Positions 1-34,437 of a DNA stretch of 34,437 nt are shown one piece after another. The notes below the pieces were generated by a model. It was not told where the DNA came from. It worked only from the letters and a program-made list of their open reading frames with translations, and ran no database searches. This DNA comes from a virus, in the IMG/VR virus record IMGVR_UViG_3300021365_000054, positions 1-34,437 of that record; one strand, written 5' to 3'. Numbering within the stretch: the stretch's first letter is position 1; each line of letters opens with the position of its first letter. Both the position numbers and the translations under genes were made by a program.

Positions 1-46
1 TAACGGTGAACCAGACTGGAGACGCGATAAATTTAAGGTCAACTAC
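1..46. repeat. Terminal overlap, left copy
   Basis: These 46 bases match 34392-34437 at 45 of 46 positions; base 16 is C here and G at the other end. The overlap lies inside a single long reading frame, and joining the ends keeps that frame open. The simplest reading is an arbitrary linearisation of a circular assembly rather than a biological terminal repeat. The one mismatch (Thr versus Ser codon) could be population variation or a sequencing error. Confidence 0.85.
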
Positions 47-2927
47 AGACGGCGATGCAGTACGGATTACCTTCAGCTCACGGGTTCCTGCCGATCAAAT
101 TGGTCACATTGAGTATACTCATGTAAATGGCGGGTCCTACGGTAGTCTGGAAGCGTTCATAATTTCTGGCACAGAAGCGAGTAGGACAATTCTTGCTGAT
201 GGCAAGCTGATGTTTAAAGAGGGTTTATATATTAAGCCAGCAAGCGGCACCGGCGCAGGAACGCTAATAATTAATTCGTCAGGCAATATGGCCAATATCG
301 GCAATATCACTGCGACCGGTCTTGTTATTGCTGACCGTTTTTATTCAGGGCTAGGAACAGCCGCTTCGCCAGCGTTTAAAGTAGGAGATGCTGATTCAGG
401 ATTCTACGACAGCGGCGCAAATATGGTCGGTCTTGCGCTTGGTGGCGTCCTGGAATACGACTTCCAGCCAACCCAACTGGATTTAAACGGCAATAACATT
501 ATTGATGCTGGCACTATCTCTAGTGGGGCTATTAGCTCAACAGGCATTGTTATCGGGGGAAGCGGAGCTACTCCTACAGGGTCGGTGATTGGAAAAGTAA
601 GATCATACGGCACAGCCAGTGCCTATATGGGCGCGTCTGACGAATCTGGCCGAACAGCGTTTTTTGGCGTTGATAGCTCTGGTTATGCAATGTTTGGTGC
701 GCTTACGAATCACGATGCAGTTATCCGCGCTAATAATAATCCGTATTTAAGGGTTAAAACCAATTCTAACGTGCAAGTTGTTAGCGGCTCCCTTCAAATG
801 GGAACCATTACAGTTATTGATGCTGCAAGGAATATTACCAGTACAGGGCTTACTGTAGATACTTCCGCAGGAACGCTAATAGTTGAAGGGTTTGGAGCAG
901 GGTCAAATAAAATAAGGTCAGATGGTTCATTAAAATTATCTGCAACTGGTGGGTCTGTCGCGTTACAGCATGGCGCGACAGAGCGCCTAGAAACCACCTC
1001 TACAGGAATCTTAGTTACAGGCACTATCTCTAGCGGCGGGATAACCACCGTTGGAGCTAGTGTGTTCAACAGTTACAGCGCATCTGATCCAGATTCAACT
1101 TCAAGGACAAACTACCCCGCAGGTAATATGTTCACGCACTACTCACAAGCTAATGGGGTTTCTATTATTGGCGGTCAAGGTGGTTATACAGGGTCTAGCT
1201 TAACCATAGGTGAGGAGACAGGAAGATCAGCTAACTTTAAATTGATAAGAGGGATTTCTGATACCAACGGCACTCCAGCAGAAGAGTTTTCTATTAACGG
1301 CGTAGGTGATGCGGTTTTTGCAGGCACTATCTCTAGTGGGGCTGTTACGTCATCAGTATTCGTGTCTACTATTGTTGATCCGGGTAATCCCTCACCGGGG
1401 GCTAATAACCTACGAGTCAGTGGTTATGGTGTTATTGGAAACCGTGGCAATCTTTATTTGACTAACTCCAATGCGTCAGGACAAATAGTTTTCGGGATTA
1501 GTGGCGCACATAACGCAAACCCAAAATTAACCCTTACCACAACAGGCGCAACTTTCGCAGGAACTATCTCTAGTGGTGCTATTACATCCACGGGCGCTTT
1601 AAGTGTAGATGTTCCGTCTGGTATAGCCGCTACTATTAACTCAGGAACCACGAACGTAGTTGCAAGATTTGAATCTGAAGATGCCGAAGCATGGATAGAC
1701 ATTCAGGATAGCAACAGCGGAACATACGGAGTCTTGATAGGACATGACAATACAAATCTTTTAAAAATTGCCGATCAAGGCGTAAATGTACGCATGAGTC
1801 TCAGTAACGCTGGTTTGGTAACAGCGGACAGATTTTTGTCAGGGGTAGGAACAGCGGTAAGTCCAGCGTTTCAAGTCGGTGATACAAATTCTGGATTTTA
1901 TGACAGCGGCGCAAATGAGGTCGGTGTCTCTCTAAGCGGCGTTTTAGAGTACGAATTTACGCCGACCACCTTTGACATGAAAAACAACCTATTAACTGGA
2001 GTCAATCAAATAACCGTTGGGAGCGGCACATCAGGAGGAGTCGCTAGGTTTAGAGGCGCAAATTATAATCAAATTAATATATCTCACAGTGGGAATGCGA
2101 GCTGGGGAATGTTGCTTACAAATAGCAATAGCACATCTAACGGCAATTACCATTACAGCACTAGCGGAGCGCACAACAGTATCGCAGTTGTGAACGTAAA
2201 CAACGATGCGCTTCATTTTGGAACAAACAATGACGCAAAAATGACCATTGACCATGGTGGGGATGTATCTATTCTTGATGGCGTTCTTAAAATGGGATCT
2301 ACCACTGTAATTGATGGTAGCCGAAACGCAATAAACCTTACAACTGTAGGAGTAGGAACGGCGTCCGTTACCTCTGGCTACATGATGGAGATCAAAAACA
2401 TAAATGAAGCCGCCATCTTGATAAGAGCTGACTATGACAATATCGGCGAAGATGGCAATGCGATTATTAAATTTTCGCAAGACAATACAATCATAGAGTC
2501 TACGATTGGATTGACGGCTGATAATAATTACGCTCTAAACCATCTTTATGCTGGCGCTAACATTTTATTTCAATTTGCTGGTGCTACAAGATTTACGATG
2601 ACAAATGGTGGAGCCTTTACGGCAACTGGTAACATTACAGCCTATTCCGATGAAAGACTGAAACAAAACATCCAAACGCTAGACGGCTCTAAAGTCTTGC
2701 AGATGCGCGGCGTGTCTTTCACCAAGGACGAAGAAGAAGGATCTGGCGTAATCGCTCAAGAGCTAGAGCTAATCGCGCCAGAATTAGTCCATACAGCCGA
2801 TGATGAGATGGGTACGAAGTCAGTCGCTTATGGAAACTTAGTCGGCTATCTCATTGAAAATGCTAAACAGCAACAAACCGAGATAGATGAACTTAAAGCC
2901 CTTGTTAAAAAACTTATGGAGAAATAG
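1..2927 (+). CDS. Tail tip/fibre protein, 3' part, with C-terminal peptidase S74 chaperone
   Basis: This is the continuation of the gene that runs off the right end of the window. The frame is open from base 1, so the GTG at 6 is not a real start. The region is a repetitive fibre built from short beta-rich units. The unit GTISSGAI or a close variant recurs near 511, 1021, 1324 and 1561, and a roughly 45-residue unit containing SGFYDSGAN occurs twice (about 330-465 and 1820-1960). The last 95 residues are a clear peptidase S74 / intramolecular chaperone domain: YSDERLKQNI near 2643-2672 supplies the Ser and the Lys five residues later that form the self-cleavage dyad in this family, followed by GVIAQELE and a final coiled coil. 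By family knowledge the chaperone trimerises the fibre and then releases itself by autocleavage. The mature part probably contacts the host receptor. Confidence 0.9.
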   Translation, partial: TVNQTGDAINLRSTTDGDAVRITFSSRVPADQIGHIEYTHVNGGSYGSLEAFIISGTEASRTILADGKLMFKEGLYIKPASGTGAGTLIINSSGNMANIGNITATGLVIADRFYSGLGTAASPAFKVGDADSGFYDSGANMVGLALGGVLEYDFQPTQLDLNGNNIIDAGTISSGAISSTGIVIGGSGATPTGSVIGKVRSYGTASAYMGASDESGRTAFFGVDSSGYAMFGALTNHDAVIRANNNPYLRVKTNSNVQVVSGSLQMGTITVIDAARNITSTGLTVDTSAGTLIVEGFGAGSNKIRSDGSLKLSATGGSVALQHGATERLETTSTGILVTGTISSGGITTVGASVFNSYSASDPDSTSRTNYPAGNMFTHYSQANGVSIIGGQGGYTGSSLTIGEETGRSANFKLIRGISDTNGTPAEEFSINGVGDAVFAGTISSGAVTSSVFVSTIVDPGNPSPGANNLRVSGYGVIGNRGNLYLTNSNASGQIVFGISGAHNANPKLTLTTTGATFAGTISSGAITSTGALSVDVPSGIAATINSGTTNVVARFESEDAEAWIDIQDSNSGTYGVLIGHDNTNLLKIADQGVNVRMSLSNAGLVTADRFLSGVGTAVSPAFQVGDTNSGFYDSGANEVGVSLSGVLEYEFTPTTFDMKNNLLTGVNQITVGSGTSGGVARFRGANYNQINISHSGNASWGMLLTNSNSTSNGNYHYSTSGAHNSIAVVNVNNDALHFGTNNDAKMTIDHGGDVSILDGVLKMGSTTVIDGSRNAINLTTVGVGTASVTSGYMMEIKNINEAAILIRADYDNIGEDGNAIIKFSQDNTIIESTIGLTADNNYALNHLYAGANILFQFAGATRFTMTNGGAFTATGNITAYSDERLKQNIQTLDGSKVLQMRGVSFTKDEEEGSGVIAQELELIAPELVHTADDEMGTKSVAYGNLVGYLIENAKQQQTEIDELKALVKKLMEK

Positions 2928-2929
2928 AT

Positions 2930-3199
2930 ATGGCGATTACTAAAACCGAAGTATTACAACGATGCGAGACCTATCCTGCATTGGACCCAAGTGCAGAGGC
3001 TACGACTAACGAAGGCAATCCCCGATTGATGGTTGTGATGGAGATCACCTTTGACGATGCAGACGATGCTGAGTTGCCAGCGGTTTCTAATCATGTCACT
3101 CATTTAAGTCGTTATGACTCTGACGGCAATCCCACGGATGTGTCTGGTTACGTTCAGCTAGTTCAAGACATCTGCGCGGCGGTCTGGACTGATGACTGA
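2930..3199 (+). CDS. Small acidic protein after the tail fibre
   Basis: This 89-residue protein starts 2 bases after the fibre stop codon, and GGAGA in the last fibre codons acts as the ribosome binding site. It is rich in Asp and Glu, has no membrane segment and no motif I recognise. Position directly behind an S74 fibre and translational coupling suggest a tail-associated or fibre-assembly role, but that is inference only. It overlaps the next small gene by 8 bases. Confidence 0.75.
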   Translation: MAITKTEVLQRCETYPALDPSAEATTNEGNPRLMVVMEITFDDADDAELPAVSNHVTHLSRYDSDGNPTDVSGYVQLVQDICAAVWTDD

Positions 3200-3350
3200 G
3201 CACACGATGCGGGATGACTGGATTTGTTTCACCTACACAACCACAGAAGGGAGAGAGTTGTATGTCGAAACAAAGTTGAAAACGACCGTTGAAGAAGACA
3301 TTGAAGCTGCAAAAGAAATGACCGAGGTTGTTCATAATGGGGGTGGTTAG
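3192..3350 (+). CDS. Small protein of 52 residues
   Basis: ATG at 3192 overlaps the preceding stop codon, and the frame runs to TAG at 3348-3350, overlapping the next gene start at 3337. The protein has a short beta-like N-terminal half (DDWICFTYTT) and an acidic helical end (VEEDIEAAKEM). No family is recognised. There is no strong Shine-Dalgarno sequence, so it probably depends on coupling to the upstream gene. An internal ATG at 3207 is an alternative start. Confidence 0.55.
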   Translation: MTEHTMRDDWICFTYTTTEGRELYVETKLKTTVEEDIEAAKEMTEVVHNGGG

Positions 3351-4263
3351 CACTCACACGATGGTAACGGGCGCGACTGGAAGTGGATTTATTGGATACA
3401 TCAGTGCGCTTAGTGTTGGCAGCATGTCACCGTCAACTAGCGATGCAATCGGAACAAGTCCATCCATTATAGAGCTATATCACGCTTTCGGGTTTACGAT
3501 CCTTAAATTTTCAGGTTATTTTGACAACAGTAGTATTACAGGGTTAAGTCTAACTCCTTCGGGCGGCTCCACTTTCACGATGACATTTGGCAGTTTTAGC
3601 CGCGATCAGGGTGATAATTACACTATATTTTCAGACGCTTCTGGAAGTACGCTGTCGAACAACACTACTTATACGGTTCAGATTTTAGGAGACACCACCA
3701 ACGTAAATACCGAGGGCACAACCTTGGAGCGTAGAAACCCGAAAGGCTTTAATGACTTTTTTGGAGCAACCAGAAACGTGCCGCCGGTCAGTGGAGCGTT
3801 CAAGTTGACCTGGCTAAAGAATGCGGTCAAGTATCAGTTTAGCAGCGCAATGACTATCGCTCAGTATGTCTATCAACAAGGTAACACATCTATTGCGACC
3901 TATACGGGCTACTCTACTACCATACTTCCATCGATTGGCCTGTCTGGAACTTTGGGATCTATGGCAGACAGCTCAGTTGATTCAATTATTAATTTCTACA
4001 ACGGGGCCACTTTTACTCAAATCCTAGTAACAAACCCTACGGGAACGCAGAGCCATGTATTAACCATTAACATGACTCAGACGGCTACTAATAGAAATAG
4101 TGAATGGTACAAGGTTAGCTTCACGCCATCAGGCGGGTCAGAAGTAGCTTTTTATCGTGAAGATCTAACCTACAGCCGAAGCGGAACAACGCACTCATGG
4201 GTAAAAACTTTAGGGTCAACACCACTTAGCGCAGGAAGCGGCACATTTAAGTTGACCTGTTAA
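3337..4263 (+). CDS. Probable structural/tail-associated protein, 308 residues
   Basis: The start is placed at ATG 3337 with GAGG nine bases upstream; the frame is open slightly further upstream from a TTG. The protein is rich in Ser, Thr, Gly and aromatic residues with alternating hydrophobicity, the composition of a beta-sandwich fibre or adhesin. It has no signal peptide and no membrane segment. Two similar segments near the middle and the end, each closing in a FKLTW or FKLTC-like strand, suggest an internal duplication. Location just after the S74 fibre supports a second receptor-binding or decoration protein. I recognise no named family. Confidence 0.8.
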   Translation: MGVVSTHTMVTGATGSGFIGYISALSVGSMSPSTSDAIGTSPSIIELYHAFGFTILKFSGYFDNSSITGLSLTPSGGSTFTMTFGSFSRDQGDNYTIFSDASGSTLSNNTTYTVQILGDTTNVNTEGTTLERRNPKGFNDFFGATRNVPPVSGAFKLTWLKNAVKYQFSSAMTIAQYVYQQGNTSIATYTGYSTTILPSIGLSGTLGSMADSSVDSIINFYNGATFTQILVTNPTGTQSHVLTINMTQTATNRNSEWYKVSFTPSGGSEVAFYREDLTYSRSGTTHSWVKTLGSTPLSAGSGTFKLTC

Positions 4264-4324
4264 ACCAGTGGAAGACGGGCTAATAACACGATAAAATCGT
4301 CAAACCACAACTAAGGAGAGGAAA

Positions 4325-4546
4325 ATGAGTGAGCAAAAGCGGGAAATGAGTGCAGATGAGTATGTTCAGATGGCTAAAATCGATTCATTAGCGAAACAAA
4401 ACGCCGGTCAGGCTCTTAGGATAGCTGATTTAGAGGCACAGATTAGCCTTTATCAACAACAACAAGCACAACAGGCACAGCAGCCAGCAGACGAGCCTAT
4501 TCTTGGCGAAGAGCCCGTCTTTGAGGAAGTGGACGAAGCTCACTAA
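4325..4546 (+). CDS. Small coiled-coil protein with Gln-rich tract
   Basis: This 73-residue protein is preceded by a very strong AAGGAGAGG ribosome binding site. The middle (LRIADLEAQISLYQQQQ) has heptad spacing and runs into a polyglutamine/alanine tract, followed by a highly acidic tail (EEPVFEEVDEAH). There is no membrane segment. It sits between the tail genes and the lysis-region membrane proteins. No function can be assigned. Confidence 0.75.
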   Translation: MSEQKREMSADEYVQMAKIDSLAKQNAGQALRIADLEAQISLYQQQQAQQAQQPADEPILGEEPVFEEVDEAH

Positions 4547-4574
4547 CTAAAAAGCTGCTGCATGATGGAAGATT

Positions 4575-5027
4575 ATGATTGCGGAGATCTCAGCAGCTAT
4601 TGCAGCAGTTCAGTCTGTCAATGCAGCGATACAGACACTCAAGGAGGCTAAGGGTCACGGAGGTGATCTGTCTAGCGTTGTAGGGCGTTGGGCGACTGCG
4701 ACAGAGAAAGCTCAGGAAGCTGAGAAAAAGGGAGCCGGTAAAATGAGTTACCAAGAGGCTCTAAAAATGGAGTCCATAACTCGCCAGCTTCAGAATTTTG
4801 ATCGGCAATTGCAAGACATTTGTTTAATGCAGGGTCAGCCTGAGCTTTATCATTCCATAAAGCGAAGAATGGAAGAAAGTCGGTTAGCGCATGAAAAGGA
4901 AGTTGGTAGAATCAGACTGAAGCGAAAGCAGTTTAGAGAAAGTGTTAAGCTGATTGCAACGATGGTAGGTTGGGGCTTGCTGTTCATTGGCTTGCTGATG
5001 GCTGGCCTCTATTTATATACAAATTAG
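4575..5027 (+). CDS. C-terminally membrane-anchored protein, 150 residues
   Basis: The start ATG at 4575 has GGAAG just upstream. The first 120 residues are helical and charged, with an Ala-rich N-terminus (AEISAAIAAVQSVNAAIQ) and a basic stretch (RIRLKRKQFRES). Residues about 128-147 form one hydrophobic membrane span (GWGLLFIGLLMAGLYLY) followed by a two-residue tail. This C-tail-anchored topology occurs in some phage virion-internal or membrane-modifying proteins. It stands at the head of a run of tiny membrane genes that ends with a holin, so a role in lysis or DNA entry is possible but unproven. Confidence 0.75.
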   Translation: MIAEISAAIAAVQSVNAAIQTLKEAKGHGGDLSSVVGRWATATEKAQEAEKKGAGKMSYQEALKMESITRQLQNFDRQLQDICLMQGQPELYHSIKRRMEESRLAHEKEVGRIRLKRKQFRESVKLIATMVGWGLLFIGLLMAGLYLYTN

Positions 5028-5036
5028 GATTTCAAG

Positions 5037-5222
5037 ATGCAAACGGAAGCCAAATCAATTCTGGATGCGGTTGCAGTAGGTGGAGGAGTAGCGTCTTTGG
5101 CTGGATGGTTGCCCGATATTGCAGCACTTTTAACTATTGTTTGGCTTTCAATCCGCATCTGGGAATCCGACACTGTAAAGCGGATTTTTGGACGCAAGGA
5201 TAGCAGCGATGGAGACTCTTGA
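5037..5222 (+). CDS. Small holin-like membrane protein
   Basis: This 61-residue protein begins ten bases after the preceding stop with AGGA upstream. It has two short hydrophobic stretches: a glycine/alanine-rich one (AVAVGGGVASLAGWL) and a longer one (IAALLTIVWLSIRIW). A charged Lys/Arg/Asp C-terminus follows. Size, topology and charged tail fit a small class II-type holin or antiholin. Several other small membrane proteins follow, so which one sets lysis timing cannot be decided. The last 14 bases overlap the next gene. Confidence 0.7.
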   Translation: MQTEAKSILDAVAVGGGVASLAGWLPDIAALLTIVWLSIRIWESDTVKRIFGRKDSSDGDS

Positions 5223-5361
5223 CGCTCTCGGCGCAATTTGGCCCGTTGCATTTGGATTTGTGACGCTAGTGATCGTACTAGCAAAAATGCACAGCGATAT
5301 TGAGCAGATAAAAGAGAAAGTTCGGACGTTATTTGAACTGTTTAACAACAAGAATAAGTAA
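5209..5361 (+). CDS. Single-span membrane protein, 50 residues
   Basis: ATG at 5209 lies inside the end of the previous gene, and the TAA at 5359-5361 shares its last A with the next ATG. Residues about 7-25 (GAIWPVAFGFVTLVIVLA) form one membrane span. The rest is a charged helix (KMHSDIEQIKEKVRTLFEL) likely to form a coiled coil. It may partner the holin-like protein before it or the spanin-like protein after it. No family is recognised. Confidence 0.65.
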   Translation: METLDALGAIWPVAFGFVTLVIVLAKMHSDIEQIKEKVRTLFELFNNKNK

Positions 5362-5753
5362 TGCCTGAAATCAACGACAATACCACTATTGAGATCCCAA
5401 TTAGGAATCTAGTGGCGATCATTGCTGGCGTGGTCGTGGCCGTGTTCGCGTATACAGAGGTGACGAATCGTATAAGCGTCCTGGAACGTCAGATAACGAT
5501 TCTTGAAGTAGACCTCAAGATGAACAGCGAGTTTAGAGTCAAATGGCCTAGGGGGGAGCTTGGTTCGCTTCCAGACGACCTTCTGCAAAACAGTCAGATC
5601 GCTGCGTTAGAGAAAGTGGTTGATCTTAATACCGAATTTAGGAACAACTGGGCTCCACCGGCAGAGGTGCAAGAAAGTATCCGCACCAACCATGCTCAGG
5701 AAATTAGGCTGCAATACTTAGAAGATGAAATGGAGGAAATAAAAGACAAGTAA
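5361..5753 (+). CDS. Membrane-anchored coiled-coil protein, spanin-like
   Basis: This 130-residue protein has a charged N-terminus, one membrane span (residues about 14-30, LVAIIAGVVVAVFAY), then a heptad-patterned region (ISVLERQITILEVDL) and a charged C-terminal helix. An internal duplication is visible: NSEFRVKWP and NTEFRNNWAPP, about 48 residues apart. An N-terminal anchor with a long helical periplasmic part is the layout of an inner-membrane spanin, and the gene sits in a lysis-like cluster. The spanin call is inference from topology only. Start and stop are coupled to both neighbours. Confidence 0.7.
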   Translation: MPEINDNTTIEIPIRNLVAIIAGVVVAVFAYTEVTNRISVLERQITILEVDLKMNSEFRVKWPRGELGSLPDDLLQNSQIAALEKVVDLNTEFRNNWAPPAEVQESIRTNHAQEIRLQYLEDEMEEIKDK

Positions 5754-5942
5754 ATGAAGTTTATTTTAATCATCATGATTGGGTCATGGATAAATCCTGA
5801 TCGGATTGAGTTTGACACCCTAGAAGCATGTGAGAAGATGGCAGAACGATTAACTTACGGCAAGATAATCACGGCTTGCGAAATTGACGGAGAATCAAAT
5901 GGAATATCTGAACCTATTAACAACCTTAGTCGCGTTTTGTAG
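5754..5942 (+). CDS. Small secreted or membrane protein, 62 residues
   Basis: The ATG follows the preceding TAA with no gap. Residues 1-12 are hydrophobic (MKFILIIMIGSW) and resemble a short signal sequence. The rest is soluble with two cysteines (EACEKM and TACEID) that could pair in the periplasm. Its last 44 bases overlap the next small gene in another frame, an arrangement reminiscent of nested spanin genes. I recognise no family. Confidence 0.6.
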   Translation: MKFILIIMIGSWINPDRIEFDTLEACEKMAERLTYGKIITACEIDGESNGISEPINNLSRVL

Positions 5943-6048
5943 CGCGATTTGTGCATTAACCCCTACACCAAAGGACGATGCCATAATTGGCAAGATCTAT
6001 AAGGTGTTGGAGATGTTTGCACTTAATGTTGGGAAAGCCAAGCAGTGA
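5899..6048 (+). CDS. Small exported protein, 49 residues
   Basis: ATG at 5899 has GGAG at good spacing and lies inside the end of the previous gene. The first 20 residues form a signal-like hydrophobic segment (LNLLTTLVAFCSAICALTP). The mature part carries TPTPKDD and ends in ALNVGKAKQ. Similar short proteins occur beside holin genes in other phages, as far as I recall, without a known role. The cysteine at the end of the hydrophobic segment could be a lipidation site, but the lipobox is not canonical. The stop overlaps the GTG start of the holin gene by four bases. Confidence 0.65.
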   Translation: MEYLNLLTTLVAFCSAICALTPTPKDDAIIGKIYKVLEMFALNVGKAKQ

Positions 6049-6443
6049 TAGAAAAGCTCATTGGTCCCGTTACGGGACTGTTAGACAAGTTCATTGAGGA
6101 CAAGGATCAGAAGAACGCCTTGGCGCATGAAATTGCTACCATGTCGCAGAAATACGCGCAAGAAATTGCTCAAGGCCAGATGGCTATTAATCAGGTCGAG
6201 GCGGCCCACAAGTCGCTGTTCGTGTCTGGATGGCGACCCGCAGTTGGCTGGGTGTGCGTTCTGGGCATGTTCGGCAACTTTATCACCATCCCATTTAGCA
6301 ACTTTGTGCTGGCCTTGTTAGGTATAGACATAGTTATACCTCTAGTCCCCCTGGAAACTATGATGCCCGTTCTAATGGGTATGCTAGGATTAGGAGCAAT
6401 GAGGTCATACGAAAAGAAAAATTCGGTACATAGAGACAAATAA
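6045..6443 (+). CDS. Holin of the 3TM family (Holin_3TMs)
   Basis: The 132-residue protein starts at GTG 6045, overlapping the preceding TGA. It begins with an amphipathic helix (IEKLIGPVTGLLDKFIEDKD), continues as a charged helix rich in Gln and Ala, then has SGWRPAVGWVCVLGMF, the hallmark Trp/Arg-rich entry to the hydrophobic region. Two further hydrophobic segments follow and the C-terminus is basic. This matches the three-transmembrane holin family found in many phages and in gene transfer agents, whose members permeabilise the inner membrane at lysis. It is the last gene of the late operon and is followed by a GC-rich hairpin. Confidence 0.85.
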   Translation: MIEKLIGPVTGLLDKFIEDKDQKNALAHEIATMSQKYAQEIAQGQMAINQVEAAHKSLFVSGWRPAVGWVCVLGMFGNFITIPFSNFVLALLGIDIVIPLVPLETMMPVLMGMLGLGAMRSYEKKNSVHRDK

Positions 6444-6459
6444 GGGGGCCGAAGCCCCC
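6444..6459. terminator. GC-rich hairpin between convergent operons
   Basis: GGGGGC at 6444-6449 pairs with GCCCCC at 6454-6459 around a CGAA tetraloop, directly after the holin stop codon. There is no good T-run on + (ATTACACTTTG follows), but AATTCG/TTATT context on the other strand is AT-rich. It lies where the late operon meets the end of the leftward early operon, so a bidirectional transcription end or RNA 3'-end processing element is likely. Confidence 0.6.
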
Positions 6460-6483
6460 ATTACACTTTGATGATGGCTGGGC

Positions 6484-6699
6484 CTACGGTTTCCCTCTCT
6501 CCTTCCCCTTAGACCGTACTGGGGTTCGATTCCCCAGATCACCAACCCAACGCTTGCTTAACCATTTTCCCGCTGTAGGAGCCATAGGCGCTTCAGCAGG
6601 ACTCAGGCGCCTGATTTGTCTACATCTGCCGCATATCTTAAAGTCTTTTCTGACTTTTTTGCCGCAATGCCCACAAGTTGCCTTAAAAGGGAACATCAT
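6484..6699 (-). CDS. Zinc-ribbon protein at the end of the leftward operon
   Basis: This 71-residue ORF starts inside the end of the SSB-like gene, using the GATGATG that encodes its acidic tail. It has two CxxC pairs (CGHCGKK and ICGRCRQ), a zinc-ribbon pattern. The following 25 or so residues are basic. Its last third (from about WVGDLGNRTPV) is encoded by the complement of the tRNA-3'-end-like sequence, so the C-terminus may be a by-product of an attachment site. It has no separate ribosome binding site and would depend on translational coupling. Confidence 0.5.
   Translation of the reverse strand: MMFPFKATCGHCGKKVRKDFKICGRCRQIRRLSPAEAPMAPTAGKWLSKRWVGDLGNRTPVRSKGKERGKP
6485..6518. other. 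Long imperfect hairpin with pyrimidine loop
   Basis: TACGGTTT at 6485-6492 pairs with AGACCGTA at 6511-6518 (eight pairs counting one G-U), enclosing an 18-base C/T-rich loop. It abuts the T-arm-like hairpin that follows without a gap, so the two could stack. It could be the variable or anticodon-side part of a degenerate tRNA, or part of an attP arm region. Confidence 0.4.
6519..6544 (+). other. tRNA 3'-end-like sequence, candidate attP core
   Basis: TGGGG-TTCGATT-CCCCA (6520-6536) has exactly the five-pair stem and seven-base TTCRANY-type loop of a tRNA T-arm, with one further C-G pair outside. It is followed by GATCACCA, which reads like the acceptor 3' strand. The matching 5' strand GGTGATC and any D-arm are missing upstream, so it is not a whole tRNA gene. 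A 3' tRNA fragment at the end of the leftward recombination operon is the usual form and place of an attP site in temperate phages, but no integrase gene is visible. Confidence 0.5.
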
Positions 6700-6991
6700 C
6701 GTCAAAATCATCTACCGGCAATGCTTCAGGTGCGCTATCTCCCTTGGGCTGTTGGAACTCAGGTGCGTCAGACCAAAAAATCGTAGCATTACCGATCTTT
6801 GGTAGCTTTACGCCTTGATCCCGTTCTTCTTTGGTCGATTGCTCAACAATCATTCCGTTGTCACCGAATTGACTTGGCTCGCTATCAACGAAGACCGTCA
6901 GATCTGCATAAGTGCCTTTCTTCCCTACAAAAAATCTTGATTTATCGAGTTTTGTCACATCTATCTTAAAATTGACGCCTACTTTGCTCAT
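6683..6991 (-). CDS. SSB-like single-stranded DNA-binding protein
   Basis: The 102-residue protein ends in DDFDDDVPF, the acidic tip with terminal Pro-Phe that bacterial SSB proteins use to dock partner proteins. The body is short and beta-rich, as expected for an OB fold (VNFKIDVTKLDKSRFFVGKKG). A Lys/Arg- and Pro-containing linker precedes the tail. It lies one base after the annealing-protein gene and has a GGAGAG ribosome binding site. Co-transcription of SSB with a Rad52-type annealing protein is common in phage recombination modules. It is shorter than cellular SSB (about 170 residues), so it may be a divergent phage type. Confidence 0.7.
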   Translation of the reverse strand: MSKVGVNFKIDVTKLDKSRFFVGKKGTYADLTVFVDSEPSQFGDNGMIVEQSTKEERDQGVKLPKIGNATIFWSDAPEFQQPKGDSAPEALPVDDFDDDVPF

Positions 6992-6992
6992 T

Positions 6993-7697
6993 TTACTCTC
7001 CTAGCCTTATTGATTTAAATTCTTCTTGCAACTGCTCAGTCAATCGCGCTCCGATCAGTTTTTTCTGCAACTTCGTGCACTCGTCCCAAATCTCATCGAC
7101 CCCATGCTTGTCTTTGTCATAGATGCAGGTTGTTAAATCACCTGTGATTGCATCTAATTCAGCATGAGCTTGAGTTTCCATTTTGCTTACTAGCTCTTTG
7201 AATTGAGTCTTTTGACCTTTAGGTGCGCCGTTGTACGCCTCGACTTTTTGCTCATCAGTCAGCACCGCCAAATGCTCTAACAAATCTTGGGGTGATCCGC
7301 TGTTCAAGACTAAGTGCAGCTCATCGTACAAGTCCGCTTCGGGTACGGATTCGCCAGCGTAGATATAAAACCCTAGACCAAACATTGCTAACGCTTTGGT
7401 CAAGCATCTCATCTTCTGATCACCGATGTCTCTTGCGCTGGGATTTTTGATTGCGCTGTTCTTGTTGTCCATAACAGCCAGCCACATTGTATGACTTACT
7501 CCCTCGACAGTCACTTTGCAGTAGACCGTCACTGAGTCATCAGCATGGATTTCGTTAGGCAAGAACTCATAAGTTGATTCGGGATAGTGCTTCATTAAGG
7601 TAGCCCATGCCCAAGTCCAAGATAGGTAGGTAAACTTTCCCTTCTTGGTTGTATGGTCATTGACATCAATTGAACTAAGAGTTTTCCATACACTCAT
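6993..7697 (-). CDS. DUF1071 / Sak-type single-strand annealing protein
   Basis: The start is placed at ATG 7697: it has GGAGA five bases upstream and a four-base ATGA overlap with the upstream gene, better than the ATG at 7709. The 234-residue protein has the signature LSWTWAWATLMKHYPE near residues 25-40, then a beta-rich core with MWLAVMDNKNSAIKNP and the conserved helix DIGDQKMRCLTKALAMFGLG (residues about 95-115). These mark the DUF1071 family, related to Rad52/Sak annealing proteins. By family knowledge it anneals complementary single strands for phage recombination and repair. The C-terminal third is helical and variable. Confidence 0.85.
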   Translation of the reverse strand: MSVWKTLSSIDVNDHTTKKGKFTYLSWTWAWATLMKHYPESTYEFLPNEIHADDSVTVYCKVTVEGVSHTMWLAVMDNKNSAIKNPSARDIGDQKMRCLTKALAMFGLGFYIYAGESVPEADLYDELHLVLNSGSPQDLLEHLAVLTDEQKVEAYNGAPKGQKTQFKELVSKMETQAHAELDAITGDLTTCIYDKDKHGVDEIWDECTKLQKKLIGARLTEQLQEEFKSIRLGE

Positions 7698-7909
7698 GAC
7701 GTTCTCCATGTTCGCATATGGCGCTTTCCATCGACCTCATAATACTTCGAGGCAACAGTCCAACCTTTGTTTTTCATGTACCGCCAAACCCCTACGTTTT
7801 GACTTTCGCAGTACACAGAATCATTGACCTCCATTCCATCAAGAATCGAATAGTCAATTTTTTTTGTCTCTACAGGCTTCGGGTACGGAACCCCTTTCTC
7901 TAAACGCAT
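7694..7909 (-). CDS. Small conserved phage protein, first gene of leftward operon
   Basis: The start is placed at ATG 7909, which has a strong AAAGGAGAG site; an upstream ATG at 7936 lacks one. The 71-residue protein contains KGVPYPKP near the N-terminus and the phrase LDGMEVNDSVYCES, then a basic, aromatic C-terminal half (GWTVASKYYEVDGKRHMRTW). Short phage proteins with a PxP motif followed by a MEVGDS-like motif are common in marine and other phages; I recall no established function. Being promoter-proximal in the early operon suggests an early regulatory or recombination-accessory role. Confidence 0.7.
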   Translation of the reverse strand: MRLEKGVPYPKPVETKKIDYSILDGMEVNDSVYCESQNVGVWRYMKNKGWTVASKYYEVDGKRHMRTWRTS

Positions 7910-7938
7910 CACTCTCTCCTTTTGGTAAATGCACAAGA

Positions 7939-7967
7939 ATAATATATGCCTAATAAATTATTGTCAA
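7939..7967 (-). promoter_or_regulatory. Leftward early promoter
   Basis: On the minus strand TTGACA (7967-7962) and TATTAT (7944-7939) are separated by 17 bases, a near-consensus sigma-70 promoter. It would start transcription about 20-30 bases upstream of the first leftward gene at 7909. Its -35 overlaps the left half of the palindrome at 7961-7982. Confidence 0.75.
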
Positions 7968-7982
7968 GCCTTTACATGACAA
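7961..7982. promoter_or_regulatory. Candidate operator palindrome between divergent promoters
   Basis: TTGTCA (7961-7966) and TGACAA (7977-7982) form a perfect inverted repeat with a ten-base spacer. The arms overlap the -35 box of the leftward promoter and flank the -35 box of the rightward one. A dimeric HTH regulator bound here would block both promoters; the HTH protein at 8027 is the obvious candidate. Confidence 0.6.
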
Positions 7983-7999
7983 GGTTATTGATCTATTAT
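7971..7999 (+). promoter_or_regulatory. Rightward early promoter
   Basis: TTTACA (7971-7976) and TATTAT (7994-7999) lie 17 bases apart, a good sigma-70 match. It is placed to transcribe the HTH gene at 8027 and the replication genes downstream. Confidence 0.75.
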
Positions 8000-8026
8000 C
8001 CAAGGCAAATCTAACGGGAGAGAAGT

Positions 8027-8221
8027 GTGACTAGAATGCAATTAAGTTTTTTCTGCGAAGAATCGGGTATATCGTTGTCCGATATAGCTAGAATGGTCGG
8101 GTGTTCAAGGCAAAAGGTCTGGTACTGGGCAAACTGTCGAGAGACATGGGTGCACTGTAGCGATGATTTTGTGATAGACCGGATTGAGTCAGTCAACACC
8201 AAGACAGTGTGGGAGAGGTAA
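8027..8221 (+). CDS. Cro-like helix-turn-helix regulator
   Basis: This 64-residue protein starts at GTG 8027 with GGGAGAG just upstream; ATG 8036 is the alternative. Residues about 14-36 (ISLSDIARMVGCSRQKVWYW) form a helix-turn-helix of the Cro/C1 or resolvase type. Its size is that of Cro proteins. It is the first gene after the divergent promoter pair, facing a palindromic operator, as Cro is in lambdoid phages. No longer CI-like repressor is seen anywhere in the genome, so it may be the only switch regulator. It is followed by a GC-rich hairpin. Confidence 0.75.
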   Translation: MTRMQLSFFCEESGISLSDIARMVGCSRQKVWYWANCRETWVHCSDDFVIDRIESVNTKTVWER

Positions 8222-8228
8222 AAAGAAG

Positions 8229-8246
8229 GCCCCCATTGCTGGGGGC
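8229..8246. other. GC-rich hairpin after the HTH gene
   Basis: GCCCCC (8229-8234) pairs with GGGGGC (8241-8246) around ATTGCT. No T-run follows. It lies between the regulator and the replication genes, so it may cause partial termination or stabilise RNA ends. The same GGGGGC core recurs in the hairpins at 6444 and 23121. Confidence 0.5.
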
Positions 8247-8286
8247 GAAGAAGGCAAACAACAAGTCGAAACAAAACGGAGCAGTT

Positions 8287-9000
8287 ATGTCTGATGGCCT
8301 ACCTTGGTTTAGAGTTTACACCAATATCATTGATAACCACAAGATGCGTCTACTTGCATTTGAGGATCGATGGCACTTCATAGCGATCTTAGCTTGTAAG
8401 CAATCTGGTCTGTTCGACAGCGCAGACAAAGAATTCTTACACAGAGCTTTGGCGGTAAAATTAGGGTTACAAATACCCGCGCTCGATGAGCTAAAAAAGA
8501 GATTGGCAGATGTCAATTTAGTCGATAAAAACTGGAATGTCTTAAAATGGGAGGAGCGCCAATACAAGTCAGATTCCAGTAAAGAACGCCAGAGAAAATA
8601 CCGGGAAAAACAGAAACTTAGTAAAAACGTGACGGCAACAAAACGTCACGGTGACGCTAAGGTGACGACCCAAGATACAGATACAGATACAGATACAGAA
8701 GCAGATACAGAAAAACATAAGCTGAAAACGGTCTTCAAGCGCGTAAACGCGCTGGGGGTAGATAGGCAACTATGGAATGAATTTATCAAGACGAGGACGA
8801 AACTCAAGGCAACCAATACAGCAAGAGCTTTGGCTCAGTTAGCAAATCGAGCAGAAGAATTTTCGCGCAATGGGGAAGACATAAAACAATTATTCGAGGA
8901 AGCAAATTCTAATGGATGGAAAACAATCTATGAGCACAAGAATCGTCAACAACGCCGTCACAGCGCAACAAAGATCGCCAGCGACGATGGGTGGATGTGA
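8287..9000 (+). CDS. Replication initiator, lambda O / DnaD-like
   Basis: The start is placed at ATG 8287 with CGGAGC upstream; the same frame is open back to 8209 but that start has no site. The 237-residue protein opens with GLPWFRVYTNIIDNHKMRLL, typical of phage replisome organiser / O-type N-terminal winged-helix domains. A Lys/Arg-rich helix and a low-complexity Asp-Thr repeat (DTDTDTDTEADTEK) form a linker. The C-terminal 75 residues are a helical domain ending in NGWKTIYEH, similar to the DnaT/DnaD-type domain that contacts helicase loaders. By analogy it binds the origin and recruits the P-like loader encoded next. Repeats inside the gene (8628-8753) may be the origin itself. Confidence 0.75.
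   Translation: MSDGLPWFRVYTNIIDNHKMRLLAFEDRWHFIAILACKQSGLFDSADKEFLHRALAVKLGLQIPALDELKKRLADVNLVDKNWNVLKWEERQYKSDSSKERQRKYREKQKLSKNVTATKRHGDAKVTTQDTDTDTDTEADTEKHKLKTVFKRVNALGVDRQLWNEFIKTRTKLKATNTARALAQLANRAEEFSRNGEDIKQLFEEANSNGWKTIYEHKNRQQRRHSATKIASDDGWM
8628..8753. other. Candidate replication origin inside the initiator gene
   Basis: A dense repeat cluster: CGTGACG (8628-8634) and CGTCACG (8644-8650) form an inverted repeat; GTGACG recurs at 8651 and 8662. GATACA is repeated four times in tandem at 8674-8697 and again at 8704-8709. A palindrome AGCGCGT-AA-ACGCGCT fills 8738-8753. The lambda origin likewise lies inside the O gene and consists of iterons. The Asp-Thr linker coding need alone could explain the GATACA repeats but not the two palindromes. 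Confidence 0.45.
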
Positions 9001-9403
9001 GCTGCCGAAAATTGCAATCAATCAATTGTTCGGAGTTATGCGGTTAAGTTATCCGTCATTCCTCAACGGTACATCTGAGGCAGACATTTCAGCGACCAAA
9101 AAGATGTGGTGGTCATACCTAAAAGACTATGACGAGCAAGTGGTCAAGAAAGCGACTGAGCAAGTTGTCGTTAAGCACAAAAAGTTCGCGCCAACTTTAG
9201 GTGAGTTCAAGGAGCTAGTTGAGGAGGTCAAGTCAGAGCCAGCGTTTCGTCCAGCCCGTAGCACAAAGATTTGTGACGTTTGCAAGTCGTTCAACTTTAC
9301 TCAACATCATCATGACGTTTGCATCACTGGCAAGAAGCAGATTTTCGACGTTACAGACGAGCAAATTGCGGAGGCCAAGAAGATGTTTGGCAAACTAAGA
9401 TGA
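8912..9403 (+). CDS. Helicase-loader-like replication protein (lambda P / G39P-like)
   Basis: The frame is open from ATG 8912 (GAGGAAG upstream) and overlaps the initiator gene by 89 bases; ATG 8987 is a tighter alternative. The conserved part begins at INQLFGVMRLSYPSF and continues with a helical region, MWWSYLKDYD and FAPTLGEFKELVEE. This is the pattern of phage loader/inhibitor proteins of DnaB-type helicases. The C-terminus has two closely spaced cysteines (ICDVCKSF) with later His residues (QHHHDVCI), possibly a zinc site. No helicase is encoded, so it probably recruits the host DnaB. The stop overlaps the next start as ATGA. Confidence 0.7.
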   Translation: MDGKQSMSTRIVNNAVTAQQRSPATMGGCELPKIAINQLFGVMRLSYPSFLNGTSEADISATKKMWWSYLKDYDEQVVKKATEQVVVKHKKFAPTLGEFKELVEEVKSEPAFRPARSTKICDVCKSFNFTQHHHDVCITGKKQIFDVTDEQIAEAKKMFGKLR

Positions 9404-9948
9404 GGAAGGCTTCCAATGCGGTAGTAGAGCGCCAGAAACAGCGTCTAGAGGATATTAAAGGCCCAGGTAATATCGACCCCAAGGGGTTGTTAAAAGCCTC
9501 TGAGATGCACCTGATTTTGCACTCAGAGGAAGACAAAAATAAACTGCTCAAATCCCTAGAGCAAATTGAGCTTGAGTATCCCATAGACGTAGTGATCAAG
9601 AGGGCGACTAAGAGCCGAAGTCTGGCTCAAAACAGGACTCAGTGGCAGTGGTTCAAGGATGCGGCATCACAAGGCGATCAAAAGGCTTGGGAATATCGAG
9701 GTTATTGTAAACTGCACTTTGGAGTTCCAATTCTACGCCGGGACAGCTTAGAGTATCGGGAGAAGTATGACCGGATCATTAGACCCATGAGCTATGAGCA
9801 AAAGCTAGAGTTGATGGTTGAGCCTTTTGACTTCCCGGTAACTTCAGCGATGAACGTGGCCCAGCATGGTGAGTTTTTGGATTCGGTCAAGCAACATTTT
9901 GAATCTGTAGGGTTTAAACTAACAGATCCTCAACGATGGGATGTTTAG
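9400..9948 (+). CDS. ninB: NinB recombination mediator (lambda Orf family)
   Basis: Start ATG 9400 overlaps the preceding TGA by four bases. The 182-residue protein carries the NinB pattern: KSRSLAQNRTQWQWFKDAA near residue 68, then WEYRGYCKLHFGVPILRR, and EFLDSVKQHFESVGFKLTDP at the end. In lambda, Orf/NinB binds single-stranded DNA with SSB and can replace RecFOR. Here it is followed immediately by NinG, as in the lambda nin region. The first 45 residues are an extra basic extension compared with the core family. Confidence 0.85.
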   Translation: MRKASNAVVERQKQRLEDIKGPGNIDPKGLLKASEMHLILHSEEDKNKLLKSLEQIELEYPIDVVIKRATKSRSLAQNRTQWQWFKDAASQGDQKAWEYRGYCKLHFGVPILRRDSLEYREKYDRIIRPMSYEQKLELMVEPFDFPVTSAMNVAQHGEFLDSVKQHFESVGFKLTDPQRWDV

Positions 9949-10494
9949 ATGCCAAAGCGGTGCAAGATTTGTTCGGAGCCTTTCGAGGCGAAATTAAGTA
10001 CGTTTCAAAAGACCTGTAACAATGTCGAATGCTTGGTTACATTTGGCAAAAAAGAATCGGTCAGACTTAAACAAAAAGCATTCAGAGCTGAAAAAAAGGC
10101 GTATAAACAAAGAGATAGGGGGTATTGGCTAAAGCGGGTACAAACTGAATTCAATAAGTACATTAGGAATCGTGACAGTCAAGACCCCTGCATATCGTGC
10201 AAGAGATACCACACCGGCCAATATCACGCCGGTCACTATATGAGCGTAGGCGGCCACTCTGCCGCGCTCCGTTTTGACGAGGAAAATTGTCATAAACAAT
10301 GCTCGGTTTGTAATAACTATCGGAGTGGCAATTTGTCGCAATATCGTACAAACTTAATTGACAAAATTGGCTTGAGCGCAGTGGAGAGGTTAGAGGGACC
10401 GCACGATCCTAAAAAATACACAATAGACGAGCTTCAGAAGTTGCTTGTCAAGTATCAGGCGCACAATAAAGAATGGGCGAAGTCTCAATCCTAG
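9949..10494 (+). CDS. ninG: NinG / Rap-type recombination nuclease
   Basis: This 181-residue protein begins directly after the NinB stop. Two zinc-binding cysteine clusters are visible: CKICSEPF with TCNNVEC near the N-terminus, and PCISCKRYH followed by CHKQCSVCNNYRSG. Between them YHAGHYMSVGG and RFDEENCHKQC resemble the HNH-like core of NinG. By family knowledge Rap/NinG cuts branched DNA such as Holliday junctions and supports phage recombination. The length is close to that of lambda NinG (about 200 residues). Confidence 0.9.
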   Translation: MPKRCKICSEPFEAKLSTFQKTCNNVECLVTFGKKESVRLKQKAFRAEKKAYKQRDRGYWLKRVQTEFNKYIRNRDSQDPCISCKRYHTGQYHAGHYMSVGGHSAALRFDEENCHKQCSVCNNYRSGNLSQYRTNLIDKIGLSAVERLEGPHDPKKYTIDELQKLLVKYQAHNKEWAKSQS

Positions 10495-10724
10495 ATCGAC
10501 ACGCTGAAGAAGTTCGTGACACATTGCGCGAGCTGCTGAGAGAGTGTGAGTCTGGAGAGATCAGCGGAGCAGTAATTATCACTGAGCATCAAGACCATTT
10601 TGATTTGACCATGCCGGGAACTTTCTCGACAGACCCAGAATCGATAGCTTCTGTGGTTGGTCGGTTGCAAATCGCATCAAATATCTTCTGCAACATCACC
10701 GGAGCGGAAGACGATGAAAGCTAG
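10473..10724 (+). CDS. Small acidic protein between NinG and phosphoesterase
   Basis: This 83-residue protein begins 22 bases before the NinG stop and ends 11 bases into the next gene, so it is translationally coupled on both sides. A first helix (ILDRHAEEVRDTLRELLREC) is followed by a beta hairpin-like part (GAVIITEHQDHFDLTMPG) and a final helix. It has no membrane segment. No family is recognised. Its place suggests a role in DNA metabolism. Confidence 0.65.
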   Translation: MGEVSILDRHAEEVRDTLRELLRECESGEISGAVIITEHQDHFDLTMPGTFSTDPESIASVVGRLQIASNIFCNITGAEDDES

Positions 10725-11889
10725 GTCAATAGACGCGCATTTAGATTTTTGCACAACCGAATACCAAAGAACGGTTATCCAAAAACATATCGAAGGCAAG
10801 TCTCAAGTTGAGATCGCAGACGAGCTTAAGAAAGATATTCGCAGAATCAACGCCGTTGTGATGCGCGTTCATCAAAAAGCGGCTCTGCAAGGTGTAGCGC
10901 CAGAGTTCAATGTAAATCGTCCAACGGTTCCCGGCTTTACGACTAAACGGGTTAGCACTGCTTACAACACGGACAATGAGATAGTGCTGCAATGGCACAT
11001 CCAGGAGCCAGAGCGCCAAAAGCTAGAGGAACTTATTGCTGAATTTGTGGAGGGCTTCAAAGATGAGCTACAAGGATTACACTCCCCCACAGACGCGCCG
11101 GGAAATACTGAAGACGCTCTTATGGTTAGCTACATTATTGGGGATCATCACCTTGGTATGCTTGCTCACCACACTGAAACGATGGGCGAGGACTATGATG
11201 TCAAGATTTCGCAATCTTTACTTGAAAACGCAATAGACAGACTGGTGGGGTCGGCTCCTGCCGGGAAGGTTGGAGTATTGGTTAATCTTGGCGATTTCAT
11301 GCACGTTAATGATTCGACAAGTTCAACCCCTAGCTCAAAGAATCTACTAGACAGCGATGGAAGGTACTCAAAGACTATTCGAGCTGCTAGTAACGTCATC
11401 AAGAAATCAGTTCTAAGGATGCTGGAAAAGCACTCTGAGGTCTGGATAGTTAATGTTCGAGGAAATCATGACCCTGATGCGGCGCTGTGGTTGAATGAGG
11501 TGATGAGGTTATATTTTGAAGACGATCCAAGAGTTAAAGTCTTTGATAATGCTTCGAAATTTGTATGGTGGCGCTGGGGTAAGAACTTAATCGTCACTCA
11601 TCATGGAGATAGGATAAAAATGTCCAATCTTCACGGATCAATTGTTAGTAATTTGAGGCAAGAATGGGGAGAATCAGAACATACTTTCGTCTGGACAGGC
11701 CATATACACCACAAAAACCAAGAGGAATATGGGGGCGCATTGTTCGAGTCCTGGAACATCCTAGCACCCGCAGACGCTTGGCACGCTGGCTCTGGCTATG
11801 CCAGTTCTCGAAGTATGACTTGCGTAATTCTCCACGAATCGTTTGGCGAACAAGGCCGTTTAAAGGCAAATATACAGGAGCTAGTATGA
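10714..11889 (+). CDS. Metallophosphoesterase with N-terminal HTH region
   Basis: The start is placed at ATG 10714, just after GGAGCGGAAG. The 391-residue protein has an N-terminal sigma-like helix-turn-helix (GKSQVEIADELKKDIRRINA, residues about 28-48). The calcineurin-like phosphoesterase motifs follow in order: GDHHLG (about 150), NLGDFMH (about 196), RGNHDP (about 256), THHGD (about 300) and TGHIHH (about 336). These residues bind the two metal ions. Relatives include Mre11/SbcD-type nucleases and phage phosphoesterases. The DNA-binding front end and replication-gene context favour a DNA-processing enzyme, but substrate cannot be read from sequence. Confidence 0.85.
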   Translation: MKARSIDAHLDFCTTEYQRTVIQKHIEGKSQVEIADELKKDIRRINAVVMRVHQKAALQGVAPEFNVNRPTVPGFTTKRVSTAYNTDNEIVLQWHIQEPERQKLEELIAEFVEGFKDELQGLHSPTDAPGNTEDALMVSYIIGDHHLGMLAHHTETMGEDYDVKISQSLLENAIDRLVGSAPAGKVGVLVNLGDFMHVNDSTSSTPSSKNLLDSDGRYSKTIRAASNVIKKSVLRMLEKHSEVWIVNVRGNHDPDAALWLNEVMRLYFEDDPRVKVFDNASKFVWWRWGKNLIVTHHGDRIKMSNLHGSIVSNLRQEWGESEHTFVWTGHIHHKNQEEYGGALFESWNILAPADAWHAGSGYASSRSMTCVILHESFGEQGRLKANIQELV

Positions 11890-12122
11890 GCGCATTTGAT
11901 CGACAAGTGGGTGGTAATCATTACCAGACAATGATGATCCAACCCCTAGAGTATGCTTTAGCGAATGATTTAGGGGTATGCGAGCACGCGGTTGTCAAGT
12001 ACATATCAAGGTGGCGAGATAAAGGCGGGGTTTCTGATCTTCGGAAGGCGGCGCACTACATCGAGATACTAATTCAAAGAGAAACGGCTCCAGAGGGTCC
12101 ACCAAAGAAGCCGTCTTGGTAA
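11886..12122 (+). CDS. DUF3310 family protein
   Basis: ATG 11886 overlaps the phosphoesterase stop as ATGA. The 78-residue protein shows the DUF3310 signature: VGGNHYQ near the start, IQPLEYALAN, VVKYISRWRDKGG and DLRKAAHYIEILIQ. This family is frequent in phage early regions and has been linked to nucleotide metabolism by association, without a proven activity. It is the last gene of the rightward early operon. The next base begins a convergent leftward gene. Confidence 0.85.
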   Translation: MSAFDRQVGGNHYQTMMIQPLEYALANDLGVCEHAVVKYISRWRDKGGVSDLRKAAHYIEILIQRETAPEGPPKKPSW

Positions 12123-12215
12123 TCAGAGCAGAATAGCTCCAATCAAAAACCCTGCACTAAAAGCGCCAATCATGGCGTAGGTGGTAAATTTTGGGTTAGA
12201 AAAGTCTCTTTTCAT
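12123..12215 (-). CDS. Tiny membrane protein, 30 residues
   Basis: ATG at 12215-12213 has a strong AGGAGGAAG site. The translation begins MKRDFSNPKF and is then almost entirely one membrane span (IGAFSAGFLIGAILL) that ends at the stop codon. It overlaps the preceding 59-residue gene by 20 bases. N-in topology with a basic start is likely. Size and location suggest an accessory membrane effector, but nothing identifies it. Confidence 0.6.
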   Translation of the reverse strand: MKRDFSNPKFTTYAMIGAFSAGFLIGAILL

Positions 12216-12375
12216 TTTTCGCTTCCTCCTGTTGTAGTTTGTCCAGCAATTTCATCGTATCCAGCATCATCATATCCCCTGCTGGGTCGATGGTTTCTAG
12301 TTTGTAGTAAGTTCTAGCTTTTGCCAGAGTCATCCACGCCAATAACATCTCAGTCCTCGTCGGTTTTATACTCAT
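12196..12375 (-). CDS. Small helical protein, 59 residues
   Basis: The start at 12375 has TAGGAGAG at suitable distance, in the 13-base gap after the preceding gene. The protein is predicted helical, Met-rich (DPAGDMMMLDTMKLLDKL) and ends in a charged tail (QQEEAKNEKRLF). A WMTLAKARTYY segment is aromatic. There is no membrane span. It is the middle gene of a three-gene leftward operon; its function is unknown. Confidence 0.6.
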   Translation of the reverse strand: MSIKPTRTEMLLAWMTLAKARTYYKLETIDPAGDMMMLDTMKLLDKLQQEEAKNEKRLF

Positions 12376-12388
12376 TTGCCTCTCCTAG

Positions 12389-12769
12389 TTATCGTTGTGT
12401 TTCATGTGAAACATTTTGACCCTCTATCAAGAAAAATTCGGTCTGGTCTTCTTGTAGGCATTCTTCCCAATCTCTATCAGATTCATCAATTGCCAAACGG
12501 AAATTATCAATATATTCCCATTCGATGCTGCAATAACTGCAACCAACGTGCTCAATTTCGATGGTTTCATCGTCATCAGACGTAAAAAGGCAAATGCCAC
12601 AATCGCCATCCGTCACCAACATGCGAGGCCAGCCGCCGAAGTTTTCCGGGCCGTCATCTGAGCTGTAATGCCAACGGACATCAAAACTAAAAGTTTGAGA
12701 CCAGTTTATTAGCTCGTTTTCATCTGCAAACCCGAAATCTTGCAATAACTCTTTTGTTGCTTTCTCCAT
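12389..12769 (-). CDS. Acidic accessory protein, 126 residues
   Basis: The start at 12769 is preceded by a near-perfect AGGGAGGAAAC site. The protein is very acidic, with clusters such as TSDDDETIEIEH and IDESDRDWEECLQED, and has a short cysteine cluster (GDCGICLF and GCSYCSIEW) that could bind a metal. It has eight tryptophan/tyrosine-rich positions in the middle. Early-expressed acidic proteins in phage accessory regions are sometimes DNA mimics or anti-defence factors, but there is no direct evidence here. It heads the leftward operon that also makes the 59- and 30-residue proteins. Confidence 0.75.
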   Translation of the reverse strand: MEKATKELLQDFGFADENELINWSQTFSFDVRWHYSSDDGPENFGGWPRMLVTDGDCGICLFTSDDDETIEIEHVGCSYCSIEWEYIDNFRLAIDESDRDWEECLQEDQTEFFLIEGQNVSHETQR

Positions 12770-12817
12770 AACACGTTTCCTCCCTTAATTGTCCCTATTT
12801 AATTGCCCTATTTAATT

Positions 12818-12855
12818 AGGGGCCTAAAAAACTCTTAATTAATCAGGCCCCTTTT
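12818..12855. terminator. Inverted repeat, probable terminator
   Basis: AGGGGCCT (12818-12825) pairs perfectly with AGGCCCCT (12845-12852) across a 19-base AT-rich loop, followed by TTTT on +. On the minus strand the stem is followed by AATTAAATAGG. It separates the HNH operon (12925 leftward) from the three-gene operon starting at 12769. Two direct copies of CCCTATTTAATT lie just to its left and may belong to the next promoter. Confidence 0.55.
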
Positions 12856-12875
12856 GTAGCAAAATTGTGTTAGGG

Positions 12876-12925
12876 CTTGCCGCCAGACCGTAGACCAAAC
12901 CTTGCCACTAGACCGTAGACCAAGT
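12876..12925. repeat. TAGACCAA repeat array A (two 25-bp copies)
   Basis: Two tandem copies of a 25-base unit (12876-12900 and 12901-12925) agree at 21 positions; each contains AGACCGTAGACCAA. They end at the stop codon of the HNH gene. The same TAGACCAAA core recurs in arrays B and C upstream of the winged-helix gene. Confidence 0.75.
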
Positions 12926-13290
12926 TAGGTGACATCTTCGAGCCAATCGAGCTGTAACCCATTATTTTTGACTTCATCTCGGATCGCCTCATCAGATGCG
13001 AACCCATCGGAGTTTTCTTGCTTGGATTTTTTCATGTGACAATTAGCGCAAAGGATCTGAATCTTTTGACTGATCTCGCTAAAATCAGTTTTCATGATCT
13101 TTCTAACCAAGTTGTCGCCAGAATCTAGTCTGAGATTGTCATTTTTTCGCCTAATTGGACTGATGTGGTCGAATTGCAAAACATCTTGATCTTTAATCTG
13201 GCAATGTACGCACTGATTGCCCAACTTGAATAGAGCTAATTTGCGCTCTTTGATCCGGTAAAGTTTGTTTTGTTGCTTCTTTGTTAGCAT
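12925..13290 (-). CDS. HNH endonuclease
   Basis: Start at 13290 with AAGGAGC upstream. The 121-residue protein opens with basic helices (KKQQNKLYRIKERKLALFKLG), then CVHCQIKDQDVLQFDHISP supplies the first CxxC and the FDH motif, and ILCANCHMKKSKQE supplies the second CxxC with the final His. This is the zinc-stapled HNH fold. Free-standing HNH genes in phages are homing-type endonucleases or packaging/repair nucleases. The gene is far from the terminase, so homing, exclusion or a repeat-linked function is more likely. It is co-oriented with the winged-helix gene, 20 bases downstream of it. Confidence 0.85.
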   Translation of the reverse strand: MLTKKQQNKLYRIKERKLALFKLGNQCVHCQIKDQDVLQFDHISPIRRKNDNLRLDSGDNLVRKIMKTDFSEISQKIQILCANCHMKKSKQENSDGFASDEAIRDEVKNNGLQLDWLEDVT

Positions 13291-13310
13291 AAGAACTTGC
13301 TCCTTGCCAC

Positions 13311-13601
13311 TTAATCAACAACCTCCCACAAGATGCAAGCCTTGCCCCATTGAGTCTTCCCCCGTTGGCCGCTGTCTCTTACCTTTAAGTCGTTAGAAAG
13401 CTCAGAAAGCCTTGGCTGGACCGAGACGTAAGGTCTCCCCAGCTCCGTTGCAATCTGCTCAGTGCTCAAAGGTGATTTCACCTCGACAAGTAGGCTATAA
13501 ACCTGATCTCGCAGTGTAATCTTTCCTAATGTGTTGCTTGTTGCAGACTCTAAGCTCGTTTCCCTCTTTTGATAACCAATACCTTCACTTGTATATCCCA
13601 T
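13311..13601 (-). CDS. Winged-helix DNA-binding protein
   Basis: Start at 13601 with AAGGAGAG. In this 96-residue protein the first 28 residues look disordered, then KITLRDQVYSLLVEVKSPLS and TEQIATELGRPYVSVQPRLSEL form a winged helix-turn-helix like those in plasmid and phage regulators (residues about 30-70), with a wing KVRDSGQRGKTQWGK. It pairs with the HNH gene downstream. The repeat arrays immediately upstream (13627-13803) and beyond the HNH gene are natural candidates for its binding sites, which would make it an autoregulator or a replication/partition factor. That link is inference. Confidence 0.75.
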   Translation of the reverse strand: MGYTSEGIGYQKRETSLESATSNTLGKITLRDQVYSLLVEVKSPLSTEQIATELGRPYVSVQPRLSELSNDLKVRDSGQRGKTQWGKACILWEVVD

Positions 13602-13626
13602 ACTTCTCTCCTTAGTTTTAATGTAG

Positions 13627-13683
13627 CCCGTAGACCAAACGTAAACCCATAGACCAAACGCTAACCCACAGATAAAAAACGTC
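13627..13683. repeat. TAGACCAAA repeat array B (three 19-bp units)
   Basis: Units begin with CCC at 13627, 13646 and 13665. The first two contain CCCGTAGACCAAACG and CCCATAGACCAAACG; the third is degenerate (CCCACAGATAAAAAAC). The 19-base period is near two helical turns. The array lies 26 bases upstream of the winged-helix gene start, where its promoter should be. Confidence 0.75.
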
Positions 13684-13714
13684 AGGTTTAACGGGTGAGG
13701 CGATAAGCCTGACG
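13680..13714. other. Inverted repeat between arrays B and C
   Basis: CGTCAGG (13680-13686) and CCTGACG (13708-13714) form a seven-pair perfect inverted repeat with a 21-base spacer. There is no T-run. It could be a protein site or part of a larger control or origin region with the adjoining direct repeats. Confidence 0.45.
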
Positions 13715-13738
13715 CATCGCGCCCAAGGTTTACCGTAT

Positions 13739-13803
13739 CCCCTAGACCAAATTCTGCATCCCCTAGACCAAAAAAATGCAGAAAAATCGTCCAAAAATGC
13801 AGA
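13739..13803. repeat. TAGACCAAA repeat array C
   Basis: CCCCTAGACCAAA occurs at 13739-13751 and at 13760-13772, a period of 21 bases. A second repeat, AAAAATGCAGA, occurs at 13772-13782 and 13793-13803, also with a 21-base period, after a degenerate CCAAAA core. Direct repeats at this spacing are typical of iterons or arrayed operators. Confidence 0.7.
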
Positions 13804-13825
13804 TCGAAATCATAACCCCTTGATT

Positions 13826-14062
13826 TTAAAGGGTTTCTCCCTGGGCCTGCTTTGCGTCATCAATTGCCCTTTTAGCGGTTCTCCATCGCACCTTGAAGAC
13901 ATGCGCGATATGGGCAACCGTCCAACCCCTCTCGACCCTTTCAGCCACAGCCGCGAGAAATTCGGCGCGCGTGCGGAAATCCCCCTTGAACAATGGGCGG
14001 CCTTTGGTCATTGGTCTAGTGCTTTGCGGGTGCCTTGGCCCTTTTAGTCGATCCCCTCGCAT
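13826..14062 (-). CDS. Small HTH protein, 78 residues
   Basis: The start is placed at ATG 14062 with AAGGGG upstream; the frame is open to 14104. The N-terminal half is basic and Pro/Gly-rich (RGDRLKGPRHPQSTRP), probably flexible. The C-terminal half has a helix-turn-helix (ERGWTVAHIAHVFKVRWRTAKR). It resembles small phage regulators or resolvase-type HTH tails. It overlaps the upstream signal-peptide gene by 19 bases. Target is unknown; the adjacent repeat array C is a possible site. Confidence 0.65.
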   Translation of the reverse strand: MRGDRLKGPRHPQSTRPMTKGRPLFKGDFRTRAEFLAAVAERVERGWTVAHIAHVFKVRWRTAKRAIDDAKQAQGETL

Positions 14063-14226
14063 TTGATCCCCTTCTGTTTGTAGTCTGGAATGAACCCGGC
14101 GCAAAAATCGGCCCGGTATTGAGCCTCCACACGTTGAGCTTCCTCAAAGTCAGAATTCCCGGCGAACCACACGCACGCGATGACAAAGGCGGCAAGTGCC
14201 GCCCGTTTAAAATTTCTCATAGTCAT
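14044..14226 (-). CDS. Small exported protein, 60 residues
   Basis: ATG 14226 is preferred to 14229 because it lies six bases from CGGAG. Residues 4-21 (RNFKRAALAAFVIACVWFAG) form a signal peptide or anchor with a basic start. The remainder is soluble, acidic then basic, with two cysteines (DFCAGF and KCEGID). The product is probably periplasmic or inner-membrane bound and could act in superinfection exclusion, as other small exported phage proteins do; this is a guess from topology. Confidence 0.65.
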   Translation of the reverse strand: MTMRNFKRAALAAFVIACVWFAGNSDFEEAQRVEAQYRADFCAGFIPDYKQKGIKCEGID

Positions 14227-14370
14227 CATTCTCTCCGTTTTGTTTGCTATTCGATTCTAGCGCATAAAGCCCCCTAGCTGTCAAACAAAAACGAGACAGA
14301 AGATAGAACTTTTTGGAATATGAAAGGCTCCAGCCATAACAAAGTGTTATTGATATTGTATCAAATACTT

Positions 14371-14399
14371 TTGACAAAGTAGAATGCCCCCTGTAAAGT
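14371..14399 (+). promoter_or_regulatory. Sigma-70-like promoter of the ribozyme-containing operon
   Basis: TTGACA (14371-14376), 17-base spacer, TAAAGT (14394-14399). It is followed by the leader TCATCAA...ACGGAGC, the same order as before the genes at 15037 and 15513. It is the likely start of the transcript containing the hammerhead ribozyme. Confidence 0.7.
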
Positions 14400-14433
14400 G
14401 TACTCATCAAATCAACGAAACGGAGCGGGAAGA

Positions 14434-14625
14434 ATGGAACAACAAATTTTAGAAACAATCGAAAATGCTTTAATCGGCAGAATGGCGAAAGAAGCAGGAG
14501 TTCAACCGTTTCAGATGAAGTCCATGATTATGAGATGCGAAGAACTCAAGCAGTATTATAAAGAGGTCCGGAGCGTTGCAATTAAGGATCTAGCGGAAAA
14601 CTTCCGAAAAACTGAGGCGGCTTAA
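14434..14625 (+). CDS. Small helical protein upstream of the ribozyme
   Basis: ATG 14434 follows CGGAGCGGGAAGA. The 63-residue protein is almost wholly helical and basic, with GRMAKEAGVQPFQMKSMIMR resembling a small HTH-like or helix-hairpin region and a final charged helix (DLAENFRKTEAA). No family is recognised. Its stop codon lies in the loop of a hairpin, and a hammerhead ribozyme starts 12 bases downstream, so its mRNA should end at 14641 after self-cleavage. Confidence 0.7.
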   Translation: MEQQILETIENALIGRMAKEAGVQPFQMKSMIMRCEELKQYYKEVRSVAIKDLAENFRKTEAA

Positions 14626-14634
14626 ACACCGCCT
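14615..14634 (+). other. Hairpin over the stop codon, just before the ribozyme
   Basis: AGGCGG (14615-14620) pairs with CCGCCT (14629-14634) around an eight-base loop that contains the TAA stop. There is no T-run, so it is not a classical terminator. Two bases later the ribozyme begins. After cleavage the upstream RNA would end seven bases beyond this stem, which could shield it from 3' exonucleases. Confidence 0.55.
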
Positions 14635-14636
14635 TC

Positions 14637-14686
14637 GGGTCTACCAGTTCGAGACTGGTACTGATGAGGCCAGAAAGCCGAAACCC
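14637..14686 (+). ncRNA. Type III hammerhead ribozyme
   Basis: All core elements are present in order. Stem III is GGGU (14637-14640) paired with ACCC (14683-14686), including the required A15.1-U16.1 pair. The cleavage triplet is GUC (14639-14641), with cutting expected after C14641. Stem I is a perfect seven-pair hairpin, UACCAGU (14642-14648) with ACUGGUA (14654-14660), loop UCGAG. CUGAUGA fills 14661-14667. Stem II is GGC (14668-14670) with GCC (14677-14679), loop CAGAAA. GAAA fills 14680-14683. Stem III is the open stem, hence type III. It lies between two small genes. The RNA produced for the downstream gene keeps its ACGGAGC site. Confidence 0.93.
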
Positions 14687-14703
14687 AAAACGGAGCAACA
14701 AAC

Positions 14704-14967
14704 ATGGAACTAGAGCAAATCAAAATTATTCGAAGCTACAGAATCAACAGCGGCTCAACTTTGGACCCTAAGTGGTCAGATTGGGCGGTTGATATAAGCG
14801 CCCCCGTTTCGAATCCGGTAGGGGTTGCAAATGTTATTGCTCAATTCAACGAAGCGATAGCGGAGGCTAAATACTTTAACGCTCAATATAGGCTCCAAGT
14901 TGGAATAATTGAGGATGGGGAGCGAGTTGTTGAGGTTGACGGCGAAGCGGTATTATTGGCCGCGTAA
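14704..14967 (+). CDS. Small protein downstream of the ribozyme
   Basis: ATG 14704 has ACGGAGC 7 bases upstream, itself five bases after the ribozyme. The 87-residue protein looks like a mixed alpha/beta fold: a beta hairpin (IKIIRSYRINSGS, WAVDISAPV), one helix (NVIAQFNEAIAEAKYFN) and a final beta hairpin (YRLQVGIIEDGERVVEVDG). No family is recognised. Its mRNA should carry a 5'-hydroxyl end capped by stem I of the ribozyme if cleavage occurs, which may change stability or translation relative to the upstream gene. Confidence 0.7.
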   Translation: MELEQIKIIRSYRINSGSTLDPKWSDWAVDISAPVSNPVGVANVIAQFNEAIAEAKYFNAQYRLQVGIIEDGERVVEVDGEAVLLAA

Positions 14968-14976
14968 AAATAAACC

Positions 14977-15005
14977 TTGACGAATGGGTCAGGCTGTGTC
15001 AAGCT
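14977..15005 (+). promoter_or_regulatory. Weak promoter-like leader before 15037
   Basis: TTGACG (14977-14982) followed at 17 bases by CAAGCT, a poor -10. The downstream order CATCAATCAA then ACGGAGC matches the leaders at 14371 and 15451. It may be a weak or activator-dependent promoter, or a degraded copy of the same cassette. Confidence 0.4.
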
Positions 15006-15036
15006 GGCCCCATCAATCAAAAACGGAGCAAGCAAA

Positions 15037-15318
15037 ATGATCAACAGATTCTCAAACCTCGAAGAAATCGCCTCAAACCTTGAGCACTTCGCAACCGTGT
15101 TGCACGATCAAGTTCGACGCGGATACATTCCGGCAGATGCTGGGGACTTTGGCAAACTAGAAGCAGCGGTTGAGTTGCTAGATCGCGTCTCACTCGAATT
15201 GTGCGAGGCTCAGGAAGAAGACGAAGCACGACAAGAAACAGAAGCCGACCTAAACCAATGGCTAAACGGTGACGCGGTACGCGCATCCCTCGCAAGCCTC
15301 AGCGCATACAAGCGGTAA
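15037..15318 (+). CDS. Small acidic helical protein, 93 residues
   Basis: ATG 15037 has ACGGAGC upstream. The protein is helical and acidic, with NLEEIASNLEHFATVLHDQV, a second helix (DFGKLEAAVELLDRVSLELCEAQEEDEARQ, shown here as two parts of one helix) and a short C-terminal helix. The long central helix has heptad spacing and may dimerise. There is no membrane segment and no recognised family. It belongs to the accessory gene run that shares leader sequences. Confidence 0.65.
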   Translation: MINRFSNLEEIASNLEHFATVLHDQVRRGYIPADAGDFGKLEAAVELLDRVSLELCEAQEEDEARQETEADLNQWLNGDAVRASLASLSAYKR

Positions 15319-15329
15319 GGGGCGCAATC

Positions 15330-15434
15330 ATGAGCATCTTCGAAATCGTCGCCCTGTCTTTTATCTTTTTTTCCATGCCCGCATTTATGGTTCTGGCCGT
15401 CCATGTAGACAAGAAAAACAAGAAATTTTCGTAA
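15330..15434 (+). CDS. Tiny membrane protein, 34 residues
   Basis: ATG 15330 follows AAGGGG by eight bases, 11 bases after the preceding stop. The product is one membrane span (IVALSFIFFSMPAFMVLAV) with a basic tail (DKKNKKFS). It is probably an inner-membrane peptide with the tail in the cytoplasm. Similar one-span peptides are encoded at 12123 and 16104 in the same accessory region. Confidence 0.55.
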   Translation: MSIFEIVALSFIFFSMPAFMVLAVHVDKKNKKFS

Positions 15435-15450
15435 TTTGTAAAAATAACGC

Positions 15451-15479
15451 TTGACAAGGGAAACATGGTCAGGCATTAT
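15451..15479 (+). promoter_or_regulatory. Promoter before 15513
   Basis: TTGACA (15451-15456) with CATTAT (15474-15479) at 17 bases; TTATAG two bases on is an alternative -10. The leader TCATCAATTAA then AACGGAGC matches those of the genes at 14434 and 15037. Confidence 0.6.
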
Positions 15480-15512
15480 AGATTCATCAATTAACAGAAC
15501 GGAGCAAAAACA

Positions 15513-15911
15513 ATGAGCGCACAAGAAAAGCAAGATTTTTGGATTCGGTCAAGCAACATACAGAACCACGTTGACCACATCGCCGAAACTTTGCGGAATG
15601 GTATGACCTTCGAGGATGCCGGTATTGATCACGAGGAGAACGGGTGCGAACTAGACGACATGATTAGCGGCTTCGACTGGTTGCAAGATGCCCTAGACAT
15701 GGAGTTCACCGTCTCAAGCAATGGCGACTTTTTAGGCGCTAGAATCTTGGTTGCCTTCGGCGGCCCTAATATCTGGGTTGATACTCGATGGTGCAAGGTT
15801 GACGGGTTTTGGTGGGGTGATTCGGCTTCGGCTGAGTTCGTCGACTCAATGGACATTCACGGCGCTTGCCAAGAATTGTTCGAGTGCAGTCGAATGTTTG
15901 AGTGCAGATAA
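15513..15911 (+). CDS. Acidic accessory protein, 132 residues
   Basis: ATG 15513 follows ACGGAGC. The N-terminal half is helical (FWIRSSNIQNHVDHIAETLR) and the middle has an acidic stretch (DHEENGCELDDMISGFDWLQDALDM). The C-terminal half is beta-rich with many Trp (GGPNIWVDTRWCKVDGFWWGD) and ends in a Cys-containing helix. It resembles antirestriction-type or other early phage proteins only in composition: small, acidic, Trp-rich. Expression from its own promoter suggests an early accessory function. Confidence 0.7.
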   Translation: MSAQEKQDFWIRSSNIQNHVDHIAETLRNGMTFEDAGIDHEENGCELDDMISGFDWLQDALDMEFTVSSNGDFLGARILVAFGGPNIWVDTRWCKVDGFWWGDSASAEFVDSMDIHGACQELFECSRMFECR

Positions 15912-15924
15912 GGGGGGATGCGGC

Positions 15925-16107
15925 ATGAACTATTACCAATACTCAATCAGTAAAATCAAGATTTCCAAAACCGTCGAACAACTCAGCAAGGTCGAAGACT
16001 GGCTTGAAAAAATGTACAACGCGGGGGTTTTTACACCGGAAGAACTTGGGCAATTAGACCGGAAGCTAGTCGACCACTCCCTAAAATTAGAGGGGATTAC
16101 AGCATGA
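15925..16107 (+). CDS. Small protein, 60 residues
   Basis: ATG 15925 follows AAGGGGGG. The protein starts with an aromatic segment (NYYQYSISKIK), then a helix-turn-helix-like pair (TVEQLSKVEDWLEKMYNAG and TPEELGQLDRKLVDHSLKL). It has no membrane span and no known family. The stop overlaps the next ATG as ATGA. The larger frame open upstream is only the shadow of the preceding gene. Confidence 0.65.
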   Translation: MNYYQYSISKIKISKTVEQLSKVEDWLEKMYNAGVFTPEELGQLDRKLVDHSLKLEGITA

Positions 16108-16223
16108 GAAGAAAAGCCAGAAGGAGAAGCGCGACACTGATACAGTTCGAGCGGGACGACCTCTATATAATGCTTTTCGCTTTATACGCTCTCTCGGTCT
16201 CTGTGGGGGCTTTTTTCCTTTAA
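16104..16223 (+). CDS. Tiny membrane protein, 39 residues
   Basis: ATG 16104 overlaps the preceding stop. A highly basic N-terminus (RRKARRRSATLIQFERDD) is followed by a membrane span (LYIMLFALYALSVSVGAFFL) that ends at the stop. The positive-inside rule puts the N-terminus in the cytoplasm. It is the last accessory gene before a strong terminator. The function is unknown. Confidence 0.6.
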   Translation: MRRKARRRSATLIQFERDDLYIMLFALYALSVSVGAFFL

Positions 16224-16250
16224 CTTGACCCTTTACCCTTTCAACTTTCT

Positions 16251-16276
16251 AGCCCCATAAATTGGGGCTTTTTTTT
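16251..16276 (+). terminator. Rho-independent terminator of the accessory operon
   Basis: AGCCCCA (16251-16257), loop TAAAT, TGGGGCT (16263-16269), then an eight-base T-run (16269-16276). This is a textbook intrinsic terminator and isolates the accessory genes from the late operon that starts downstream. Confidence 0.9.
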
Positions 16277-16330
16277 GCCTATTCAAAGCGTTATACTCTA
16301 AAGTTCAGAGATCCAAGGTGGTTATTCGAT

Positions 16331-16735
16331 ATGGTTATATTGACTCGATGGGCATTTTTCAACGATTGCACGCTTGGGCGTTTAGAGTTCGAGGGGTTCA
16401 AGTGTTGGACAGTTGAGCGACCTTGGCTAGATAACGCTGTCAACGTCTCATGCGTTCCTGATGGCGTCTACACGATGGAACGGCACGATTCCCCAAAGTT
16501 CGGTCCTGATGTTTGGGAGCTTCAAAACGTACCGGAAAGGTCTTACATCTTGATTCACGCTGGCAACACTTCCAAGGATGTGACCGGCTGCATTGCATTG
16601 GGTGAAGGTTTGAGAGTTGGTGGAGATGGTGTCACAAGCTCTAGAAAGGCTTTGGCAGAGTTTGAGAAGCTAACCAATGGTATCGAGTCGCTAGATATAA
16701 AGATCGCTTCTGGCCGAATCTCTGAGCGTTCTTGA
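16331..16735 (+). CDS. DUF5675-like protein, candidate lytic or cell-wall enzyme
   Basis: The start is placed at ATG 16331 with AAGGTGG upstream. The 134-residue protein has LGRLEFEGFKCWTVERPW, VPDGVYTMERHDSPKFG and the motif SYILIHAGNTSKDVTGCIALG (in two parts: SYILIHAGN, then DVTGCIALG). This His...Gly-Cys arrangement is typical of DUF5675 and resembles the catalytic His/Cys of L,D-transpeptidase-like folds. Family members are often encoded near phage lysis or structural genes. No other endolysin is evident in the genome, so this is the best candidate for cell-wall cutting, though activity is not established for the family. Confidence 0.75.
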   Translation: MVILTRWAFFNDCTLGRLEFEGFKCWTVERPWLDNAVNVSCVPDGVYTMERHDSPKFGPDVWELQNVPERSYILIHAGNTSKDVTGCIALGEGLRVGGDGVTSSRKALAEFEKLTNGIESLDIKIASGRISERS

Positions 16736-16771
16736 TCGTATATTGTCGCAACTTAAAAAGGATTGACCCAA

Positions 16772-17053
16772 ATGGCGAAAGATCCCCGATTGGAGCGTTA
16801 CAACCTCGAAGGCTTCAACAAGCCAAAGCGAACCCCAAAGCATCCTGAAAAATCTCATGTAGTTCTGGCAAAGGATGGCGAAACGGTAAAGCTCATCAGG
16901 TTCGGCCAGCAAGGGGTGAAAGGCTCACCGGCCAGGAAAGGCGAAAGCAAAGCGGATGTGGCAAGGCGTGCCAGCTTCAAGGCTCGACACGCCAAGGGAA
17001 TCGCTAAGGGGAAGTTGTCAGGCTCTTATTGGGCCAATCTGGTTAAATGGTAG
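16772..17053 (+). CDS. Conserved basic phage protein, 93 residues
   Basis: The start is ATG 16772 with AAGGA upstream. The body carries SHVVLAKDGETVKLIRFGQQG followed by a Lys/Arg-rich region and the ending KGKLSGSYWANLVKW. Proteins ending in a similar KGKxSxxYWANxVKW motif and preceding the packaging genes occur in many phages; no activity is known to me. The strong positive charge suggests nucleic acid contact. It is near the head of the late operon. Confidence 0.7.
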   Translation: MAKDPRLERYNLEGFNKPKRTPKHPEKSHVVLAKDGETVKLIRFGQQGVKGSPARKGESKADVARRASFKARHAKGIAKGKLSGSYWANLVKW

Positions 17054-17117
17054 GTGTGGCCCAAACAACCCAAGCGAGGCACATGGCCTCATCTAAGACA
17101 CTCACGGAGGCGAACCA

Positions 17118-17207
17118 ATGCCATACAAAGATCTGAAAAAGCAAGGCCAGAAGGTCAAGAAAACAGGCAACAAGAAACCAAAGCCGATGAAGAAGCCCAA
17201 GGGGTGA
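17118..17207 (+). CDS. Very basic peptide, 29 residues
   Basis: ATG 17118 follows a CGGAGG site. The product is mostly Lys, Pro and Gly (KKQGQKVKKTGNKKPKPMKK) and carries no fold signal. Such Lys-rich peptides occur beside small terminase genes in other phages and may bind DNA or be part of the virion. It ends four bases before the TerS start. Confidence 0.55.
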   Translation: MPYKDLKKQGQKVKKTGNKKPKPMKKPKG

Positions 17208-17211
17208 TGAC

Positions 17212-17556
17212 ATGGCAGGAAGACCCAGGACAGAGATAGACCTTGACGAGCTGCGAAAGCTGATGGCGCTAAACTGCACGATGGCAGAGATCGCCGCATT
17301 CTTTGGTTGCAACAAGAAAACCATCGAGCGCCGCATGAATGAGGATGATGAGCTTGCGGAAATCATCGACCACGGGCGAGCTGATGGGATGTTGTCAGTG
17401 AGGCGCAAGCAGTTCCAGATCATGGAATCAGGGAACCCAACAATGGCGATATGGCTAGGGAAACAACGGCTAGGCCAGCGGGACAGCTTCGATATGATCC
17501 AAGAGCACAAGCCTATCTCTATCGAGATCGTAAACCCGCATGTCTTCGACGATTAG
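17212..17556 (+). CDS. Terminase small subunit
   Basis: The 114-residue protein has an N-terminal HTH (TEIDLDELRKLMALNCTMAEIAAFFGCNKKTIERRM), the DNA-binding region typical of TerS, followed by a helical part (VRRKQFQIMESGNPTMAIWLGKQ). It lies directly before TerL and overlaps it by 17 bases. TerS recognises the packaging site and stimulates TerL. The protein is short compared with many TerS (140-180 residues), but the pattern of an HTH plus MAIWLGKQ-like helix is common in these phages. Confidence 0.8.
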   Translation: MAGRPRTEIDLDELRKLMALNCTMAEIAAFFGCNKKTIERRMNEDDELAEIIDHGRADGMLSVRRKQFQIMESGNPTMAIWLGKQRLGQRDSFDMIQEHKPISIEIVNPHVFDD

Positions 17557-18784
17557 CCCAACAAAGCCTCAGTTTGACTACATCACTTCCGAGGCCAGTT
17601 ACCCGGCTATGGTGGCAGGATTCGGGGCCGGTAAGACTGAGGGCGCTATTCATCGCTCGATCATTGGCAAGTTGAGAAGCCCAACGACTAACAGGGGCTT
17701 TTATGCGCCCACCTATGACCTGATTCGTATGATAGCCTTCCCACGCTTCGAGGAAATATTGACGGAGCTGGAGATACCCTACAGGCTTTATAAGTCCCCT
17801 CTGAACTACATTGATATTAACGGGATGGGCTTGATCTTCTTCCGGTCGATGGATGCACCGCACCGGATCATTGGATATGAGCACGCTGATGCCGATGTTG
17901 ATGAACTCGATACCATGAAGCCAGAAGACGCGGCCCACGCATGGCGGCAGATCCTAGCTAGAAACCGGCAGAAGAAGCCGGACGGAAAGCCCAATACGGT
18001 CGGGGTAACAACAACGCCCGAAGGTTTCCGGTTTGTCTATCAGGCGTGGAAGAAAGACCCGAAGCCGGGCTATGAGATCATTCAAGCGCCCACAGAGAGC
18101 AACCCGCACATTCCCGAGGGATACGTTGACAGCCTGAAGGCGATCTATCCTGAGCACTTGCTTGCCGCCTACTTAGAGGGCCAGTTTGTCAACCTCACCA
18201 GCGGGACGGTATACATGAGCTATGATCGGCACGCTTGCGGGTCAACTGAGACCATCAAAGAGAATGAGCCGCTATTCATTGGGTGCGATTTCAACGTGAC
18301 CAAACAGGCTGCGACCATCTACGTTCAGAGAGAAGGCGGAAGGGTATGGCACGCGGTCGATGAGTTGATGAATATGTACGATACGCCGGAGATGATCCGA
18401 ATCATTCAGGGGCGCTATCCTCATCACCCGATCTATATCTACCCAGATGCTTCGGGCGGGGCCAGGAAGACGGTCAACGCGTCCCTAAGTGATCTGGCGT
18501 TGCTTGAGCAAGCAGGGTTCACGGTGAGGGCGAAGAAGAAGAACCCAGCGATAAAAGACAGGGTTGCGGCCATGAATAGGGCGCTTGGACAGGGAAGGGT
18601 TAGAATTAACGCCGAGGCGTGCAAAGTCACCGCCGAATCGTTAGAACAGCAAGTCTACAAAAATGGAGAGCCGGACAAATCAACCGGCGTTGACCACCAA
18701 AACGATGCAACCACCTACCCCATAGCGTACGAAATGCCGGTAATGAAGCCGGTTGCAAATGTACGCTTTGCCTTTGCCACCTAA
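17540..18784 (+). CDS. terL: Terminase large subunit
   Basis: The 414-residue protein contains the packaging ATPase and nuclease domains. Walker A is GFGAGKT (residues about 27-33) and the Walker B region is ADADVDELD (about 116-124). The coupling motif follows as GVTTTPEGF. The RNase-H-like nuclease acids sit in IGCDFNVT (about 249), YPDASGG (about 302) and DHQNDAT (about 385). It powers DNA translocation into the prohead and makes the packaging cuts. The strategy (pac or cos) cannot be fixed from this sequence alone. The start overlaps TerS. Confidence 0.93.
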   Translation: MSSTISPTKPQFDYITSEASYPAMVAGFGAGKTEGAIHRSIIGKLRSPTTNRGFYAPTYDLIRMIAFPRFEEILTELEIPYRLYKSPLNYIDINGMGLIFFRSMDAPHRIIGYEHADADVDELDTMKPEDAAHAWRQILARNRQKKPDGKPNTVGVTTTPEGFRFVYQAWKKDPKPGYEIIQAPTESNPHIPEGYVDSLKAIYPEHLLAAYLEGQFVNLTSGTVYMSYDRHACGSTETIKENEPLFIGCDFNVTKQAATIYVQREGGRVWHAVDELMNMYDTPEMIRIIQGRYPHHPIYIYPDASGGARKTVNASLSDLALLEQAGFTVRAKKKNPAIKDRVAAMNRALGQGRVRINAEACKVTAESLEQQVYKNGEPDKSTGVDHQNDATTYPIAYEMPVMKPVANVRFAFAT

Positions 18785-18796
18785 GAGAATTGACCG

Positions 18797-20194
18797 ATGA
18801 CCGTTGAAAACAAGAACCCCGATTATGAAACCTATCTACCCGTCTGGAAGAAGACCCGAGACGCGGTGAGAGGCTCTGTAGCCGTCAAAGACAAGCGGCA
18901 GGACTATCTGCCAGTCCCCGATTCAGAATCCAACGATGACAGCGTGGGCTCTCAGTCGATGCGATACCGGCAGTATCTTAAGCGTGCATTGTTCACCAAC
19001 TTCACCGGGCGAACTAAGAACGCATTGGTCGGGGCCGCTTTCCGAAAAATGCCCGTTCTGGAGATACCCGCCGCTATTGATTACCTTCTGGCTGATGCAA
19101 CGGGTGACGGATTGGGTCTAGTCCAAATGGCAAAGGATGAGCTGTCGAACCTTCTGGAGACTGGCCGGTCTTTTCTGCTGGTTGACTACCCCCAAGCAGA
19201 GGACGGGCTAAGCGCCGAAGAGGTCTCGATGCTAGACCTGAAAGCCTCGATCATCCCATTTACGGCAGAACAGGTGATCAACTGGCGTACTGAGGCGGTG
19301 AGAGGTCGCAAACTGCTGACCCTTTGCGTGATCGCTGAGGACTACAAAGACGGCGGCGATGAGTTCGCGCATGATACCGATACACAGTATCGCGTGCTCA
19401 GGCTCAGAGAGGACGGCTATACACAACAGCTCTACCGGGACGGCGTACCGTTTACCGAGGAATTCTACCCCAAACGGGCTGATGGCTCTGCTTGGGATGT
19501 GATACCGGGCGTTTTTGTGGGGTCAAAGAACAACGATGCTACCGTAGACGATGCGCCCCTTTCAGACATTGCTGATGTGAACATTGCCCATTATCGGAAC
19601 TCTGCAGATTACGAGGAATCATGTTTTCTGACTGGACAACCAACCCTGTTTATCACGCACAGCCTCTCTATGGAGCAGTGGTTTGAGTACAACCCCAACG
19701 GAATCAAGCTAGGATCTAGGGCTGGGCATGTGCTAGGTGAGGCTGGAGGGGCCACACTGGTACAGGCTGACCCGAATAACCTTGTTCTGGAGGCTATGAA
19801 GGCAAAAGAGGCCGCAATGGTGGCGATTGGTGCGCGTATTGTTACCGATAGGGGCGGGAATGAGACGGCAGAGGGCGCGAGAATCCGATTTGCTAGTGAG
19901 AACTCGGTGCTCGGTGATATTGTCCACAACTTGAGCCAAGCTATTGAGCAGTGCCTTGTATGGTGCGGCGAATTCATGGGTGTTGGTGATCTGGCTGAAT
20001 TTGAGATCAACCGGGAATTCTACGATAAGTCTGTAGATCCTCAGCTTCTGATGTCAATGGTCACGCTGTTAGACCGGCAGATCATCAGCAATCAGGACAT
20101 TTTCGACCGCCTCAAGGCGGGTGGAATCATAGACGCTGATCGACAGCTTGAGGACATACAAGAAGAACTCGGAGAACTGGCCCCACTAGGCTAA
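18797..20194 (+). CDS. Portal protein, DUF4055 family
   Basis: This 465-residue protein starts 12 bases after TerL. The N-terminus (NPDYETYLPVWKKTRDAVRG) and the following YRQYLKRALFTNFTGRTKN match the DUF4055 family, which I take as a portal type in siphoviruses. A later segment, NIAHYRNSADYEESCFLTGQPTLF (shown in parts), and ETAEGARIRFASENS are typical of the crown and clip regions. The portal ring is the gate for DNA packaging and the attachment point of the tail. Gene order TerL-portal-MuF supports the call. Confidence 0.88.
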   Translation: MTVENKNPDYETYLPVWKKTRDAVRGSVAVKDKRQDYLPVPDSESNDDSVGSQSMRYRQYLKRALFTNFTGRTKNALVGAAFRKMPVLEIPAAIDYLLADATGDGLGLVQMAKDELSNLLETGRSFLLVDYPQAEDGLSAEEVSMLDLKASIIPFTAEQVINWRTEAVRGRKLLTLCVIAEDYKDGGDEFAHDTDTQYRVLRLREDGYTQQLYRDGVPFTEEFYPKRADGSAWDVIPGVFVGSKNNDATVDDAPLSDIADVNIAHYRNSADYEESCFLTGQPTLFITHSLSMEQWFEYNPNGIKLGSRAGHVLGEAGGATLVQADPNNLVLEAMKAKEAAMVAIGARIVTDRGGNETAEGARIRFASENSVLGDIVHNLSQAIEQCLVWCGEFMGVGDLAEFEINREFYDKSVDPQLLMSMVTLLDRQIISNQDIFDRLKAGGIIDADRQLEDIQEELGELAPLG

Positions 20195-20197
20195 CCC

Positions 20198-21235
20198 ATG
20201 TCAACGAATGACAAAATCGAGGACGCGATCACGCGCCATCAGGTCTTCATCATGCGCTACTCGCTAGGGCGCGAGGCTGTGGCTGATGAGTACGTTGCGC
20301 GGCTTGTGGAGGCCGTTGAGGAGCGTCTAGGCCCGGATATTGCCTCAGTGTCTCCGGCTAGGCTCGATCAGATCATTGCGGACGTTCTGAGTGACATAAA
20401 AGAACGGTCTGATGAGTACGAAAAAAGCGTTGTCGATGAGATGTTGGAATTCATTGGGTATCAGTCGGACTTTAACGTCAACCTTCTAGATTTCAACGTG
20501 GGAGGCGATGCGGTGGCCCCGGCGCTCGGAATACTACAGGCGGCCATGCTACTTCGGAGGATGCCACTAGAACCTACCAAGTCCTACACGATCAACGAGG
20601 CATTGAGGGAATACTCAGACCGAAAGTCAAGACAGATCGTCCAAACCGTACGGGATGGCGTAACTTTGGGCCAAACCAGCCAAGAAATATCGGCAAACGT
20701 CAAAAATTTGACTAAATTACAGCAAAGACAGGCCGCAACCCTAGCAAGAACCATCACCAACTACGTCAGCATTCAGGCTAGAGAAGTGGTTATGAGAGAG
20801 AACTCTGATATAACCGATAGTTATAAGTGGATTGCTACTTTGGACAGCCGCACTTCTCTGATTTGTGCGAGCAGGGACCAACAGGTATTCAAAGAGAGCA
20901 ACGACAGCCCAAAGCCTCCGGCGCACTTCAATTGCCGAAGCACAATCACTCCGATTGTGAAAGATGAGTTCGATTTGGGATTGGACATACAAGGCCGTAG
21001 ACCGGCTGTGAGCGACGAAGGGGTAAAACAGGTAAAGGGCAACACTAGCTATGAATCATGGCTTAAACGCCAATCTAGAGCGTTCCAGACGGAAGTGCTA
21101 GGGGTAGCGAGAGCCAGACTGTTCCGAGAAGGGCGAATTTCAATAGGCCGCTTTGTGGATGAACAAGGACGGACCTTGACACTTGCCCAACTCAGGAAAC
21201 TGGAGCCGATGGTCTTTGAGGACTTAGGCATTTAA
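20198..21235 (+). CDS. Minor head protein, MuF / SPP1 gp7-like
   Basis: The 345-residue protein follows the portal by three bases. The N-terminal 130 residues are helical. The C-terminal region has the MuF signature: LARTITNYVSIQAR, then WIATLDSRTSLICASRDQ, PPAHFNCRSTITPI (residues about 208-255). By family knowledge these proteins bind the portal inside the head and influence DNA ejection. No toxin domain is fused to the C-terminus, unlike in some relatives. Confidence 0.85.
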   Translation: MSTNDKIEDAITRHQVFIMRYSLGREAVADEYVARLVEAVEERLGPDIASVSPARLDQIIADVLSDIKERSDEYEKSVVDEMLEFIGYQSDFNVNLLDFNVGGDAVAPALGILQAAMLLRRMPLEPTKSYTINEALREYSDRKSRQIVQTVRDGVTLGQTSQEISANVKNLTKLQQRQAATLARTITNYVSIQAREVVMRENSDITDSYKWIATLDSRTSLICASRDQQVFKESNDSPKPPAHFNCRSTITPIVKDEFDLGLDIQGRRPAVSDEGVKQVKGNTSYESWLKRQSRAFQTEVLGVARARLFREGRISIGRFVDEQGRTLTLAQLRKLEPMVFEDLGI

Positions 21236-21273
21236 TACGGCAGAGCCGTACATTGCAAACTAGAGGTGAGCAA

Positions 21274-21936
21274 ATGGAAGCGTTAAAAGATATTGAGTTG
21301 GATGACGATGTAAAGGGGCAGATCGCTGAGAGGCTAGAGCTAGAGATACAAGCTAGACTAGATCAAGAGGTCTCGGGGCTAAAGTCTAAGAACGATGAGC
21401 TGATTGCTGAAAAGCGAAAGGCGCAAGAGGCAACCGAAGCTGCAAAAACGAGGGCCAAGCAGGAAGCAGAAGACAAGGCCAGAGCAGAGAACGATTATAA
21501 GCAATTGTTCGAATCTCAGAAGCAAGAGTCCGATACCCTGCGAAAGACCATCGAGAAGATGAATTCTGATATTTCTAGGTCTAAAATAGACCAAGAAGCC
21601 GTAAAAATAGCTTCAGGCTTGACAAAAGACACAAGTCGAGCGAAACTTTTACAACAACAGATCAGCCAGAGGCTGACCCTAGTTGATAATGAGATTCGAG
21701 TGGCTGATGAATCCGGTCAATTGACTGTTTCTACACTTGATGACCTCACTAACTCTATCAAGCAGAACTTCCCGTTCCTGGTTGATGGCAGTCAAGCAAA
21801 TGGCGGCGGGGCCGTCAGAGCGCAAGGCAGAGCCGAAGCGCGATCCAAAGAGATGTCACGAGCTGACTTTGATGCACTGCGTCCGGTTGATCAATCGGAT
21901 TTTATGCGTTCGGGCGGCAAACTTTATGATGATTAA
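21274..21936 (+). CDS. Capsid scaffold protein
   Basis: The start is ATG 21274 with AGAGGTGAG; a TTG start at 21253 is unlikely. The 220-residue protein is a long, highly charged coiled coil from about residue 15 to 110 (KSKNDELIAEKRKAQEATEA as a sample) followed by a small C-terminal domain with DQSDFMRSGGKLYDD, a helix-turn-helix end such as binds coat proteins. Position between MuF and coat genes is the standard one for scaffolds. It is expelled or degraded during head maturation. No protease is encoded nearby. Confidence 0.85.
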   Translation: MEALKDIELDDDVKGQIAERLELEIQARLDQEVSGLKSKNDELIAEKRKAQEATEAAKTRAKQEAEDKARAENDYKQLFESQKQESDTLRKTIEKMNSDISRSKIDQEAVKIASGLTKDTSRAKLLQQQISQRLTLVDNEIRVADESGQLTVSTLDDLTNSIKQNFPFLVDGSQANGGGAVRAQGRAEARSKEMSRADFDALRPVDQSDFMRSGGKLYDD

Positions 21937-21947
21937 GGAGGCCAACA

Positions 21948-23099
21948 ATGGCTAACGTATTAACTAACCTTGCTGCTGACATTTATGTCGCGGCTGACGT
22001 AGTGGGTCGAGAGCTTGTTGGCTTCATCCCTGCTTCAACTATTAACGCAAACGGATCAGAGCGAGTCGCTAAAGGCGATACCGTTCGAGCATCCTTCACA
22101 CGAGCTGCGACTGCTGTCGATGTGTCTGAGTCTATGACTGTTCCTGAAGGGACCGATCAGACTGTTGACAACAAAACGCTGTCAATCACTAAGTCTCGCG
22201 CTGTTCAAATCCCTTACACTGGGGAAGATGTACGGCACTTGAACAACGGTATCGGCTTCGAGACTGTTTACGGTGATCAGATCGCACAAGCAATGCGAAC
22301 GCTCTGCAACGAAGTAGAAACCGATCTTGCTGTTGAGGCATACACAAACGCTTCACGCGCTCACGGTACTGCTGGAACGACTCCTTTCGGCACCAACAAC
22401 CACGCTATCGCTGAAATGCGAAAGATCTTGGTTGATAACGGTATGCCAACTGAGCAGGATCAAGTCTCTTTGATCTTGAGTTCTTCTGCTGGTGCTAACT
22501 TGCGAAAGCTCGCGGCATTGCAGGAAGTCAACAAGTCAGGAAATGACACTTTGCTCCGTCAAGGTATCTTGCTCGATCTGTTCGGCATGGGTATCCGCGA
22601 GTCTGCACAAATCCAAAGCCATACGAAAGGAACGGCTACTGGGTTAGACGCTAATGGCGGTGAGCCTGTTGGTGAGACTAGCATCGTCCTTGACGGTGGA
22701 GACGGTGGAACCTTGCTTGCTGGTGACGTTGTTACCTTCGCAGGAGACTCTAACAAGTACGTTGTCAACACTGGCTTTACTGCCGCCGCTGGCACCGCTG
22801 TACTTGGCTCTCCGGGCTTACAAGCGGCCTTGGCTACCACGACTGAGATGACGATTGGTGATTCGTTCTCAGCTAACATCGCAATGCACCGTAGAGCATT
22901 AGAGCTTGCTATTCGCGCTCCTGCTGTACCTGAAGGCGGTGACTTGGCTGATGACTCCCTGATCGTACAAGATCAGCGAAGCGGTCTAGTCTTTGAGGTT
23001 CGCGTTTATCGCGGATACCGCAAGTCTATGATCGAAGTAGGCGTGGCATGGGGTGTTAAGGCTTGGAAGCCTGACTTCATTGCAACTCTGCTTGGCTAA
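21948..23099 (+). CDS. Major capsid protein, P22 coat-like
   Basis: The 383-residue protein has a strong AAGGAGG site. The opening (LTNLAADIYVAADVVGRELVGF) and the P-domain part (TVPEGTDQTVDNKTLSITKS) match the P22 gp5-like HK97-fold coat family. Residues about 225-300 form an inserted Gly/Val-rich beta domain (GEPVGETSIVLDGGDGGTLL and so on), equivalent to the P22 insertion domain. The C-terminus (SGLVFEVRVYRGYRKSMIEV) closes the A-domain. Codon choice is visibly more biased than in neighbouring genes, as expected for the most abundant protein. Confidence 0.9.
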   Translation: MANVLTNLAADIYVAADVVGRELVGFIPASTINANGSERVAKGDTVRASFTRAATAVDVSESMTVPEGTDQTVDNKTLSITKSRAVQIPYTGEDVRHLNNGIGFETVYGDQIAQAMRTLCNEVETDLAVEAYTNASRAHGTAGTTPFGTNNHAIAEMRKILVDNGMPTEQDQVSLILSSSAGANLRKLAALQEVNKSGNDTLLRQGILLDLFGMGIRESAQIQSHTKGTATGLDANGGEPVGETSIVLDGGDGGTLLAGDVVTFAGDSNKYVVNTGFTAAAGTAVLGSPGLQAALATTTEMTIGDSFSANIAMHRRALELAIRAPAVPEGGDLADDSLIVQDQRSGLVFEVRVYRGYRKSMIEVGVAWGVKAWKPDFIATLLG

Positions 23100-23120
23100 A
23101 TAAGGCTAACGCTAGATGAT

Positions 23121-23138
23121 TGGGGGCTTCGGCCCCCA
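23121..23138. other. UUCG-capped hairpin after the coat gene
   Basis: TGGGGGC (23121-23127), TTCG loop, GCCCCCA (23132-23138). It is very stable but has no T-run, so it is more likely to stabilise the 3' end of coat mRNA or cause partial attenuation before the connector genes than to end transcription fully. Confidence 0.6.
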
Positions 23139-23161
23139 TGATTCACACTTAAGGATTTACA

Positions 23162-23638
23162 ATGGCGCTAATAATCGAAGATGGTTCAGGCGTAGCAAAT
23201 GCCAACAGCTATGTCACCGCTCAACAGTGGGACGATTGGGCAACTGCTAGAGGTATTTCGCATACTCACAGCACTAACCAAATTGAAGAATTCATCCTTA
23301 CGGCGATGGACTACATCGAAGCGCAGAATTTTATAGGGCGCAAAGCAACTGACGCTCAGTCTTTGCAGTGGCCTAGAACAGAAGTGTACATAGACAGCTA
23401 CTCGGTAAACTCAGATGAGATACCTAACCAGCTAAAGAACGCGGTCTATGAGGTTACTAGAACAGTATCGGACGGCAATTTTGCGCTATCTGCTAGAGAT
23501 CGTCAGACTACTCAAGAAAAAATTGGTGATATAACAGTAACTTACAAGAACAATGCCGGGATGAAGAAAGAAACTCCCGCAGTCAGAAGTGCATTGAGAA
23601 AGATTGTTAAACCGTTAAGCATGGTGTCGAGAGCGTGA
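23162..23638 (+). CDS. Head-tail connector (DnaT-like annotated family)
   Basis: This 158-residue protein starts with ALIIEDGSGVANANSYVTAQQW, the opening of a phage family often labelled 'DnaT-like ssDNA binding protein' although it stands in the connector position. A helix with EFILTAMDYIEAQ and a C-terminal VTYKNNAGMKK part follow. Position after the coat gene and similarity to adaptor proteins favour a head completion role. The stop overlaps the next GTG start. Confidence 0.8.
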   Translation: MALIIEDGSGVANANSYVTAQQWDDWATARGISHTHSTNQIEEFILTAMDYIEAQNFIGRKATDAQSLQWPRTEVYIDSYSVNSDEIPNQLKNAVYEVTRTVSDGNFALSARDRQTTQEKIGDITVTYKNNAGMKKETPAVRSALRKIVKPLSMVSRA

Positions 23639-23994
23639 CATTTAACTACACAGCCATTCAATCAACAGCGACTAACCTGTTGACCAGCTTTGGAGAGGAT
23701 GCGACCGCAACCAGAACCGGCGGAGCTACTTTTGATCCAACCACAGGCTCATACGCTGGCGGTAGCACGACAACGATAACAGGCAAGGCGGTTAGGCTGA
23801 ACTACTCGAAGAACGAGATAGACGGCGAAATGGTACAGCGAGATGATGCAAGGATGTACTTTCAGGCTGGCAACGGTGCTCCTGAAATAGACGATAACAT
23901 CTTGTTTGACTCCGAGAACTATAGGGTCATGAACGTAATAACCACAGCGCCATCAGATACGGATGTTATGTATGAGCTTCAAGTTAGACGTTAA
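23635..23994 (+). CDS. Head closure / stopper protein
   Basis: Translation begins at GTG 23635, sharing bases with the preceding TGA. The 119-residue protein is beta-rich: ATRTGGATFDPTTGS, TITGKAVRLNYSKNEIDG, then RMYFQAGN and ENYRVMNVITTAPSDTDVMYELQV. This pattern (small beta barrel with a 'damaged/oxidised' loop) is usual for the head-tail stopper next to the connector. It overlaps the next gene by 23 bases. Confidence 0.7.
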   Translation: MTFNYTAIQSTATNLLTSFGEDATATRTGGATFDPTTGSYAGGSTTTITGKAVRLNYSKNEIDGEMVQRDDARMYFQAGNGAPEIDDNILFDSENYRVMNVITTAPSDTDVMYELQVRR

Positions 23995-24433
23995 GAACTT
24001 TGCAGAGGCAACTGGAAAAGATGTTGTCAGGGCAAAGAAAGCCGCCGCTTTGACTTTGTTCCGCTTGGTTTCGGAGCAGACGCCGGTGGATACAGGTAGG
24101 CTTAGAAATAACTGGCGAACAGGGATTAACAGCCGAAACGGTAGATCTTTAGCGGGTGAAGACCCTAGCGGCGCTCGATCCAAGAAAGAAGCTACGACCA
24201 AGATCAAAACAGTTGTCGGGGACGAGACCATTGTGTTTTCAAATAACTTGCCTTATGCGGCGGTGATTGAATATGGCTTGTACCCCAACCCACCAAAGAA
24301 CCCGACAGGAAAGACGATTAACGGTTATTCGACGCAAGCGCCTCAAGGTATGGCTCGGATTTATGTAGAGAAAATGGCGCTTGAGATGAAAAGGTCGGCG
24401 GCGGCATTCATTCTGGCAGGACGGCAGTTGTGA
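23972..24433 (+). CDS. HK97 gp10-like tail completion protein
   Basis: ATG 23972 (MSFKLDV) is preferred to 23963. The 153-residue protein contains the family core TPVDTGRLRNNWRTGIN near residue 40 and NNLPYAAVIEYG near residue 95. The central charged loop (DPSGARSKKEATTKIKTV) is typical. HK97 gp10-like proteins sit at the head-tail junction and help join tails. Gene order with neighbours (connector, stopper, gp10, terminator, tube) agrees. Confidence 0.85.
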   Translation: MSFKLDVKNFAEATGKDVVRAKKAAALTLFRLVSEQTPVDTGRLRNNWRTGINSRNGRSLAGEDPSGARSKKEATTKIKTVVGDETIVFSNNLPYAAVIEYGLYPNPPKNPTGKTINGYSTQAPQGMARIYVEKMALEMKRSAAAFILAGRQL

Positions 24434-24846
24434 GTACGGTGTTTGCGGATATTGGCGCGGCTTTAGATGGCCGAATGAACACCTTAAGCGGTGGGGCTGC
24501 AATCGCTTGGCAGAACACGGTTTTTAAGCCTACGAAAACCGCTTTGTATTTAAAGCCAACGAATTTGCCGGTATCTGCAAGCCAAACAGGGCTAGGGGCC
24601 AGCGGTATAGACCAACACACTGGAATTTACCAGGTGGACGTTTACGCTATTGCTGGAAAAGGAAGGAATGCGGCAGAGGTAAAGGCAGATGCGGTGGCAG
24701 ATCACTTTAAGCGCGGCACTGATTTAACCTATAATGGTATCACTGTTCGCTTGGGTGACACTTCCCGAAATACGGGAATAATCGTAGATGACAGGTTTGT
24801 CATTTCCGTTTCAATCAACTATACGGCTCATGTAGCCCCGAGGTAA
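24430..24846 (+). CDS. Tail terminator-like protein (DUF4128-like)
   Basis: This 138-residue protein starts at GTG 24430 and overlaps the previous TGA. The sequence IAWQNTVFKPTKTALYLKPTNLP followed by GIYQVDVYAIAGKGRNAAEV is characteristic of the DUF4128 / gpU-like fold. By analogy it caps the tail tube and fixes its length with the tape measure. It lies directly before the tail tube gene. Confidence 0.8.
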   Translation: MSTVFADIGAALDGRMNTLSGGAAIAWQNTVFKPTKTALYLKPTNLPVSASQTGLGASGIDQHTGIYQVDVYAIAGKGRNAAEVKADAVADHFKRGTDLTYNGITVRLGDTSRNTGIIVDDRFVISVSINYTAHVAPR

Positions 24847-24851
24847 ATATT

Positions 24852-25775
24852 ATGACTATTGCAACAGGATCGCGGCATGACATGGCGTATACTGTCGAAA
24901 CAACTTACGGCACTACACCGTCCACGCCACCATTCACACCCATTCGGCACACCGGGACCACTTTAGGGCTTTCGAAGGACGCTATCCAGTCCGAAGAACT
25001 CCGAGAAGATCGTCAGATTGCTCATTTCCGGCATGGAAACAAAAGCGTCTCAGGTGATATTAACTTTGAGTTGTCTTACAACACTTTTAACGATTTGATT
25101 GAAGCTGTTATGTGTGGGACTTGGACATCTGACGGAGATCCCGAAACTTTAATCGCTGGCACTACCGCTAGATCATTTACAATTGAACGTCACCACGAAG
25201 ATATTGGCAAATACTTGAGGTCAACTGGTTGCTGCTTTAACTCTATGAGTTTATCTATTGCGCCGAATTCGATGGTTACTGGTTCTTTTGGGGTCATTGG
25301 TAAAGACTTCTCTATAGCAAGCGCGGCAATCACTGGTGCAAGTTATGCGGCTGAGACTACGACCGCCCCATTCGACAGCTTTACTGGAGCGATCACTGAT
25401 GGCGGATCTACGATAGCGATTGTCACTGCGTTGGAACTGAACATTGACAACGGTTTAGAGGCTCAGTATGTAGTCGGGGATTCCACAAGTCTGAAGCCGC
25501 CTTTGGCCCAGTCAAACATTTCGGGGTCTATTACAGCGTACTTTGAAGATACAACCTTGATCGACAAGTTTGTCAACGAGACTTCTTCGGCTTTGACGTT
25601 CACACTCACTGATGCGGCTGGCAACGATTACTTATTTAATATGCCAAACGTGAAGTATAACTCCGGCAATCCAGAAGTGGGTGGTCCGGGTGCTGTAACC
25701 GTAACGCTTGACTTTATTGCGCTTTATAACGCCGGTATTACAAGCCAGTTACAAATTACTAGAGACGATGCGTAA
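24852..25775 (+). CDS. Major tail tube protein
   Basis: This 307-residue protein begins with SRHDMAYTVETTYGTTP, a common opening of tube proteins. Its alternating beta segments (GNKSVSGDINFELSY, SFTIERHHED, ITAYFEDTTLIDKFVNE) and final VTVTLDFIALYNAG fit the tube fold. A repeat of the sandwich in the middle (TAPFDSFTGAITDGGSTIAIVTALEL as two strands) suggests a larger two-domain tube protein. Position before the chaperone pair is standard. Confidence 0.88.
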   Translation: MTIATGSRHDMAYTVETTYGTTPSTPPFTPIRHTGTTLGLSKDAIQSEELREDRQIAHFRHGNKSVSGDINFELSYNTFNDLIEAVMCGTWTSDGDPETLIAGTTARSFTIERHHEDIGKYLRSTGCCFNSMSLSIAPNSMVTGSFGVIGKDFSIASAAITGASYAAETTTAPFDSFTGAITDGGSTIAIVTALELNIDNGLEAQYVVGDSTSLKPPLAQSNISGSITAYFEDTTLIDKFVNETSSALTFTLTDAAGNDYLFNMPNVKYNSGNPEVGGPGAVTVTLDFIALYNAGITSQLQITRDDA

Positions 25776-25799
25776 ATAACCTAGAGGGGAAAGGGAAGG

Positions 25800-26168
25800 A
25801 TGGATATTAACGATTTTTATACCGCTGATGAGCATGAGAAAGGTAGAGAGGTAGCGATAAACAACCCCAGCACTGGCGAGCCGTCAGATGTGGTGTTTAT
25901 TGTTAGGGGGCCGGACTCAAAAACATTTAGAAAAGCGATTTTGGCGTCTAACCGCAAGAACGTAGAGCTTGATGACGCAGACAACATGACGGACTTGCTG
26001 GTCGCGGTAACGATTGGATGGCGTGGCCTCAAGAACGGAAACGGAAAGGACGCGAAAGACGTACCTTTCTCTGAGGAAACTGCTAGAAAGATCTATGATC
26101 AATCTCCAGACGTTTCGACTCAGATCATGACGTTTGTAAGTCAGCGCCAAAATTTTACCAAAGGCTAA
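25800..26168 (+). CDS. Tail assembly chaperone, upstream frame (gpG-like)
   Basis: The 122-residue product starts after AGGGGAAAGGGAAGG. It is an acidic alpha/beta protein (DINDFYTADEHEKGREVAIN, DSKTFRKAILASNRKNVEL). In lambda-type siphoviruses gpG and its frameshifted form gpGT bind the tape measure during tail assembly. The gene lies between tube and tape measure and overlaps a second open frame, with a slippery AAATTTT near its end, so both short and extended products are expected. Confidence 0.85.
   Translation: MDINDFYTADEHEKGREVAINNPSTGEPSDVVFIVRGPDSKTFRKAILASNRKNVELDDADNMTDLLVAVTIGWRGLKNGNGKDAKDVPFSEETARKIYDQSPDVSTQIMTFVSQRQNFTKG
26150..26156 (+). promoter_or_regulatory. -1 ribosomal frameshift site of the tail chaperone gene
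   Basis: A AAT TTT at 26150-26156 is a perfect X XXY YYZ slippery heptamer in the zero frame (codons CAA AAT TTT). Slipping back by one base avoids the zero-frame stop at 26166 and enters a frame that stays open to 26497. This matches programmed -1 shifts that fuse gpG and gpT in many tailed phages. Confidence 0.8.
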
Positions 26169-26497
26169 CTGACGAGATTTTATCATTTGCGACTTGGCAA
26201 TTCTGGGCCGCAGGGTACGATAAAGAATCTAAAGTTAGCCGCCTTGAGAGTTTAAGGCAAGTTGAAAAGACTCTTGGACGAAAGCCGAGAGAGCTAGAGA
26301 ATGCCCCAGTGCTTAGGGACAACCTCGCTTATATTTGGTCGATTTTTGTTCGATTAAAGAATGCGTCAGATGGGCCAATAAGCTACCCGCAAATAAAGGC
26401 TTACATGGAGATTTTTGGGGAGTTGACGCTTTTTGAGATCGATATAATAATCGAATTGGATCACGCCCAGAGGCTAGAGGCAAACAAGAATGGCTGA
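26156..26497 (+). CDS. Tail assembly chaperone, frameshift extension (gpT-like)
   Basis: This is reached by -1 slippage at 26150-26156 and adds 113 residues to 119 from the upstream frame, a fusion of about 232 residues. The extension begins YQRLTDEILSF and includes FATWQFWAAGYDKESKVSRL and IWSIFVRLKNASDGPISYPQ. There is no good independent start; ATG 26309 would remove half of it. In related phages the T part binds tail tube subunits. It overlaps the tape measure gene by eight bases. Confidence 0.8.
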   Translation, partial: YQRLTDEILSFATWQFWAAGYDKESKVSRLESLRQVEKTLGRKPRELENAPVLRDNLAYIWSIFVRLKNASDGPISYPQIKAYMEIFGELTLFEIDIIIELDHAQRLEANKNG

Positions 26498-28763
26498 CGC
26501 AAACCTAGACATACGGGTAACTTCCAAAGGAATAAAAGAAGCTCAGTTAGCACTGCAAAAGCTGGGCATCAATGCTGACAAGGCTGAGGAAGCCGTCAAG
26601 CAGTACAAAGAAGAAACCAAGAAGAACGAAAAAGCTCAGAATCAGTACAGAAAGCAGCAAGAGAAAGCAACCACTCAAGTATCTAAGGCTGCACAAGTAC
26701 ACAAGCAAGCCAGAGGCGGCTTTCGCGCAATGCGAGGGGCAACTCAGCAGCTATCATTTCAACTTCAAGATGTGGCAGTCCAAGCCCAATCCGGCACCGC
26801 CGGTTTAACAATTCTAGCCCAACAGGGCCCTCAGATTCTTTCTGTGTTCGGTCCCGGCGGAGCTGTGGTCGGTGCATTGGTTGCCTTTGGTGCATTGATA
26901 GGCGGAGTTTTAGTTAGCGCGTTTAAGGATAGCGAAACAGGGTCGGATGCCCTAGAAAGGGCGCTTGGTCGGCTAAAAACGCAAGTTGATGAAACAGAAA
27001 ACTCTGCTTTTCAGTTATCCAAAAGAATCCTAGAGTTCGCGCAAGTATCAGAAGCGGCGGCGCAAGCTGAACTGATTGCGGGACTAAAAGATACAAGAAT
27101 TGCTTTGCGAGAAACTAAAGCGCAATTTGAGGCGCTGGTATCGGATCAGATTGGTCAAGATATTCAAGATGTTGCGAGCGAACTAAAGAGGCTTAGATCG
27201 CAAGATCCGCTAGTAGATGAAAAGTTAATTAAAGCAACAGAGACATACTCCGATGAGTTAGGTGTTGTCAATGTCACTCTCGATGAGTTAAGCGACAAGC
27301 TAGGAATATCTAAAGAACAAGCCCTCGCTTTTGTTGACTCGGCAGCACAACTAGATCAAAACAATATCAAAAGTTATTCTGATTTTCGAGCGGTAATAGA
27401 TGGCATTCAGTCATCAACGAGAGATTTGTCCCCAGTCTTTGCAGTATTAAGACGCGATCTTATAAAAGAAGAAGTTCAGCTTCGGTCATTGACAGATCAA
27501 GCTGGGATTTTAAGGCAAGCTCGAAGGGATTTGAGCGAACAAGGCATTGCTGGACTTAGAGATTTGGTCGATCCATCTGCTGAAATGGATAGGCATAACG
27601 CTTTAGTCGCGGCTATTGATGACAAGATAGCCGCAGAAGGAAGGTTGCAGTCAATTGTTGTGCAGAACAGGCGTGAAATGCACGCATCGCTTGACGCAGA
27701 AATCAAACAGCGAGAGAAAGCGGAAGAACAAAAGCAAGGTCTTTTGGAAAAGACTCAGCGAACCTTATCCACCTTGTATAGCGCAACCAGCCCCGCCGTC
27801 TTGTCGTTCGCCAGACAACAGCAGTCAATGCTGGAGATATTGCAGGAAGCCAATGATAAGAAATTATTAAGCGATGAAGGTCTCGCTAACGCCAAGAAGT
27901 TGCTACAAGAAGACTTGACCGCATTTATGTTGGCTGAGGAGCAAAAAAGAGAACAGAATGAAATTGCTCAACATGCGAGATCAATGCAGAGAGAGGCCGA
28001 TAGGCTGTATAACAACTTGTCTGCTATGGAGAAATGGTACGTTGCGACTGAGCAAGCATTAAATAATATCGGCTTTCTACAGGTGCAACTTGCTCAATCT
28101 TTTGAGCAAAACTTAGGGGGCGCTATTGAGGGTCTTTTGACCGGCACCATGAACTTGAAAGAGGCGTTTAAAGCCTTTGCCGCTGACATGCTAAAGAGCT
28201 TCTTGTCGATGATGGCGCAAATGCTTGCAAAGCAAATTGCATTTTCCCTTATTGGGGGAGGAGTGGAGCAAGCTGGTCGAGCAAGTTTGGCCGCTTATCA
28301 AGGCGCTATAGGCCAAGCTAAGGTCGCTGAAGCCGCGATGAACGCTTATGTATCTACTCTAGCAATCCCTGTCGTTGGTCCTGCTTTAGCGCCCGGAGCA
28401 GCGGCAACAGCGGCGGGTGTCGCACAGGGGCTGGCAGGAGTGAATACTGCTTTAAATATAGCAGCCGCTTCTATCCCCGCCGGACCTAGGGCGTTAGGAG
28501 GCCAAGTCAGAGGTGGAGAATCTTACTTGGTCGGCGAAAGAGGACCAGAGCTTCTCACGATGGGAGGTTCAGGCCGAGTATCAAGTAACGACCAGCTTAA
28601 GAAGGCTATGGGTGGCGGCGAAGGGATTACCATTGTCAATAACGTAGATGCCAGAGGTGCAGATGCCAGCGTAGATGTTAAGATACGAAAGGCAATGCAA
28701 GAGACAGCGGCCACCACTATTGAAACAATACGCGACCTATCAAGAAGGCGTAGATTCGTATGA
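26490..28763 (+). CDS. Tape measure protein
   Basis: At 757 residues this is the longest non-fibre gene. It has an N-terminal coiled coil (LALQKLGINADKAEEAVKQY), then a phage minor-tail signature (GATQQLSFQLQDVAVQAQSG, TILAQQGPQILSVFGPGG) and a hydrophobic segment (VVGALVAFGALIGGVLVSAF). Long helices follow, then a second hydrophobic region (FAADMLKSFLSMMAQMLAKQ). The C-terminus carries PRALGGQVRGGESYLVGERGPELL, the conserved tape measure tail motif. At roughly 0.15 nm per residue it predicts a tail near 110 nm. No lytic domain is visible. Confidence 0.93.
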   Translation: MADANLDIRVTSKGIKEAQLALQKLGINADKAEEAVKQYKEETKKNEKAQNQYRKQQEKATTQVSKAAQVHKQARGGFRAMRGATQQLSFQLQDVAVQAQSGTAGLTILAQQGPQILSVFGPGGAVVGALVAFGALIGGVLVSAFKDSETGSDALERALGRLKTQVDETENSAFQLSKRILEFAQVSEAAAQAELIAGLKDTRIALRETKAQFEALVSDQIGQDIQDVASELKRLRSQDPLVDEKLIKATETYSDELGVVNVTLDELSDKLGISKEQALAFVDSAAQLDQNNIKSYSDFRAVIDGIQSSTRDLSPVFAVLRRDLIKEEVQLRSLTDQAGILRQARRDLSEQGIAGLRDLVDPSAEMDRHNALVAAIDDKIAAEGRLQSIVVQNRREMHASLDAEIKQREKAEEQKQGLLEKTQRTLSTLYSATSPAVLSFARQQQSMLEILQEANDKKLLSDEGLANAKKLLQEDLTAFMLAEEQKREQNEIAQHARSMQREADRLYNNLSAMEKWYVATEQALNNIGFLQVQLAQSFEQNLGGAIEGLLTGTMNLKEAFKAFAADMLKSFLSMMAQMLAKQIAFSLIGGGVEQAGRASLAAYQGAIGQAKVAEAAMNAYVSTLAIPVVGPALAPGAAATAAGVAQGLAGVNTALNIAAASIPAGPRALGGQVRGGESYLVGERGPELLTMGGSGRVSSNDQLKKAMGGGEGITIVNNVDARGADASVDVKIRKAMQETAATTIETIRDLSRRRRFV

Positions 28764-29365
28764 GCACTTTCGTATTCGCAACAGATGTCCCCAACGTACT
28801 ACCAAGCACGTCATCTTGGGAGCTAGTGAGCAATTCCAGGATGTTCCGTAGCCCGTTGACCAATGCCATTCAGACGGCGGCAAGGAAAGGGTCTCACTGG
28901 AAAATATCTTTAGCTTTCAATAACTTATCAGGCGAAGATCGAGCAAACTTACAGGCTTTTCTAACTAAGCTAGAAGGTCAAGAGCATAGATTCAGTATCA
29001 TAGACCATTCTTTTGTTCGCAGGGGTTCAGGTGTCGATACTGGGCTAGTAACGGCTGCTAGTTCTGGGAATACGCTCAATTTTACTCGCAGTTTAAGCAG
29101 TTCTATCAGTATAAACAAAGGTGACTATATTAGCGCCAACGGACAGTTGTTTATGTGTACGACTGCAATGGCCGCGACTACTGCCACGACAGGGCTTAGT
29201 GTGGGCGTTTCTCCAGCCGTTAGGAATTCATCAGTTGGCGAAGTAGTGGATCTTGATACCCCTTCAGGGATTTTTATGCTGACTTCCAGCGCAAGCTGGG
29301 ACACTAAGCCGGGGCTATTTTCTAGCTTTAGTATTGACGCAATAGAGGATGTCTTAGCAACATGA
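28760..29365 (+). CDS. Distal tail protein candidate
   Basis: The ATG overlaps the tape measure stop. This 201-residue protein starts with a beta-rich part that includes LSGEDRANLQAFLTKLEGQE and then EHRFSIIDHSFVRRG, a repeated pattern of minor tail proteins. Its second half is Ser/Thr-rich (SLSSSISINKGDYISANGQL). The four-gene order distal tail, hub, NlpC-like, tip protein is also that of gene transfer agents and many siphoviruses, so a distal-tail role is inferred by position. It overlaps the next gene by four bases. Confidence 0.65.
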   Translation: MSTFVFATDVPNVLPSTSSWELVSNSRMFRSPLTNAIQTAARKGSHWKISLAFNNLSGEDRANLQAFLTKLEGQEHRFSIIDHSFVRRGSGVDTGLVTAASSGNTLNFTRSLSSSISINKGDYISANGQLFMCTTAMAATTATTGLSVGVSPAVRNSSVGEVVDLDTPSGIFMLTSSASWDTKPGLFSSFSIDAIEDVLAT

Positions 29366-30069
29366 GCAGAGACCTAGCCAGCAACACGGCAATAAAATAT
29401 TCATCTTCGAACGTATTTCCGATTACATTTGTGAAGCTGGAGTTTTTACCGACTACTGCCACACCTACTGCTGGCATCGGTACTATTAGACTTCACAACG
29501 GGCTTGGTACTTATAGCTGGGAAGACCCTAACGACGGCGCAGGGGTTCAGAGCTGGATTGGTACAGGCGATTTAGGACAGATAAGCAAGATACAAGAAGG
29601 AGAGGAAGTCAGTCCTTACGGAATCCAGCTAACCCTTTCAGGCTTAGATCCTGACCTGGTCGGAGAAGCTATCAAAGAAACCTACTATCAGCGTCCAGTT
29701 ACCTTGTATGTTGGCGCGTTGAATGACAGCGACCAGCTTGTAGCCACGCCAGACGTTATGTGGACGGGTTTCATGGACCTTATGACTGCAAGTGTCGGAG
29801 CTTCTGGCGGCGATACTTTGGTATTGAATTGTGAGAGTGAGCTTGCAATGTTCGAGCGGTCTCGTAATTTGTTGTTCACAAACTCGTCTCAGCAATTAAT
29901 TAGCACAAATACGCCGCCCGATACATTCTTTAACCAACTGCAAGATATGGAAGACTTGACTCTAGCTTGGGGCAATAGAGGATCGAGAGTTACCGGCAAA
30001 GGGCCGGGTTTTGACAGTGCGCCGTTTGATGATCTTGATTTGGAAAACATAGACTTTAACGCGAACTAA
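29362..30069 (+). CDS. Tail hub-like protein, second in distal tail series
   Basis: This 235-residue protein starts within the preceding stop. It is beta-rich: FPITFVKLEFLPTTATPTAG, RLHNGLGTYSWED, IQLTLSGLDPDLVGEAIKET, VTLYVGALNDSDQ and VMWTGFMDLMTASV. Such a layout resembles the DUF2163-like N-terminal region of hub proteins, but the match is suggestive only. In a GTA-like order this is the hub gene, placed before NlpC and the tip protein. Confidence 0.6.
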   Translation: MSRDLASNTAIKYSSSNVFPITFVKLEFLPTTATPTAGIGTIRLHNGLGTYSWEDPNDGAGVQSWIGTGDLGQISKIQEGEEVSPYGIQLTLSGLDPDLVGEAIKETYYQRPVTLYVGALNDSDQLVATPDVMWTGFMDLMTASVGASGGDTLVLNCESELAMFERSRNLLFTNSSQQLISTNTPPDTFFNQLQDMEDLTLAWGNRGSRVTGKGPGFDSAPFDDLDLENIDFNAN

Positions 30070-30071
30070 AA

Positions 30072-30464
30072 ATGAACATCCTTGCCAACAAATTTCTTTC
30101 CTCACTCAATTCTTGGGATAAGAACGACTTTCAGTATGGCTCAACAGATTGTTGTCAGTTTGCATCCCATGTAGTCAAAGAGATTACCGGCGAAGATCAC
30201 GCGGCTAAGTTTGAATACAGGTCTGAAGAAGAAGCGCAACAGATCATCGAAGAACATAACGGCCTAGTAGGTTTGATTTCAAGTCTGCTTGGGGAGCCAA
30301 GCAAGGCAGAGAAGGACGGAGACGTTTGCGTTTTGTTTATCCCTTCTATCGGTGAGCTTTTAGGCGTTAGGTATAAAGGCAATGTTGTCTGTATAACCGA
30401 AAAAGGTTTAAAGGCAGTTGAATATAAATATGTAATAGCGGAGTGGGCGATATGCCACCAGTAG
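30072..30464 (+). CDS. NlpC/P60-like (DUF6950-like) tail peptidase candidate
   Basis: This 130-residue protein has FQYGSTDCCQFASHVVKEIT near residue 20, where the Cys after Asp is the nucleophile position of NlpC/P60 and DUF6950 proteins. The expected His is not in a standard GH motif; GELLGVRYKGNVVCITE occupies that region, so an active site is uncertain. Tail-tip peptidases of this type cut peptidoglycan during DNA entry. The stop overlaps the start of the tip protein by 13 bases. Confidence 0.7.
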   Translation: MNILANKFLSSLNSWDKNDFQYGSTDCCQFASHVVKEITGEDHAAKFEYRSEEEAQQIIEEHNGLVGLISSLLGEPSKAEKDGDVCVLFIPSIGELLGVRYKGNVVCITEKGLKAVEYKYVIAEWAICHQ

Positions 30465-33400
30465 TTGCTTTCTTAACGACAGTAGGATCTATTTTTGGCC
30501 TTGCAGGAACGGCGGCGGCTATTGCTGGCGCTGCTGCTATTGTAGGGTCAGTAGTTATTGCCAGAGCCTTGATGCCCAAAATCGATATGGGTGTTGTTGA
30601 TACCGATAGGGCAAGACAGACCACGGTACGAAGCACTATTGAGCCTCGCAAGTTAGTTTACGGCGAGACAATGATTAGCGGTGTGGTTTCTTTCGCGCAA
30701 GTCAATGGAGCGAACAATAAGAATCTGCACCAAGTTATTGCCATTGCTGGTCACAAATTAACGTCTATAGATAAGATATTTTTCGACGATTACTCTATTG
30801 ACCTATCGTCGCAAGTCGATGGAAACGGTGACGTTACTTCTGGCAAGTTTGCAAAGAAAACGAACGAGGACGGCACTCTTGAAACAATGGTGCATATCGA
30901 AACGCGAGATGGATCTACGACTCAAACGGCTTACTCCGATCTAGTTACTGCTTTTGCTGGCACTGGACTTAATGCAGGGAAAGGATACGAGAGCACTCAT
31001 CGGGGCGATGGTGTAGCCAGTATTTATACTCGTTGGACTATCCACGAAGGAAGCAGAGAAACTTGGGATGAAGTTGGCGGCATTCAGAACATCAAGGCGG
31101 TGGTTAAGGGTAAGGCTGTTTATGACCCACGGTTAGATGTAGCGGCTGGTAATGATGCCGGTGATAACCCTACTACCGCTGCGTATATCAAGTATTCGGA
31201 CGGTGCGACTACTGCAACGCATCAGAGAGACTTACAGGGTCAGAACCCTGCTTTGATGCTTGCTGATTACCTGATGGATTCTTCCTTCGGTTTGGGCGTT
31301 CCTGCAAGCAAGATAGATTGGGATGCGGTAATCACAGCGGCAGATGCTTGTGACTACTTGGTCCCGATTCCTACAAGCCAGACTCAAAAACGCTTCTTCG
31401 GCTCTGGTGTTATTTTTGGGTCAGACAACCACCGAAAGTCTATATCTAAGATCCTAAGCGGCATGAATGGAGATCTGATCTATTCTCAGGGCAAATACAT
31501 TATCAAGGCTGGCATACACGAAGCATCTAGTCTGGCATTCACTGAAGACGATCTCGCTGGTGACTTCACCGTCAAGACTTCAATCCCTAGAGCAGACAGA
31601 TTCAACACCATTAAGGGTATGTTTATAGACCCTGAATCGAACTACAAGATGACCGAGTTCTCTCCTAGAACAGTCTCAGGAGCTGTGGCTAGAGACAATG
31701 GGGAAGTCTTAGAGGAAGAAATCAAGCTGACGTTTACGTCAGACAGGTACGTTGCACAAAGAATTGCGATCAAGAAGGTCAATCAATCGTTTCTGCAAAC
31801 TACCTTAAGCCTTCCGGTCAACCTTAAAGGGATGAAGGTAGCAGTTGGTGATCGGATTACACTTGCCTTAAACGACTTCGCTACGATTGACGCTGATTGG
31901 AATCCAAGCAAAGAGTTTAAAGTCATTGGCTGGTCGTTCTCTGAGAGTGGCAATGGAGCTATTGACCTTAGTCTTGTCGAGGATGACGAAGATAGATACG
32001 CTGACCCAGCAGAGGGTGATTACAATCAAATCTCTAACACTGGCGTTATCATTAGCTCATTGGCTCAAGTGCCTAGTCCGACTAACTTTACAGCAACCGC
32101 TGGATATAACTCGGTCAATCTTGCATGGACCAACCCAACCAACATTGGGGCATGGGAACAGATCTGGATTTACGCTAGTAATACCACCACCCCTCCTGCA
32201 ACTCCGATTGAGAAGTTTAGAGGCACAGCGTTCACTCATCAGATTGCTGGCGGTACAGTTAGGTATTATTGGATTCAGGCAGTCAAGTATCCTTTAGGTT
32301 CGACCCCTGCGTCTGGCTCTACGAATACATCTAAGTCTGCCTTGGTTCCTTTTGAAATTGATGGATCGATTGCATCAGTCACCGCACTAAAGATTGCCAA
32401 TGCGGTAATGGAAACAGACTCAATTGATGCCGATCAGATTGTCGATGGCGCAGTAGGCTCTGCCCAGATTAATACCACGCTTGAATCTACTAATTGGTCC
32501 ACCAGCGGCGGTACGGCTGGGTGGCAGATCCTAAAGAGTGGCGCGGCTTCTTTTAAAACCGCCGTTATTTCAGGAAACATCAGCGCCACGACTGGAACGA
32601 TTGGCGGCTTTACAGTCGGCTCTACTGATTTAATCGCTGGCGACGAAACCACAAGAGTCTCGCTATCAACAAGTGACGGAATTAGCTTAGGCGATAACAC
32701 TTTTGCAGACGCCCCGTTTAGTGTGACTCCTGCGGGAGCCTTAAAAGCTACGGACGCAACAATCACCGGAGATATTACGGCAGACACATTAACAGTCGCA
32801 GAGGCTAATATTACCAACGCCTTGACGCTGGGCGGCGGCGTATTACAGGATGGTTCGGGCAACAACCTAACAACAACAACCACCCTGAACGCCAACCAAA
32901 TAATGAGCGAAGTTACAGGGGTCCTTAGCCAAGCCCAACATGCAATTCCATCGTTTTACCGCATCACGACAGACGATGCTCTTGCCCCCTCAAACTCAGA
33001 GTTTAATGCCGCTGCTGGTAGACTGCCAAAAGTCAACGACATAGTAATAACCACAGACACAACCGTTACTAATCCGGTAACGCCTAACAGAACTTATGGT
33101 TGGACTTGCACAGTTGCAGGAACCGCTAGTACAGAAGCAACTTGGGGGGCAATAAGTGACTTCATTTCTGGGGATCTTTTGGTTGATGGAACTGTCACCG
33201 CCGATCAGATAGCCGCTAATGCTGTAACGGCTGGTAAAATAAACGTCACTAATTTACAAGCAATCCAATCAGATCTTGGAAATATTACGGCAGGGACGCT
33301 TAAAGGTGGTGGAGCTACAGCACCTCCAGATGCAGATGCCGCTCCATCAGGATCAGAATCAGGTTCATTCTTTGACTTAAATGGCGGCAAGTTTGTAGTA

Positions 33401-34437
33401 GGAGATGCAAGCAAAAGTTTGCTGTTTGACGGCACCAACTTGACCATGACGGGGGATGTCAGGGTTAAAGGAGAAATTGAAGCAGATGCGCTAATTGTGA
33501 ACAATCAATTTCGATTCTTCGGTAAAGAGTTTTTCATTGCTCGTGGAGTTGAAGATGGCTCAATCACTGACACGATGCTTTCTAACAGCGCGGTAAACTT
33601 GCTGCAAGGATCTCTCGCTCAAAGTGTTGGTGGTAGCAATGGTGATTTCAAAGAAGGCTCTGGTTCATTTACTTCTTCAGGCGGCAATATAGTTTTAGGG
33701 ACTTCTGGCGATCTGTTTGACCACGGCGAGCTTGCTATTGACCTTGAAGCAAATTTTAGTTTTAGCTTTTACGGCTCAACCAGCTATGCTCAAGACACAT
33801 TTACACTTCAGTTCCAAGTCAGTACAGACGGAACAAACTACACGAATGTAGGCACAAGCCAGAACGTACAAATATCAAAATACGATTTAAGCTCATATTA
33901 TCCCGGCAGTTATTTCGTTTATTTTTGCTACGAAGACATTACGCAAACCATTAGCGCCGCATCATTATCAGATAATGTTGACTACTATATTCGTGCTTTG
34001 ATAACCAGTGTTCCTTCATCAGTAGCAAGCGAGACAGTTGCGTTTACGTTCTCAGCTAACGAGGGTGTAACGGGGGTTACGTCAACAGGTGGAAACGCAG
34101 ATACTTTAGACAACTTAGACTCAACCGCGTTTCTAAGATCAAACGTCAATGACACATTTGATGCAGATCTGACTATCACTGGAAACCTAACCGTCCAAGG
34201 GACAACTACCACCGTAGACACCGACAACCTCACGGTCAAAGACAACAACATTACCCTAAACTATTCCACGGGTGATTCATCTAGCACAGCCAACGATGCG
34301 GGTATTACTATCCAAGACGCGGTTAATGCTACGACAGATGCTTCTATCCTATGGAAGACGGCAACCGACAGATTTGATTTTTCGCATGGCATAACGGTGA
34401 ACCAGAGTGGAGACGCGATAAATTTAAGGTCAACTAC
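30452..34437 (+). CDS. Tail tip protein J-like, 5' part of a 2288-residue protein
   Basis: The frame opens at ATG 30452 and is still open at the window end. Joined across the overlap (34391 to 1) it stops at 2927, giving 2288 residues. The first 40 residues are hydrophobic (GLAGTAAAIAGAAAIVGSVV), as in lambda J-like and GTA megatron proteins. A J-type region follows with LADYLMDSSFGLGVPASKID near residue 270 and FNTIKGMFIDPES near 380. A fibronectin-III-like unit with FTATAGYNSVNLAWTNP lies near residues 538-620. From about 640 onward come repeated fibre units such as ADQIVDGAVGSAQIN and ADQIAANAVTAGKIN. The chaperone end is at the window start. It forms tail tip and fibre in one chain. Confidence 0.9.
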   Translation, partial: MPPVVAFLTTVGSIFGLAGTAAAIAGAAAIVGSVVIARALMPKIDMGVVDTDRARQTTVRSTIEPRKLVYGETMISGVVSFAQVNGANNKNLHQVIAIAGHKLTSIDKIFFDDYSIDLSSQVDGNGDVTSGKFAKKTNEDGTLETMVHIETRDGSTTQTAYSDLVTAFAGTGLNAGKGYESTHRGDGVASIYTRWTIHEGSRETWDEVGGIQNIKAVVKGKAVYDPRLDVAAGNDAGDNPTTAAYIKYSDGATTATHQRDLQGQNPALMLADYLMDSSFGLGVPASKIDWDAVITAADACDYLVPIPTSQTQKRFFGSGVIFGSDNHRKSISKILSGMNGDLIYSQGKYIIKAGIHEASSLAFTEDDLAGDFTVKTSIPRADRFNTIKGMFIDPESNYKMTEFSPRTVSGAVARDNGEVLEEEIKLTFTSDRYVAQRIAIKKVNQSFLQTTLSLPVNLKGMKVAVGDRITLALNDFATIDADWNPSKEFKVIGWSFSESGNGAIDLSLVEDDEDRYADPAEGDYNQISNTGVIISSLAQVPSPTNFTATAGYNSVNLAWTNPTNIGAWEQIWIYASNTTTPPATPIEKFRGTAFTHQIAGGTVRYYWIQAVKYPLGSTPASGSTNTSKSALVPFEIDGSIASVTALKIANAVMETDSIDADQIVDGAVGSAQINTTLESTNWSTSGGTAGWQILKSGAASFKTAVISGNISATTGTIGGFTVGSTDLIAGDETTRVSLSTSDGISLGDNTFADAPFSVTPAGALKATDATITGDITADTLTVAEANITNALTLGGGVLQDGSGNNLTTTTTLNANQIMSEVTGVLSQAQHAIPSFYRITTDDALAPSNSEFNAAAGRLPKVNDIVITTDTTVTNPVTPNRTYGWTCTVAGTASTEATWGAISDFISGDLLVDGTVTADQIAANAVTAGKINVTNLQAIQSDLGNITAGTLKGGGATAPPDADAAPSGSESGSFFDLNGGKFVVGDASKSLLFDGTNLTMTGDVRVKGEIEADALIVNNQFRFFGKEFFIARGVEDGSITDTMLSNSAVNLLQGSLAQSVGGSNGDFKEGSGSFTSSGGNIVLGTSGDLFDHGELAIDLEANFSFSFYGSTSYAQDTFTLQFQVSTDGTNYTNVGTSQNVQISKYDLSSYYPGSYFVYFCYEDITQTISAASLSDNVDYYIRALITSVPSSVASETVAFTFSANEGVTGVTSTGGNADTLDNLDSTAFLRSNVNDTFDADLTITGNLTVQGTTTTVDTDNLTVKDNNITLNYSTGDSSSTANDAGITIQDAVNATTDASILWKTATDRFDFSHGITVNQSGDAINLRST
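34392..34437. repeat. Terminal overlap, right copy
   Basis: Same 46 bases as 1-46 apart from G in place of C at the 16th position. See the left copy. Confidence 0.85.

Follow-up and report, generated by a model that had tools for sequence, protein, structure and literature searches.

The hammerhead of the engineered element RiboJ is the type III ribozyme of sTRSV, and the hairpin added to it lies 3' of the ribozyme. The cassette combines a hammerhead with a hairpin of 23 nt and sits directly before the ribosome-binding site, where cleavage gives the mRNA a defined 5' end (PMC7536230). In Escherichia coli, RiboJ increases transcript abundance about 2-fold and protein abundance 2- to 10-fold (PMC6206723). 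In phages, Perreault et al. proposed in 2011 that hammerheads flanking genes segment transcripts (PMC3088659). Those ribozymes are intergenic, belong to types I, II, and III, and lie beside small, non-constant phage genes. Gene-flanking hammerheads of an Agrobacterium tumefaciens prophage cut both in vitro and in E. coli (PMC3088659). The same paper describes HHphage of haloviruses HF1 and HF2, a hammerhead in an early operon, 13 nt before a start codon, for which a mapped 5' end is no more than 3 nt from the cut site (PMC3088659).

Here we describe a hammerhead in a 34,437-nt stretch of viral DNA from an IMG/VR virus record (the window), the genes of which include those for terminase, portal, major head, and tape measure proteins by a PHROGs-based search. 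The ribozyme is intergenic, and it is on the same strand as the small phage genes that adjoin it. The features of the junction are as follows.

14371-14399, + strand: promoter-like site before gene 1 (TTGACA, 17 nt, TAAAGT), from a consensus scan
14434-14625, + strand: gene 1, encoding a 63-aa protein upstream of the ribozyme, from its open reading frame
14615-14634, + strand: 7-bp G+C-rich hairpin over the gene 1 stop codon, from the minimum free energy (MFE) fold
14637-14686, + strand: type III hammerhead ribozyme, from sequence reading, Rfam, RNAfold, a scanner, shuffles, covariation, and a core scan
14637-14640 (GGGU) and 14683-14686 (A15.1 and CCC), + strand: stem III, read from the sequence
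14641, + strand: C17, read from the sequence
14641-14642, + strand: predicted cleavage site, from hammerhead chemistry
14642-14648 (UACCAGU) and 14654-14660 (ACUGGUA), + strand: stem I, read from the sequence
14661-14667, + strand: core CUGAUGA, read from the sequence
14668-14670 (GGC) and 14677-14679 (GCC), + strand: stem II, read from the sequence
14680-14682, + strand: GAA, read from the sequence
14687-14703, + strand: A-rich leader with the Shine-Dalgarno (SD) sequence GGAG at 14692-14695, from sequence reading
14704-14967, + strand: gene 2, encoding an 87-aa protein downstream of the ribozyme, from its open reading frame

The layout is like that of RiboJ in that the hammerhead is directly before an SD sequence and start codon, with 17 nt between the end of the ribozyme and the gene 2 ATG. 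However, RiboJ is engineered and has its hairpin after the ribozyme, whereas the phage hairpin is before it. HHphage is also shortly before a start codon, but it has a variant core (PMC3088659), whereas the window copy combines the consensus core with an upstream gene and hairpin. Type III hammerheads of retrozymes, viroids, and satellites have the same topology and core as the window copy. However, those are repeats or are on circular RNA, whereas the window copy is a single one in a phage operon. The window has no tandem or dimeric hammerheads bounding a circularizing unit, as in retrozymes and viroid-like RNAs. With a single ribozyme present, formation of a circular RNA by the window copy was rejected.

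The ribozyme at 14637-14686

The core CUGANGA, the GAA, the A15.1-U16.1 pair, and H17 are all present. Stems I, II, and III (7, 3, and 4 bp) surround the core, and stem III is open. An earlier note on this DNA had described a complete type III hammerhead here, and all stems and core residues are indeed as it described, in the order for an open stem III. When the 50-mer was folded alone with RNAfold, the hammerhead was both the MFE and the centroid structure (-14.9 kcal/mol). In a 111-nt context, the MFE structure was the hammerhead plus the 7-bp hairpin just upstream, and the centroid was without stem III. The z-score of the folding energy was -1.68, which is unremarkable alone. The evidence for a ribozyme is its core, topology, and conservation, rather than this z-score.

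A search of the whole 34,437-nt window with Rfam at gathering thresholds returned no match. In a permissive search of 201 bases, HH_III (RF00008) matched over its full model length with 32.3 bits and an E value of 1.6e-5. The earlier note had suggested Infernal with Rfam models as a check, and the outcome is divided: the HH_III match is real, but its score is below the gathering cut-off of 48.5 bits, which is a curation threshold and not a structural feature. Despite the sub-threshold score, the type III assignment stands because it is carried by the covariation and core conservation of the relatives.

We also used our own scanner, which covers all three hammerhead topologies. It found one hammerhead in the whole window, at 14637-14686. 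A reverse-strand pattern match at 12556-12579 fits none of the topologies in the scanner and was rejected as a hammerhead. Among 600 dinucleotide-preserving shuffles of the window there were 33 minimal matches, two of which were as strong as the window ribozyme. A fourth pair of stem II is a C.A mismatch in the window and in the related contig L002, and C-G in most relatives. The element at 14637-14686 is a genuine type III hammerhead and a member of an already known kind.

Conservation and genomic spread

Covariation was assessed in 85 distinct viral matches to a pattern in which pairing within the stems was not required. Stem I pairs 1.2 to 1.6 form in 87 to 89% of these, compared with 41 to 52% when the partners were shuffled. 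For stem II pairs 10.2 to 10.4, the values are 88 to 95% and 44 to 77%. Several pair types occur at each stem position, which means that compensatory changes are present. In 51 bacterial sequences, matches to this pattern were mostly due to chance (the same stem I pairs form in 49 to 67%). For a separate core scan, the stem and loop-closing bases were fixed and GGGUC, CUGANGAG, and CGAAA were left free. Apart from N7 (C in 16, T in 5, and A in 1), the catalytic residues were intact in 22 of 22 distinct contexts, and loop II had six variants. N7 is the hammerhead core position that accepts any base (PMC3088659).

BLAST of the window ribozyme region led to the cultured phage NV1, and when the consensus of ribozyme and leader was the query, only 19-base matches to cultured phages were returned. 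In three cultured Pseudomonas phages (NV1, UFV-P2, and Rembedalsseter), the same first gene is preceded by a type III hammerhead, and these three ribozymes differ from one another only at N7 and in the loops. Like the window, they have the type III hammerhead, SD sequence, and start codon in that order, with about 12 nt from ribozyme to start. They differ from the window in their stem sequences, a GUA cleavage triplet, and their position in the leader of a first gene. In NV1 (L266:975-1040), gene p01 is annotated from 980, which is within the hammerhead and near its H17 position. Its true start is likely the in-frame ATG at 1040, because the UFV-P2 annotation has an ATG at 1205, right after the hammerhead at 1141-1193. 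UFV-P2 also has a type I hammerhead between later genes (L275:3282).

In a first census, by a topology-neutral core scan of viral contigs, the scanner assigned 84 matches to type I, 24 to type III, and 1 to type II, some duplicate matches included. (A second scan targeted type III and is unusable as a census.) Therefore, type III is not rare in phages, and the view in the earlier note that it is unusual there is not supported. Prophage hammerheads of all three types flanking genes had also been published already (PMC3088659 and PMC7761336).

The near-identical subfamily of the window copy (subfamily A) occurs in 29 contexts, 13 to 22 nt before a start codon. Its members precede 18 unrelated downstream families and follow nine upstream protein families by single-linkage BLAST, which is a rough grouping. 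Such a distribution of one near-identical type III subfamily sets these ribozymes apart from those of 2011 as described in PMC3088659. For type III and type I hammerheads alike, 74% had an SD sequence and start codon no more than 60 nt downstream, compared with 19% of random positions, with simple open reading frames as gene calls here and in the hairpin controls below. A Watson-Crick contact between loops I and II is absent in subfamily A, which makes rapid cleavage at low Mg2+ uncertain. Other phage type III hammerheads have this contact in 47% of cases, compared with 18% when shuffled. In type III hammerheads outside subfamily A, for example those of L145, L152, L158, L179, and L181, loops I and II contain covarying complements (GCC/GGC, GCT/AGC), a kissing contact resembling the pseudoknots described in 2011.

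What precedes a given gene is exchanged between phages. The window gene at 15513, which has a promoter-like header, is 82% identical to an L079 gene behind a type III hammerhead. The L023 gene family has a type III header in L023 and promoter-like sites in L037 and L050, and the L050 and L019 gene families each have a type III header in one phage and a type I header in another. In the L037 gene family, L037 has a type III header and L082 has a scar.

Some contigs have several hammerheads. L032:2298-8545 has ten of type I in about 6.3 kb, approximately one per gene gap and mostly with the same stem I (GTAATA..TATTAC). Seven are present in L077 and five in L099. Neighbors with the same stem I, of the L032 kind, could in principle excise and religate gene-length RNA circles. 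L110, L139, and L176 each have three type III hammerheads before different genes. In L037:647-1021, a type III hammerhead is followed about 290 bases on by one of type I, with one gene between.

At the junction itself, L002 has the same ribozyme as the window with a different gene behind it. Identity between the two is 91% over gene 1 DNA and 94% over the ribozyme and leader, and from the start codon it is 48%, which is approximately chance. The earlier note had also proposed a search of related phages, and this cut both ways. After gene 1 in L003 and L004, only GGGTCTAC remains, and a type I hammerhead follows the next gene. There is a scar in L082 as well, and L005 to L008 have no ribozyme after gene 1. 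The genes persist in these phages, and the core is kept in the remaining copies. These scars and losses with the genes intact indicate that the ribozyme is an accessory, dispensable element. The upstream hairpin is kept in L005 to L008 even so, and it may therefore have its own role. The scar TTCGGGTCTACACAGGAGAAGAAG is identical in L003 (just past the gene ending at 3192) and L082, where it precedes different genes, and it is apparently a ribozyme remnant after an internal deletion. The scar GGGTCTAC (L003/L082) was rejected as a trans-cleavage substrate because it keeps only the UAC of stem I.

Hairpins and leaders at hammerhead junctions

Relatives of gene 1 (86 to 94% identical) are present in seven viral contigs, and the gene had no match in PHROGs or among cultured phages. 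No relative of gene 2 was found in viral contigs. Promoter-like sites are no more numerous in the region than in shuffles, and the one at 14371-14399, which we infer to be the promoter for gene 1, is not significant alone. The hairpin at 14615-14634 ends within 3 nt of the ribozyme. It was rejected as a terminator because the + strand has no T run. The leader AACGGAGC precedes start codons at 14419, 14689, 15022, and 15498, and it is also present at 8275. It follows a promoter-like site at 14419 and 15498 and the ribozyme at 14689.

Among phage hammerheads, those of type III start at a median of 28 nt past the upstream stop codon, with a strong hairpin in the gap. Those of type I start at a median of 1.5 nt past the stop codon, with no hairpin. 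Hairpins at type III junctions are at -8.7 kcal/mol, compared with -5.1 kcal/mol at the remaining stop codons of those contigs (n = 47, Wilcoxon P = 4e-6). For type I junctions, there was no significant difference from other stops (-1.6 versus -1.8 kcal/mol, n = 67). The idea was formed on about 18 junctions. The hairpin excess was found in subfamily A (n = 15, P = 0.003) and also in type III outside it (n = 52, P = 2e-4), where most of the junctions came from a later scan. A signal from one subfamily only was therefore rejected.

The two topologies would distribute their stems differently. After a type I cut, the upstream message would carry stems II and III at its 3' end, whereas after a type III cut, stems I and II would stay with the downstream message, at its 5' end. 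Because a type III cut would leave no ribozyme stems upstream, the upstream message would need a hairpin of its own. This suggests that the upstream message ends in a hairpin with either topology, by different means.

Proposed role and alternatives

From its sequence, 14637-14686 is likely to be an active type III hammerhead that serves as a processing header between cistrons. It probably self-cleaves after C14641 and splits the transcript that starts before gene 1. RNA polymerase would start at the promoter-like site of gene 1 and read through, and the ribozyme would then fold and cut. The gene 1 mRNA would end in UUCGGGUC, with a 2',3'-cyclic phosphate on C14641, 7 nt past the hairpin. The gene 2 mRNA would start with a 5'-OH on U14642, followed by stem I, stem II, and a short, open, A-rich SD leader. 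Hairpin caps at both new ends should slow decay and might thereby stabilize both messages. The gene 2 leader would be constant, and in that sense insulated, whatever lies upstream, so the module could replace a promoter when genes shuffle. Against a processing header, 4 of 18 consensus-conforming hammerheads did not cleave in the 2011 tests (PMC3088659). Also, stems II and III of the window copy are short, at 3 and 4 bp.

Cleavage could instead be real but lower expression, with either the downstream fragment (5'-OH) or the upstream fragment (cyclic phosphate) being degraded so that one gene is limited. In Bacillus, RNase J1 does target the 5'-OH products released by the glmS ribozyme. Even so, we consider this unlikely, because hairpins at both new ends and an SD leader right after the ribozyme fit stabilization better, and because expression in E. 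coli increases with RiboJ, which has its hammerhead at the equivalent position. The presence of the same 50-nt sequence between unrelated genes might suggest that it is mainly a patch of homology for gene-cassette recombination, with catalysis incidental or lost. The similarity of the window and L002 does stop at the start codon (94% to 48%), and the scars and losses among relatives would also fit. However, a patch would not spare catalytic bases while its loops drift, and with N7 alone varying in the 22 contexts of the core scan, this explanation seems quite unlikely.

Cleavage might also be switched by a ligand, a protein, or the ribosome on gene 1, with the stop-codon hairpin as part of the switch. 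We think this very improbable. The hairpin is over the gene 1 stop, so ribosomes ending gene 1 would open it, and it is within 3 nt of the ribozyme. However, there is no aptamer-like extension, stems I and II are minimal, and the subfamily copies vary little. Furthermore, the MFE structure has no alternative fold that sequesters the core, although the centroid is without stem III. Finally, the likelihood of a chance match or a dead relic is close to negligible. The sub-threshold Rfam score would be in keeping with either, but the two equal matches in 600 shuffles refute chance, and near-identical copies are present in 29 contexts with the core invariant where examined.

The processing header that we favor is not the new regulatory system that the earlier note had supposed, since hammerhead segmentation of phage transcripts was already proposed in 2011. 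What appears to be new is the comparative pattern: header swaps, the association of hairpins with ribozyme type, and one subfamily before 18 families. Neither the hairpin association nor promoter/ribozyme swaps were found in the portions of PMC3088659 that were covered, and because the literature covered was open-licence, an earlier report may exist elsewhere. As a more tentative proposal, phage type III hammerheads may be RNA insulators of natural origin that can be swapped between genes. They would stand in for a promoter at the RNA level and provide any gene inserted behind them with a fixed, hairpin-capped leader. The upstream hairpin would be added because, unlike with type I, the upstream message is left without ribozyme stems.

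These comparative regularities are more interesting than the ribozyme itself. They predict that upstream cut ends are hairpin-capped by means that differ with ribozyme type and that ribozyme headers replace promoters, and they suggest a purpose for such phage ribozymes. Because NV1 and UFV-P2 have a similar layout, these predictions could be tested in laboratory infections.
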